A DNA stretch of 43,914 nt. Origin: a virus. The notes under the pieces are model-generated. The model was not told the DNA's origin. It saw only the letters and a list, made by a program, of their open reading frames with translations, and searched no databases. The number at the start of each line of letters is the position of its first letter. Within the stretch, counting starts at the first letter, position 1. The position numbers and the translations under genes are program-made. The stretch spans positions 1 through 43,914 of IMG/VR virus record IMGVR_UViG_3300028559_000071; one strand, given 5' to 3'. Positions 1 to 43,914 of the stretch are shown in pieces.

Positions 1-2
1 CC

Positions 3-203
3 AAGAAAAAAGCCGAGGAGATTCACAAAGTTGCTTACGAGCTTTCCAGTTGGTTGGAAAAGCAGCAGCCCGGCAAAGCAAAGTCTGTTGAAGACGCTGC
101 CAGGCTAGCGCTGGAAGCAATCGAGCTCGGCTGTTCGTTTGATTACTTTGACAGCGTCATCGGGCCAGAGCTGAGGAAAGCGCTAGGAGGCAGGAGTGAC
201 TAG
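3..203 (+). CDS. Hypothetical protein, 5'-truncated by window start
   Basis: An open frame runs in from the left edge and ends at TAG 201-203, giving at least 66 residues. The visible part is charged and helical (Lys/Glu-rich start, AARLALEAIELG in the middle, a C-terminus ending GGRSD). I do not recognise the family. It overlaps the GTG start of the next gene by 8 bases, in the tightly packed style of a phage early operon. Confidence 0.6.
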   Translation, partial: KKKAEEIHKVAYELSSWLEKQQPGKAKSVEDAARLALEAIELGCSFDYFDSVIGPELRKALGGRSD

Positions 204-366
204 AGAAGATATTTTGCGGATGGCGCGTGAGGCCGACTGTTTGGATCCTCAGCACTATGGAAGTGACTGGGTTGACAAGCTGGAGAAACTCGCGGACTTG
301 ATTGAGCAGCACGTCAAGCAAGAGGCGAAAGACAAACTGAGAAAATGGGCATCGTATGAACCGTGA
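196..366 (+). CDS. Small hypothetical protein with REDILRMAREA N-terminus
   Basis: The gene starts at GTG 196, with a perfect AGGAGG at 185-190 five bases upstream, and encodes 56 residues ending at TGA 364-366. Its N-terminus (TREDILRMAREAD) closely matches that of the next gene (NRDEIIRMAREQG). Many phage early regions carry small proteins that open with this kind of motif; their function is unknown. It overlaps both neighbours. The body is helical and charged with no recognisable domain. Confidence 0.65.
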   Translation: MTREDILRMAREADCLDPQHYGSDWVDKLEKLADLIEQHVKQEAKDKLRKWASYEP

Positions 367-559
367 CGAAATAATCCGCATGGCGCGGGAGCAAGGATTG
401 CCTGAAACGGAAATTGAAGGCGTGTTCAGAGTCAACACCGACGACCTTGGCCGAATGCTTGCAGCAGAACGCGAGGCGTGTGCTCAGGTGTGTGAATCAA
501 AAGGCATGGTCAAGGGCGGTGAAGTGTTCGCGGCAAGAATCCGAGCGAGGGGTGAGTAA
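356..559 (+). CDS. Small phage early protein (RDEIIRMARE motif)
   Basis: It encodes 67 residues from an ATG that overlaps the previous gene by 11 bases. After the N-terminal motif RDEIIRMAREQG comes an AEREACAQVCE segment that recurs in small phage proteins of unknown function. It looks like a fuller version of the protein encoded just upstream, suggesting a duplication or exchange of N-terminal modules. No catalytic motif is visible. Confidence 0.75.
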   Translation: MNRDEIIRMAREQGLPETEIEGVFRVNTDDLGRMLAAEREACAQVCESKGMVKGGEVFAARIRARGE

Positions 560-561
560 AA

Positions 562-810
562 ATGGACAGCAATAAAGTATTGGTGGAGTTGGAGTGGGAA
601 CAGATTGACGCAATTGTGAGGAACGAACTGCGTGACCATATTGAAATGATTCATAGGGAGTTGGCGGCGGGGGATCATATCCATCCAGACGATGAAGCCG
701 GCAAGCAAAAACTTCTCCCCGCTTTGTATGTGGTCTACGAGCATTGGGCGGGTGAGGCCGAGAGTATGCGGTTGATGAAGGAACTAGAGTATGAAACTAG
801 AACTGATTAA
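562..810 (+). CDS. Hypothetical protein, 82 aa
   Basis: It starts at ATG 562, two bases after the upstream stop, with a purine-rich GAGGGGTGAG ribosome-binding stretch. The protein is acidic and helical, with a His/Asp-containing segment (HIEMIHRELAAGDHIHPDDE), and I do not recognise it. It overlaps the next small gene by 20 bases, consistent with translational coupling inside the early operon. Confidence 0.7.
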   Translation: MDSNKVLVELEWEQIDAIVRNELRDHIEMIHRELAAGDHIHPDDEAGKQKLLPALYVVYEHWAGEAESMRLMKELEYETRTD

Positions 811-952
811 GTTAAATGAAGATACCGGCATCTGCGAGTTGGACATTGATGAGGAAGGCAAGCAGATGCTGATGGAGTTGGGGTTCAACGCATTGATGCG
901 TAAAGCACTAGAGGGATACGACAATGAACAAAAGCGGAGGATGCATGACTGA
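791..952 (+). CDS. Small hypothetical protein, 53 aa
   Basis: A short frame from ATG 791 to TGA 950-952 encodes 53 residues beginning MKLELIKLNEDTG. It overlaps the gene before (stop at 810) and the gene after. Acidic and hydrophobic residues alternate, typical of a small soluble phage protein. Without it there would be a gap of over 100 bases in an otherwise fully coding operon. Function unknown. Confidence 0.6.
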   Translation: MKLELIKLNEDTGICELDIDEEGKQMLMELGFNALMRKALEGYDNEQKRRMHD

Positions 953-1127
953 CTTTATCCAGAAGCAGTTTGATATCAGTCAAGAGCTCATCCGGTTAAT
1001 GAACCGCGAGCACGAGGAGCGGTTGCGTATGTTTGATGTTTACGATGAGCAGCTGCGCGATAAAGACCGACAAATTGCCAAACTTAAATCCACCATTGAG
1101 GCACTAGAACTTTTAGTGAAAAAGTAA
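924..1127 (+). CDS. Small coiled-coil hypothetical protein
   Basis: It encodes 67 residues from ATG 924 (GAGGG at 911-915), or 60 residues from ATG 945 (GGAGG at 936-940, inside the stop region of the upstream gene); both starts have a plausible ribosome-binding site. The sequence is strongly helical and charged, with a heptad-like C-terminus (RDKDRQIAKLKSTIEALELL), so a short coiled coil is likely. Its stop overlaps the next start (TAATG). Function unknown. Confidence 0.7.
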   Translation: MNKSGGCMTDFIQKQFDISQELIRLMNREHEERLRMFDVYDEQLRDKDRQIAKLKSTIEALELLVKK

Positions 1128-1291
1128 TGGGACACTGGATCTGGTTCAATCTTCTTCTGTTTTCTAATGGTCATTGGGTATACGTTGATTCTTTGGAAAC
1201 ACTAGAGGATTGTTCTGATCTCCGAATGCAATACGAAGAAAAATATCCCGGCAATTACTATTGCTTGCCAATCCAAGTTATTAAAATTTAA
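1127..1291 (+). CDS. Small Trp/Tyr-rich hypothetical protein, 54 aa
   Basis: A frame from ATG 1127, sharing an A with the upstream TAA, to TAA 1289-1291 encodes 54 residues. It begins MGHWIWFNLLLFSNGHW, is rich in aromatics and has two cysteines. A short hydrophobic stretch near the N-terminus could be membrane-associated but is brief. It exactly fills the space between its neighbours, which supports a real gene. Function unknown. Confidence 0.6.
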   Translation: MGHWIWFNLLLFSNGHWVYVDSLETLEDCSDLRMQYEEKYPGNYYCLPIQVIKI

Positions 1292-1299
1292 GGATAAAA

Positions 1300-1509
1300 A
1301 TGATCCCAATTGCAGCAAACAGAATGGCAGAGGTAGACACTGCCCCAATGTACTATCTTAATAGCCAGCCGTGGCTGCCCCACTACACTAAGCCACATAT
1401 TTTTGTGGCTCCTGGTGGTTACGAAAAAACCGAGCATCAGCTTATTTCGCTTGGGGCTCGCAAGAAAATTGTTGCCCTATGGATGCGGTCATGGCAGAAA
1501 AAGAAGTAA
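1300..1509 (+). CDS. Hypothetical protein, 69 aa
   Basis: It starts at ATG 1300 after an AAGGA ribosome-binding site. The protein is aromatic and proline-rich in the middle (PWLPHYTKPHIFVAPGGYEK) with a basic C-terminus (RSWQKKK). I do not recognise the family. Its 3' end overlaps the next frame by about 30 bases. Confidence 0.6.
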   Translation: MIPIAANRMAEVDTAPMYYLNSQPWLPHYTKPHIFVAPGGYEKTEHQLISLGARKKIVALWMRSWQKKK

Positions 1510-1766
1510 ACCTGACTTTTTATCACGTCAATGGATTGCTAACGTGGGAGCAGCTTTATGCTCTATTCAACATCATTGAGGACTACGAAACCGTGGACGA
1601 TCAAGAGCAATACGACATAGCGTGTTTGAAAAGCATGGTTCTTAACACGCCGATGGAGGGTGGACGCACTTTTGGGGAGCTGCTTTGCATGATACAAAGC
1701 CCTAATGTTGAAGCCGTGCCATCAAGTGAACTGCGAGATATCAACCCAGCTAGTCAGTCTGGCTAG
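1479..1766 (+). CDS. Hypothetical protein, 95 aa
   Basis: The frame opens at ATG 1479, with an alternative ATG at 1491 that would give MAEKEVNLTF; neither has a convincing ribosome-binding site. It is acidic and largely helical (LTWEQLYALFNIIEDYE). No domain recognised. It overlaps the following gene by 62 bases, which is longer than usual here and may mean that the downstream start is later than annotated. Confidence 0.55.
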   Translation: MDAVMAEKEVNLTFYHVNGLLTWEQLYALFNIIEDYETVDDQEQYDIACLKSMVLNTPMEGGRTFGELLCMIQSPNVEAVPSSELRDINPASQSG

Positions 1767-1971
1767 CGGTGATGTTGTATGCAGCGCCTGCCCCAACTGG
1801 GCAATGGAGTGTGAGGCCAGGCGACTTCTAACCTACCCTGCGGCCCAGCGCAGAGAGGCTCTGTCAAAACGGAAAGAGATCCGCAAAGACATTTCTCAAC
1901 TTGAAGCGGTGATGGAATTCCTTGAACAACAAACTAACGCCGGCCGAAAGAAAGCACCTTCACAAAGTTAA
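1705..1971 (+). CDS. Small Cys-containing phage protein with ECEAR motif
   Basis: It encodes 88 residues with cysteines at the N-terminus (CHQVNC) and a VVCSACPNWAMECEARRLL segment followed by a basic helical tail (RREALSKRKEIRK). The ECEAR motif followed by an Arg-rich helix recalls a small widespread phage family (DUF7696-like). I offer this from memory and with low certainty. The start may lie downstream of ATG 1705 because the overlap with the previous gene is long. Confidence 0.55.
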   Translation: MLKPCHQVNCEISTQLVSLASGDVVCSACPNWAMECEARRLLTYPAAQRREALSKRKEIRKDISQLEAVMEFLEQQTNAGRKKAPSQS

Positions 1972-2185
1972 GTCTTTGCCATGCGGGGTGTGTGGCGCGG
2001 CTGGTCCTAGTGACGCTCACCATGTAGAGCAGCATCAGCAGTATCTGTGCATTCCTCTGTGCAAGGATTGCCATCAGGGAAGCCACAACGGCATCCACGG
2101 CGAAAAGCGGATCTGGTCGGTCTACAAAAAAACAGAGCTATCGGTGCTTAACGAAACGATAAGAAAGCTTCTTGCCGGGTTCTGA
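1922..2185 (+). CDS. HNH/Ref-like zinc-binding nuclease
   Basis: It encodes 87 residues from a TTG start (no in-frame ATG exists; GGA lies five bases upstream), overlapping the previous gene by 50 bases. A CxxC pair (CGVCG, residues 21-24) is followed by DAHHVEQ, then IPLCKDCHQ and HNGIHG. This His-His...Cys-x-x-Cys-His arrangement is that of ββα-metal/HNH nucleases, and is close to the small phage Ref-like (recombination enhancement) and DUF968 proteins. The likely role is a DNA nuclease in phage recombination. It is the last gene before the terminator at 2237. Confidence 0.65.
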   Translation: MNNKLTPAERKHLHKVKSLPCGVCGAAGPSDAHHVEQHQQYLCIPLCKDCHQGSHNGIHGEKRIWSVYKKTELSVLNETIRKLLAGF

Positions 2186-2236
2186 GTTATAATTGCTGTG
2201 TCCTCATCTCCTAGGACGTATCGATGAAGTAGCTTG

Positions 2237-2265
2237 GCCCCTCTTTGAAACGAGGGGCTTTTTTT
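2237..2265 (+). terminator. Rho-independent terminator of the early operon
   Basis: A seven-base-pair stem, GCCCCTC (2237-2243) with GAGGGGC (2252-2258), closes an 8-nt loop and is followed by seven Ts. It lies 50 bases after the HNH-like gene. Confidence 0.85.
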
Positions 2266-2272
2266 GTACAAT
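2245..2272 (+). promoter_or_regulatory. Promoter nested in the terminator, upstream of the hammerhead
   Basis: A -35-like TTGAAA (2245-2250, in the terminator loop and start of the 3' arm) and a -10-like TACAAT (2267-2272) are separated by 16 bases. Transcription would begin near 2279-2280, directly at the first base of the hammerhead motif. Prediction from hexamers only. Confidence 0.5.
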
Positions 2273-2281
2273 GGTTTTACA

Positions 2282-2327
2282 GTCCTTCTGATGAGCCGTG
2301 AGTCGGCGAAACCTACGGGTAAAGGAC
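2282..2327 (+). ncRNA. Type I hammerhead ribozyme
   Basis: All core elements are present in order. Stem I is GTCCTT (2282-2287) paired perfectly with AAGGAC (2322-2327). The core box CTGATGA is at 2288-2294. Stem II is GCCG (2295-2298) with CGGC (2304-2307) around loop TGAGT. GAA follows at 2308-2310. Stem III is ACC (2311-2313) with GGT (2318-2320), closed by the tetraloop TACG in a C-G context (UNCG class). The residue before the expected cleavage bond is A2321 (a GUA site), so cleavage is expected between 2321 and 2322. The open ends lie in stem I, which makes it type I. Confidence 0.88.
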
Positions 2328-2336
2328 AGCACGACC

Positions 2337-2441
2337 TGCCGGTGTAGTGGTCTGCGTAGCGGGACTGCCGCAAGGGGGAATGGGTGAAGAAATGTGGGAG
2401 CCTGTGCACGGGCGAACCGCAGCCCTAGTACCGAACCGGCA
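2337..2441 (+). ncRNA. Structured RNA domain downstream of the hammerhead
   Basis: A 7-bp long-range helix, TGCCGGT (2337-2343) with ACCGGCA (2435-2441), encloses a second helix CTGCG (2352-2356) with CGCAG (2418-2422) and a small hairpin CCTG-TGCA-CGGG. The segment has no convincing gene of its own and sits between the ribozyme and a strong ribosome-binding site at 2446-2451. It could be a leader controlling the 49-aa gene or part of a stand-alone RNA ending at the terminator near 2580. Confidence 0.45.
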
Positions 2442-2458
2442 ACTTCAAGGAGATAACA

Positions 2459-2608
2459 ATGCAACTGCGTTGCTTGAATGTTTGGGAAGACGCGCCGCAC
2501 GTTCGCGGTGACCGCAAGTTTTGGCTGAACTTTGAGCGCACCATTGGATGGTGGTCGCTAACCATCTGCGGTTTTTGTTTTATCCTGCTTAGATCATCGA
2601 AGGATTAA
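2459..2608 (+). CDS. Small membrane peptide, 49 aa
   Basis: A strong AAGGAG (2446-2451) lies 7 bases before ATG 2459. The 49-residue product has a charged N-terminal half and a hydrophobic C-terminal segment (WWSLTICGFCFILL), so a single membrane span is likely. It follows the hammerhead and folded leader in the same transcript. Oddly, a terminator-like hairpin lies inside its 3' end (2537-2580), and its last 20 bases overlap the convergent metallophosphoesterase gene. No family recognised. Confidence 0.55.
   Translation: MQLRCLNVWEDAPHVRGDRKFWLNFERTIGWWSLTICGFCFILLRSSKD
2537..2580 (+). terminator. Terminator-like hairpin
   Basis: CGCA (2537-2540) and GATGGT (2547-2552) pair with ACCATC (2561-2566) and TGCG (2567-2570), followed by GTTTTTGTTTT. 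It would end the hammerhead-led transcript, but it overlaps the 3' end of the 49-codon frame, so either the frame or the terminator may be leaky or wrong. Confidence 0.5.
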
Positions 2609-3743
2609 CAATCGTCCGGCAATACTCGCCAAAATCGGCGTGGTATGTAATGCATTGCGCGTCTCTTTGGGCTCGATAGCCAGCGTTGTGCGCCCACAGG
2701 TCTGATGGCTGAAGGACGCGGTGGCTTTCAATGCACACGCCCTGGAGATCTTTCATGGTCTTGTGGTGAATGTGCCCTATGTGGGCATACCTATGCCGAG
2801 TGCTTCCCCACATTTCTGGCTTGTCGGCAGCCATCACGCCCTGCAAAGTTTCTGGCTTGACGGTGTCGCCATGAGTAGCGGCCAACATAACTTTCCCAAA
2901 CTGTCGGAAATAAAATTTATTTGCCGACGTTTCAATGTGCACGCGCGGCTCGTTCTCATAAGCAACTTGCAGCCAGAGACTGAGATCGATGGCCGAATAA
3001 TCGTCGTGGTTTCCGATGATGTTCCACACGGTAACCTTGGTGTGCTTTCTTAAAGAAATCCGAATCATCTCTCGCAGTATGCGAAAGCCCACCTTGCGAA
3101 CCTTTTGATAGCGACCATCAACATCTAAGGCATGACCGGATCTCAAAGTTCTGTTTTGCCCGTCATCGGCATGAAAATAGTCACCAAGATTTAGGATGAT
3201 TGCCTCTTCTGCCAGCGGGGAGCGCTCCACCAAATCGTCGTGAGCGCGGATAAATATTGATTCTGCTTTTGCCAGGTCGTGATCTTCGCCTGTCTCTTCG
3301 GCCCAAGCTCTCATGCCGACATGCGGATCCCCGTATATATACATCGAGAGCAGTTTTTGATCGCAAGCCTCCGTGGGCAAATGCGTTGGCGACACCCTGA
3401 CAATCTCATCGCGAAAAGCCTCAAGAAATGCTTGCTTAATCTCTTCGCTGTTCTGCGTATCCTCTCTTGTTTTAACCCATTGTCCTTTAACCGTTCCATC
3501 TTCCGAGTAATAGGTTGAGGTTCCCTTGACCACGTAGCCTGGAGGGGCTGCGTGGGTCATGTCGTGTTCAGGCGAGAGACCTTGGCGGGCAGCTCTGGCT
3601 TGCAGCCGGTAGATCTGGCGATACATGTTTCTGAGGTTCATTCCAAGGGCTGCAGCAGCCTGAGTCTTGTTGCCACCAGCTGCTTCAATTGCATCCAAAA
3701 CTTCATGATCTCTTACGTTGGCAAACTCTCTTAAGTGATCCAC
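2589..3743 (-). CDS. Calcineurin-like metallophosphoesterase with N-terminal HTH
   Basis: It encodes 384 residues from a GTG start at 3743, preceded by a G-rich ribosome-binding stretch. Residues about 10-45 form a Fis-type helix-turn-helix (GGNKTQAAAALGMNLRNMYR). The rest carries the metal-binding motifs of the calcineurin-like phosphoesterase fold in order: GDPHVG (138-143), LGDYFHAD (186-193), GNHDD (244-248), THGDT (290-294) and GHIHH (323-327). Such enzymes hydrolyse phosphodiester or phosphomonoester bonds using two metals; phage members are sometimes annotated as DNA repair or nuclease-like phosphoesterases. The fused HTH suggests action on DNA. The exact substrate is unknown. It is transcribed leftward, away from the RNA region at 4.1 kb. 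Confidence 0.85.
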   Translation of the reverse strand: MDHLREFANVRDHEVLDAIEAAGGNKTQAAAALGMNLRNMYRQIYRLQARAARQGLSPEHDMTHAAPPGYVVKGTSTYYSEDGTVKGQWVKTREDTQNSEEIKQAFLEAFRDEIVRVSPTHLPTEACDQKLLSMYIYGDPHVGMRAWAEETGEDHDLAKAESIFIRAHDDLVERSPLAEEAIILNLGDYFHADDGQNRTLRSGHALDVDGRYQKVRKVGFRILREMIRISLRKHTKVTVWNIIGNHDDYSAIDLSLWLQVAYENEPRVHIETSANKFYFRQFGKVMLAATHGDTVKPETLQGVMAADKPEMWGSTRHRYAHIGHIHHKTMKDLQGVCIESHRVLQPSDLWAHNAGYRAQRDAQCITYHADFGEYCRTIVNPSMI

Positions 3744-3755
3744 TTTGCCCCCCCT

Positions 3756-3779
3756 AAAAAAATCCCCGCCGAAGCGGGG
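3756..3779 (-). terminator. Rho-independent terminator (leftward)
   Basis: Read on the minus strand, CCCCGC and GCGGGG form a six-pair stem around a TTCG tetraloop, followed by A and seven Ts. It lies between the acidic-protein gene and the metallophosphoesterase gene, so it should partly separate their expression. Confidence 0.8.
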
Positions 3780-3789
3780 TCAAATGCAA

Positions 3790-4035
3790 TTAAGACAAAG
3801 GTTTTTCTTCTAGGCCGTCATCGTCATCAATGTCTTCGTCTTCATCGATGTCCTCGTCTTCGCCAAGATCATCATCAAAGTCATCATCATCATCATCGCC
3901 GATATCGGTTGCGTGCCACGATTCGCTGACTTCATCAGCGTCAGAATCAAAAGCTTCCTTGATAGCATCGCTGGCAGTTTCAGCTTCGATGAAATATTCA
4001 AATCGAACAATGTTCGTAATGTTCCAAATCTTCAT
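3790..4035 (-). CDS. Small protein with long Asp/Glu tail
   Basis: It encodes 81 residues from ATG 4035 (GTG 4041 is an alternative); a GGGGGGTGG stretch precedes the start. The first half looks folded (MKIWNITNIVRFEYFIEAET, then ASDAIKEAF). The second half is dominated by Asp and Glu (runs such as DDDDDDFDDD and DEDEDIDDDD). Acidic tails of this kind can mimic DNA or bind basic proteins, but no function can be assigned from sequence. A terminator follows it directly, so it may be expressed more strongly than the gene downstream. Confidence 0.7.
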   Translation of the reverse strand: MKIWNITNIVRFEYFIEAETASDAIKEAFDSDADEVSESWHATDIGDDDDDDFDDDLGEDEDIDEDEDIDDDDGLEEKPLS

Positions 4036-4111
4036 AACCACCCCCCGTAAGCGCGACCGTGCGCACGCATGAAACTATCTACACATTATTGCCACCATGT
4101 GAATTAAGGTG

Positions 4112-4139
4112 TTGACAAGCGGTTGAATTGTAGTATGTT
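4112..4139 (+). promoter_or_regulatory. Strong promoter for the 4.15-kb RNA and replication genes
   Basis: A perfect -35 hexamer TTGACA (4112-4117) is separated by 16 bases from TATGTT (4134-4139). Transcription should start near 4146. It lies in the divergent region between the leftward acidic-protein gene and the rightward ParB-like gene. Confidence 0.7.
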
Positions 4140-4145
4140 TAGCGT

Positions 4146-4283
4146 GTCTGGTGTGGCAACCAGGTATGTCCGTAGACCCCGGTGCAGTGATAGGGGGCTT
4201 GTGTGGTCACAAAGCATCTGCGGACATGCCAAGTGATTGCCCAAGCCAAGGGCCAAGCCCTCTATCAGTGCATTGGGGTTTTT
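4146..4283 (+). ncRNA. Candidate riboswitch/attenuator-like RNA with competing terminator
   Basis: Two long helices cannot form together except as a pseudoknot. Helix 1 pairs 4163-4175 with 4218-4230 over 13 base pairs (two G-U) and encloses two hairpins: CCCC/GGGG from 4177, and GCTTGTG(TGGT)CACAAAGC at 4197-4214. Helix 2 pairs 4177-4201, which contains the same inner hairpin sequences, with 4254-4278 over 25 positions with a single mismatch (G4187/G4268) and three wobbles, and is followed by TTTTTC. This is the geometry of a folded sensor domain against a terminator. No protein-coding frame accounts for it. Confidence 0.6.
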
Positions 4284-4580
4284 CTTTTGGCAGCCAGACC
4301 GTCAGGGCGCGTTAGCAGATGGGCCTGTATGGGCTGCACCCGATAAACACACGGTCTAACTTACACCCGATTAGTACCGTACCAGCCTGTCAGCGAGGGA
4401 CTGGTGTAGATAACGCAACGTGGTAGGAACCCAGGCGTTATTGAATGAATCGCTGCCTCATGGGGGACTGGGGCCGGTCAGCCGGTCTGGGTCGTGTGAA
4501 TCCCGCAACCGCCGGATCCACCCTGGGGAGACTATTTTTCCGTGATGCGGCATCAGATGAAAGTGGCAACGGTCATGTGC
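4284..4580 (+). other. Untranslated region with many short inverted repeats
   Basis: I see no credible gene in this stretch. It holds several complementary pairs: AGACCGT (4296-4302) with ACGGTCT (4351-4357); ACCAG (4381-4385) with CTGGT (4401-4405); ATAACGC (4410-4416) with GCGTTAT (4435-4441); and a CCGG-TCAG-CCGG hairpin near 4475. Together with the element before it, this makes about 400 nt of RNA-like sequence between promoter and gene, and it could be one large ornate noncoding RNA. No match to a named RNA class was recognised. Confidence 0.4.
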
Positions 4581-4644
4581 TATGATAAAGCTGCACCTAG
4601 AACGTTATGCTGGTGTACGATGGAAGGCCCACAAAGGAGGTCAA

Positions 4645-5475
4645 ATGAAGAAGCTTGCACTAGACGCCATCCGCCTGGATGGTGAAACGCAGGCCCGCGT
4701 ATCGCTTAACCAAGATGTGGTTACGGAATACGCGGCGCACATGCAGGAAGGTGATACGTTCCCGTCGATTGTTGTGTTTCATGATGGCAGCGATTACTGG
4801 TTGGCGGATGGTTTCCACCGCTACATGGCGCATAAGCAAAACAAGGCCACAGAGATTGAGTGTGATGTCCGCACGGGCACTTTGGAGGAGGCCAGGCTAT
4901 ACGCCTACGGTGCAAACGGCCGTCGCGGCCTGTCGTTGAGCCGAGAGGACAAGCGCAAGATCGTTTTGTCTATGCTCAAACATCCGGAATGGAAAAAGTG
5001 GGCCAATACGGAGATTGCAAAGCACGTTGGATGTTCAAGTATGACCGTAGGCCGGATCAAGTCTGGATTGGTTTATGACGCAGAAAAAGAGCAGCCCAAG
5101 AAGGTGGTTCGTAATGGCAAGGTGCAGGAAGTAAAAACACAAAATCTTGGAAAGCAGAAGAAAGTTGTTGAGATTGTTGAGGCCGAGCAGGAAAGCGACA
5201 CCTTGGCCGAGCTGACCGATACTATTAATGAGCTTCATACAGAGAATCAGAAGCTCAAGGATGCGATTGCAATTGGTCAATGGGACGCCAGCGAGATTGA
5301 GAAGCTGGACATTCAGGAAACTGTCGAGGAGCTGCGCGAAAAGGCAAGGGTGCTGGAGATCGACAACGCGGCATTGAGGGATAGCCGCGATATGTTCCAG
5401 GCGAGAAACGCGGAGCTTATGCAGACCGTAAAAAACCTGCAAACAAAACTGCGGAAGATAGAAGCGGCAGCTTGA
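4645..5475 (+). CDS. ParB-like domain protein with HTH and coiled coil
   Basis: It encodes 276 residues. ATG 4645 is chosen because of the very strong AAAGGAGGT at 4633-4641; an upstream in-frame ATG (4582) lacks this. Residues 1-100 resemble the ParB/Srx-fold nucleotide-binding domain (LDAIRLDGETQAR, LADGFHRYMA at 53-62, GANGRRGLSLSREDKR at 89-104). A helix-turn-helix follows (NTEIAKHVGCSSMTVGRIKSG, about 121-141). The C-terminal third is a long charged coiled coil. Phage ParB-like proteins act as DNA-binding regulators, partition-like factors or nucleases. Placed first in the replication operon, behind a long leader, it may control or organise replication. It overlaps nothing and lies 46 bases before the helicase gene. 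Confidence 0.8.
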   Translation: MKKLALDAIRLDGETQARVSLNQDVVTEYAAHMQEGDTFPSIVVFHDGSDYWLADGFHRYMAHKQNKATEIECDVRTGTLEEARLYAYGANGRRGLSLSREDKRKIVLSMLKHPEWKKWANTEIAKHVGCSSMTVGRIKSGLVYDAEKEQPKKVVRNGKVQEVKTQNLGKQKKVVEIVEAEQESDTLAELTDTINELHTENQKLKDAIAIGQWDASEIEKLDIQETVEELREKARVLEIDNAALRDSRDMFQARNAELMQTVKNLQTKLRKIEAAA

Positions 5476-5521
5476 CCGCTTGCCCCACGCCGCAGGGAGT
5501 GCGGCAGTTTATGGAGATCAT

Positions 5522-7021
5522 ATGGAGCTGCAATTGCGCGAGCACCAGATGCGTGTCATCGAGGAGCTCAGGGAAGGATTCCGCAAAGGGTATCGATCAC
5601 AACTGCTGTACGCCCCGACGGGGTTTGGTAAAACAGAGGTCGCCATCTATTTAATGAAGGCGGCCAGAGAGAAGTGCAAGAAGTCTGCGATGGTGATGGA
5701 CCGCATCGTTTTGGTAGACCAGACAAGCCTAAGATTAAGCAAATACAATCTGGCGCACGGCGTGTTTCAAGCGGGGCATTGGAAGTATGACCCGAGCGAG
5801 CTCATTCAGATCTGCTCAGCGCAGACTCTGGAGCGCAGGGATACGGTTCCAGGCATGAACCTGCTAATCGTTGATGAATGTCACATTGCGCGCAAACACA
5901 TCACGCAGTTCATTAAAGACAATCCCCATATCTCCGTCGTTGGGCTGACGGCGACGCCTTTTACCAAAGGCTTGGGCGACATTTACGAAAATGTAGTAAC
6001 CGGCGCGACCAATGGCTGGCTAGTCGATAACAATTGGCTGACGCCGCTACGCGTGTTTATCGCCAAAGAAATTGACATGACCGGCGCCAAAAAGGTGGCG
6101 GGCGAATGGTCTCAGGATGTAGTAACGCAGCGCGGTATGTGCATCACCGGCGACATCGTTCAGGAGTGGATTAAAAAGACACACGAGATTTATGGAAAGC
6201 CGGAAAAGACCATTGTGTTTTGTGCCGGCGTGGCTCACGGTGCAGACCTTGTGGAGCAGTTTGCTCAGCATGGTTATAACTTTGTGGCTATTAGCTACAA
6301 AGACAACGATCAATTTAAGCGTGATGCAATCGAGGACTTTGCCAAGCCAGACACGCAGATACACGGGCTTATCGCTACAGATATCTTGACCCGTGGGTTC
6401 GATGTGCCTGATGTGAAGATCGGAGTGTCGGCGCGCCCTTTTTCAAAGTCTCTTTCGTCACACGTTCAGCAGATGGGGCGCGTCATGCGTCCCCACCCCT
6501 CCAAAGAGTTTGCTGTGTGGCTTGACCATTCGGGAAACTATCTTCGCTTCCGTGAGGATTGGGATTCGCTGTATGTCGATGGGGTGGATGAGCTCGACGA
6601 CAAAGCAGAGACGCCAAAGAAAGAACCGTCGTTCAAAGACAAAGAGGAGGCTAAATGTCATGTCTGCGGATGTCTTCGTCCGCGCGGCGCGGGCAGCTGC
6701 CCATCATGTGGTCATGTTTTCCAAAAACGTAACCAGGTCGAGGCGATCGCCGGCCATTTGGAGGAGCTCACATCGGGTCACAAGTCCAAAGAGGACAAAC
6801 AAAAGTTTTATTCCGAGTTGGTTTGCTACGCGATGTCAAAGGGATACAACCCAAATTGGGCGAAACACAAATACAAAGATAAGTTTGGTGTCTGGCCCAA
6901 AAACCTTTCTGAGACCCCGATGCCGATCAGTTTGGCAACGTCCCAGTGGATTAGGTCTCGGCTAATTGCCTATGCCAAGAAGCAGGAAAAGCTCCGCATT
7001 CCTAGTATGGTGGCGCGATGA
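5522..7021 (+). CDS. SF2 DEAD/DEAH-box helicase
   Basis: It encodes 499 residues from ATG 5522, preceded by GGAG at 5513-5516. Superfamily 2 motifs are in order: Walker A APTGFGKTE (31-39), motif II DECH (118-121), motif III LTATP (142-146), the second RecA-like domain with ATDILTRGFDVP (285-296) and motif VI QMGRVMR (317-323). A four-cysteine zinc ribbon follows (CxxC at 379/382 and 393/396). This is the architecture of phage DNA helicases used in replication or recombination (UvsW/RecG-like or replicative). The next gene, a Toprim primase, overlaps by the last four bases (ATGA), so the two are translationally coupled and likely form a helicase-primase module. Confidence 0.9.
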   Translation: MELQLREHQMRVIEELREGFRKGYRSQLLYAPTGFGKTEVAIYLMKAAREKCKKSAMVMDRIVLVDQTSLRLSKYNLAHGVFQAGHWKYDPSELIQICSAQTLERRDTVPGMNLLIVDECHIARKHITQFIKDNPHISVVGLTATPFTKGLGDIYENVVTGATNGWLVDNNWLTPLRVFIAKEIDMTGAKKVAGEWSQDVVTQRGMCITGDIVQEWIKKTHEIYGKPEKTIVFCAGVAHGADLVEQFAQHGYNFVAISYKDNDQFKRDAIEDFAKPDTQIHGLIATDILTRGFDVPDVKIGVSARPFSKSLSSHVQQMGRVMRPHPSKEFAVWLDHSGNYLRFREDWDSLYVDGVDELDDKAETPKKEPSFKDKEEAKCHVCGCLRPRGAGSCPSCGHVFQKRNQVEAIAGHLEELTSGHKSKEDKQKFYSELVCYAMSKGYNPNWAKHKYKDKFGVWPKNLSETPMPISLATSQWIRSRLIAYAKKQEKLRIPSMVAR

Positions 7022-7833
7022 CGTTCGAGGATTTTGTAAGGGGGCACGGGCTTATCGTTGACGGTCTTGTGCCGGATAGGTGGGTTGCCGTCCCTACGGA
7101 AGATCACCCGCGCAAAAAAAATGGTCGCTACAAGTGGCTGGGCGATGTGGGTTGGGCGCAGAACTGGGCAACTATGGAGCGGCCACAAATGTGGCGCGGC
7201 CCCGACTCGACTGTTGACCCCAGGCGCATCGCACAAGCGGCTGATACGCGGCAGCAGGAGGCCGATAGGGCCGCCAAAAAGGCCGGGTGGATACTGCACC
7301 AGTCTGAACTGCGCGACCACCCCTATCTGTGCAGGAAAGGGTTCCCTGACGAGCGGGGCGCTGTATGGAACGACCTGCTAGTGATTCCGATGCGCCGTGA
7401 TGGCCGGCTGGTGGGCGCACAACTCATAGACCAAGAGGGCGGGAAGCGATTCCTGGCTGGCCAGACCACTAAGGGGGCAGCGTTCGTTTTCGATGCAAAG
7501 GGGCCGCCCATTTTCTGCGAAGGCTTTGCCACCGGGCTGAGCATTCGGGCAGCCATGCAAGCTCTCAAGATCCGTTACACCATTTACGTGTGCTTCTCGG
7601 CAGGAAACATAGAGGGTGTGGCGTCGAAAGTCTCTGGCGGTATCGTCGTCGCAGACGCCGATCCTAATGGTGTCGGGGTCAGGGCCGCCTGCAAAACAGG
7701 CAAGCCTTATTGGGTGTCTGACGCAGTCGGTGAGGACTTCAACGACCATCATGCGCGGGTGGGATTGTTTCAAGCGGCTCTATCTTTAAGACGGGCGTTG
7801 TTCGATAAATCCGCAACAGCCGATGGTACTTAG
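7018..7833 (+). CDS. Toprim-domain DNA primase
   Basis: It encodes 271 residues, starting in an ATGA overlap with the helicase. The N-terminal 120 residues resemble phage primase N-termini (aromatic and basic, no clear zinc motif). A Toprim domain follows: FCEGFATG with catalytic Glu at about 168, a strand-loop (VCFSAGNIEGV), and VADADPNGVG with the DxD aspartates at 213/215, ending with GEDFND. Toprim primases make RNA primers. At 271 residues it lacks a helicase domain, which the upstream SF2 protein or a host helicase could supply. Its last 95 bases overlap a gene on the opposite strand. Confidence 0.85.
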   Translation: MTFEDFVRGHGLIVDGLVPDRWVAVPTEDHPRKKNGRYKWLGDVGWAQNWATMERPQMWRGPDSTVDPRRIAQAADTRQQEADRAAKKAGWILHQSELRDHPYLCRKGFPDERGAVWNDLLVIPMRRDGRLVGAQLIDQEGGKRFLAGQTTKGAAFVFDAKGPPIFCEGFATGLSIRAAMQALKIRYTIYVCFSAGNIEGVASKVSGGIVVADADPNGVGVRAACKTGKPYWVSDAVGEDFNDHHARVGLFQAALSLRRALFDKSATADGT

Positions 7834-8008
7834 CTTCGATTGCCCGGACCCGTTCTTTACAATACCACGGGCGGCCTGCTGCTGCGAGTGAAGCTCCAGC
7901 CCTGCGCTCACAAAGCACCGCCCAGTAACGATCCTTCACGTCCTGGGCGATGCGTCCTGCTTCTGGTTTGCCCCAAAGGGCGTCAAACTGCTCACGCGTT
8001 AAATCCAT
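7739..8008 (-). CDS. Hypothetical protein, last gene of the leftward cassette
   Basis: It encodes 89 residues from ATG 8008 (MDLTREQFDALWGKPEAG). The protein is basic and helical (KDRYWAVLCERRAG, KERVRAIEAKYHRLLRIYR), possibly nucleic-acid binding, but no family is recognised. The start overlaps the stop of the membrane-protein gene upstream (7999), which supports coupled translation. Its 3' end runs 95 bases into the convergent primase gene. Confidence 0.65.
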   Translation of the reverse strand: MDLTREQFDALWGKPEAGRIAQDVKDRYWAVLCERRAGASLAAAGRPWYCKERVRAIEAKYHRLLRIYRTTPVLKIEPLETIPPAHDGR

Positions 8009-8187
8009 CCGCAACCCACCCAAATAACGATGCCCACAAACGCAATAATCCACCAAATCCATGAGCCAAAAGATCGATCCGGCTCCTCCACCCATAGTGT
8101 AGCTTCATATCCGTAAGCCTCCCGCATGGAGCGGGGAATGCGGTAATCCTTAGATCTAAACTCGCTGAAAAAAAGGTTGTTTTTCAT
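7999..8187 (-). CDS. Small single-span membrane protein
   Basis: It encodes 62 residues from ATG 8187, three bases after the stop of the upstream gene (a TTG at 8193 is a weaker option). The N-terminal half is soluble (KNNLFFSEFRSKDYRIPRSM) and the C-terminal end is a hydrophobic helix (SWIWWIIAFVGIVIWVGCG). It is likely an inner-membrane peptide; a holin-like, superinfection-exclusion or host-takeover role is possible but unproven. Confidence 0.65.
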   Translation of the reverse strand: MKNNLFFSEFRSKDYRIPRSMREAYGYEATLWVEEPDRSFGSWIWWIIAFVGIVIWVGCGWI

Positions 8188-8189
8188 TT

Positions 8190-8405
8190 TCAAAATGGCA
8201 CCGTGGATTCGACCGGGTCGTTTTCAATCACGTCGGGCAGGGGCTGCCAGAAGCGGCCCTCCGCCCCACACGGCCAGATCCGCATCTGATAGCAGTTCTG
8301 TTGGTTGATGTCGCCCGTGACAATGTTGGGTTGCTCCGCCCGCGAATGCAGGCACAGGTGCGTCATCGGGTCGTGGTATTGGCAATCGCGGCAGATGCGG
8401 GTCAT
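8190..8405 (-). CDS. Small Cys/His-rich protein (zinc-binding?)
   Basis: It encodes 71 residues. ATG 8405 is chosen because GAGGAGG lies seven bases upstream and the start overlaps the previous stop as ATGA. It begins MTRICRDCQYHDPMTHLC, giving a C-x2-C-x8-C-x2-H-like cluster (CRDC...LCLH), then NCYQM and PCGAEGRFW. Small zinc-finger-like phage proteins of this kind are common and of unknown function. Confidence 0.65.
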   Translation of the reverse strand: MTRICRDCQYHDPMTHLCLHSRAEQPNIVTGDINQQNCYQMRIWPCGAEGRFWQPLPDVIENDPVESTVPF

Positions 8406-8968
8406 GCTGCATCCTCCTCGGATTCCCATTCCTCCATAGCGGCAACGATGCCGAACTCATTTTCCAGCTCCGCCGGCAGATCACGGGCATCCTCGATGCT
8501 TCCGATTTTGTAGCGCCAGTCCTGACCGTCTTGGAACATGCCGGCAAACCCCATCCCGCATTCCCAGTAGTACGCCTTGACCTCAAGGTCTCCGCGCTCA
8601 GAGAGGGCTTCATAAACGCCAACAGGCGGAGCCCATGCGGACTCGAATTGTGCCCTCAGTTGGAATTGACCACCCCCCAAGTCGGACACGTCGAAGTTGT
8701 CGTCGCCCACGTCCCATTTAGTGCCCCACCGTGACGTGCAGAAGTCGTACCAGTTCCCGTAACCGTGCTTCTCGAGGCTCTCTGCGGTTTTGCGTTTGAG
8801 TTCCTTTTTCTCGGCCTCATCGCCCCGAAAACCAGCAGTGATGTGCAGGTCGTCGGGCACGGGGATCACCCCATTGCAAAAGCGGCCATGCTTAAAAGCC
8901 TCCGCCAACCGTTCAATCTCGGCCTGCGGTCCTGTAATGACAATGCTGTTAGAGCACCAATTTGGCAT
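8402..8968 (-). CDS. Api92/YubB-like ferredoxin-fold phage protein (DUF1281-like)
   Basis: It encodes 188 residues with a good AGGAG ribosome-binding site. The N-terminus MPNWCSNSIVITGP and the central WYDFCTSRWGTKWDV and FESAWAPPVGVYEAL segments are characteristic of the Api92-like/YubB (DUF1281) family found in phages and plasmids. The family fold is ferredoxin-like; the biological role is unknown, and members may be anti-restriction or regulatory accessories. It ends in an ATGA overlap with the next gene. Confidence 0.85.
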   Translation of the reverse strand: MPNWCSNSIVITGPQAEIERLAEAFKHGRFCNGVIPVPDDLHITAGFRGDEAEKKELKRKTAESLEKHGYGNWYDFCTSRWGTKWDVGDDNFDVSDLGGGQFQLRAQFESAWAPPVGVYEALSERGDLEVKAYYWECGMGFAGMFQDGQDWRYKIGSIEDARDLPAELENEFGIVAAMEEWESEEDAA

Positions 8969-8971
8969 TTT

Positions 8972-9070
8972 TTAATCTCCTAGAAAAACAGCGGTAAAAA
9001 AGCCAGCGTAAGCCAGAAGGCGGCCATTGCCAGCAGCAGTGGCACGCCATGGTGCCTTGGGGTCATTCAT
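8972..9070 (-). CDS. Short membrane peptide, 32 aa
   Basis: ATG 9070 overlaps the upstream stop as ATGA and has GAGGGGG just before it. The 32-residue product (start MNDPKAPWRATAAG) ends in a hydrophobic run (LLAYAGFFTAVFLG), so it is probably a one-span membrane peptide. It fills the space between two well-supported genes. Confidence 0.5.
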   Translation of the reverse strand: MNDPKAPWRATAAGNGRLLAYAGFFTAVFLGD

Positions 9071-9369
9071 GCTACCCCCTCGATCACCCATTCGCCCGCC
9101 TCCGGATAGAGCGATTCGGTCGCCTGGCCGAGGGCCATGCCTGACAGTTCGGCGTCGATGGCCTTTAGGACGTATTCGTGAGCAAACCACGGTGTCCGCA
9201 TCCGCTCCGCCTCATCTATGGCAGCGTCGATGCGGGCCTGTATGTCGGTGCCGTTTGCCTCGTCGTCGAATCGCATCGCCCCTTCAACAATGTTCTCCAA
9301 CAGGGAAACAATGCATTTCTGGATCGCGCGCTCTTGCTGCGCGTCCGTCAGTTCCTTAAATGTTTTCAT
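9067..9369 (-). CDS. Hypothetical acidic helical protein, 100 aa
   Basis: It encodes 100 residues from ATG 9369 (MKTFKELTDAQQERAIQKC). It is strongly acidic and helical, rich in Ala, Glu and Asp (DAAIDEAERMR), resembling other small accessory proteins in G+C-rich phage cassettes. No domain recognised. It ends in an ATGA overlap with the membrane peptide gene. Confidence 0.7.
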   Translation of the reverse strand: MKTFKELTDAQQERAIQKCIVSLLENIVEGAMRFDDEANGTDIQARIDAAIDEAERMRTPWFAHEYVLKAIDAELSGMALGQATESLYPEAGEWVIEGVA

Positions 9370-9418
9370 GTTCTTCCACCGTGTCCAAGTGAACCCATCG
9401 GCCGTGCGGCATCGTGTG

Positions 9419-9529
9419 TCATGTTGCCTCCATCTGTTCGTTCGTCCAGTCGCTCACGTCCACGCCCTCGGGCAGCTGCAAACTGAACGTCTTCCGCTCG
9501 ATTTCCTCCACGAAAAAATCCATCTTCAT
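9419..9529 (-). CDS. Very small hypothetical protein, 36 aa
   Basis: ATG 9529 has a strong GGGAGGG six bases upstream. The 36-residue product begins MKMDFFVEEIERKTFSLQ and is acidic. About 50 bases separate it from the next confident gene, with only two competing 18-codon frames between. Confidence 0.5.
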   Translation of the reverse strand: MKMDFFVEEIERKTFSLQLPEGVDVSDWTNEQMEAT

Positions 9530-9616
9530 TTTTTCCCTCCCAAAATTGCATCGATGAAAGCCGCCGAGAACCCCCGGCGGAGCATTGCAGCGCGGAGTGC
9601 ATCCGCCCATGTCGTA

Positions 9617-10303
9617 TTAGGCGGCGGTCTCATGTCCTATGTCTCCGGCTACATGATGGCGCAAAAAGCTGCCGACAGGCAAGGCCCGTGCGAATTTTTT
9701 AATCTCTGTAGCATCGTCTCCGACGCCATGCGTCCGCGTCTTGTGCCAATGAATGACGGTGCGGCCCGCTGCCGCATAGCATCCGCCAGTGCCCGTGCCG
9801 ACACGCGCCGCCTGCGACCCGTGGGCCGTGAATTGAATGATGTAATCGCGCTCGCGCGCGCATAGTGGGCGTCCGCCACCGCAAGTGTGGCAAGTGACCG
9901 CCTGCGTCTCGGCGGGGCATCGCACGAACCGCACCCCGTCCATCCGCCACAAGTCAGGCGTGCCCGCGGCCGCGGCGTAAACGGTAGCGTGCCCCATGCG
10001 GTGGGCCAGGATGGCGGCCTCCGGTGTGTCCGCCGATATGTTTATGATGGTTTTCCCCGGCGCGGGCAATGGGATCAGTTCCGGGGCAAAATGCGTATAG
10101 GTCCACGCATGGCCCCGGCGCGGTACAGCGTCCCGCAGCGCGGCCAGATAGTCGAGGTCGATGGCATCCGTTCCACGTTCCGGCGCGGGGTGCAAGGCGC
10201 ACGTCCGCGGGCAGGTTCCATATGTATCGGCGGCCCCGCTGCGATAGGTGGTCGCGATTGGGCCGGTCTTGGCGTTGCTGCTGACCGCTAGAAGTTTGAG
10301 CAT
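9617..10303 (-). CDS. Conserved phage protein with Cys clusters (DUF7227-like)
   Basis: It encodes 228 residues from ATG 10303 with a perfect GGAGG before the start. The N-terminus MLKLLAVSSNAKTGPIATTY is followed by TCPRTCALHP (a CxxxC pair) and, later, CPAETQAVTCHTCGGGRPLC (a Cys cluster). The pattern of a substrate-like N-terminus plus TCP..C and a second Cys cluster is shared with a phage family of unknown function (DUF7227-like, from memory). Metal binding is likely. It is the longest gene of the leftward cassette and overlaps the gene upstream by 16 bases. Confidence 0.7.
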   Translation of the reverse strand: MLKLLAVSSNAKTGPIATTYRSGAADTYGTCPRTCALHPAPERGTDAIDLDYLAALRDAVPRRGHAWTYTHFAPELIPLPAPGKTIINISADTPEAAILAHRMGHATVYAAAAGTPDLWRMDGVRFVRCPAETQAVTCHTCGGGRPLCARERDYIIQFTAHGSQAARVGTGTGGCYAAAGRTVIHWHKTRTHGVGDDATEIKKFARALPVGSFLRHHVAGDIGHETAA

Positions 10304-10593
10304 GTTTCCTCCAGCGCGCGGCTGAAAATCAAGGTTAATCTGTCGAGGTCGGTGTCGTCCAATTCGGGGTCGCCCACGGCGTCGAGGAAAGTCTCAGCAG
10401 CGGCCCGCAGCACGGCGCGGCCTCGTACTGCCTCCCAGTAGTCGCTGGCGTCTCCCGGCTCGACGTTCAAATTGACTGTGCCGTCCAGTTCGTCGATGCT
10501 GTCGAGGGCGTGGCGCGTCCCGTCACGCCAGACATGCACCGGGGCGTCGGGGTCGCATTCCTGCATCAGGGCGATAAGCTCGCTCGTGTTCAT
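10288..10593 (-). CDS. Hypothetical acidic protein, 101 aa
   Basis: It encodes 101 residues from ATG 10593, preceded by GGAGG. It begins MNTSELIALMQECDPDAPVH and continues with VWRDGTRHALDSIDEL. Similar short proteins beginning with a helix and DPDAPV...I are found in many phages (function unknown). It overlaps the upstream gene by four bases (ATGA). Confidence 0.7.
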   Translation of the reverse strand: MNTSELIALMQECDPDAPVHVWRDGTRHALDSIDELDGTVNLNVEPGDASDYWEAVRGRAVLRAAAETFLDAVGDPELDDTDLDRLTLIFSRALEETCSNF

Positions 10594-10916
10594 TTTGCCT
10601 CCGTCAAATAAGTGTGTTTCGCGTATGTCCAAGCGTCGTTCCAAAGAACCTGCACGTCCTCGCGCATCTCTTCCCCATCTGCCATCCAGATTTCAACCCC
10701 GTGGTCGGCGAGCGCGGCGTCCATCACCATGTTGGCGTCGAGGTGGTCGTGCGAGTGGCAAACGTGGGGATCAGTCTCTGCCGCGTTGTCCCGGCGCATC
10801 GCCTGCCATTCCTGCGGCGTGAGGCGGGCGCGCAGAGAATGGCTGAATGTCGCCGCCAGTTCGCGGTGGTCGGGCAGGGCCAAGCGTTTGTCCTCCCAAA
10901 TAGCGGTCAGGTGCAT
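10590..10916 (-). CDS. Hypothetical protein, 108 aa
   Basis: It encodes 108 residues from ATG 10916. It is rich in His, Asp and Trp in the middle (ETDPHVCHSHDHLDANMVM), which could bind metal, with an acidic amphipathic C-terminus. Not recognised. It overlaps both neighbouring genes by a few bases. Confidence 0.65.
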   Translation of the reverse strand: MHLTAIWEDKRLALPDHRELAATFSHSLRARLTPQEWQAMRRDNAAETDPHVCHSHDHLDANMVMDAALADHGVEIWMADGEEMREDVQVLWNDAWTYAKHTYLTEAK

Positions 10917-11092
10917 GGTTCCACCACATAGTCTGTCGATTCGATGGGGCGGGCCAAACATGCCGTGAACAGGTCGGCGCGTTGCGTGACCCCGTTGTAG
11001 GCGGCGCGGGCATCCTCGGCGGACTCGTGGCATTGCCATTCATCGAGAAAATGCCCTGCCGGGGTACGGATGGTGTAGACGACGAGAAACAT
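10907..11092 (-). CDS. Hypothetical protein, 61 aa
   Basis: It encodes 61 residues from ATG 11092, preceded by AGGA. It opens with a β-like stretch (MFLVVYTIRTPAGHFLDEW) followed by a helix (SAEDARAAYNG). The frame can be read much further upstream but without a ribosome-binding site, so the short form is preferred. Function unknown. Confidence 0.6.
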   Translation of the reverse strand: MFLVVYTIRTPAGHFLDEWQCHESAEDARAAYNGVTQRADLFTACLARPIESTDYVVEPCT

Positions 11093-11367
11093 TATCGAAT
11101 CCTCTGAATGGTGCAGTTGTCGCATTGCCAAATGCTGCGGTCTCCCGGTTCGGTGTCCATAAAGTCGAGCACCGAATCCAGAGACCCGTGCAGTCGAGTC
11201 CATGTGCCCCATTCGGCGGGGTCGAATAGGTTGGTCTCCCCGCATTCCGCCCGCAGGGTGTCGCGTGTGTGGAGTTTCGTGGCCCCGTCCCACTCCAATA
11301 AATAAACGGGAAAGTGCAGCGCGGAAAGGTCAATCGATCTCCGCAGGTCTTGGAAGTCAAGATTCAT
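11092..11367 (-). CDS. Hypothetical protein, 91 aa
   Basis: It encodes 91 residues from ATG 11367 (MNLDFQDLRRSIDLSALHF). It contains several Trp and a C-terminal CDNC pair, and no family is recognised. Its TAA shares a base with the next ATG. Confidence 0.65.
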   Translation of the reverse strand: MNLDFQDLRRSIDLSALHFPVYLLEWDGATKLHTRDTLRAECGETNLFDPAEWGTWTRLHGSLDSVLDFMDTEPGDRSIWQCDNCTIQRIR

Positions 11368-11378
11368 GGTCGAACCTC

Positions 11379-11633
11379 TCAGATGAACCGCCGGAGTCGG
11401 CGGATGGGGTGGTCGCGGTCGATGTGCGCTTCCGTCACGTTGTACGGGGCGCCCCGGCTGTCGAGCGCGCGCAGCAGCAGGCCCGCGTCAGAGTCTTCTT
11501 CCAGATAAGCCCGAGGGCCGTCGGTGTAGCTATAGGGCGAGACGTCGGCGGCAATGCCTAGCGTGTCGAGGAGCGAGCGGGGGCACTCAAGCCACCCGTG
11601 ACCGGGGTCGCTGTGGAACGTCAATTTATGCAT
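11379..11633 (-). CDS. Hypothetical protein, 84 aa
   Basis: It encodes 84 residues from ATG 11633, preceded by GGAGAG. It begins MHKLTFHSDPGHGWLECPRS, a pattern seen at the start of small phage proteins of unknown function, and ends with a basic RRLRRF tail. Spaced 61 bases after the previous gene of the cassette. Confidence 0.65.
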   Translation of the reverse strand: MHKLTFHSDPGHGWLECPRSLLDTLGIAADVSPYSYTDGPRAYLEEDSDAGLLLRALDSRGAPYNVTEAHIDRDHPIRRLRRFI

Positions 11634-11694
11634 GGTCTCTCCGAGAAGGGCGGGATGCCCATCCCTGTCTACCTCGGCGGACAGGGAAAGGCGC

Positions 11695-11946
11695 TCAGCG
11701 CGGCTCAAATGAGAAAACATCGCCCTTGCCGTCGAGGGTGGCACCAACGTAGTCCACGAACGGCGCGGCCTCGGGCCAGTGCTTTTTCACAAGGGCGATC
11801 GCGGCAACGCAATGCGCGTCCTGCGCGTGGTCGAATGGCACGGTCACCGACCAGATGGCATCGGCTCCGCGGTAGGTTGCGGCTTTGATGCGCGAGCCGC
11901 GCGTGTTGGTCGGCCCGAGGAAGCGGGTGTGAATGGCAATTGGCAT
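11695..11946 (-). CDS. Hypothetical protein, first gene of the leftward cassette
   Basis: It encodes 83 residues from ATG 11946, preceded by GGGAG. It begins MPIAIHTRFLGPTNTRGSR, then IKAATYRGADAIWSVTVPFDH. This start (TRFLGPTNTRGSRIKA) is common to a small phage family in G+C-rich phages; the role is unknown. It sits directly downstream of the predicted leftward promoter. Confidence 0.7.
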   Translation of the reverse strand: MPIAIHTRFLGPTNTRGSRIKAATYRGADAIWSVTVPFDHAQDAHCVAAIALVKKHWPEAAPFVDYVGATLDGKGDVFSFEPR

Positions 11947-11997
11947 GGTTGGGTCTCCCAGGTGATGAATTAGTGCCGTTTCATGTGCGGCATGGAC

Positions 11998-12026
11998 AGT
12001 CTCGCACACACGCGGCCGCAATGCAA
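11998..12026 (-). promoter_or_regulatory. Predicted leftward promoter of the G+C-rich cassette
   Basis: On the minus strand a TTGCAT -35 (plus coordinates 12021-12026) is separated by 17 bases from GAGACT (11998-12003). It lies 52 bases upstream of the first gene of the cassette and diverges from the terminase small subunit gene. Prediction from hexamers only. Confidence 0.4.
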
Positions 12027-12083
12027 GCGCCGCGATGGTAAACTGGCGCGACCATATTCCGGTTCTGTACCGGGGGGAACGAT

Positions 12084-12713
12084 ATGAGGAAGTTGAAGCG
12101 GAGCGAGGTGGTCGAAGCGCTCAAGACTCATCCAATTGAGAATGTGCTTGTAGGTGCCAGTAGAGCGGACAGCAAGCGGCTCACCGCAAAGCAACGCCGA
12201 TTCGCTGAGGAGGTAGCGACGGGCAACACCTACGCCGGAGCATACAGAGCGGCCTATGACACGCATACCCGGCCGGAGATCCAGAGCAATGAGGGAAGGA
12301 GACTTGCAGCGCACCCGCGTGTTGCCCTACAAATCGCGGCTCTAGAGGCGGCAGCAGAGGCAAAAAGATACGCAACCCCGGCAGCGCTGCGGGCTTTGGT
12401 CATCGAGCAGCTGACAGCAATGGCCGTGGACGACACCGTCAAACACGCGCAACGGCTCCGCGCGCTCGAGCTTCTGGGCAAGGTGACCGAGGTGGCGGCA
12501 TTCACCGAGCGGCGCGAGGTGGTGACGGTGAGCGACTCCGGCGCAGCTCGAGACCGGCTCATCGACTCGCTGCGCGCTGCGCTGCGCTCGGACACCATCG
12601 ATGCGGACGTGGTGGGCGAGACCCTGATTGCCGAGCTGCGGCCCAGCGATGGGGTGGGGGTGGGCCTTGTCAACGCGCCTGCGGACGGGGAGGGGGAGGG
12701 GGCGGCCCCCTAG
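12084..12713 (+). CDS. terS: Terminase small subunit
   Basis: It encodes 209 residues from ATG 12084 with GGGGGGAA upstream. Residues about 30-65 (LTAKQRRFAEEVATGNTYAG followed by AYRAAYD) are the typical DNA-binding helix-turn-helix of Terminase_2-type small subunits, which recognise the packaging site and load TerL. The middle is helical, probably for oligomerisation, and the tail is acidic and Gly-rich. Its base composition is G+C-rich like the cassette to its left and unlike TerL to its right. It is separated from TerL by a noncoding control region and one small gene. Confidence 0.85.
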   Translation: MRKLKRSEVVEALKTHPIENVLVGASRADSKRLTAKQRRFAEEVATGNTYAGAYRAAYDTHTRPEIQSNEGRRLAAHPRVALQIAALEAAAEAKRYATPAALRALVIEQLTAMAVDDTVKHAQRLRALELLGKVTEVAAFTERREVVTVSDSGAARDRLIDSLRAALRSDTIDADVVGETLIAELRPSDGVGVGLVNAPADGEGEGAAP

Positions 12714-12752
12714 CGAGGACGGCTTGCCTCCGCCACTATAGCTTAGTAATCC

Positions 12753-12798
12753 ACTCATCCGATCGCCAACTTTTAAACTCATCCGATCGCCAACTTTT
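12753..12798 (+). repeat. Exact 22-bp tandem direct repeat
   Basis: A 22-bp unit containing CATCCGATCGCCAAC occurs at 12753-12774 and again, unchanged, at 12777-12798 (period 24). It lies just after the terminase small subunit gene. It could be an iteron, a protein-binding site or a packaging recognition site. Confidence 0.8.
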
Positions 12799-12844
12799 GG
12801 CCATTACCACACAGTACCGTATACCGTTATCGATGATTATCACC

Positions 12845-12853
12845 TGTGGATAA
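12845..12853 (-). promoter_or_regulatory. DnaA box
   Basis: TGTGGATAA is the exact reverse complement of the consensus DnaA box TTATCCACA. It lies in A+T-rich noncoding DNA about 50 bases after the tandem repeats, suggesting a replication origin. Confidence 0.6.
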
Positions 12854-12915
12854 CCCGTTTCTAACTTTTTTCCAAAAAGGTTAAGTGCTTGATTTTATTG
12901 GCCGGAAACGCCCTC

Positions 12916-12934
12916 CCTTTAACAATGTTAAAGG
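12916..12934. promoter_or_regulatory. Operator-like perfect palindrome
   Basis: CCTTTAAC (12916-12923) and GTTAAAGG (12927-12934) form a perfect inverted repeat around AAT. It lies seven bases upstream of the predicted -35 box of the late promoter, a position where an activator or repressor dimer would bind. Confidence 0.55.
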
Positions 12935-12940
12935 AAGGAT

Positions 12941-12969
12941 TTGCCTGTTAACATAGTGAATGGTATATT
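12941..12969 (+). promoter_or_regulatory. Predicted promoter of the head-gene operon
   Basis: TTGCCT (12941-12946) and TATATT (12964-12969) are separated by exactly 17 bases, placing the start of transcription near 12976. It reads into the LexA-like regulator gene and then TerL and the capsid genes. Confidence 0.6.
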
Positions 12970-13015
12970 TGTACCCACCCCACCCCTTATCAATATCTAG
13001 GGATTAATAGATTTT

Positions 13016-13306
13016 ATGAATCAGCAAACACCCCCCGGTAGGTCTCGGAGTAAAAAGAGGGCGGGGGGTATATGTAAAGAAATGACGCCAGCTCAGAAAG
13101 AGGTTTACTTGGTTATTGATGAATGGTGGAAGCGATTTGGTTTTGCTCCATCTGTGGATGATGTAATGCAAGTGCTTGGGGCTAAGGGTAGGGGTAACGT
13201 GGCTCGCAAGATGTGGAGGCTTGTGGAGCTAGGGTATTGCAAAGGCCAGCCTGGCAAAGCTCGTTCTATACGGCCTAGTCATATAAAGGTGTGGAAGGTT
13301 GATTGA
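13016..13306 (+). CDS. LexA-like winged-helix DNA-binding protein
   Basis: It encodes 96 residues. After a basic N-terminus (RSRSKKRAGG), residues about 22-85 (MTPAQKEVYLVIDEWWKRFG, APSVDDVMQVLGAKGRGNVA, RKMWRLVELGYCKG) match the winged helix of the LexA N-terminal domain. The C-terminal autopeptidase domain is absent, so it cannot be cleaved like LexA. It is the first gene after the palindrome and promoter at 12.92-12.97 kb and may regulate them. It overlaps the TTG start of TerL by eight bases. Confidence 0.75.
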   Translation: MNQQTPPGRSRSKKRAGGICKEMTPAQKEVYLVIDEWWKRFGFAPSVDDVMQVLGAKGRGNVARKMWRLVELGYCKGQPGKARSIRPSHIKVWKVD

Positions 13307-14867
13307 TCTTGCTTCTTTGTCTGACGAGCATCTCTTTCAGATTTTGAAGGGGATGCCGGAGGACCGCCTTCTTAGGGTTATTGATGCCATGCCTGATGGG
13401 CAGAGGGATCACTTATTGCAGATTGCTGAGGACTATGCGGCCTCGGTGAAAAGAGAGCAGTCTCATAAAAGCTTTATGAGCTTTGTACAAGAGATGTGGC
13501 CTAACTTTATTCATGGTCGGCATCATGCCGTGATGGCCAAGGCTTTTGAAAAGGTGGCTAGCGGCAAGTTAAAGAGATTGATTGTGAACATGCCGCCTCG
13601 GCACACAAAGTCTGAGTTTGCCTCTTACCTTTTGCCGGCGTGGTTCTTGGGACAGTATCCGGAGAAAAAGATTATCCAGTGCTCCAACACGGCAGAACTT
13701 GCTGTGGGTTTTGGTCGCAAGGTTAGAAACCTTGTAGATAGCGAGACCTATGCAAAAATCTTTCCAAACGTAGCTCTAAGAACTGATTCTAAGGCTGCCG
13801 GTCGTTGGTCCACTAATAAGAATGGCGAGTATTTTGCTATTGGTACTGGCGGCGCTGTGACTGGTAAGGGCGCAGATCTTTTAATTATTGATGACCCTCA
13901 TAGCGAACAAGAAGCAACTATGGCTGAAACAACGCCAGAGATTTATGACAAGGTCTATGAGTGGTTTACTTCTGGCCCAAGACAGCGTTTACAGCCTGGC
14001 GGTGCAATTATTATTGTTCAAACCAGATGGTCAAAGCGTGACTTGACCGGACAGGTGCTAAAAGCTGCAGCACAAAGAGGCGGCGATGACTGGGAGGTTA
14101 TTGAGTTTCCAGCAATTCTTCCATCCGGCAATCCGCTATGGCCAGAATTTTGGAGCTTAAAAGAGCTTGATGCCCTTAAGAGTGAACTTCCAAACTCTAA
14201 GTGGATGTCTCAGTATCAACAACAACCTACATCAGAGTCTTCAGCCATTGTAAAAAGAGAGTGGTGGCAGACATGGGAGAAAGAACATCCGCCGGCGTGT
14301 GATTTTATTTTGATGGCTGCGGATACTGCGTTTGAAGCCCACAATAAGGCTGACTATTCAGCCTTTACCATATGGGGTGTCTTTTATGACCCCGACTCTA
14401 GTGGTATGGAGCAGGCCAATTTGATCTTGTTGAATGCTGAACGAGAGCGTATAGAGTTTCCAGAGTTAAAAAGAAAGACTCTTGAGCTCTATAGGGAATG
14501 GGATCCCGATTCTGTGATCATTGAAAAGAAAGCATCTGGTGGTCCGCTAATCTATGAGCTCAGAGCGATGGGCATACCAGTACAGGAGTTCACTCCAGTT
14601 CGTGGTTCTAAGGGGCAGAGCAACGATAAGGTTGCAAGATTGAATGCCGTATCGGATATTTTTGCCTCTGGCCGAGTTTGGGCGCCAAATACAAGTTGGG
14701 CTGAAGAGGTTATTGATGAGGTTGCCAGCTTCCCTGCTGGAGAACATGATGACTATGTAGATACGGTATCTTTGGCCCTTATGAGATTTCGTCGGGGCGG
14801 GTTTATCAGAACATCATTGGACGAGGATGATGAACCAATGTATCAACGCAAACGTGAGTATTACTGA
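13299..14867 (+). CDS. terL: Terminase large subunit
   Basis: It encodes 522 residues from a TTG start overlapping the upstream stop; no in-frame ATG or GTG precedes it. The ATPase domain carries a variant Walker A MPPRHTKSE (98-106) and a Walker B LLIIDDP (194-200). The C-terminal RNase H-like nuclease domain includes LMAADTAFEA and IEKKASGGPLI, and a late conserved HDDYVDTVSLAL motif with acidic residues. TerL pumps DNA into the prohead and cuts it. The start codon is unusual and may limit expression. Confidence 0.93.
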   Translation: MIDLASLSDEHLFQILKGMPEDRLLRVIDAMPDGQRDHLLQIAEDYAASVKREQSHKSFMSFVQEMWPNFIHGRHHAVMAKAFEKVASGKLKRLIVNMPPRHTKSEFASYLLPAWFLGQYPEKKIIQCSNTAELAVGFGRKVRNLVDSETYAKIFPNVALRTDSKAAGRWSTNKNGEYFAIGTGGAVTGKGADLLIIDDPHSEQEATMAETTPEIYDKVYEWFTSGPRQRLQPGGAIIIVQTRWSKRDLTGQVLKAAAQRGGDDWEVIEFPAILPSGNPLWPEFWSLKELDALKSELPNSKWMSQYQQQPTSESSAIVKREWWQTWEKEHPPACDFILMAADTAFEAHNKADYSAFTIWGVFYDPDSSGMEQANLILLNAERERIEFPELKRKTLELYREWDPDSVIIEKKASGGPLIYELRAMGIPVQEFTPVRGSKGQSNDKVARLNAVSDIFASGRVWAPNTSWAEEVIDEVASFPAGEHDDYVDTVSLALMRFRRGGFIRTSLDEDDEPMYQRKREYY

Positions 14868-14868
14868 G

Positions 14869-15339
14869 ATGTATAAGGAGATTGGCCATTCACAAATTGG
14901 CGACATGATGCTTGAGCTTGCGCTACAGGCCCGCGATTGGTTTCCTTACTACAATTTTGAAGTGATGCCAGTACATCCCGGGGTGCTGATGATGGACCCA
15001 TTCTTGGCTGATCTGGCTAAAAAACAAGAGTTTCAGGCGGGGGTTATTAGACTTCCTAAAAATACATGTTATGACTGGCATACAGATACGGATCGAAAGG
15101 TCTCTATCAACATGCTTTTGAAAGACACTCGCAGTGAATGTTTGTTTATGAGCAAGCCTGGAGTATCGTTTCAATTCTATGAGTTGAAGTACATGCCGCA
15201 TACGTATTACGCGTTTGATACGCAGACGCCTCACATGGTTTTAAACCATGAAGGACCAAGGTACATGTTTAGTGTGGAGTTCCTCGGGGGCTCAAGAAAT
15301 TTAACTTTTGAAGAGCTGTGCGCTGACTTTAAGGACTAA
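14869..15339 (+). CDS. 2OG-Fe(II) oxygenase-like protein
   Basis: It encodes 156 residues from ATG 14869, one base after the TerL stop (the frame can also start at 14827, inside TerL). A double-stranded β-helix pattern is visible: RLPKNTCYDWHTDTDRKVS with the HxD iron ligands at about 71 and 73, a candidate distal His in TPHMVLNHEGPR (122 or 127), and an Arg about four residues later for 2-oxoglutarate. This suits an aspartyl/prolyl-hydroxylase-like dioxygenase. It sits between TerL and portal, so it may modify a virion or host protein. The fold assignment is by motif only. Confidence 0.65.
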   Translation: MYKEIGHSQIGDMMLELALQARDWFPYYNFEVMPVHPGVLMMDPFLADLAKKQEFQAGVIRLPKNTCYDWHTDTDRKVSINMLLKDTRSECLFMSKPGVSFQFYELKYMPHTYYAFDTQTPHMVLNHEGPRYMFSVEFLGGSRNLTFEELCADFKD

Positions 15340-15341
15340 TT

Positions 15342-17801
15342 ATGGCTATTGATAAAGCGTTGAATCAGGCACCAATGGGATTGAGCGAAGATGCTCTTTC
15401 GCAAATGCCGGCTATTGAGATTGAGATTGAAGATCCGGAGTCAGTGACTATTGGAATTGATGGGATGGAAATTAAAATTGCTCCCGACGAGGAGGAGAAT
15501 TTTAATGACAACCTAGCCGAGTATGTAAGTGATCAGCATTTGCAAGAGCTTGCAAGTGAGCTTATTGGCGGTTTTGAAGAAGATGTTTCTTCGCGCCGCG
15601 ACTGGATTCAAACTTATGTAGATGGCCTAGAGCTTTTGGGTCTAAAGATTGAAGAGCGCGCCGAACCTTGGGAGGGAGCTTGCGGTGTTTATCACCCCAT
15701 GCTCTCTGAAGCGCTGGTTAAGTTTCAGTCTGAAACCATGATGGCCACCTTTCCCGCCGCCGGTCCGGTGCGCACCAAAATTATTGGCCGGGAGACTCCA
15801 TCAAAGAAAGAGGCAGCTGAAAGAGTTCAAGAAGACATGAACTACCAGCTAACGGATGTTATGAAGGAGTACCGACCTGAGCATGAAAGAATGCTTTGGG
15901 GTCTGGGCCTTTCTGGCAATGCGTTCAAAAAAATCTACTACGACCCTTCTTTTGAACGGCAGGTGTCAATTTTTGTACCAGCTGAAGATATGGTTGTGCC
16001 TTATGGCGCTGCCAATCTAGAAACCGCTCCGCGCGTGACGCACATCATGCGCAAGACAGAAAATGATCTAAGAAAACTGCAGGTTGCTGGCTTCTACAGA
16101 GATGTAGATCTTGGGAATCCTGATACAACCCTTGATGAAGTCGAGAAAAAGATTGCTGAAAAGCTTGGATTTCGCGCCAGCACAGACGATCGCTTCAAGA
16201 TCTTGGAAATGCATGTTGACCTAGATCTGGAAGGTTTTGAACATAAAGATAAAAACGACGAGCCTACCGGCATTGCTCTTCCATATGTAGTGACAATTGA
16301 AAAAAGCAGTCAAACCGTTTTGGCGATTCGTCGGAATTGGGAAGAAAGCGACGAAACTCACACAAAGCGTCAGCACTTTGTTCACTACGGATACGTGCCG
16401 GGGTTTGGGTTCTACTGCTTTGGTTTGATTCATCTTATTGGCGCATTTGCCAAAAGCGGTACATCCCTTATCCGTCAGTTGGTTGATGCTGGCACGCTAT
16501 CTAACCTGCCTGGAGGCTTCAAGACTCGTGGTATGCGGGTCAAGGGTGATGACACTCCGATCAGTCCGGGAGAATGGCGGGATGTAGATGTGCCATCCGG
16601 AACTTTGCGGGATAACCTGCTGCCGCTTCCTTATAAGGAGCCGAGTCAGGTTCTTGCCACCTTGATGGATAGGATTGTAGAAGAGGGTCGCCGAGCGGCT
16701 AATTCGACAGATCTTCAGATCAGTGACATGTCCTCCCAAGCTCCGGTGGGCACGACGCTAGCAATTCTTGAACGGACATTGAAAAACATGTCTGCTATCC
16801 AAGCGCGCGTTCATTATTCAATGAAGCAGGAGCTTTGCCTTCTCAAAGAGATTATTGCTGCCTATACGCCGGAGGAATATTCCTACGAGCCGGATGTGGG
16901 CAATCGGTTTGCAAAGCGTTCGGATTACGACAACGTGGATGTTATTCCTGTGTCCGATCCCAACGCAGCAACGATGGCTCAAAAGATTGTCCAGATGCAG
17001 GCAGTATTTCAAATGGCGCAATCCAACCCTCAAATTTTCAACATGCCGCTGCTAAATCGGCAGATGTTGGATGTTTTGGGGATCAAAGATGCGGATAAAT
17101 TGGTTCCTCTAGAAGGAGACATGAAGCCTGTAGATCCAGTTACAGAGAATCAAAATATCTTGATGATGAAGCCAGTAAAGGCTTTTCTTAGCCAAGATCA
17201 TCAGGCGCACATTCAGGTTCACATGGCAGCAATGCAAGACCCGAAGATTCAGCAACTTCTGCAAAACAATCCTACAGCTCCGCAATTGCAAGCAGCCATG
17301 ATGGCTCATATCAACGAGCACCTTGGGTTTGAGTATCGCAAACAAATTGAACTTCAGCTTGGTATGCCGCTTCCGCCTCAAACTGATGAAATGGGTGAGC
17401 CGGAGCACATGGACCCCGAGGTTGAAGCTCGGTTGGCCCCGATGCTTGCGCAGGCAGCGCAGCGCCTGTTGGCTAAGAATGCTCAAGAAGTACAAGCCCA
17501 ACAAGCTCAACAACAAGCTCAAGACCCGCTCATTCAGATGCAACAACAAGAGCTGCAGATCAAGATGCAAGAGCAACAGCGGAAGGCCCAAAAAGACCAG
17601 ACTGACGCGCAGCTCAAGATGCAACAGATTGCAGTAGAGCGGGAGCGCATCCGCCAACAGGCAGAGACAGAAGATCAACGTACCAAAATTGATGCGATGA
17701 AGGCTGTATCTAAGTTCCAAAATGACCGGAACAGTGAAATGACTCAGCTAACCGTTGATGTTCTTAAGCATTTGTCCAGCAAGAAAAAAGGTGAGCAATG
17801 A
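15342..17801 (+). CDS. Portal protein (P22 gp1-like)
   Basis: It encodes 819 residues, directly following TerL and the oxygenase. An acidic N-terminus leads into the portal core (SSRRDWIQTYVDGLELLGLK, EPWEGACGVYHPMLSEALVK, MLWGLGLSGNAFKKIYYD), like the large portals of P22-type podoviruses. Residues from about 690 on form a very Gln-rich coiled coil (repeats of AQQ and QQQ), resembling the P22 portal barrel. It forms the dodecameric DNA channel and the tail attachment point. It ends in an overlap with the next small gene. Confidence 0.88.
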   Translation: MAIDKALNQAPMGLSEDALSQMPAIEIEIEDPESVTIGIDGMEIKIAPDEEENFNDNLAEYVSDQHLQELASELIGGFEEDVSSRRDWIQTYVDGLELLGLKIEERAEPWEGACGVYHPMLSEALVKFQSETMMATFPAAGPVRTKIIGRETPSKKEAAERVQEDMNYQLTDVMKEYRPEHERMLWGLGLSGNAFKKIYYDPSFERQVSIFVPAEDMVVPYGAANLETAPRVTHIMRKTENDLRKLQVAGFYRDVDLGNPDTTLDEVEKKIAEKLGFRASTDDRFKILEMHVDLDLEGFEHKDKNDEPTGIALPYVVTIEKSSQTVLAIRRNWEESDETHTKRQHFVHYGYVPGFGFYCFGLIHLIGAFAKSGTSLIRQLVDAGTLSNLPGGFKTRGMRVKGDDTPISPGEWRDVDVPSGTLRDNLLPLPYKEPSQVLATLMDRIVEEGRRAANSTDLQISDMSSQAPVGTTLAILERTLKNMSAIQARVHYSMKQELCLLKEIIAAYTPEEYSYEPDVGNRFAKRSDYDNVDVIPVSDPNAATMAQKIVQMQAVFQMAQSNPQIFNMPLLNRQMLDVLGIKDADKLVPLEGDMKPVDPVTENQNILMMKPVKAFLSQDHQAHIQVHMAAMQDPKIQQLLQNNPTAPQLQAAMMAHINEHLGFEYRKQIELQLGMPLPPQTDEMGEPEHMDPEVEARLAPMLAQAAQRLLAKNAQEVQAQQAQQQAQDPLIQMQQQELQIKMQEQQRKAQKDQTDAQLKMQQIAVERERIRQQAETEDQRTKIDAMKAVSKFQNDRNSEMTQLTVDVLKHLSSKKKGEQ

Positions 17802-17986
17802 GAAATCTTGATTATTTGTTGAGTGCTTTCAAAGATCGTATGGATATGTTGGGGGATGCTATTGCTCACGGCAATTGCACTTCATATGAAGAATATAAGT
17901 TTGCGTGTGGCCAGATTCGAGGTCTTGAGGCTGCATGTGGAATCGTAGAAGACCTCAAATCTAACCTGGAGAACTCGGATGACTGA
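17798..17986 (+). CDS. Small helical protein between portal and GroES-like gene
   Basis: It encodes 62 residues starting in an ATGA overlap with portal. It begins MRNLDYLLSAFKDRMDMLGD and has two cysteines (NCTSYEEYKFACGQIRGLE). It is helical throughout, and small proteins of this type often sit beside portals in podoviruses. The role is unknown; it may be a small assembly factor. It overlaps the next gene by eight bases. Confidence 0.7.
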   Translation: MRNLDYLLSAFKDRMDMLGDAIAHGNCTSYEEYKFACGQIRGLEAACGIVEDLKSNLENSDD

Positions 17987-18401
17987 AGGCATCCTGCTGG
18001 CCACAAACGCCAGCAATCCCGAGGTTGTGGGAGCCTATAGCTTTACAGCAACAAATGAAGATAAGGCAAAACAACTGCCGCGTCCTAGCGGGTATCGCAT
18101 TCTTTGCGCAATTCCTGATATTGAAAAGGAATTTGAAGAGGGCGGGCTTGTTAAGGCTGACATCACAATTCGCAATGAGGAACTACTGACCACGGTGTTG
18201 TTTGTGGTTGATCTTGGTCCTGACTGTTACAAGGACGAGAAGCGGTTCCCAAGTGGTCCGTGGTGTAAGCAGGGTGATTTTATTTTGGTACGCCCACACG
18301 CGGGTTCAAGGCTAGTTATTCATGGCCGAGAGTTTCGGATCATTAATGATGATTCAGTTGAAGGTGTTGTTGCTGACCCTCGTGGTATTAAACGTAAATA
18401 G
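17979..18401 (+). CDS. GroES-like co-chaperonin domain protein
   Basis: It encodes 140 residues. The C-terminal part (VLFVVDLGPDCYKDEKRFPS, GPWCKQGDFILVRPHAGSRL, then FRIINDDSVEGVVADPRG) has the GroES β-barrel pattern: VLxVGP, GDxVxxxxxAGxxx, and a closing β-strand with D-D-x-V. Phage GroES-like proteins, such as T4 gp31, replace host GroES so that GroEL can fold the major capsid protein. Its place just before scaffold and capsid fits that role. The mobile loop cannot be identified with certainty. Confidence 0.7.
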   Translation: MTEGILLATNASNPEVVGAYSFTATNEDKAKQLPRPSGYRILCAIPDIEKEFEEGGLVKADITIRNEELLTTVLFVVDLGPDCYKDEKRFPSGPWCKQGDFILVRPHAGSRLVIHGREFRIINDDSVEGVVADPRGIKRK

Positions 18402-18412
18402 GAGCAGACAAG

Positions 18413-19330
18413 ATGCTTGATGAATATAAGTTTCCTGATGAGCAGGAAAACGAAAAGTCCTCAATTGAAATTGAGATTGAAGATGATGCGCCCCTTGAAG
18501 ACCGAGGTCGTCAGCCGATGCCGCGCTCTTTGGTAGAAGAGCTGGAACGCGATGAGCTCGATGATTACGACGATGTAGTCAAAGAAAAGCTCAAGCAAAT
18601 GCGCAAAGTTTGGCACGATGAGCGTCGCGAAAAAGAAGCAGCGCTGCGTGAGCAAAATGAAGCAATTGCTTTAGCGCAAAACTTGATAGAAGAGAACAAG
18701 CGAATTAAAAATGTTCTCTCTGTTGGCGAAAAGGAATATGTCAGCACAATTCAAAGCGCGGCCAATATGGAATTGGAAATGGCCAAGCGCGCATACAAAG
18801 AGGCTTATGATTCTGGGGATAGCGATAAACTAATTGAAGCTCAGCAAGCAATGCAGACGGCAAATCTGCGTTTGATGCAGGCTAATAGTTTTAGGATTCC
18901 CTCTTTACAAGATCAAGAAAAAGAAGTACAACAGGCTCCACAGTATCAACCGCCCCAACAAGTTGACCCCAAGGCGGAAGCGTGGCAAGAGCGCAATTCT
19001 TGGTTTGGTCGGCAAAAGGGTATGACTGCATTTGCTTTGGGCGTACACGAAGAGCTCAAAGATAATGGGGTCAGGGTTGGTTCTGATGATTATTATCGCG
19101 CTCTGGACAAAACAATGCGCGCTAGATTCCCAGAGGCATTTGCCGATGAGGAAGAAGAGCAATCTCAGTCCCGTTCAAGACCGGCTACTGTCGTTGCCCC
19201 TGCTACACGCAGCACTGCCCCCAAAAAGGTACGGCTGAAGCAGAGTCAATTGAACATTATTAAAAAGCTGAACATTACTCCCGAACAATATGTGCGGGAA
19301 TTCTTGAAGACGGAGAATCAAAATGGCTGA
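18413..19330 (+). CDS. Scaffolding protein
   Basis: It encodes 305 residues, acidic and almost wholly helical, with long coiled-coil segments (DDVVKEKLKQMRKVWHDERR, EAALREQNEAIALAQNLIEE). The C-terminus is basic and helical (APKKVRLKQSQLNIIKKLN), as in scaffold proteins that grip the capsid shell with a basic helix-loop-helix. Its position between GroES-like and capsid genes matches the usual scaffold slot. Assignment is by composition and location. Confidence 0.75.
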   Translation: MLDEYKFPDEQENEKSSIEIEIEDDAPLEDRGRQPMPRSLVEELERDELDDYDDVVKEKLKQMRKVWHDERREKEAALREQNEAIALAQNLIEENKRIKNVLSVGEKEYVSTIQSAANMELEMAKRAYKEAYDSGDSDKLIEAQQAMQTANLRLMQANSFRIPSLQDQEKEVQQAPQYQPPQQVDPKAEAWQERNSWFGRQKGMTAFALGVHEELKDNGVRVGSDDYYRALDKTMRARFPEAFADEEEEQSQSRSRPATVVAPATRSTAPKKVRLKQSQLNIIKKLNITPEQYVREFLKTENQNG

Positions 19331-19769
19331 GACCAGAATTGCTCGTGAAGTAGAAACCCGGACTCAACAAGAGCGTCCCAAGCAGTGGATGCCTCCCGAA
19401 CTACTCCCGGAGCCTGATCGGCAACCCGGTTACGAGTATCGTTGGATCCGTGTGTCAACCTTGAATCAGGCAGACCCCCGCAACCTCTCGGCCAAGCTCC
19501 GTGAAGGTTGGGAGCCGGTAGCTATCGAGGAGCAACCCCAATTCCAACTGCTAGTCGATCCCAGTAGTCGTTTTAAAGACAATATTGAGATTGGCGGTCT
19601 ATTGCTTTGCAAGACTCCGTCTGAATTTGTTGAACAGCGCAATGCGTATGTTAATCAACAAACCCAGGCTCAGACTGAAGCGGTAGATAACAACCTGATG
19701 CGTCAAAGTGATCCGAGGATGCCGCTGTTCAAAGAGCGCAAGTCTTCGACTAGCTTTGGCAAAGGCTAA
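19323..19769 (+). CDS. Head-associated structural protein
   Basis: It encodes 148 residues, overlapping the scaffold gene by eight bases. The sequence is Pro-, Arg- and Gln-rich (RPKQWMPPELLPEPDRQPGY), then a folded β segment (YRWIRVSTLNQADPRNLSAK). Proteins of this size and start occur directly before the capsid gene in related podoviruses; the function is unclear, possibly a minor head protein. Confidence 0.65.
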   Translation: MAETRIAREVETRTQQERPKQWMPPELLPEPDRQPGYEYRWIRVSTLNQADPRNLSAKLREGWEPVAIEEQPQFQLLVDPSSRFKDNIEIGGLLLCKTPSEFVEQRNAYVNQQTQAQTEAVDNNLMRQSDPRMPLFKERKSSTSFGKG

Positions 19770-19789
19770 TCTAATCTAAGGAGCTAATT

Positions 19790-20596
19790 ATGGCTTACCC
19801 GACTGTTGACAAGCCCTACGGGCTTCAGCCGATCAATTTGATCGGCGGTCAGGTGTTTGCGGGCTCGACCCGCATGTTCCCGATTGCCAGCGGTTACAAC
19901 ACCAGCCTGTTTAACGGCCAAGTTGTGCAGCTGACTACGGACGGCACTCTGATTGTAAACCCCACCACCACCGGCACCTCGCCTCTCGCTGGTATTGTTG
20001 GCGTGTTTCTTGGTGTTGAATACACCAACCCCGGCACCAATCAAAAGATTCGTGCTCAATACTGGCCTGCCGGTACGGTTGCTTCGGATGCTGTTGCTTA
20101 TGTTTGTGACGATCCGGACACCGTGTTCAAGGCTGTTATCTGCAACACCGGCCAAACCGTTGCTGCTCTGGGTCAATGGGCTGTTGGCAAGAACGCCGCC
20201 CTCATCCAGAACGGCGGTTCGACTACCACTGGTGACGCTCTTGTCGCTATTGGCGGTCAAGCCCCGGCTGCTACTAACACCATCGTTCGCGTTGTGGGCG
20301 TTGTTCCGGACACGGCTCAAACCACGACCTCGGTTGGTAGCACCAGCGGTTCAAGCACCACTGTCACTCTGACTGCAGCTAACACTGCTATCAAGCCGTA
20401 CATGAGTGTCACTGGCACCGGCGTTACTGCCGGCACCTATGTGGTGTCTATCTCTGGTACGACCCTGACCCTGTCGGTGGCTGCCAACCTTACGGCTGTT
20501 ACTCTGACTTTCCTCGGTTCGCCCGAAGTTCTGGTCAAGTTCAACCACGGTTGGCATTCGTACTACAACTCGACCGGCGCTGCCGTCGCTACCTGA
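19790..20596 (+). CDS. Capsid decoration-like protein with Ig-type C-terminus
   Basis: It encodes 268 residues with an AAGGAG ribosome-binding site. The N-terminus (MAYPTVDKPYGLQPINLIGG) is β-rich and lacks charged helices. The C-terminal third is Thr/Ser/Gly-rich (SGSSTTVTLTAANTAIKPYM, TGTGVTAGTYVVSISG), which resembles an inserted Ig-like or bacterial surface domain. The place just before the major capsid gene fits a decoration or minor capsid protein. Confidence 0.65.
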   Translation: MAYPTVDKPYGLQPINLIGGQVFAGSTRMFPIASGYNTSLFNGQVVQLTTDGTLIVNPTTTGTSPLAGIVGVFLGVEYTNPGTNQKIRAQYWPAGTVASDAVAYVCDDPDTVFKAVICNTGQTVAALGQWAVGKNAALIQNGGSTTTGDALVAIGGQAPAATNTIVRVVGVVPDTAQTTTSVGSTSGSSTTVTLTAANTAIKPYMSVTGTGVTAGTYVVSISGTTLTLSVAANLTAVTLTFLGSPEVLVKFNHGWHSYYNSTGAAVAT

Positions 20597-20608
20597 TAGG
20601 AGTTAATC

Positions 20609-21520
20609 ATGGCAATTTCTCGTGCCCAGCTACTCAAGGAACTCCTGCCCGGCTTGAATGCGCTGTTTGGTCTGGAGTACGCTCGCTACGGCGAGGAACA
20701 CAAGGAAATCTACGAGACCGAAGCCTCGGAACGTTCCTTTGAAGAAGAAACCAAGCTGTCTGGCTTCTCGGCCGCTCCGGTCAAGAACGAAGGCCAGGCA
20801 ATTGCGTATGACAACGCGCAAGAAGCTTGGACTGCTCGCTATAACCACGAAACCATCGCTCTGGGTTTCTCGCTGACTGAAGAAGCAATCGAAGATAACC
20901 TCTACGATTCGCTGTCGGCGCGTTACACCAAGGCTCTGGCTCGTGCTATGGCTTACACCAAGCAGGTCAAGGCTGCTTCGGTTTTGAACAACGGCTTCTC
21001 GTCTACCTATGTTGGTGGTGACGGCGTTTCCCTGTTCTCGACCTCGCACCCGCTGATCACTGGTGGTGTTAACAGCAACACTCCGGCTACTGCCGCTGAC
21101 CTGAATGAGACTTCGCTTGAAGCCGCTGTTATTCAGATCGCTGCTTGGACGGACGAACGTGGCCTGCTGATCGCTGCCAAGCCGAAGAAGCTTGTTGTTC
21201 CCCCGGCGCTGCAATTCGTTGCTACCCGCCTGCTCGAAACCGAACTTCGTGTTTCGACGGCTGATAACGACATCAACGCCATCAAGAACAACGGTTCGAT
21301 CCCGGAAGGCTATACGATCAACCACTTCTTGACTGACACCAACGCTTGGTTCCTGACCACTGATGTGCCGAACGGTATGAAGCATTTTGTTCGTACCCCG
21401 CGGCAACAGTCGATGGACGGCGACTTCGATACGGGCAACGTCCGTTACAAGAGCCGTGAGCGTTATTCGTTTGGCTGGTCGGATCCGCTGGGTATGTTCG
21501 GTTCGCCTGGCGCGTCGTAA
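20609..21520 (+). CDS. Major capsid protein
   Basis: It encodes 303 residues with a TAGGAG ribosome-binding site. The pattern (ISRAQLLKELLPGLNALFGL, TEEAIEDNLYDSLSARYTKA, FSTSHPL, AAKPKKLVVPPAL, FLTDTNAWFL) matches HK97-fold capsid proteins of the Mu gpT-like group. High use of GCT/GGT/CTG-type codons is visible relative to neighbours, as expected of the most abundant virion protein. It is followed by a strong terminator and a new promoter. Confidence 0.9.
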   Translation: MAISRAQLLKELLPGLNALFGLEYARYGEEHKEIYETEASERSFEEETKLSGFSAAPVKNEGQAIAYDNAQEAWTARYNHETIALGFSLTEEAIEDNLYDSLSARYTKALARAMAYTKQVKAASVLNNGFSSTYVGGDGVSLFSTSHPLITGGVNSNTPATAADLNETSLEAAVIQIAAWTDERGLLIAAKPKKLVVPPALQFVATRLLETELRVSTADNDINAIKNNGSIPEGYTINHFLTDTNAWFLTTDVPNGMKHFVRTPRQQSMDGDFDTGNVRYKSRERYSFGWSDPLGMFGSPGAS

Positions 21521-21536
21521 GAAGTAATGCATCAAG

Positions 21537-21563
21537 AAGGGGGCTTCGGCCCCCTTTTCTTTT
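21537..21563 (+). terminator. Strong rho-independent terminator after the capsid gene
   Basis: AAGGGGGC (21537-21544) and GCCCCCTT (21549-21556) form an eight-pair stem on a TTCG tetraloop, followed by TTCTTTTT. It lies 16 bases after the capsid stop. Confidence 0.9.
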
Positions 21564-21565
21564 TA

Positions 21566-21594
21566 TTGCACAATATTTTAGGTGCTGGTATAAA
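21566..21594 (+). promoter_or_regulatory. Strong promoter for the tail/virion operon
   Basis: TTGCAC (21566-21571) and TATAAA (21589-21594) are separated by exactly 17 bases, one mismatch from consensus in the -10 and two in the -35. It starts immediately after the terminator and would begin transcripts near 21601, with an 80-base leader before the next gene. Confidence 0.75.
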
Positions 21595-21683
21595 TAAGCT
21601 ACCTAGGAATCCCAGCCCGTACGACTGACCTAGCAGACTTTGTAGAGACTTACGGGCGTAGTGCTACAACACAAGGAGCAGTC

Positions 21684-22325
21684 ATGGCTCGTACTACTTT
21701 CTCTGGTCCGGTAAAGTCGGACAATGGCTTTGAAGGTTCGTTTGTCGGTACGCTGAATAGCACCGAGACCGGCAATACAATCACTACTACGAACACCGCA
21801 ACCTCGGGCGCCTTCCAGCCCCTCGTTGTTTCCACCACCATGTCTGGCGCTGGTGCTGACGGTGGACGTGCTAACTTCAACATGAACACCAATGTCGCCC
21901 TTGGCAGCTTCTCAAATGCGTTGAAGGCTGATGTTACCTACGGCGCTTCTGGCCGCACCACGGGCCTTGGCTCGTCGTTCGTTGCTGAAATGACTTTGTC
22001 GGCTGGCACTTCATCGGGCACCTATGCTCCGGTTGAAATCGAACTGAACGTCCCTTCGGGCGCTTCGACTGGCACGGCAACCTCCCTCATCTACGCTTCG
22101 GTTAACGGCGCTGGCGCTGCTACTTTTGATACTAATGGCGCTATCCTGACACTTGCTGGCGTTACTGCTGGTGCTGCTGATGCTGTTGCTACTCCGGGTG
22201 CTACGTTTGCTGCTACGGCTACTGGTACTGCCCTTGGTGGTGCAAACCTTCGTGGTTTGAAGGTAAAGATTGGCTCTAGCGTTTTCTACCTTGCCGCCAT
22301 TCCTGCTGCTACGTTTGAAGCCTAA
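21684..22325 (+). CDS. Abundant-type virion structural protein, β-rich
   Basis: It encodes 213 residues with an AAGGAG ribosome-binding site, Ala/Gly/Thr-rich and without charged helices (FVGTLNSTETGNTITTTNTA, TYAPVEIELNVPSGASTG). The composition is typical of head decoration or fibre proteins. Codon use resembles the capsid gene, and it has its own strong promoter, so high expression is likely. Exact role unknown. Confidence 0.65.
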   Translation: MARTTFSGPVKSDNGFEGSFVGTLNSTETGNTITTTNTATSGAFQPLVVSTTMSGAGADGGRANFNMNTNVALGSFSNALKADVTYGASGRTTGLGSSFVAEMTLSAGTSSGTYAPVEIELNVPSGASTGTATSLIYASVNGAGAATFDTNGAILTLAGVTAGAADAVATPGATFAATATGTALGGANLRGLKVKIGSSVFYLAAIPAATFEA

Positions 22326-22337
22326 TAGGGGGCTGCT

Positions 22338-22625
22338 ATGGCAATGCAGACTGATGTAAAAGCGCAGCATTTCACTGCCAGCGGCAGTGTTGAAGGTCTA
22401 AACCGCACTCGATTTAAATCTATTTCCTACAGGGGAAACGGTAACGACGGGTATGTGCGCCTGCGCAATGGCGGTTCAAGCGGCGCAATTCTTTGCGAGC
22501 TTGATGTTGGCACAAGCGATTCGTTCACTATCTATGTTTTGTTGCCCGGCGAGGGGATTTTGTACCCGAACGGTATTTACGTAGATCTTTCAAATGTTTC
22601 TGCCTGTACGGTGTTCTATGGCTAA
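22338..22625 (+). CDS. Small β-rich virion protein, 95 aa
   Basis: It encodes 95 residues (FKSISYRGNGNDGYVRLRNG, DVGTSDSFTIYVLLPGEGIL). The pattern of short β-strands resembles small decoration or head-tail proteins. It overlaps the following gene by eight bases. No family named. Confidence 0.65.
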   Translation: MAMQTDVKAQHFTASGSVEGLNRTRFKSISYRGNGNDGYVRLRNGGSSGAILCELDVGTSDSFTIYVLLPGEGILYPNGIYVDLSNVSACTVFYG

Positions 22626-22872
22626 GTCCCCGGCTTGGACGCGTAAGGAAGGCAAGAACCCCAAAGGCGGGTTGAACGCCAAGGGCCGTGCATCTTACAA
22701 CGCAGCTAATCCGGGTAAGCCTGGTCTTAAGGCTCCGCAGCCGGAAGGCGGGGCTCGTAAAAAGTCATTCTGCGCCCGGATGTCTGGAATGAAGAAGAAG
22801 CTAACCTCTTCTAAGACTGCTAACGATCCTAACTCGCGCATCAATAAAAGCCTGCGGGCATGGAAATGCTGA
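22618..22872 (+). CDS. Basic DUF6321-like protein
   Basis: It encodes 84 residues from ATG 22618, overlapping the previous stop. The start AKSPAWTRKEGKNPKGGLNA followed by KGRASYN is the signature of a small phage family (DUF6321-like). The protein is very basic (Lys/Arg-rich, SFCARMSGMKKKLTSSKTA), suggesting DNA association. Role unknown. Confidence 0.75.
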   Translation: MAKSPAWTRKEGKNPKGGLNAKGRASYNAANPGKPGLKAPQPEGGARKKSFCARMSGMKKKLTSSKTANDPNSRINKSLRAWKC

Positions 22873-22873
22873 C

Positions 22874-23194
22874 ATGGAAAATCAAAACGCCACAATTGCA
22901 ATTCTAGGGCACAAGGTTGATGCGCTACATCAGGATGTAGGCGAAATGAAGTCCGCTTTGAAAGATGTAGCTATGGCCCTAAATAAACTAACCCTCGTGG
23001 AAGAGCGTCAGTCCCATTCAAACGCCACACAAAAGCGAATGATGGAAAAGATTGACGGTTTAGAAGGTCGAGTTGATGCGCTTGAAAAAGCAGACGTTAA
23101 GCACGGACAAGCCGCAACTTGGGTGATGAATGCAGTATGGGGAGCCGCTGGCCTCCTTTGCATGTATGTAGCTAAGATGCTTGGGTTGATTTAA
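22874..23194 (+). CDS. Holin-accessory-like protein: coiled coil plus C-terminal membrane span
   Basis: It encodes 106 residues. The first 75 are a heptad-like coiled coil (LGHKVDALHQDVGEMKSALK, RMMEKIDGLEGRVDALEKAD). The last 30 form a membrane helix (WVMNAVWGAAGLLCMYVAKM). This is the layout of XhlA-type/haemolysin-like holin accessory proteins. It is far from the lysozyme (34.9 kb), so it may instead be a virion membrane-interacting protein. Confidence 0.65.
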   Translation: MENQNATIAILGHKVDALHQDVGEMKSALKDVAMALNKLTLVEERQSHSNATQKRMMEKIDGLEGRVDALEKADVKHGQAATWVMNAVWGAAGLLCMYVAKMLGLI

Positions 23195-23623
23195 ATGCCT
23201 AGCGTAAGTAAAAAGCAGCATAACCTTATGGCGGCGGTGGTTAACAATCCCAAGTTTGCCAAGAAGGTTGGTATCTCCAAGAAGGTTGGAGAAGAATTCA
23301 TGAAGGCCGATGAAGGCCGCAAATTTCAACGAGGTGGTGAAATGAAAGAATCTAAGGCAATGATGAAGAAGAGTGGTATGGCTTGTAAGAAGATGGCTGC
23401 TGGTGGTATGCCGATGGTCGAGAAGAACGGCCAAAAGGTGCCGGCTTTTGCTGCTGACGGCAAGGGCAAGATGGCCAAGGGCGGCAAGGCTAAGTGCATG
23501 GCCAAGGGTGGTCTGGCTGCTGGTCACAAGGCAGCTGATGGTATTGCTAAAAAGGGCAAGACTAAGGCCATGATGCCCAAGATGGCCGGATCAACCGGCA
23601 TGAAGCGCGGCGGCAAGTGCTAA
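23195..23623 (+). CDS. Highly basic Lys/Gly/Met-rich protein (DUF3008-like start)
   Basis: It encodes 142 residues starting one base after the upstream stop. The N-terminus (MPSVSKKQHNLMAAVVNNPK) resembles a small phage family whose proteins begin MP-x-SK-x-Q. The rest is rich in Lys, Gly, Met and Ala with repeats of AKGG and a terminal KRGGKC. Such composition suggests DNA or RNA binding inside the head. Function unknown. Confidence 0.7.
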   Translation: MPSVSKKQHNLMAAVVNNPKFAKKVGISKKVGEEFMKADEGRKFQRGGEMKESKAMMKKSGMACKKMAAGGMPMVEKNGQKVPAFAADGKGKMAKGGKAKCMAKGGLAAGHKAADGIAKKGKTKAMMPKMAGSTGMKRGGKC

Positions 23624-23633
23624 GGAGCTAGTA

Positions 23634-23948
23634 ATGCCAACTACTAAAGATAGTTTTCTTAGCCGCATGGCAAAAGAATATGTTGTTGAGCCGTACAAGC
23701 GTATGCGCGATAAAAGCGAGAAAGAGCTTCGTGCAGAGCAGTACATGGGAACGACCAAAGAAGAAGCCAAAGAAATGCAAGATGCATATCAGGCAACCAA
23801 AAATCGCAAAAAGGCTCTTCCTGCAGCTCCTTCTGAAGATGGCATGAAGAAAGGCGGCAAGGTCAAAAAGTACGCTAAAGGCGGATCTGCCTCTGCACGT
23901 GCTGATGGTTGCTGCATCAAGGGCAAGACCCGTGGGAAGATGGTATGA
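23634..23948 (+). CDS. Basic protein with KGG-type tail
   Basis: It encodes 104 residues with AAGGAG upstream. The N-terminal part is helical (DSFLSRMAKEYVVEPYKRMR). The tail is KKGGKVKKYAKGGSASARAD followed by GCCIKGKTRGKMV, ending exactly at the ATGA where an HNH endonuclease gene begins. The KGG tail recurs in several virion proteins in this window. Confidence 0.7.
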   Translation: MPTTKDSFLSRMAKEYVVEPYKRMRDKSEKELRAEQYMGTTKEEAKEMQDAYQATKNRKKALPAAPSEDGMKKGGKVKKYAKGGSASARADGCCIKGKTRGKMV

Positions 23949-24406
23949 AAGAGCGGTTCTGGGTCAAAGTAGACAGCACTAAAGAAGGGTGCTGGGAATG
24001 GACGGGTGCGCTTAACAATGGATATGGGTGGTTTAATGTAGATGGCAAACCCAAACATGCGCATCGCGTAGCTGCTTTGTTATCTGGAAAAATTTCTAGT
24101 CTTTCTGAGTCACTACACGTTTTACATACATGTGATAACCCGAAATGCTGCAATCCTGACCACTTATTTTTAGGCACTAACGCTGATAATGTAGCGGATA
24201 GAGTCAAAAAAGGGCGAAGCGGGTACAAACGTTTTATAGGCCAATCTAACGGTATGTCTAAACTTGCTGATGCGCAAATTAAAGAGATTAAAGACTTATA
24301 CTTTAGCTCTTCTTATAGTCAATCTGCTTTAGCGCGTATGTATGGAGTAAAACAACCGCATATAAGTAGGATAGTTAATGGCGTTCGTTGTGGGGGTGTA
24401 GTTTGA
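23945..24406 (+). CDS. HNH homing endonuclease (free-standing)
   Basis: It encodes 153 residues from ATG 23945 in an ATGA overlap. The HNH_3 core is clear: KHAHRVAALLSG, then LHVLHTCDNPKCCNPDHLFL with the paired cysteines and histidines, and GTNADNVADRVKKGR. A C-terminal helix-turn-helix (SQSALARMYGVKQPHISRIV) likely guides DNA binding. Its base composition is more A+T-rich than its neighbours. It appears inserted between two virion genes with the translational coupling preserved at both ends. Confidence 0.9.
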   Translation: MKERFWVKVDSTKEGCWEWTGALNNGYGWFNVDGKPKHAHRVAALLSGKISSLSESLHVLHTCDNPKCCNPDHLFLGTNADNVADRVKKGRSGYKRFIGQSNGMSKLADAQIKEIKDLYFSSSYSQSALARMYGVKQPHISRIVNGVRCGGVV

Positions 24407-24684
24407 GACCGAGTCGGGGTATGGGCTGTATCAATCCTTCAAAGATGCCGAAGGCTAAGACTATTCGTCGCAAAGACAACCCCGACGAAGTTACTCAATA
24501 CAAAGAAGGTGGTGTAAGTAAAGTTAATGAAGCAGGCAATTACACCAAACCCGGTATGCGTAAGTCTTTGTTTAACAGCATTAAGGCTGGCGGCAAGGGC
24601 GGCGCACCGGGGCAGTGGTCAGCGCGTAAAAGTCAAATGCTAGCCATGCAATACAAGAAGCGTGGCGGTGGGTACCGCGACTAA
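24403..24684 (+). CDS. Basic protein with DUF5872-like C-terminus
   Basis: It encodes 93 residues from a TTG (24403) that overlaps the HNH stop as TTGA. Without the HNH insertion, the same codons would follow an ATGA (MRPSRGMGCINPSKMPKAKT). The C-terminal segment (GGKGGAPGQWSARKSQMLAM then QYKKRGGGYRD) matches the DUF5872-like motif of small phage proteins. Basic and Gly-rich; a virion or DNA-binding role is likely. ATG 24421 or 24445 are alternative starts. Confidence 0.75.
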   Translation: MRPSRGMGCINPSKMPKAKTIRRKDNPDEVTQYKEGGVSKVNEAGNYTKPGMRKSLFNSIKAGGKGGAPGQWSARKSQMLAMQYKKRGGGYRD

Positions 24685-24929
24685 TGAAAAAGCCCCAACA
24701 AAGCCTTAAGAATTGGACTGATCAGAAGTGGAGAACCCGTAGTGGCAAGCCGTCAACGCAAGGATCGAAAGCAACCGGAGAGCGATACTTACCGGAAGCA
24801 GCGATTAAATCGTTATCTTCGTCAGAATATGCTGCAACGACTAGAGCGAAGAGAGCGGGAAAAAGAGCAGGGAAGCAGTTCGTAGCGCAGCCAAAAACCA
24901 TTGCAAAGAAAACCGCGAGATTTAGATGA
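24684..24929 (+). CDS. Small basic phage protein (WTDQKWRTRSGK family)
   Basis: It encodes 81 residues starting in a TAATG overlap. It begins KKPQQSLKNWTDQKWRTRSG and continues with ERYLPEAAIKSLSSSEYAAT, a pattern I have seen in small phage proteins next to the neck genes. Very basic C-terminus (GKRAGKQFVAQPKTIAKKTA). Function unknown; DNA binding likely. Confidence 0.75.
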   Translation: MKKPQQSLKNWTDQKWRTRSGKPSTQGSKATGERYLPEAAIKSLSSSEYAATTRAKRAGKRAGKQFVAQPKTIAKKTARFR

Positions 24930-25855
24930 CCACCACTGGCACTACAGCTTTTAACCTAGACATGAACGACCTTATTGAAGAGGCGTTCGAGCGTTGTGGC
25001 AAAGAGCTGAGGACCGGTTACGACTTTCGTACAGCCCGTCGTTCGTTAAATCTGCTAACGATTGAATGGGCCAATCGCGGCATTAATCTGTGGACGGTAG
25101 AGCAGGGTCAGATTCAGATGGCTACTGGTCAGGCCATTTATCCATTGCCTGTCGATACCATTGATCTGTTGGACACTGTAATTCGCCAAAACAACGGCAC
25201 CTCCAATCAGACCGACATCAATATCAGCCGCATTGCTGAACCGACATATATCAGCATTCCAAACAAGCTAGCCCAAGGGCGCCCGATTCAGGTGTGGGTA
25301 AACCGCCAATCAGGGCAAGAAAATGCTACATCTGTAACCCTAGCTGCAAATATATCTGCCACAGACACGACGATTACGTTGTCTTCCGTGCAAGGTCTAG
25401 CCTCTGCAGGGTTCATCAAGATCGGTAGCGAAACTATCAGCTACCCGAACGTAGACCCAGACACTAAGCAGCTTCTCAACTGCGCTCGCGGGCAAAACAA
25501 CACAACTGCAGCTTCCCATACTAGCGGGGCTGCTATTACTGTTCAGAACCTTCCTTCTATCAACGTGTGGCCGACTCCTAGCTCGCCTGGCGATCAGTAC
25601 ATGTTTGTGTACTACCGTATGCGACGCATTCAAGATGCTGGTGGCGGCACGTCGGTTCAAGACATTCCTTTCCGCTTTATTCCGTGCATGGTTGCCGGGC
25701 TGGCGTCGCAGCTAAGCATGAAGCTGGAAGGGGTTGACCCTATGCGCATTCAAGCACTAAAGATGGACTACGAACAGCAGTTCCAAATGGCAGCGGATGA
25801 GGACCGAGATAAGGCTCCGTTGCGGTTTGTGCCGAGGAATATGTTCTATGCCTAA
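24926..25855 (+). CDS. Neck/tail accessory protein (P22 gp4-like) with β insertion
   Basis: It encodes 309 residues starting in an ATGA overlap. The N-terminal helices (MNDLIEEAFERCGKELRTGY, FRTARRSLNLLTIEWANRGI) and the C-terminal segment (VYYRMRRIQDAGGGTSVQDI, FIPCMVAGLASQLSMKLEGV) resemble P22 gp4-type head-to-tail adaptors. A Thr-rich β domain (ATSVTLAANISATDTTITLS) is inserted in the middle, perhaps a hook or Ig-like module. It likely extends the portal during tail assembly. Confidence 0.75.
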   Translation: MTTTGTTAFNLDMNDLIEEAFERCGKELRTGYDFRTARRSLNLLTIEWANRGINLWTVEQGQIQMATGQAIYPLPVDTIDLLDTVIRQNNGTSNQTDINISRIAEPTYISIPNKLAQGRPIQVWVNRQSGQENATSVTLAANISATDTTITLSSVQGLASAGFIKIGSETISYPNVDPDTKQLLNCARGQNNTTAASHTSGAAITVQNLPSINVWPTPSSPGDQYMFVYYRMRRIQDAGGGTSVQDIPFRFIPCMVAGLASQLSMKLEGVDPMRIQALKMDYEQQFQMAADEDRDKAPLRFVPRNMFYA

Positions 25856-26276
25856 TCGTTTTGCATCCGGCAAGTTTGCGATTGCTGAATGTGATCGATG
25901 CGGGCAGCGATATAAGCTGAAAGAGCTTAGGACTCAAACGGTTAAGACTAAGCCGTACAAAGTTAAAGTGTGCCGTAGTTGTTGGGATCCAGATCATCCG
26001 CAGTTACAATTGGGCATGTACCCGGTAAACGATCCACAAGCTGTTCGTGAGCCGCGCCCGGATGTAAGCTATCGAGTATCTGGCACAAGTGGTTTACAGA
26101 TTGTAGATACTAGTACAACAGATCCGGATGCATTTGGTACACCTGAAGGTGGCAGTCGTATCATTCAGTGGGGCTGGGCGCCTGTTGGTGGATCAAGAGC
26201 TAACGATGCTGGGCTTACCCCCAACAATCTAGTGCTGAATATTCAGCTGGGCACCGTAACGGTGGCCGTTACTTAA
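25848..26276 (+). CDS. Zinc-finger-containing virion-region protein
   Basis: It encodes 142 residues from ATG 25848, overlapping the upstream stop. Two CxxC pairs (CDRCGQRYKLKEL and CRSCWDPDHPQ) make a four-cysteine zinc site in the first 45 residues. The rest is β-rich and Gly/Pro-rich. Similar proteins occur next to neck genes of podoviruses. Role unknown; structural zinc is likely. Confidence 0.75.
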   Translation: MPNRFASGKFAIAECDRCGQRYKLKELRTQTVKTKPYKVKVCRSCWDPDHPQLQLGMYPVNDPQAVREPRPDVSYRVSGTSGLQIVDTSTTDPDAFGTPEGGSRIIQWGWAPVGGSRANDAGLTPNNLVLNIQLGTVTVAVT

Positions 26277-26286
26277 GGAGCAAGAA

Positions 26287-26466
26287 ATGGACGCAAAGAA
26301 GGCTGTTCACAAGCATGAAAAGGCTATGCATCCCGGCAAGCCCATGACCAAGCTGCGCAAGGGTGGCAAAACTAACGAAGAAATGAAGAGCTTGGGCCGT
26401 GGCATGGCTAAGGTTGCCAATCAAAAGTCCCCGTCGTTTACTTATAAGAAGACCGGCCGTGGCTAA
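26287..26466 (+). CDS. Small basic protein, 59 aa
   Basis: An AAGGAG lies just upstream of ATG 26287. The 59-residue product (MDAKKAVHKHEKAMHPGKPM, then TKLRKGGKTNEEMKSLGRGM) is very basic, with the KGGK motif seen in other proteins of this region. It overlaps the next gene by eight bases. Typical of small head-interior proteins; function unknown. Confidence 0.75.
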   Translation: MDAKKAVHKHEKAMHPGKPMTKLRKGGKTNEEMKSLGRGMAKVANQKSPSFTYKKTGRG

Positions 26467-26749
26467 GTACTCACATAAAATCAGCGGGAAAGAAGTCGGT
26501 GCTGCAGAGGTATACGCGCCGCCGCATGATATGAAAGGTAAGGCTATGACTACGCAAGATATGAAGCGCGCGGTTAGTACTGGAGAAGATCCCAACCGCA
26601 TGCGTTCGCAAGACGTTCGTCCGGAAACTCCGGCAATGCGCGTTAGTGTTGGCAATCCCGACCGCGATGACGTTAAGACGGATGGCATCAAGATCCGTGG
26701 TACGGGTGCCGCAACCAAGGGCACTATGGCTCGGGGGCCGATGGCGTGA
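26459..26749 (+). CDS. Basic virion-region protein, GTG start
   Basis: It encodes 96 residues from GTG 26459, which overlaps the stop of the 59-aa gene; no ATG is available in a matching position. It begins AKYSHKISGKEVGAAEVYAP, has PHDMKGKAMTTQDMKRAVST, and ends GTGAATKGTMARGPMA. Small proteins with this start are common beside neck genes of podoviruses. Function unknown. Confidence 0.7.
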   Translation: MAKYSHKISGKEVGAAEVYAPPHDMKGKAMTTQDMKRAVSTGEDPNRMRSQDVRPETPAMRVSVGNPDRDDVKTDGIKIRGTGAATKGTMARGPMA

Positions 26750-27462
26750 ACTATACGCAGTTGTTTGATGCTATTCAGTCATACACGGAAAATAATTTTC
26801 CGGCGTTTACGCTCGCCGATTCGAGTACAGACACAACGACTGAACAGATCAACCGCTTTATTCAACAAGCGGAACAGCGCATCTATAACACTGTGCAGTT
26901 TCCCTCAATCAGAAAAAACATGGTTGGGGTTACGCAAGCAAACAACAAATACTTGTCTTGCCCTGAAGATTTTTTGGCCGTGTATTCAATGGCCGTGATA
27001 ACGGACGTTACGGGCGGCAATCTCAATACTGGCACGTATGAGTATTTGCTAAACAAAGATGTGAACTACATCCGACAAGCCTACCCAACACCCAACGACA
27101 CCGGGGTGCCAAAGTATTACGCTTTGTTTGGGCCAAAGGTAATGAGCGCAACCATTACAACAGAGCTGTCTTTTATTCTTGGCCCAACGCCTGATGCAAT
27201 CTACAACGTAGAGTTGCACTACTACTACTATCCAGAGTCAATTGTGACCGCCGGTACTTCTTGGGTTGGTGACAATTTTGATAGCGTTTTGCTATATGGA
27301 GCTTTGGTTGAGGCATACACCTATATGAAGGGTGAGTCAGACATGCTCCAGCTTTACGAGGCCAAGTACAAAGAAGCTCTTGGGCTGGCCAAGCGTTTGG
27401 GCGACGGCATGGAGCGCCAGGACGCATATCGTTCTGGTCAATATCGGCAGCCGGTGACTTGA
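26746..27462 (+). CDS. Head-tail adaptor (SU10 adaptor-like)
   Basis: It encodes 238 residues from GTG 26746 in a GTGA overlap. The sequence (NYTQLFDAIQSYTENNFPAF, INRFIQQAEQRIYNTVQFPS, YEYLLNKDVNYIRQAYPTPN, FILGPTPDAIYNVELHYYYY, NFDSVLLYGALVEAYTYMKG) follows the pattern of the adaptor protein described for the podovirus SU10. It should sit below the portal and contact tail fibres or the nozzle. Good family match in my judgement. Confidence 0.8.
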   Translation: MNYTQLFDAIQSYTENNFPAFTLADSSTDTTTEQINRFIQQAEQRIYNTVQFPSIRKNMVGVTQANNKYLSCPEDFLAVYSMAVITDVTGGNLNTGTYEYLLNKDVNYIRQAYPTPNDTGVPKYYALFGPKVMSATITTELSFILGPTPDAIYNVELHYYYYPESIVTAGTSWVGDNFDSVLLYGALVEAYTYMKGESDMLQLYEAKYKEALGLAKRLGDGMERQDAYRSGQYRQPVT

Positions 27463-27463
27463 A

Positions 27464-27889
27464 ATGCCATTTACTGGAAACTACACCTGCAATAGTTTTA
27501 AAGAAGGTCTGTTTGACGGGTCTTTTGATTTTGGATCAGGCACGTCTGATGTATACAAAATTGCTTTGTATACGAATGCAGCATCGCTAGACGAAACAAC
27601 AACCGCATACACCGCCAATGGTGAAACAAGCGGCGGAAACTATGTGGCTGGTGGAAACACAATTACGCCATCTCTAGCCTCTTTGAATGGCACGTCGTAT
27701 GTAGATTTTAGTAACGCAACGTGGACCGGATCAATTACAGCCCGTGGAGCGTTAATCTACAAGTTCAACGGAACTACCAATCCAGCAGTTTGTGTTTTGG
27801 ATTTTGGAAACGACAAAACCTCTACGGCTACGTTTACCGTAGAATTTCCTGCAGCAACAAGTACATCGGCAATTATAAGGATTACGTAA
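27464..27889 (+). CDS. β-rich virion/tail protein, paralogue A
   Basis: It encodes 141 residues. The pattern SFKEGLFDGSFDFGSGTSDV, YKIALYTNAASLDETTTAYT, NGETSGGNYVAGGNTI is matched by the gene at 28097 (FMGELLTGTHNFG, FKAALYLASATINASTTAYT, SGEVSGSGYTAGGVSI), so the two are paralogues. Both are β-rich, acidic and Thr-rich, typical of tail spike base or fibre proteins. Function unknown. Confidence 0.75.
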   Translation: MPFTGNYTCNSFKEGLFDGSFDFGSGTSDVYKIALYTNAASLDETTTAYTANGETSGGNYVAGGNTITPSLASLNGTSYVDFSNATWTGSITARGALIYKFNGTTNPAVCVLDFGNDKTSTATFTVEFPAATSTSAIIRIT

Positions 27890-28083
27890 TGGCTTTTATT
27901 ACTACCACAAAAGGTGATATGGACGAAGCTCTGCTTGAGAAAAAAGAAGGCTTCGTAGACAATGATAACGAGTACACAACGTGGGTTGAGTATTGGCATG
28001 AAGATGAACTTGTCCATCGGTCTGTACACGTGACTTTGAAACAAATGCCTGTTTTTGCTGGTGCAGAAGCGGCATCTTTTTAA
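27889..28083 (+). CDS. Small protein between the two paralogues, 64 aa
   Basis: It starts in a TAATG overlap at 27889 and encodes 64 residues (DMDEALLEKKEGFVDNDNEY, TTWVEYWHEDELVHRSVHVT). It is acidic with a β-like second half. Not recognised. The operon packing on both sides supports it. Confidence 0.7.
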   Translation: MAFITTTKGDMDEALLEKKEGFVDNDNEYTTWVEYWHEDELVHRSVHVTLKQMPVFAGAEAASF

Positions 28084-28096
28084 TTAGGAGCATTAG

Positions 28097-28573
28097 ATGG
28101 CTAATACTCAATCGATGTGCACCTCCTTTATGGGGGAACTTCTTACTGGTACTCATAACTTTGGTACTGGTGTTATTCGAGCATCTACTACAGCGGACAC
28201 GTTTAAGGCCGCTTTGTACCTTGCCTCGGCAACTATTAATGCCAGTACAACTGCGTACACTGTAAGTGGAGAAGTTAGTGGCTCGGGCTATACCGCTGGT
28301 GGCGTATCTATTTCTTCCTGGAATGCCCCGACGGCTACCAACGCTTCGGCTACTGCCGGCGTTGCTTTTACGACGCCCACGGCATCTTTTACTTATAGCA
28401 CGGTGACTTTGACCACTGCGTTTGATACTGTGTTGATCTACAACTCGACGCAAAGTGATAAGGCTGTCAGTGTTCATACCTTTGGTTCGCAAACCGTGAC
28501 CGCTGGTACGTTTACTCTGACTATGCCGACCAACAACACTACCAACGCTCTGCTGCGCCTTTCTACGACGTAA
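28097..28573 (+). CDS. β-rich virion/tail protein, paralogue B
   Basis: It encodes 158 residues with TTAGGAG upstream and is clearly related to the gene at 27464, but has an added Thr/Ala-rich segment in the middle (SSWNAPTATNASATAGVAFT). Likely a structural component of the tail or fibre base. No catalytic motif. Confidence 0.75.
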   Translation: MANTQSMCTSFMGELLTGTHNFGTGVIRASTTADTFKAALYLASATINASTTAYTVSGEVSGSGYTAGGVSISSWNAPTATNASATAGVAFTTPTASFTYSTVTLTTAFDTVLIYNSTQSDKAVSVHTFGSQTVTAGTFTLTMPTNNTTNALLRLSTT

Positions 28574-28596
28574 TTTAACCCTGAAAGGTAGTAACT

Positions 28597-29478
28597 ATGG
28601 CTACCGGGTGGGGTTCGGGTGCATGGGGTGATGGTACATGGGGTGGGCTTGGTGAAACCCTAACGGGCGTTGCTGCGTCTGGATCTGTAGGTGACGTTGT
28701 TTTTGGTTTGAGTTTGTCTGGAGTTGGTTCTACTGGCGCTGTTGGTTTAGTAGCGGTTGATGAAAGGCAGTTAGCTCTTACGGGGGTATCTGCTTCGGGA
28801 AGCGCAGGAGATGTAACTGAAACTGTCTCTCCCGCTGGATTGGGCGTTACGGCTTCTGGTGCAGTAGGCGCTGTAGTAGTTGATGAAAGACAAATAGCCC
28901 TTACTGGTGTTGCTGCTGCGGGTAATGTTGGAACGCTTGTTTATGGGGCCGTTGTTAGCGGTACAGAAGCATTAGGTGTTGTTGGATCTGTAGCTGTTGA
29001 TGAAAGACAGATTGCTCTTACAGGTGTTGAGGCATCAGGTAGCGCAGGGATAGTTGCAATATCAAAAGGGCTATCCGGAGCTGAGGCTACTGGAAATGTT
29101 GGTGGATCTTCCGGATGGGGAGATTATGGCTGGGGCGTAGGCACCTGGGGTGGAACAAACCTACCGCTACAGACAATAACTTCCGTAGCTCTAGTTGGGG
29201 TTGAATCGTCTGGAGCTGTGGGTGTAGAAACACCAGCAACAGAAAAGCAGCTATCTGGCGTTGTTGCATCTGGGGTAGCGGGGACTGCAGGAACTAATAC
29301 ACAAATCCCCATTACAGGCGTTGTAGCAAATGGCGCTGCAGGCAATGTTCTAGGGCAGCACCTTATTGCAATAACTGGCTGTCAAGCTATGGGTAATGTG
29401 GGCACGCTGCAAGTATTTTATTGGTCTTTAATTGATGACAACCAGACACCAAACTGGCAACATGTGGTAACCGAATAG
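28597..29478 (+). CDS. Repeat-rich Gly/Val/Ser protein (fibre-like)
   Basis: It encodes 293 residues. The body is a degenerate repeat of LTGVxAxGxxGxV units linked by VAVDERQIA segments (for example ALTGVSASGSAGDV, ALTGVAAAGNVGTL, ALTGVEASGSAGIV). Trp-Gly motifs (GWGSGAWGDGTWGG and GWGDYGWGVGTWGG) occur near the start and in the middle. This low-complexity β pattern suits an extended fibre or decoration protein. A similar WGxGxWG motif appears in the large protein at 36581. Confidence 0.7.
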   Translation: MATGWGSGAWGDGTWGGLGETLTGVAASGSVGDVVFGLSLSGVGSTGAVGLVAVDERQLALTGVSASGSAGDVTETVSPAGLGVTASGAVGAVVVDERQIALTGVAAAGNVGTLVYGAVVSGTEALGVVGSVAVDERQIALTGVEASGSAGIVAISKGLSGAEATGNVGGSSGWGDYGWGVGTWGGTNLPLQTITSVALVGVESSGAVGVETPATEKQLSGVVASGVAGTAGTNTQIPITGVVANGAAGNVLGQHLIAITGCQAMGNVGTLQVFYWSLIDDNQTPNWQHVVTE

Positions 29479-29489
29479 GAGTTGAATTA

Positions 29490-30824
29490 ATGGCTACAAC
29501 CAATTACACCACCCTTCTGGGCCTAGCCCTTCCCACTACAGGGGATCTATCGGGCACTTGGGGTACAGAAGTTAACACCGCGATTACATCGTTGCTTGAC
29601 ACTGCCGTAGCTGGCACGACGACTCTCAGTGCGGATACAGACGTAACATTGTCTACCACCAATGGTGCGGCAAACCAGGCTCGCAGTGCAGTTATTCTGT
29701 GGACTGCTACTGGATCAACAACGCGGAACATCACCGCGCCAGCCCAAAGCAAGGCATACGTTGTTATTAATGCAACGGGCGGAAGCCAGTCAATTGTCAT
29801 TCGAGGCGCCGGTCCCACTACGGGTGTGACAATCCCGGCCGGTACTAAAGCTCTTGTAGCTTGGAATGGTTCTGACTTTGTAACGGTCTCTTCTACGTTT
29901 TTTGCTTCCCCCTTGGCTGTAACGGGTAACTCTACCGCCGGCGCTGAAATTCGTTTGCCGGAAGACACCGACAATGGCAGCAACTACGTTGCGTTGAAAG
30001 CGGCAGACACACTCGCGGGAAATGTCACATTTACCCTTCCAAATGCAGATGGCACAAACGGACAGGTGCTTCAAACAAACGGCAGTGGCGTTCTGAGTTT
30101 TGTATCGGGATCCTCACTTGCAACTCCATTGGCTGTTGTAGGGAATGCCACCGCTGGCGCAGAACTCCGCTTGCCTGAAGATACTGATAACGGGTCCAAC
30201 TATGTGGCACTGAAGGCGCCAAATACATTAGCAAGCGATCTGACTTTCACCCTACCGTCGGCGGATGGGACTAATGGTCAGGTTCTGCAAACCAATGGCT
30301 CTGGTGCGCTGAGTTTTGTATCCGGTGCATCTTTGGCAACCCCCCTTGCTGTTATTGGAAATAGCAGTGCTGGTGCAGAACTGCGTTTGCCAGAAGATAC
30401 CGACAACGGCAGTAACTATGTTGCGCTAAAAGCCCCTGATAGCCTTGCTGCTGACTACACATGTACGCTTCCAGACGAGACTTGCACTCTTGGGTTTAGG
30501 AATATCCCGCAGAACTCTCAATCTGCTGCATACACGCTTGTTCTAGCGGATTCCGGTAAGCATATCCTGCACCCATCTGCTGATACGACCGCACGCACGT
30601 TTACTATTCCTGCTAACAGTAGCGTGGCTTTCCCTATTGGGACTGCTATTACGTTTATCAATCAAAACGGCGCTGGTGTTGTAACTATTGCAATTACCAC
30701 CGACACAATGCGATTGTCACCTGCTGGTACTACTGGTAGCCGAACTCTTGCGGCTAACGGTTCGGCAACTTGCATTAAAGTTACTAGCACTGAATGGATT
30801 ATCTCAGGGAGTGGTTTGACATGA
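29490..30824 (+). CDS. Tail fibre protein with three internal repeats
   Basis: It encodes 444 residues. The N-terminus (YTTLLGLALPTTGDLSGTWG) is a conserved virion-anchoring start of fibres in many phages. Three copies of a 72-residue β-repeat follow (GAELRLPEDTDNGSNYVALK, TFTLPNADGTNGQVLQTNGS in the first copy; the third is shortened). It ends with a C-terminal domain (TARTFTIPANSSVAFPIGTA). The stop overlaps the ATG of the DGR variable protein (ATGA), so fibre and variable protein are co-translated and likely work as shaft and tip. Confidence 0.8.
   Translation: MATTNYTTLLGLALPTTGDLSGTWGTEVNTAITSLLDTAVAGTTTLSADTDVTLSTTNGAANQARSAVILWTATGSTTRNITAPAQSKAYVVINATGGSQSIVIRGAGPTTGVTIPAGTKALVAWNGSDFVTVSSTFFASPLAVTGNSTAGAEIRLPEDTDNGSNYVALKAADTLAGNVTFTLPNADGTNGQVLQTNGSGVLSFVSGSSLATPLAVVGNATAGAELRLPEDTDNGSNYVALKAPNTLASDLTFTLPSADGTNGQVLQTNGSGALSFVSGASLATPLAVIGNSSAGAELRLPEDTDNGSNYVALKAPDSLAADYTCTLPDETCTLGFRNIPQNSQSAAYTLVLADSGKHILHPSADTTARTFTIPANSSVAFPIGTAITFINQNGAGVVTIAITTDTMRLSPAGTTGSRTLAANGSATCIKVTSTEWIISGSGLT
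29911..30470 (+). repeat. 216-bp repeats inside the tail fibre gene
   Basis: The same sequence block recurs with a period of exactly 216 bp (anchor points 29916, 30132 and 30348), two full copies and a partial third. Differences are mostly synonymous, which suggests an old duplication kept under protein-level selection. Confidence 0.8.
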
Positions 30825-31465
30825 GCGGCGTATCTCAAGCTGTATTTATGAACCAGAGGTCGTTTGGCCCGCCACCGCCGGGTGCGATTGGTTCTGCGTA
30901 TGAGGGCGGGTATTACGCAGGTCAGATTTCAACCGCTGGCAATGGGGTTGCAGATTTTTATTTAGTTGTTGCCCCAAAATCTTCTGGCGAAAATTCATCT
31001 AAACAATGGAAAACCACAAATACGTCCACAGCGGGAACATCTTCGGTTATTGACGGCCCAACCAATAGCGCTAACATGAACAATGCAAGCCATCCAGCGG
31101 CGCAGTTCTGTAAAGGCTTGACCATTGGCGGCTTTACTGACTGGTACATGCCCGCAAAAAACGAACTTGAAGTGTGTTATTACAACCTAAAACCCACTAC
31201 AGCGGGCAATGACACCGGCGCAGGCGTTAACGCCAACGCTGTGCCCAGAAGGGATAGTAGTTACACTTCGGGAACACCTGCGCAAACTTCGGCGGCGGCG
31301 TTTGTAACTGGTGGTGCAGAAGAGTTTGCGGCTGGCAGTTACTGGTCTAGTACTGAGCCTTCTGCGACGGGCGCATGGAGACAGTTCTTCGGTGGCGGCA
31401 ACCAGAACTACGACAATAAGGACTATTCGACCCGGGTTCGAGCAGTTCGGAGATTGCCCGTTTAA
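30821..31465 (+). CDS. DGR variable protein, C-type-lectin-like (DUF1566/FGE-type)
   Basis: It encodes 214 residues from ATG 30821, which has AGGGAG eight bases upstream and overlaps the fibre stop. Residues about 103-122 (GGFTDWYMPAKNELEVCYYN) are the core of the DUF1566/formylglycine-generating-enzyme-like fold used by DGR variable proteins. YWSSTE (174-179) and the C-terminal RVRAVRR are typical of that fold's ligand-binding end. Residues 169-210 are encoded by the variable repeat, leaving four residues after it. Thirteen of the 42 repeat-encoded residues differ from what the template would encode. The likely role is host receptor binding at the fibre tip, as for Mtd of BPP-1. Confidence 0.92.
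   Translation: MSGVSQAVFMNQRSFGPPPPGAIGSAYEGGYYAGQISTAGNGVADFYLVVAPKSSGENSSKQWKTTNTSTAGTSSVIDGPTNSANMNNASHPAAQFCKGLTIGGFTDWYMPAKNELEVCYYNLKPTTAGNDTGAGVNANAVPRRDSSYTSGTPAQTSAAAFVTGGAEEFAAGSYWSSTEPSATGAWRQFFGGGNQNYDNKDYSTRVRAVRRLPV
31325..31450 (+). repeat. DGR variable repeat (VR)
   Basis: 126 bp, exactly 42 codons, aligning without gaps to the template repeat at 31977-32102. It differs at 20 positions, every one an A in the template: A to G (most), A to C, or A to T. No non-A position differs. The 3' end is a shared G+C-rich block (CCGGGTTCGAGCAGTTCGG), after which the two sequences diverge at once, marking the initiation-of-homing boundary. Confidence 0.97.
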
Positions 31466-31486
31466 TTCTTTAATTCTTTTCTTTGC

Positions 31487-31846
31487 ATGGCACAGTACAA
31501 ACACTTACCAATATACAAGACAACCTACCAGTTGCTTGAAATGGTAACGCGCAAAACTAAAGATTTTCCCCGTGATTTTAAATACTCACTAGGGGACAAG
31601 ATTAGAAATGAGTGCATTGAATTGGTTGTGTTTATTTATAAAGCCAACACACTGCGCCAGCAAAGAAAAGAGCACTTACAGCAAATACTTGAAAGAGTGC
31701 AGGTCATTGAATTAATGCTTCGGCTTGCCAAAGACTTGCGTTTGCTTAATGTTACCGTTTTTTCCGAAATCGTCTTGTTGACTGACTCGCTTGCGCGTCA
31801 GGCACAAGGATGGATTACACATACACCAGACTTGAGGGCGGAATAA
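31487..31846 (+). CDS. avd: DGR accessory variability determinant (Avd-like)
   Basis: It encodes 119 residues, 21 bases after the variable protein stop. The sequence (YKTTYQLLEMVTRKTKDFPR, YSLGDKIRNECIELVVFIYK, LARQAQGWITHTPDLR) matches the Avd/four-helix-bundle family related to 23S rRNA intervening-sequence proteins, basic on its surface. Avd is known to form a pentamer that binds the RT and template RNA and is required for cDNA synthesis. No strong ribosome-binding site precedes ATG 31487, so it may depend on coupling or low expression. Confidence 0.9.
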   Translation: MAQYKHLPIYKTTYQLLEMVTRKTKDFPRDFKYSLGDKIRNECIELVVFIYKANTLRQQRKEHLQQILERVQVIELMLRLAKDLRLLNVTVFSEIVLLTDSLARQAQGWITHTPDLRAE

Positions 31847-31890
31847 CGATGATTACGGTGATCGTTAGCGACCCATCTATCTCGGGCCAT

Positions 31891-31916
31891 GCCCGTTGGG
31901 AAACCAACGAAAGGGC
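31891..31916 (+). ncRNA. GNRA-tetraloop hairpin upstream of the template repeat
   Basis: CGTTGG (31894-31899) and CCAACG (31904-31909) form a perfect six-pair stem closed by GAAA. GCC (31891-31893) can pair further with GGC (31914-31916). It lies in noncoding DNA between avd and the template repeat and should be part of the DGR RNA, where it might help RT/Avd recognition. Confidence 0.6.
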
Positions 31917-31976
31917 GCAAGCCAATCTCAGTGTGGAAAAATCTGCATTGCGTTGTGTGAGTGCATGGCCTTTGCG

Positions 31977-32102
31977 TTTGCGGCTGACAATTACTGGTCT
32001 AGTACTGAGAATTCTGCAACGAACGCATGGAAACAGAACTTCAATAACGGCAACCAGAACAACAACAATAAGAACAATTCAAACCGGGTTCGAGCAGTTC
32101 GG
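31977..32102 (+). repeat. DGR template repeat (TR)
   Basis: 126 bp with 46 adenines, of which 20 are substituted in the variable repeat. Read in the variable protein frame it contains 14 Asn codons (AAC/AAT), the classic hypermutable design, clustered towards the 3' half. It lies in the space between avd and the RT gene and ends 14 bases before the RT start codon. No protein gene covers it convincingly. Confidence 0.97.
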
Positions 32103-32116
32103 CGATGGAGCCAAGT

Positions 32117-33235
32117 ATGCAGTGTGATCTGTCAATTTCGGAAGTTTTTCAGGCGTATTACGACTGCCGAAAGGCAAAGCGCAATACATGGAATGCAATT
32201 GAGTTTGAAAGTCAACTTGAGCGCAACCTGATGGACTTGTACTACGAGCTGGTGGCTGGCAATTACCAACCGGGGCGATCCATCATGTTTGTCGTCACCA
32301 GACCTAAGGCGCGTGAAGTTTGGGCTGCAAATTTTAAGGACAGGGTTGTACACCACATTTTGTACAACCGCTACTCGGGCCACTTTTACCGGCGATTTAT
32401 TCATGACAGCTACGCCTGCATCCCTGAAAAGGGCACACTCCGCGCAGCCAATCGTGTGCAACATTTCATTCGGTCGGCCACTCAAAATCACACTCGTCCG
32501 GCGTGGTTCTTAAAGGCTGACGTAGCAAATTTTTTTGTGTCTATTGACAAGTCAATTTTGGACGCCATGCTGGCGCGGCACATCACCGACCCGTGGTGGA
32601 TGGCCTTGACACGGACAATCTTGCACAAAGACCCAAAAGAAAATGTTTACATCAAGAGCGATGCGTCGTTACTTTCTAAAGTACCCGCTCACAAAAGTTT
32701 GCTCAACGCCACAGCTGGTTTTGGTCTGCCGATTGGCAATCTGTCCAGTCAGTTCTTTGCCAACGTCTATCTGGATGCGCTAGATCAGTACGCCAAGAAC
32801 ACGCTAAAGCTGCGGCATTACGCCCGTTATGTCGATGACATCGTGGTGATCGGCGGAAGCGGAACCGATTTGAACGAGGCTTATGAAAAAATGTCGGTTT
32901 TTGCCGAGACACATCTTGCCGTCAAGTTTCACCCTAACAAAAAAGAAATTAATCGGGTTGAGGTGGGAATAAACTTTGTAGGCTATATTATTAAACCTTG
33001 GTGTAAATACATTCGCCGATCCACGATTGCCAATATGTACAAGCGCACTGCACTGCATTCTGAATTTGAGCCTCTGCGTGCAACGGTCAACAGTTATTTT
33101 GGTATGTTACGGCACGCTAACGCTTTTAAAGAACGCAAGCGTGCAGCAACACACCTTGGTAAATCCGGCTGCTGGTTTGATGGCCAGCTTACAAAACTTG
33201 TCAGATTAGGAGCATCACAATGCACATCGTCGTAA
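32117..33235 (+). CDS. DGR reverse transcriptase
   Basis: It encodes 372 residues from ATG 32117, with GGAG six bases upstream; an ATG at 32105, without a good ribosome-binding site, is also in frame. Reverse-transcriptase motifs are clear: KADVANFFVSID (133-144) with the first catalytic Asp, the DGR-type domain-4 motif GLPIGNLSSQ (203-212), the catalytic YVDD (238-241), KFHPNKKEI (270-278) and GINFVGYII (284-292). The LG/IGxxxSQ form is the mark of DGR enzymes as opposed to retron or group II intron RTs. It copies the template RNA while misincorporating opposite adenines. The last 16 bases overlap the next gene. Confidence 0.96.
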   Translation: MQCDLSISEVFQAYYDCRKAKRNTWNAIEFESQLERNLMDLYYELVAGNYQPGRSIMFVVTRPKAREVWAANFKDRVVHHILYNRYSGHFYRRFIHDSYACIPEKGTLRAANRVQHFIRSATQNHTRPAWFLKADVANFFVSIDKSILDAMLARHITDPWWMALTRTILHKDPKENVYIKSDASLLSKVPAHKSLLNATAGFGLPIGNLSSQFFANVYLDALDQYAKNTLKLRHYARYVDDIVVIGGSGTDLNEAYEKMSVFAETHLAVKFHPNKKEINRVEVGINFVGYIIKPWCKYIRRSTIANMYKRTALHSEFEPLRATVNSYFGMLRHANAFKERKRAATHLGKSGCWFDGQLTKLVRLGASQCTSS

Positions 33236-33654
33236 CCGAAGTTGACCACAACACCCGCATCCCTTGCACTGTCGAGCCACAGCGCACAGGGCCATCCATG
33301 CCAGCCGTCAAAGGCTTGCGCATCATCTGGCAAGACAAGTCCACATGGCCTGTCCCAACAGATTCCACAGGCACATACCTGCGTGCGCCCAAGTACTACG
33401 GCACCTGTGATGACGACGCCGATACAAACATTCCCGGCGTGTTGGAAGTCCTGACCGAGACCGAGTGGAACGAGCGCCGTGTTGCAGAGCACGAAGCTAC
33501 ACGCCCGTACCCATCGTGGATCGGCTACTTGGACACCATGAGCTGGGGCGCTCCAGTACCCCGTCCTATTGATGCCATCATGAACGGTGGCAACGTGCGT
33601 TACCAGTGGGACGAGGCCACAGTCAACTGGGTGCCAATGGAACCACAGGCATGA
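33220..33654 (+). CDS. Hypothetical protein between DGR and sulfotransferase
   Basis: It encodes 144 residues from ATG 33220 with AGGAG eight bases upstream, inside the end of the RT gene. It is rich in Pro, Trp, Thr and Tyr (RIIWQDKSTWPVPTDSTGTY, YPSWIGYLDTMSWGAPVPRP, YQWDEATVNWVPME). It might be a tail-fibre-associated protein; the closing WDEATxxW pattern resembles small fibre-assembly proteins. Not recognised with confidence. Confidence 0.65.
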   Translation: MHIVVTEVDHNTRIPCTVEPQRTGPSMPAVKGLRIIWQDKSTWPVPTDSTGTYLRAPKYYGTCDDDADTNIPGVLEVLTETEWNERRVAEHEATRPYPSWIGYLDTMSWGAPVPRPIDAIMNGGNVRYQWDEATVNWVPMEPQA

Positions 33655-34469
33655 AAGAGTTCTTCTTCATCTCGGGACTGCCACGGTCAGGCTCAACCCT
33701 GCTGTCGGCCATCTTGCGCCAGAACCCTGAGTTCTACGCAGACATCTCCTCGCCCGTGCAAGGCTTGGTGGCATCGACCATCAACGTCATCACGGGCAGT
33801 GAGAGCAACCACCTGATTGATGAAGATCGCCGCAAGAGCATCCTGCGGGCCATGTTCAACGCCTACTACGACGCTGTTGAGCCGCCCATCGTGTTCGACA
33901 CCAGCCGGGGCTGGACATCCAAGACATCTCTCCTGAAGACCCTGTACCCACAGACCAAGATCATCTGCTGCGTGCGGGACTTGCCGTGGATACTGGACAG
34001 CTTTGAGCGGATCGCGGCCAAGAACACTTTGTGGAACGCCAGCCTGACGGATGACGAATCTAGCCAAACAGTCACCACCCGGTGCGATGCGCTGATGGAT
34101 GTGAAAAAGCAAGGTCAGGTGGTCAAGCCCTACTACTTCTTGGAAGAGGGTCTGCTCTTAAACCCCGACATGATCATGCTGGTGGAGTACGAGATGCTGT
34201 GCAAGCAGCCCGAGAGCGTGATGCGGGAGTTGTATGGCTTCATTGGCAAACCGTATTTCGACCACGATTACATGAACGTCGAGTACGATAACGAGGTGTA
34301 CGACAAGGCGCTGAACATGAAGAGCTTGCACACAGTCCGCAAGCAAGTGTCGTGGCAAGAGCGCCCCACCATCCTGCCCAAGTCGGTGTGGGAGAAGTAC
34401 TCAGGCAAGGAGTTCTGGCGCAAACCCGCCGAAGTGGAAGGGTTTAAGGTTCGCTGGGAACAAGCATGA
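33651..34469 (+). CDS. Sulfotransferase family protein
   Basis: It encodes 272 residues from ATG 33651 in an ATGA overlap with the upstream gene. The 5'-phosphosulfate-binding loop GLPRSGST (9-16) and the 3'-phosphate-binding element with Arg (about 109, CVRDLPWILDS) and Ser (about 117) are those of PAPS-dependent sulfotransferases. These transfer sulfate from PAPS to a hydroxyl or amino group of a glycan, lipid or protein. The next gene encodes an APS-kinase-like protein that could supply PAPS. The target is unknown; candidates are virion tail proteins or host surface sugars. Confidence 0.85.
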   Translation: MKEFFFISGLPRSGSTLLSAILRQNPEFYADISSPVQGLVASTINVITGSESNHLIDEDRRKSILRAMFNAYYDAVEPPIVFDTSRGWTSKTSLLKTLYPQTKIICCVRDLPWILDSFERIAAKNTLWNASLTDDESSQTVTTRCDALMDVKKQGQVVKPYYFLEEGLLLNPDMIMLVEYEMLCKQPESVMRELYGFIGKPYFDHDYMNVEYDNEVYDKALNMKSLHTVRKQVSWQERPTILPKSVWEKYSGKEFWRKPAEVEGFKVRWEQA

Positions 34470-34852
34470 GAGTGCTTGTCATGGGCCTACCGGGTTCCGG
34501 TAAGACCACACTCGCTGATTCTTTACCGTTGCCGTTTGTAAGATTGAATGCAGACCAAATAAGGCAAGAAGCAAACGATTGGGATTTCACCATTGAAGGC
34601 AGGCTGAGGCAGGCCAGACGCATGAGAGAGTTAGCTGGTGACAAAGATGTGATTGCTGACTTTGTGTGCCCTCTGCCAGAGATGCGTGAGATTTTTGATG
34701 CTGACTATGTTGTATGGATGGACACTGTTGTTGAATCAAAGCATCTTGATACGAACAGACTTTTTGTACCGCCGGAGCATTTTGATTGCAAGGTAACAAG
34801 TTGGGATGCAAAATGGATTCAACAAATTACAACTGAGATTCTTGTTAGATAA
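34466..34852 (+). CDS. Adenylylsulfate (APS) kinase-like P-loop kinase
   Basis: It encodes 128 residues, starting in an ATGA overlap with the sulfotransferase. Walker A GLPGSGKTT (7-15) is followed by LNADQIRQEANDWDFTIEGR (27-46), which parallels the DGDxVR...LGFSxxDR region of APS kinases. Next come RQARRMRELAGDKDVIADFV (APS kinases have NIRRxxEVA and VIxAFISP) and YVVWMDT. It lacks some length compared with CysC (about 200 residues). It would phosphorylate APS to PAPS; a related small nucleoside or sugar kinase cannot be excluded. Confidence 0.75.
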   Translation: MRVLVMGLPGSGKTTLADSLPLPFVRLNADQIRQEANDWDFTIEGRLRQARRMRELAGDKDVIADFVCPLPEMREIFDADYVVWMDTVVESKHLDTNRLFVPPEHFDCKVTSWDAKWIQQITTEILVR

Positions 34853-34853
34853 A

Positions 34854-35309
34854 ATGCCTCGCCTTAGCCCCGCTCTTCTCGCCCTCAGTGCTTCCGCGCT
34901 GGTGGGTATTGCTGTACATGAAGGGTATCGAGGTGAGGCATACGAGCCGGTAAAAGGTGACGTACCGACCATAGGCTTTGGCACCACAGAAGATGTAGAG
35001 ATAGGGGATCGCATTACTCCAGAGCGCGCCCTGGTCCGTTTACTTAATGATGCCAATAAATTTCAAAACGCTGTACGTCGCTGTGCACCGGTGCCGATGC
35101 ATCAATATGAATTTGATGCCTACGTTTCTCTAACTTATAACATCGGCGAAAACGCATTCTGTAAAAGCTCTCTGGTCAAACTACTTAACCAACAAAAGTA
35201 TGAAGAAGCCTGCCAGCAGATTCTTCGTTGGGATAAATTTAAAGGGCGAGCTCTACCTGGCCTAACAAAACGCAGGCAAGAGGAGTTTAAAAAATGCTTG
35301 GGTTACTAA
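34854..35309 (+). CDS. GH24 lysozyme (endolysin), signal-anchor-like N-terminus
   Basis: It encodes 151 residues from ATG 34854, one base after the APS-kinase stop; an in-frame start at 34806 would overlap the kinase. A hydrophobic N-terminus (about 4-21, Ala/Leu/Ser-rich) may be a signal-arrest-release anchor. The catalytic Glu lies in HEGYR (about 23), with a Thr in TIGFG (about 39). The intervening Asp of T4 lysozyme seems replaced or shifted (EPVKGD). DAYVSLTYNIGENAFCKSSL and GLTKRRQEEFKKCLGY are typical GH24 endings. It degrades peptidoglycan at lysis. Confidence 0.9.
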   Translation: MPRLSPALLALSASALVGIAVHEGYRGEAYEPVKGDVPTIGFGTTEDVEIGDRITPERALVRLLNDANKFQNAVRRCAPVPMHQYEFDAYVSLTYNIGENAFCKSSLVKLLNQQKYEEACQQILRWDKFKGRALPGLTKRRQEEFKKCLGY

Positions 35310-35767
35310 TGAATCGATGGGTGTTGGGCGGATTGGCCGGGCTAGTTATGCTCGGCTTTTCGTATTGGAAGGGTTACACTTATGGTAAGGAAAACGTCCA
35401 AGAAAAGTGGGACGCTGAAAAGGTAGTGCAAGAACGCGAAATGCTAGCCAAGGCCAATGAGGCAATTGAGAAAGAGCGCCGAATGCAAGCCAAAGCCGAC
35501 AAGATCCAGAAGGAGCGTATTCGTGAAAGCCAAATTGTTAATCGTCGCTACAACGCTCTTGTTGACAGCCTGCGCGACCGCCCCGAAGCCCGTCAAGACT
35601 CAGTGCCCGCAGATTCCACAAATGCTGTGGGATGCACCGGAGAGGGATTGGCAAAGCCAGATGCAGAATTTCTTGCAGGGTACGCTGCCGACGCAGCCCG
35701 ACTCCAAGCCCAATACAACGCCTGCAAAGCAGGATACGAAGCACTAAGAAATGGCGCTGTGGAATAA
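35294..35767 (+). CDS. Rz-like i-spanin
   Basis: It encodes 157 residues from ATG 35294 with AGGAG eight bases upstream, overlapping the endolysin by 16 bases. A single N-terminal membrane helix (WVLGGLAGLVMLGFSYW) is followed by a long periplasmic coiled coil (REMLAKANEAIEKERRMQAK and on). This is the layout of inner-membrane spanins, which act with an outer-membrane lipoprotein to fuse the membranes after endolysin action. A second gene for that lipoprotein lies entirely inside it in another frame. Confidence 0.85.
   Translation: MLGLLMNRWVLGGLAGLVMLGFSYWKGYTYGKENVQEKWDAEKVVQEREMLAKANEAIEKERRMQAKADKIQKERIRESQIVNRRYNALVDSLRDRPEARQDSVPADSTNAVGCTGEGLAKPDAEFLAGYAADAARLQAQYNACKAGYEALRNGAVE
35523..35747 (+). 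CDS. Rz1-like o-spanin lipoprotein, nested in Rz
   Basis: It encodes 74 residues from GTG 35523, with AGGAG seven bases upstream (35511-35515). It lies wholly inside the Rz gene in the other frame. The product has a signal peptide (KAKLLIVATTLLLTAC) with a lipobox LTAC and Cys 17 as the likely lipidation site, then a Pro-rich stretch (APKPVKTQCPQIPQ) and an Asp/Pro-rich tail. This is the standard embedded Rz1 arrangement. Confidence 0.85.
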   Translation: MKAKLLIVATTLLLTACATAPKPVKTQCPQIPQMLWDAPERDWQSQMQNFLQGTLPTQPDSKPNTTPAKQDTKH

Positions 35768-35816
35768 TTCTTTTACGCAATGCGTGGTTGCTTTAATGCG
35801 GGAGGTGAACGGTGCG

Positions 35817-36566
35817 CTACGTTGTTTGTAATTTCTTCCGAGCCCAATACGCCTTCATTGCATCAGATTGTCGTTTGCGCTGTTCTGGCAACCGCAATGT
35901 AGCAGCACGCTTGGCAGCTATTTCTGGATCTGTGTTTAATACTTTGTGGTACTGGCGCAATGGGTTGTTTGGATCCATTAGCTTCAAGCGCCTGACTTCT
36001 TTATCTTCTTCAGAATGTATGGGTTTGCCAACTTTTTTGGCAGACATCGCTGCGCGGTACTCCGGGTCAGCCCACCTAGCTTTGATCTTCTCTCGCACTT
36101 CTGGGCGCTTGGCAGGGTTGGCGTCACCAAGGAAAAGCGCCTGTACATCAGGTGACTTCATGCGTTTGGAAATTTTGGCCCTAGCCTCCGGGCTTCGCGC
36201 GGGGTGCCTTGGATCAAGCATTGCTTGTCGCAGAATTTCTCGGTGTTTAGGAGTTGGCGAATGAGCACCGTCTCCACCAGAGGTAAGGTTGGTCAGCGGC
36301 CCAGTGCCGGTCTGTATGCGGCCAATTTCCGCAATAAGTTTGCACTCAAGTGCGGTGCCTTCTTCGATGGAGGTAACAGGCCTCAGTTCGATGATAACTT
36401 TTTCAGCGCCAACTTCGGCCAACTTTTGTTTACACAGCCAATTGCGTCCGCCGGCATTCAGCGGGTTGGTGCGATGGCGGGTTCTTGTAAAACCAACATA
36501 GAAAGGAGTTCCGTCAGTGGTCTTCCAGATGTAGACATACATGGTGTGTTCTTGGTTAATTGCCAT
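35817..36566 (-). CDS. GIY-YIG endonuclease with NUMOD3-like repeats
   Basis: It encodes 249 residues on the strand opposite its neighbours. The N-terminal domain (YVYIWKTTDGTPFYVGFTRT) is a GIY-YIG nuclease signature variant (VYIW...FYVG) with a following RNWLCKQKL and a conserved Glu (ALECKLI). The C-terminal half has three to four helical DNA-binding repeats (HREILRQAMLDPRHPARSPE, KISKRMKSPDVQA, REKIKARWADPEYRAAM) of NUMOD3 style. Likely a homing endonuclease that invaded the space between lysis and tail genes. The start may be ATG 36542. Confidence 0.85.
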   Translation of the reverse strand: MAINQEHTMYVYIWKTTDGTPFYVGFTRTRHRTNPLNAGGRNWLCKQKLAEVGAEKVIIELRPVTSIEEGTALECKLIAEIGRIQTGTGPLTNLTSGGDGAHSPTPKHREILRQAMLDPRHPARSPEARAKISKRMKSPDVQALFLGDANPAKRPEVREKIKARWADPEYRAAMSAKKVGKPIHSEEDKEVRRLKLMDPNNPLRQYHKVLNTDPEIAAKRAATLRLPEQRKRQSDAMKAYWARKKLQTT

Positions 36567-36580
36567 CTGGAGAGTGTAGC

Positions 36581-38689
36581 ATGAGCCTGCAAAAAGTGCT
36601 GATGAAGCCAGGCGTTAACAAAGAGAACACTCGATATACCAATGAAGGTGGCTGGTACGAGTGTGACAAGGTGCGCTTTCGCCAAGGGACTCCAGAAAAA
36701 ATTGGAGGCTGGGTTCAGTTTTCGCCACAAACGTATCTGGGCACGTGCCGTTCTTTGTGGAACTGGGTGACGCTAGACAATGTGAGCCTGGTTGGTGTTG
36801 GCACCAATCTTAAGTTTTACATCAATCAAGGCAGTGTCTACAACGACGTTACGCCCATTCGCAGCACGGTTACTCTAACCAATCCTTTCACTGCAACCCT
36901 TAGTTCTTCTACCATTTCTGTTGCAGACAATGCTCACGGCTGCGTTACTGGAGATTTTGTCACCTTCAGTGGTTCGGGAATTACAAGTCTTGGCGGCAAC
37001 ATAACTGCAGCTGTGCTTACGGGCGAGTTTCAGGTAACCGTTGTAAACGCCAACACCTACACAATCACAGTTTCAGCTACGGCAAACGCAACAGACGTAT
37101 CCGGCTCCCCGGGTGGCGGCTCAGTTGTAACCCAATACCAAGTCAACACTGGGACAGCGCAGCAAATTCCTTTGACCGGCTGGGGCGCTGGTGCATGGGG
37201 GTCTGGGACTTGGGGGGTAGGATCAACCAGCGCTACATCGTTGCAGCTTTGGAGCCAAATTAACTTTGGCCAAGATCTCATCTTTGGCGTGCGCGGCGGT
37301 GGGGTGTACTACTGGTACGCTTCGGTTGGCACAAGTCCTATCCAAGTCACTATAAGCGTAGCGTCGCCGGCCGTTATTACGTTGCCTGCTAGTTTTGAAA
37401 TACGAGACGGCACTGCGATTACATTTACTACTACAGGAGCGCTACCTACTGGCCTTACTGTAGGCAATATCTACTATGTGGTTAATTCTTCAGCCAATAC
37501 GTTTGAGGTGTCCAACACATACGATGGGCCTTCAATAACAACGTCTGGCGCAGGGTCTGGTACGCATCGCGTTTCTTCTAGAGGGCTGGATCTGTTTGAT
37601 TTGTCAGATGCAGACTGCCCGCTATTCCAGCTAACTACCACAGTGTCGGCCAGCTCACGATTTGTGATTGTGTTTGGCACTAATGACTATGGCAGCACGG
37701 TGCTTGACCCAATGCTTATTAGGTGGTCCGACCAAGAAGATCCATTCACCTGGTCTCCATCTATTACAAACCAAGCCGGAAGCCTGCGTTTGTCTCATGG
37801 GTCAGAAATTGTTGCGGCAATACAAACCAGACAAGAAATCAACGTCTTTACTGACTCTGCGCTTTACTCGATGCAATACCTGGGTGCACCGCTGGTATGG
37901 GGTGTCCAGCTTTTGGGTGACAACGTATCCATCATTGGTCCCAACGCGGCTGTAATTGCCTCTGGGGTTATCTACTGGATGGGCGTAGATAAGTTCTACA
38001 AATATGATGGCCGCGTACAAACACTAAGATGTGACCTACGGCGCCATGTGTTTGCTGATTTCAATATGAGTCAGGCGCAGCAAGTCTACGCAGGGACCAA
38101 CGAAGGTTTCAACGAAGTATGGTGGTTCTATCCGTCTGCCAACAGTAGCAATACGGATCGATATGTGGTTTACAACTACCTTGAGGATATCTGGTACTAC
38201 GGCACCATTGGCCGTTCTGCATGGCTTGATTCTGGACTACTGCCGCACCCTATTGCTGCTACATACAACAATTTGTTAGTGCAGCACGAAGACGGTGTAG
38301 ATGATAACGAGACGGGCACGCCAGCCGCTATTAATGCATACATTTCTTCATCTGAGTTCGACATAAATGACGGTCATAATTTTGGTTATGTTTGGAGAAT
38401 CCTTCCAGACATTACTTTTGAAAGCTCAAGCAATGCGCCGAACGGTGATGCACCAAAAGTAACGATGACGCTCTACCCGATGCAAAACTCGGGTTCTGGT
38501 ACAGGGAATTCGGCCGCCGCCAACGTAACAAAGGGCAGCACATATGTTATTACCGAAGAGTTCACTGGGCAGATCTATACCCGTGCCCGTGGGCGTCAGT
38601 TGATCTTTGAAATTGAATCTGATCAAGTGGGGACTACTTGGCAGCTGGGTGCGCCCCGAATCGATATCAGACCTGACGGCAGACGCTGA
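36581..38689 (+). CDS. Large neck/tail protein (P22 gp10-like stabilisation protein)
   Basis: It encodes 702 residues from ATG 36581 with GGAG upstream. The N-terminal motif (KPGVNKENTRYTNEGGWYEC, DKVRFRQGTPEKIGGW) is characteristic of a family of podovirus structural proteins related to P22 gp10. Toward the middle it contains inserted Thr/Ser-rich β domains (for example TGDFVTFSGSGITSLGGNIT) and a WGAGAWGSGTWG segment. The C-terminal half (LRLSHGSEIVAAIQTRQEIN, VYAGTNEGFNEVWWFYPSAN) is β-rich, possibly a propeller. It probably seals the head-tail connection or forms part of the tail nozzle. Confidence 0.78.
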   Translation: MSLQKVLMKPGVNKENTRYTNEGGWYECDKVRFRQGTPEKIGGWVQFSPQTYLGTCRSLWNWVTLDNVSLVGVGTNLKFYINQGSVYNDVTPIRSTVTLTNPFTATLSSSTISVADNAHGCVTGDFVTFSGSGITSLGGNITAAVLTGEFQVTVVNANTYTITVSATANATDVSGSPGGGSVVTQYQVNTGTAQQIPLTGWGAGAWGSGTWGVGSTSATSLQLWSQINFGQDLIFGVRGGGVYYWYASVGTSPIQVTISVASPAVITLPASFEIRDGTAITFTTTGALPTGLTVGNIYYVVNSSANTFEVSNTYDGPSITTSGAGSGTHRVSSRGLDLFDLSDADCPLFQLTTTVSASSRFVIVFGTNDYGSTVLDPMLIRWSDQEDPFTWSPSITNQAGSLRLSHGSEIVAAIQTRQEINVFTDSALYSMQYLGAPLVWGVQLLGDNVSIIGPNAAVIASGVIYWMGVDKFYKYDGRVQTLRCDLRRHVFADFNMSQAQQVYAGTNEGFNEVWWFYPSANSSNTDRYVVYNYLEDIWYYGTIGRSAWLDSGLLPHPIAATYNNLLVQHEDGVDDNETGTPAAINAYISSSEFDINDGHNFGYVWRILPDITFESSSNAPNGDAPKVTMTLYPMQNSGSGTGNSAAANVTKGSTYVITEEFTGQIYTRARGRQLIFEIESDQVGTTWQLGAPRIDIRPDGRR

Positions 38690-39021
38690 TGCCCCTCTTC
38701 AAAAATCAAACCGTCCCCAATCTTGCCCTGGCGCCAAAAGAATACAGCCAGCAGTATCAAGATCAGCTTAACAACCTTCTGCGTTTGTTTTTTACTGGAA
38801 TTAACGCAGTACAGCAGATTGACATAGCAAGATTAAATATTGATCTCAATACTTTGCCAACAGAAGCAGACTTTAATACTCTTAGACTGGGTGATGTATA
38901 CAGAGATACGCAAGACGGCGTGCAGGCTGGAAGCCAGATGCTAAGAATCAAGACGGCAACAAATGTGGTTTATCTTACAGGCGTTACAAGTAGTGGCAGT
39001 TCGGGAACAGTTACGCCATAG
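38689..39021 (+). CDS. Small structural protein, 110 aa
   Basis: It encodes 110 residues starting in a TGATG overlap with the large neck protein. The N-terminal half is helical (LAPKEYSQQYQDQLNNLLRL) and the C-terminal half is β-like (QAGSQMLRIKTATNVVYLTG). This looks like a small connector or tail protein. Function unknown. Confidence 0.7.
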   Translation: MPLFKNQTVPNLALAPKEYSQQYQDQLNNLLRLFFTGINAVQQIDIARLNIDLNTLPTEADFNTLRLGDVYRDTQDGVQAGSQMLRIKTATNVVYLTGVTSSGSSGTVTP

Positions 39022-39070
39022 ACTATAAGCGGAAACAACGCTAAGATTTAGGCACTTACAGGAGGTTGTT

Positions 39071-40066
39071 ATGGCTGGTGGCGGAATTGGAGAAGCAGCA
39101 CTAATTGGGGCAGCCGTCGGTGGTGGCAGCGCTCTTCTTACTGGTAAAGATCCACTACAAGGCGCGCTACTTGGCGGAGCTCTTGGTGGCGTTGGCGGTG
39201 CCTTTGGCGGTGCCGCAGGTGCTGGGGGTGGAGCAGGTGCTGGTGCTGGTGCTGGTTCTGGTGCTGGTGCTGGTGCTGCAGTTAATACTGTAGGCACTGC
39301 TGGAGCTAATGTAGCTGGGAGCGTGGGCGCTAATGCGGCTGGGTCTGGGTTAGGCACGCTTGGCTCTGGACTCGGAACTGGCGCCCCCAGTCTTGTGCAA
39401 AGTGTGGCCCCCGGCGTTACTCCCAGCCTTACTGGTGCCGGGGCAAACGTGGTCGGACAAACAGCGGGTGCTGCTGCGCAGCCCAATTTTCTTAAGGGGC
39501 TGATGGATAAATATGCAGCTCTTGGTACTGGAGAAAAGATTGGGGTAGGTATTGCGGGCAGTACCGCTCTATCCAAAATGTTTGAGCCAGGAAAGATTGA
39601 TGGGCCGCCCGTTTCCCCCGAAATGCGGCGTGCTATGGATAATATTGCCTACTACAAGTTTGACCCTCGCATCTACCGTCCGGCCTATAACAACGGAGGG
39701 GGTATCACTGATCTGGATGTGGGCAACACCAGTCGTATGCCTGGCAACCCGGTCATTATGATGCGCAGTGGTGGCATCTCGGATCTAGGGTCTTATTCTG
39801 ATGGTGGGCGCTTGCTGAAAGGTCCGGGCGATGGGGTGTCGGACAGCATCCCCGCACAGATTGGTCGTAGACAGCCGGCTCGCCTTGCAGATGGCGAATT
39901 TGTTGTGCCGGCACGTATTGTGTCTGAATTGGGCAACGGTTCTACTGATGCTGGCGCTCGCCAACTCTACGCCATGATGAACCGGGTTCAGTCTCGTCGC
40001 AACAAAACCACCGGCAAGAATCGCGTTGCTGTAGACAGCAAAGCCCGCAAGCTCTTGCCAGCGTAA
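39071..40066 (+). CDS. Gly/Ala-rich virion protein with KGPGDGVSDSIPA motif
   Basis: It encodes 331 residues with AGGAGG upstream. The N-terminal 180 residues are low-complexity Gly/Ala (LGGALGGVGGAFGG, then AGAGAG runs). The C-terminal 110 residues (LKGPGDGVSDSIPAQIGRRQ, PARLADGEFVVPARIVSELG) are a conserved motif in phage structural proteins near tail or ejection genes. Gly-rich segments can span membranes or pack inside the head, so an ejection protein is possible. Confidence 0.72.
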   Translation: MAGGGIGEAALIGAAVGGGSALLTGKDPLQGALLGGALGGVGGAFGGAAGAGGGAGAGAGAGSGAGAGAAVNTVGTAGANVAGSVGANAAGSGLGTLGSGLGTGAPSLVQSVAPGVTPSLTGAGANVVGQTAGAAAQPNFLKGLMDKYAALGTGEKIGVGIAGSTALSKMFEPGKIDGPPVSPEMRRAMDNIAYYKFDPRIYRPAYNNGGGITDLDVGNTSRMPGNPVIMMRSGGISDLGSYSDGGRLLKGPGDGVSDSIPAQIGRRQPARLADGEFVVPARIVSELGNGSTDAGARQLYAMMNRVQSRRNKTTGKNRVAVDSKARKLLPA

Positions 40067-40076
40067 GGAGATAAAT

Positions 40077-41060
40077 ATGGCTGGTGGAGGCTCTTCATCT
40101 CAAGGAATGGGAACCGGGCAGACTATGTCTCAGCCCACGCCAGCGCAATATTCTGGTCGTGGTTTAGGTGGGTTTACTAATTCTATTATTCAAAACTCAC
40201 TGGGCGGCATGTTTGGTGGAATGCGCGCAACAGGCACTGGCCCTTTTCAAACACAACCGTTTCAACAGATGCCGGCTTCGCCCCCCGATACACGAGGTAT
40301 TCCTGGTGATGTAGTCAATCTTGTTGGCGATGCGTATTCTCGTATTCTTGGTCGCCCAGCTGATGATGTTGGCGCAGCAGGATGGCAAGATCAGATGGCC
40401 AATCGAGGGCTTACCGGTCAACAGCTTGTTTCTGGTTTTGTTGGCTCTCCTGAATTTCAGCGTCAGCAACAGTACGAGCAGGCGTACACCCAACAATTCC
40501 GTCCCGGCCCTACTGGTCGCCCTTTTAATCCTAGCCAAGCGGTTGCATCGGTGGCTGCGCCCACGACTGGCCCTCAAGGTCAGGAGCTTGTTACTGTGGA
40601 TGGCAAACAGGGTTACTATCGAGAAGCAACTGGAGACGAGGTTAGGCGCTCCGGTGGTTCCAGCGGCGGCTATGGGGCAGCAATAAATGCAGCCTACGGA
40701 ATTAATAATCAAGAAGTAGAGGGGTATGACCCCCGCACTCGTCAGGTATTTGTGCCCTACTCTCCGCAGGCGGGAGGGAATGGTCAAAACATTCAGTCGC
40801 AACAGTTTTTTCAGCCAATTTATTTGAGCCGCTATCAAAACTACCAGCCTCAAGGATTCCAAGGCCCGTTTGGTGGTCAGATGAACCCGTATGGTGGGTT
40901 TAATCCGTTCATGGGTTTTGGTGGAATGGGCGGCATGCCACGCGTTCTTCCGCCTAGGTTTGGCGGGCGTATTGGTATTAATCCCCCGCGCGAGCCAGTG
41001 TATGCATACGCTAAAGGTGGTGATGTAGATACGGGAATTGCCGGGCTGCTGGATGGCTAA
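40077..41060 (+). CDS. DUF4214-domain virion protein
   Basis: It encodes 327 residues with AAGGAG upstream. Residues about 85-125 (DAYSRILGRPADDVGAAGWQ, GLTGQQLVSGFVGSPEFQRQ) are a DUF4214 repeat, the 'YxxILGRxPDxxGxxxW...FxxSxEF' pattern found in secreted and surface proteins. The flanks are Gly, Gln and Pro-rich and disordered-looking. The C-terminus carries the YAKGGDVDTG motif shared with other virion proteins here. Likely a structural or adhesive virion protein. Confidence 0.78.
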   Translation: MAGGGSSSQGMGTGQTMSQPTPAQYSGRGLGGFTNSIIQNSLGGMFGGMRATGTGPFQTQPFQQMPASPPDTRGIPGDVVNLVGDAYSRILGRPADDVGAAGWQDQMANRGLTGQQLVSGFVGSPEFQRQQQYEQAYTQQFRPGPTGRPFNPSQAVASVAAPTTGPQGQELVTVDGKQGYYREATGDEVRRSGGSSGGYGAAINAAYGINNQEVEGYDPRTRQVFVPYSPQAGGNGQNIQSQQFFQPIYLSRYQNYQPQGFQGPFGGQMNPYGGFNPFMGFGGMGGMPRVLPPRFGGRIGINPPREPVYAYAKGGDVDTGIAGLLDG

Positions 41061-41493
41061 CAAATTGCAAGCAATAGATCCTAATTACTTGGCTGTAATA
41101 TGGCCAGAAGTAAGGGACTACTTGGAGCAAAGCTTGCTTGAAGGTGAAGAGCAAGTTGAAGAAGTACCAAACTGGAATGGTTGCTACAACATCTACCATG
41201 TGCAAAGTTTTATTTCTAATGGCACTTGGCTGTTGGTAGTGGCAGTAGAAGATGGGATAATTAAAGGAGCTGCAACAGTCTCGTTTATGAATTATCCGAT
41301 GAGTAGGGTTGCAGTTATAACCTTGACTGGTGGGAAGTTAGTCACGGGAGAAAATGAGTTTTACCAACTCACTGCGTTGTTAAAGACCTACGGGGCGACA
41401 AAAGTCCAAGCGTATTGTCGAGAATCTGTGGCGCGTATGCTAAAGCGCCGAGGATTTGAACCTGTATCCACTTTAGTGGAAGTGCAAATATGA
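41053..41493 (+). CDS. GNAT-fold acetyltransferase-like protein
   Basis: It encodes 146 residues from ATG 41053, overlapping the previous stop. The order of β-strands and helices (WLLVVAVEDGIIKGAATVSF, MSRVAVITLTGGK, TKVQAYCRESVARMLKRRGF followed by EPVSTLVEV) matches the GNAT fold, but the acetyl-CoA loop Q/RxxGxG/A is not clear, so activity is uncertain. GNAT-like proteins are found inside several podovirus virion gene clusters. Confidence 0.6.
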   Translation: MANKLQAIDPNYLAVIWPEVRDYLEQSLLEGEEQVEEVPNWNGCYNIYHVQSFISNGTWLLVVAVEDGIIKGAATVSFMNYPMSRVAVITLTGGKLVTGENEFYQLTALLKTYGATKVQAYCRESVARMLKRRGFEPVSTLVEVQI

Positions 41494-43799
41494 GATATGA
41501 CCATCTAGACATGTTGCCCGAACGGGCATTTCAACCCCATAGCAAGTATGGCATGACCCTTGAAGGGGGCGGCGGTGGGCCGTCTAGCACGACTACTTAC
41601 ACAAGTAATCTTAATGCGGCCCTTGAGCCTGCCGCTCTAAATCTTATTGCCGGTGCTATTCCTGAGTTTTTTAGCGTTAATAGCGAAGGCAACATCACGG
41701 GTGTTAAGCCGTACACCCCATACAGCACCCGTGCTCAAGATTACGTAGCTGGGTTTTCTCCGCAACAAGAGGCTGTTTTCCGTGAGGCTGCTGGTATGCA
41801 GCGGCCGGGGCAGTTTCAAGACGCAACTCAACTTGCTGGCTTGGCGGGTATGGGTGGTTTGCGTAGTGCTCAAGATGCCAATATGTATGGTGGCGCCGGG
41901 TTCCAATCTGGCATGGCAGGCCAAAACCTCGGCATGAGCGCGGCTGATGTAGCTGCAATGCAGGCAGCACAAGCGCAAAACGCATCATATGGGTATGGAG
42001 CGCAAGGTCAAGAGGCCGGTATGCGTGGTGAAAATATTGGCAGAATGGGGGCACAACAAGCCTCCTCACGGGCCAATCTAGCAACCGACATAGCGATGCA
42101 GTCGGCCATGATGGGGCAGGGCGCTGGAGCGCTAGGGCAGCAGGTTGGCCTTCAGGCTGCACAGCGAGCGGCTGAGCGTGCCCAGCAAGCGGAACAGGCA
42201 GCCTATGGATATGGGAATGCTGGATTCCAGTCGGGAATGATGGGGCAGCAACTTGGTATTCAAGGTGGTCAGCGATTCGGAGAAATGGGTGCTGGATATG
42301 GCGCTCAAGGCGCCGGCTACGGAGCGCAAGCTGCTGCTCTCGCCAATCAAGCACAAATGTATGGCGGCATGGGCGCGGGGTATGGTGGACGTGCGGCCAA
42401 TATTGGCGAAATGGCACTTGCTGCTCAAGACTATGGCCGTGACGTAGGCGAAGAAGCCCGGCAGTTTGCTCGCCAGGCTGCACTAACTGGTCAAGGTTAT
42501 GCAGCTCAAGCCACAGATCCTTTTTCTGTACAGCGCTACATGTCTCCGTACATGGAGTCGGTGGTTCAAAATCAAGAAGAAGCGGCACGCCGAAACGCTG
42601 CAATTCAGCGCACTCAGCTTCAATCCCAAGCCACCCGCGCCGGAGCTTTTGGTGGTGGTCGGGAAGCCGTTCAAAGAGCCGAAGCAGATCGCGCGCTTAA
42701 CACACAACTTGATACTATTCGTGCGCAAGGGCTGCAGTCGGCGTACAACCAGGCCATACAATCTATGCAATACGGTACTGGCCAAGGTTTGGCTGGATTG
42801 CAGGCAGCACAATCGGGACTTGGTACTGCCCTTCAAGGTGGTCAACTGGGTCTGTCCGGTATTGGACAGGCTATTGCAGGTCAACAGGCCGGTATCTCTG
42901 GTGCTGGAATGGGCCTTCAAGGGCTTGGCCAAGCCGGCCAGTTGTATGGTGTGGGTATCCAGGGTGCACAAACAGGCATCCAGGGTGCACAAGCCGGATT
43001 GGCTGGCATCGATCGTCAACTTGCTGGCACCGCTCAGGGTATGCAGGGCGCTCAGGTTGGACTGTCTGGCGTTGATAGAGCGCTTGCCTCTGGGCAGCTT
43101 GACCTGTCTGGTGCTGACCGTGGGTTGGCTGGTACCGCTCAGGGTATGCAGGGTGCCCAATTTGGATTATCAGCGGCTGATAGGGCTTTGGCCGCAGGAC
43201 AATTGGAACAACAAGGCATTCAATCCGCTTTGGCTGGTACTGGGCAAAGCATGCAGGGTGCTGGACTCGGGCTTCAGGGGGTCGGACAAGCCATCAATGC
43301 CGGGCAGCTCGGTCTTCAAGGAGCCGGAGTTGGTCTTCAAGGCACCGCTCAAGGTATGCAGGGCGCTCAGGTTGGACTGCAGGGAGTCACTGGTGCGCAG
43401 GCTGGATATGGATTGGCAGGTCAAGCAGGCACAAACTTGGCAAACATTGGTACCGCACAGCAGGCGGCTGACTTGTCGCGCATGGGCTTCCAGTCACAGA
43501 TGGGTGCAGCACAGCAAGACCGCGAACAGCAGATCATCAATCAAGCGGTCCAGAACTACGCGATGGCGCAAGAGAACCCGTTCCAGCGTATGTCCCAATA
43601 CAGTGGTTTGATCCGTGGCTACATGACGCCTACGACTACTGTTTCTCAGTATTCTGCGTCGCCTAGTATTGGCGGTCAGTTAGCCGGTCTTGGTTCTATT
43701 GCATATGGCGCTAGTCAGAAAAAGAAAGGCGGCAAGATTAAAGAGCGCGGGATTGAAGCGTTGGCGCTACGACGCGCTATGAAGGGAGGCCGGGCATGA
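41490..43799 (+). CDS. Large Gln/Gly/Ala repeat protein (ejection-like)
   Basis: It encodes 769 residues starting in an ATGA overlap. After a β-like N-terminal 100 residues (TSNLNAALEPAALNLIAGAI) the protein is dominated by Gln, Gly and Ala, with a helical middle (QEEAARRNAAIQRTQLQSQA, GAFGGGREAVQRAEADRALN) and a 35-residue repeat (TAQGMQGAQVGLSGVDRALA). The C-terminus ends KKKGGKIKERG followed by a basic helix. Its place among the last virion genes and low-complexity helical nature fit an internal ejection protein that forms a channel through the cell envelope. Confidence 0.72.
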   Translation: MRYDHLDMLPERAFQPHSKYGMTLEGGGGGPSSTTTYTSNLNAALEPAALNLIAGAIPEFFSVNSEGNITGVKPYTPYSTRAQDYVAGFSPQQEAVFREAAGMQRPGQFQDATQLAGLAGMGGLRSAQDANMYGGAGFQSGMAGQNLGMSAADVAAMQAAQAQNASYGYGAQGQEAGMRGENIGRMGAQQASSRANLATDIAMQSAMMGQGAGALGQQVGLQAAQRAAERAQQAEQAAYGYGNAGFQSGMMGQQLGIQGGQRFGEMGAGYGAQGAGYGAQAAALANQAQMYGGMGAGYGGRAANIGEMALAAQDYGRDVGEEARQFARQAALTGQGYAAQATDPFSVQRYMSPYMESVVQNQEEAARRNAAIQRTQLQSQATRAGAFGGGREAVQRAEADRALNTQLDTIRAQGLQSAYNQAIQSMQYGTGQGLAGLQAAQSGLGTALQGGQLGLSGIGQAIAGQQAGISGAGMGLQGLGQAGQLYGVGIQGAQTGIQGAQAGLAGIDRQLAGTAQGMQGAQVGLSGVDRALASGQLDLSGADRGLAGTAQGMQGAQFGLSAADRALAAGQLEQQGIQSALAGTGQSMQGAGLGLQGVGQAINAGQLGLQGAGVGLQGTAQGMQGAQVGLQGVTGAQAGYGLAGQAGTNLANIGTAQQAADLSRMGFQSQMGAAQQDREQQIINQAVQNYAMAQENPFQRMSQYSGLIRGYMTPTTTVSQYSASPSIGGQLAGLGSIAYGASQKKKGGKIKERGIEALALRRAMKGGRA
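42960..43420 (+). repeat. 105-bp tandem repeats
   Basis: Four copies of a block centred on GCTCAGGGTATGCAGGG occur with a period of exactly 105 bp (anchors 43029, 43134, 43239 and 43344). They encode the 35-residue Gln/Gly-rich repeat of the large protein, with shorter related units (GGxQAGL-like) before and after. Confidence 0.8.
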
Positions 43800-43914
43800 G
43801 CATTGCACAACAGATCATGGCTAACCCTGGGCGCTATAGCATCCAGCAATTGCAAAGCGCTTTGAACGATGGATTGATTCCGGCATACATAGCCATTCCG
43901 CTTATTGAGCAAAA
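43796..43914 (+). CDS. Next virion gene, 3'-truncated by window end
   Basis: It starts at ATG 43796 in an ATGA overlap and runs off the right edge after 39 residues (MSIAQQIMANPGRYSIQQLQ then SALNDGLIPAYIAIPLIEQ). This start is amphipathic and seems typical of very large virion proteins; the family cannot be named from this fragment. Confidence 0.65.
   Translation, partial: MSIAQQIMANPGRYSIQQLQSALNDGLIPAYIAIPLIEQ

Follow-up and report, generated by a model that had tools for sequence, protein, structure and literature searches.

The window, a viral DNA stretch of 43,914 nucleotides (IMG/VR record IMGVR_UViG_3300028559_000071), carries at 2280-2329 (+) the motif of a minimal type I hammerhead ribozyme, and it is highly probable that this is a genuine, selectively maintained ribozyme with a likely role in RNA processing. 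The RNA letters on this strand are CA-GUCCUU-CUGAUGA-GCCG(UGAGU)CGGC-GAAA-CC(UACG)GG-UA-AAGGAC-AG, and the elements are placed as follows.

2280..2329 (+), minimal type I hammerhead ribozyme (direct reading, fold, model R1, conservation)
G2282-U2287 with A2322-C2327 (+), stem I, six Watson-Crick pairs
2288-2294 (+), core CUGAUGA, by direct reading
GCCG 2295-2298 with CGGC 2304-2307 (+), stem II, by direct reading
2299-2303 (+), loop II, UGAGU, by direct reading
2308-2311 (+), GAAA, by direct reading
A2311-U2320, C2312-G2319 and C2313-G2318 (+), stem III, by direct reading
2314-2317 (+), stem III loop, UACG, by direct reading
2321..2322 (+), predicted cleavage site, position from the hammerhead consensus

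All core invariants (CUGANGA ... GAAA, U16.1 and an H17 that is not G) are present, and three helices surround the core with both the 5' and 3' ends lying within stem I, which is the type I topology. Direct reading assigns U16.1 to U2320, H17 to A2321 and G8 to G2293, and the first two assignments place the predicted cut between A2321 and A2322. The three helices were recovered in the minimum-energy RNA fold of 2278-2332, in which the predicted probability of stem I was 0.93. The initial annotation had described a complete type I hammerhead here, with a perfect six-pair stem I, a UACG-capped stem III, a cut between 2321 and 2322 and G2293 as a position for an inactive control. Direct reading and the fold put each named element where it had been placed, the proposed cut agrees with the U2320/A2321 assignment and G2293 is indeed G8.

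A strict motif (CUGAUGA, stem I of at least 5 pairs, stem II of at least 4, stem III of at least 2 plus A15.1-U16.1, and UH) gave one match in the window and none in 300 dinucleotide-preserving shuffles searched on both strands. The Rfam search recommended in the initial annotation went the other way. No hammerhead family from Rfam was reported at E<=5 in a scan of the whole window, the best score in narrow searches (351 bases) was 16.4 bits for HH9 against a gathering score of 52, and the gathering threshold of RF00163 and clan CL00010 as curated was not reached. This miss is a detection limit of the models rather than a defining feature of the ribozyme. Across other phage contigs, pattern scans of IMG/VR combined with stem checks yielded minimal type I hammerheads, dozens in all; most raw pattern matches in two scans lacked the stems and were rejected as chance. 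From 40 aligned phage hammerheads, with the window's own family left out, a covariance model (R1) was built. R1 scored 47.6 bits at 2280-2329 (E 2.1e-10), and its runner-up place in the window scored 13.7 bits; this match weighs most in favour of the motif being a true hammerhead. In the 40-hammerhead alignment, 99% of helix cells were paired compared to 68% in shuffles, 178 cells were changed on both sides compared to 44.5, and the covariation signal was lost when the partner was shifted by one to three columns. A search for cellular genomes with hammerheads of the window's loop type found none, and similar DNA in known phage genomes was limited to 24-base chance matches.

Relatives of the locus were compared with the window. 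One record (L066/L097) comes from the window's own phage or a near-identical one. In L037, L085 and L088, which represent two sister lineages (L037 and L085 being one), the hammerhead is identical at 50/50 positions, whereas identity is 76-77% in the neighbouring gene, 38-40% in the spacer and 61-63% in the downstream domain described below. No other stretch of the locus is as well conserved as the ribozyme. Gene order around it is also kept in these three relatives and the window. In L107, whose exonuclease is 68% identical, all three stems differ in sequence (I, GCCUCU/AGGGGC; II, GCCC/GGGC; III, ACG/CGU) with pairing intact and several changes on both sides of a pair. L188 has stem I as in the window and a long helix in place of stem III. 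The helices are therefore kept by compensatory change, both in L107 and L188 relative to the window and in the class-wide covariation. The initial annotation had tied its reading to the covariance score and to conservation in relatives: the Rfam score is low, yet the motif is conserved in relatives, and the identity in three relatives, the compensatory changes in two more and the R1 score all support type I. In L098-L100, the exonuclease and a homologue of the window's 49-aa ORF are present and the hammerhead is absent at the homologous place. Two further observations concern individual relatives. A tRNA-Met gene with encoded CCA (L107 4859-4932, minus strand) has its end directly abutting the start of the hammerhead module. 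Covarying palindromes, TACTTTAACAATGTTAAAGTA and AACTCTAACAATGTTAGAGTT, lie just 5' of the hammerhead in L085 (~3160-3182) and L088 (~1540-1562) and are missing from the window.

The hammerheads collected from other phages form a class located between genes. In 40 of 45 class hammerheads an upstream ORF has its stop between -60 and +12 relative to the core, and the median distance from the cut to the next ATG is 25.5 nt, counts in which some contigs are related and so not fully independent. Placement between a stop and an ATG some 20-30 nt past the cut is typical of the class and is not what defines it; read plainly, it would mean that polycistronic phage RNA is cut between genes. The window is atypical in placement, with a terminator upstream and the 49-aa ORF starting 137 nt past the cut. 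In sequence it agrees with the class consensus, having an A on either side of a six-pair stem I and UGAGU in loop II. The UNARU form of loop II and the A's bordering stem I are conserved across the class, part of which was chosen by loop sequence. Many class sequences were picked with a pattern that fixes the loop, and most finds of a loop-free pattern show the same UNARU form. Such conservation may reflect a tertiary contact of loop II with the periphery of stem I in the phage hammerheads. Three contigs (L012, L119 and L120) have four to six hammerheads each, with the maximum of six in L012. When these three were scanned, a single hammerhead, in L012, passed the Rfam threshold (35.7 vs 34), suggesting that the class is probably under-annotated. 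In phage PaP3, too, R1 picks out a hammerhead (32.2 bits), just past an annotated ORF. A PaP3 hammerhead is reported to be active in vitro (PMC3088659), and it is presumably the R1 match, as the phage yielded no second one. The initial annotation had noted that hammerheads are known from phages, which the literature bears out (PMC3088659, PMC6155905), and had missed both this intergenic class and the conserved RNA domain downstream of the window's hammerhead.

The features surrounding the hammerhead in the window are these.

1922..2185 (+), small upstream gene, phrog_1588, a conserved neighbour in L037, L085 and L088
2236..2266 (+), intrinsic terminator, directly 5' of the hammerhead
2245..2272 (+), sigma-70-like promoter TTGAAA-16-TACAAT, overlapping the terminator, with a start near 2279
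2333..2439 (+), conserved noncoding domain GACCUKCCGGUGUA...AACCGG, common to phage relatives
CCGGU 2339-2343 with ACCGG 2435-2439 (+), outer helix of the domain, unvarying among relatives
2447..2452 (+), Shine-Dalgarno AAGGAG
2459..2608 (+), 49-aa ORF with one probable membrane segment

The phrog_1588 gene has a weak, below-cut-off resemblance to DUF968. L088 has an equivalent hairpin plus U-run in the place of the terminator. The promoter-like site shows 10 of 12 consensus matches, where 0.5 such sites are expected by chance in the 801 bases scanned, and it was not found in L088; as a consensus match only, it is weak evidence for a promoter. The 49-aa ORF gave no match in Pfam or PHROGs, and in L098 and L099/L100 its homologues have a start codon at that same place. 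Antisense ORFs spanning the locus were set aside, the spacer being just ~40% identical and gapped. Betaproteobacteria-1 RNA (RF02932), searched by covariance match, is absent from the window. It is present in L088 at 1716-2026, directly past the hammerhead module and a good sigma-70 promoter, and also in L037 at 1-80 (past the module), in the L085 record and in L098-L100. Separately, 2189-2266 of the window may encode a small RNA of ~65 nt, from a TATAAT box to the terminator. Its hairpin loop has an anti-Shine-Dalgarno-like AUCUCCU that complements AGGAGAU ahead of the 49-aa ORF, and the region weakly matches the RF02278 toxic sRNA (20.8 bits). Elsewhere, the window has a diversity-generating retroelement, made up of two 131-nt copies at 31324-31454 and 31976-32106 (84% alike, presumably the variable and template repeats) and an adjacent reverse transcriptase at 32105-33235. 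The window also has genes for terminase, portal and head; the earlier label 'podovirus' was not confirmed.

Downstream of the cut, the domain of ~100 nt recurs in L037, L085, L088, L187, L188 and L190, and a more distant version in L107. Both ends of the domain hardly vary (5' GACCUKCCGGUGUA, 3' AACCGG). The outer helix has no covariation support because it never varies, and the inner helices are tentative, their covariation support being partial and slight. No Rfam family matched the domain in whole-window or narrow searches, and we regard it as a candidate new RNA family. L187 and L190 carry the domain without any hammerhead, so cleavage is not essential to the domain. What follows it also differs: the window has a Shine-Dalgarno and the 49-aa ORF, L088 has a sigma-70 promoter and RF02932, and L187 and L190 have yet another gene. 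The domain is thus tied to no single downstream gene. Three other ideas about the domain were rejected. A likeness between the domain in L088 and the specificity domain of RNase P was dropped as there was no Rfam RNase P match even at E<=10. L191, a Nevskia contig put forward as the domain's cellular copy, proved to be a chance match in repetitive sequence without the inner motifs. A post-cleavage cap, pairing AAGG of the new 5' end with CCUU of the domain, was discarded since L187 and L190 keep CCUU without AAGG and the window's own domain reads CCUG.

In the mechanism we propose, a rightward transcript would fold the hammerhead once position 2327 has been made and would cut itself at A2321/A2322. 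The upstream RNA, begun at the terminator-overlapping promoter or by read-through from upstream genes, would be released bearing a terminal 2',3'-cyclic phosphate, and the downstream RNA would begin with a 5'-OH at A2322, followed by the compact conserved domain. In the window this 3' product would run on as the leader of the 49-aa ORF, and in sister phages the domain precedes another noncoding RNA gene, RF02932. With a terminator upstream and the domain between the cut and the ORF, the best explanation is that cleavage sets a 5'-OH end ahead of the domain and separates it from the upstream RNA. The likely use would be RNA processing, giving a structured RNA a defined 5' end uncoupled from upstream transcription. 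We infer activity in the cell, these end groups and a stabilising or uncoupling role of the hammerhead. The hammerhead of haloviruses HF1/HF2 is located 13 nt ahead of a helicase start, and a mapped RNA 5' end falls within 3 nt of its cut (PMC3088659); RNA cutting between genes in vivo is supported because this transcript end maps so close to the cut. In tests by others, 4 of 18 consensus-matching hammerheads were inactive (PMC3088659). The mean probability of stem I in longer transcripts of the window was 0.49 (2279-2470), 0.01 (2279-2620) and 0.00 (2201-2345). Stem I thus competes with other pairings in long transcripts, and activity would depend on fast co-transcriptional folding. An upstream hairpin, GUCCU...AGGAC at 2201-2218, duplicates the stem I sequences (2282-2327); the predicted fold of the 2201-2345 transcript contains no ribozyme, and the hairpin is absent from L085 and L088.

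Other readings of the locus were weighed. The hammerhead could be the 5' trimmer of a stand-alone, possibly trans-acting RNA (CCGGUGUA...ACCGG), the 49-aa ORF being incidental. The conservation of the domain across phages although the gene behind it changes, and its nearly invariant ends, are what such an RNA would lead one to expect, but a terminator or fixed 3' end is absent past the domain, the inner helices have little covariation support and two relatives have the domain without the hammerhead; we hold this reading to be possible and somewhat doubtful. If, instead, the domain were a cis-regulatory leader, cleavage and refolding would gate the translation or stability of the 49-aa ORF, in the manner of a ligand- or condition-gated hammerhead. 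Its position in the window, with the cut on one side and a good Shine-Dalgarno on the other, would suit this, as would the dependence of stem I folding on transcript length. Such a leader is nevertheless unlikely, since the downstream gene is not conserved along with the element and no conserved switching structure was seen.

Two readings would deny the hammerhead a function. It could, together with the domain, be a recently transferred mobile piece whose presence reflects spread. Its absence from the homologous place in L098-L100 and its position beside a tRNA in L107 are in keeping with this, but neither ends nor repeats nor a mobility gene came to light, L037, L085, L088 and the window share one neighbour order, and the stems are under constraint, which makes recent transfer quite improbable. 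Finally, the motif could be a decayed or chance hammerhead-like sequence that is inactive, as its sub-threshold Rfam scores and a stem III of just three pairs (A15.1-U16.1 included) might imply. Against this stand the E value of 2e-10 with the independent R1 model, the 0/300 shuffles and the perfect conservation and compensatory change in relatives, and we give decay or chance very little credence. Our preferred reading remains a genuine, maintained hammerhead that probably processes RNA. We would extend it only speculatively, and with more doubt than belief, to the combined proposal that the hammerhead matures an undescribed phage noncoding RNA, which bears a 5'-OH and acts on host or phage RNA, and that such ribozymes are general, largely unannotated cutters of intergenic transcripts.

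The window's hammerhead is of a kind already known; what is new is the domain downstream of it, along with the probably under-annotated class in phages. It shares with type I hammerheads of RF00163 the catalytic core, the three helices, the open stem I and the UH cleavage site, and differs in having a six-pair stem I without the usual distal internal loop and a three-pair stem III. Its best Rfam resemblances, in narrow searches, are HH9 (RF02275) and the RAGATH-1 hammerhead (RF03152, 15.2 bits); both fall far under their gathering scores and differ in peripheral structure. Like the PaP3 hammerhead it is found by R1, and the PaP3 copy sits between early genes, right past an ORF stop; PaP3 differs in its longer stem II loop and stem III and in having no CCGGUGUA domain downstream. 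The HHphage of HF1/HF2 (PMC3088659), with an RNA 5' end mapped near the cut, is likewise a phage hammerhead just before a gene. It is, however, a core variant from a saltern virus, whereas the core in the window is canonical. A search of the open-access literature, subscription papers and preprints lying outside it, found no description of the minimal class at stop-start junctions or of the downstream domain.

Hammerheads are established in phages and bacteria (PMC3088659, PMC6155905) and are persistently linked with phage genomes (PMC6155905), and an enrichment near Mu-like phage genes is cited in PMC10085705. For bacteria and phages alike, their role is an open question (PMC6155905). To this question the locus brings an example that is both clean and conserved, and its related phages add a testable pattern, in which cuts fall at stop codons, the next start lies ~25 nt past the cut and several hammerheads occur per genome.
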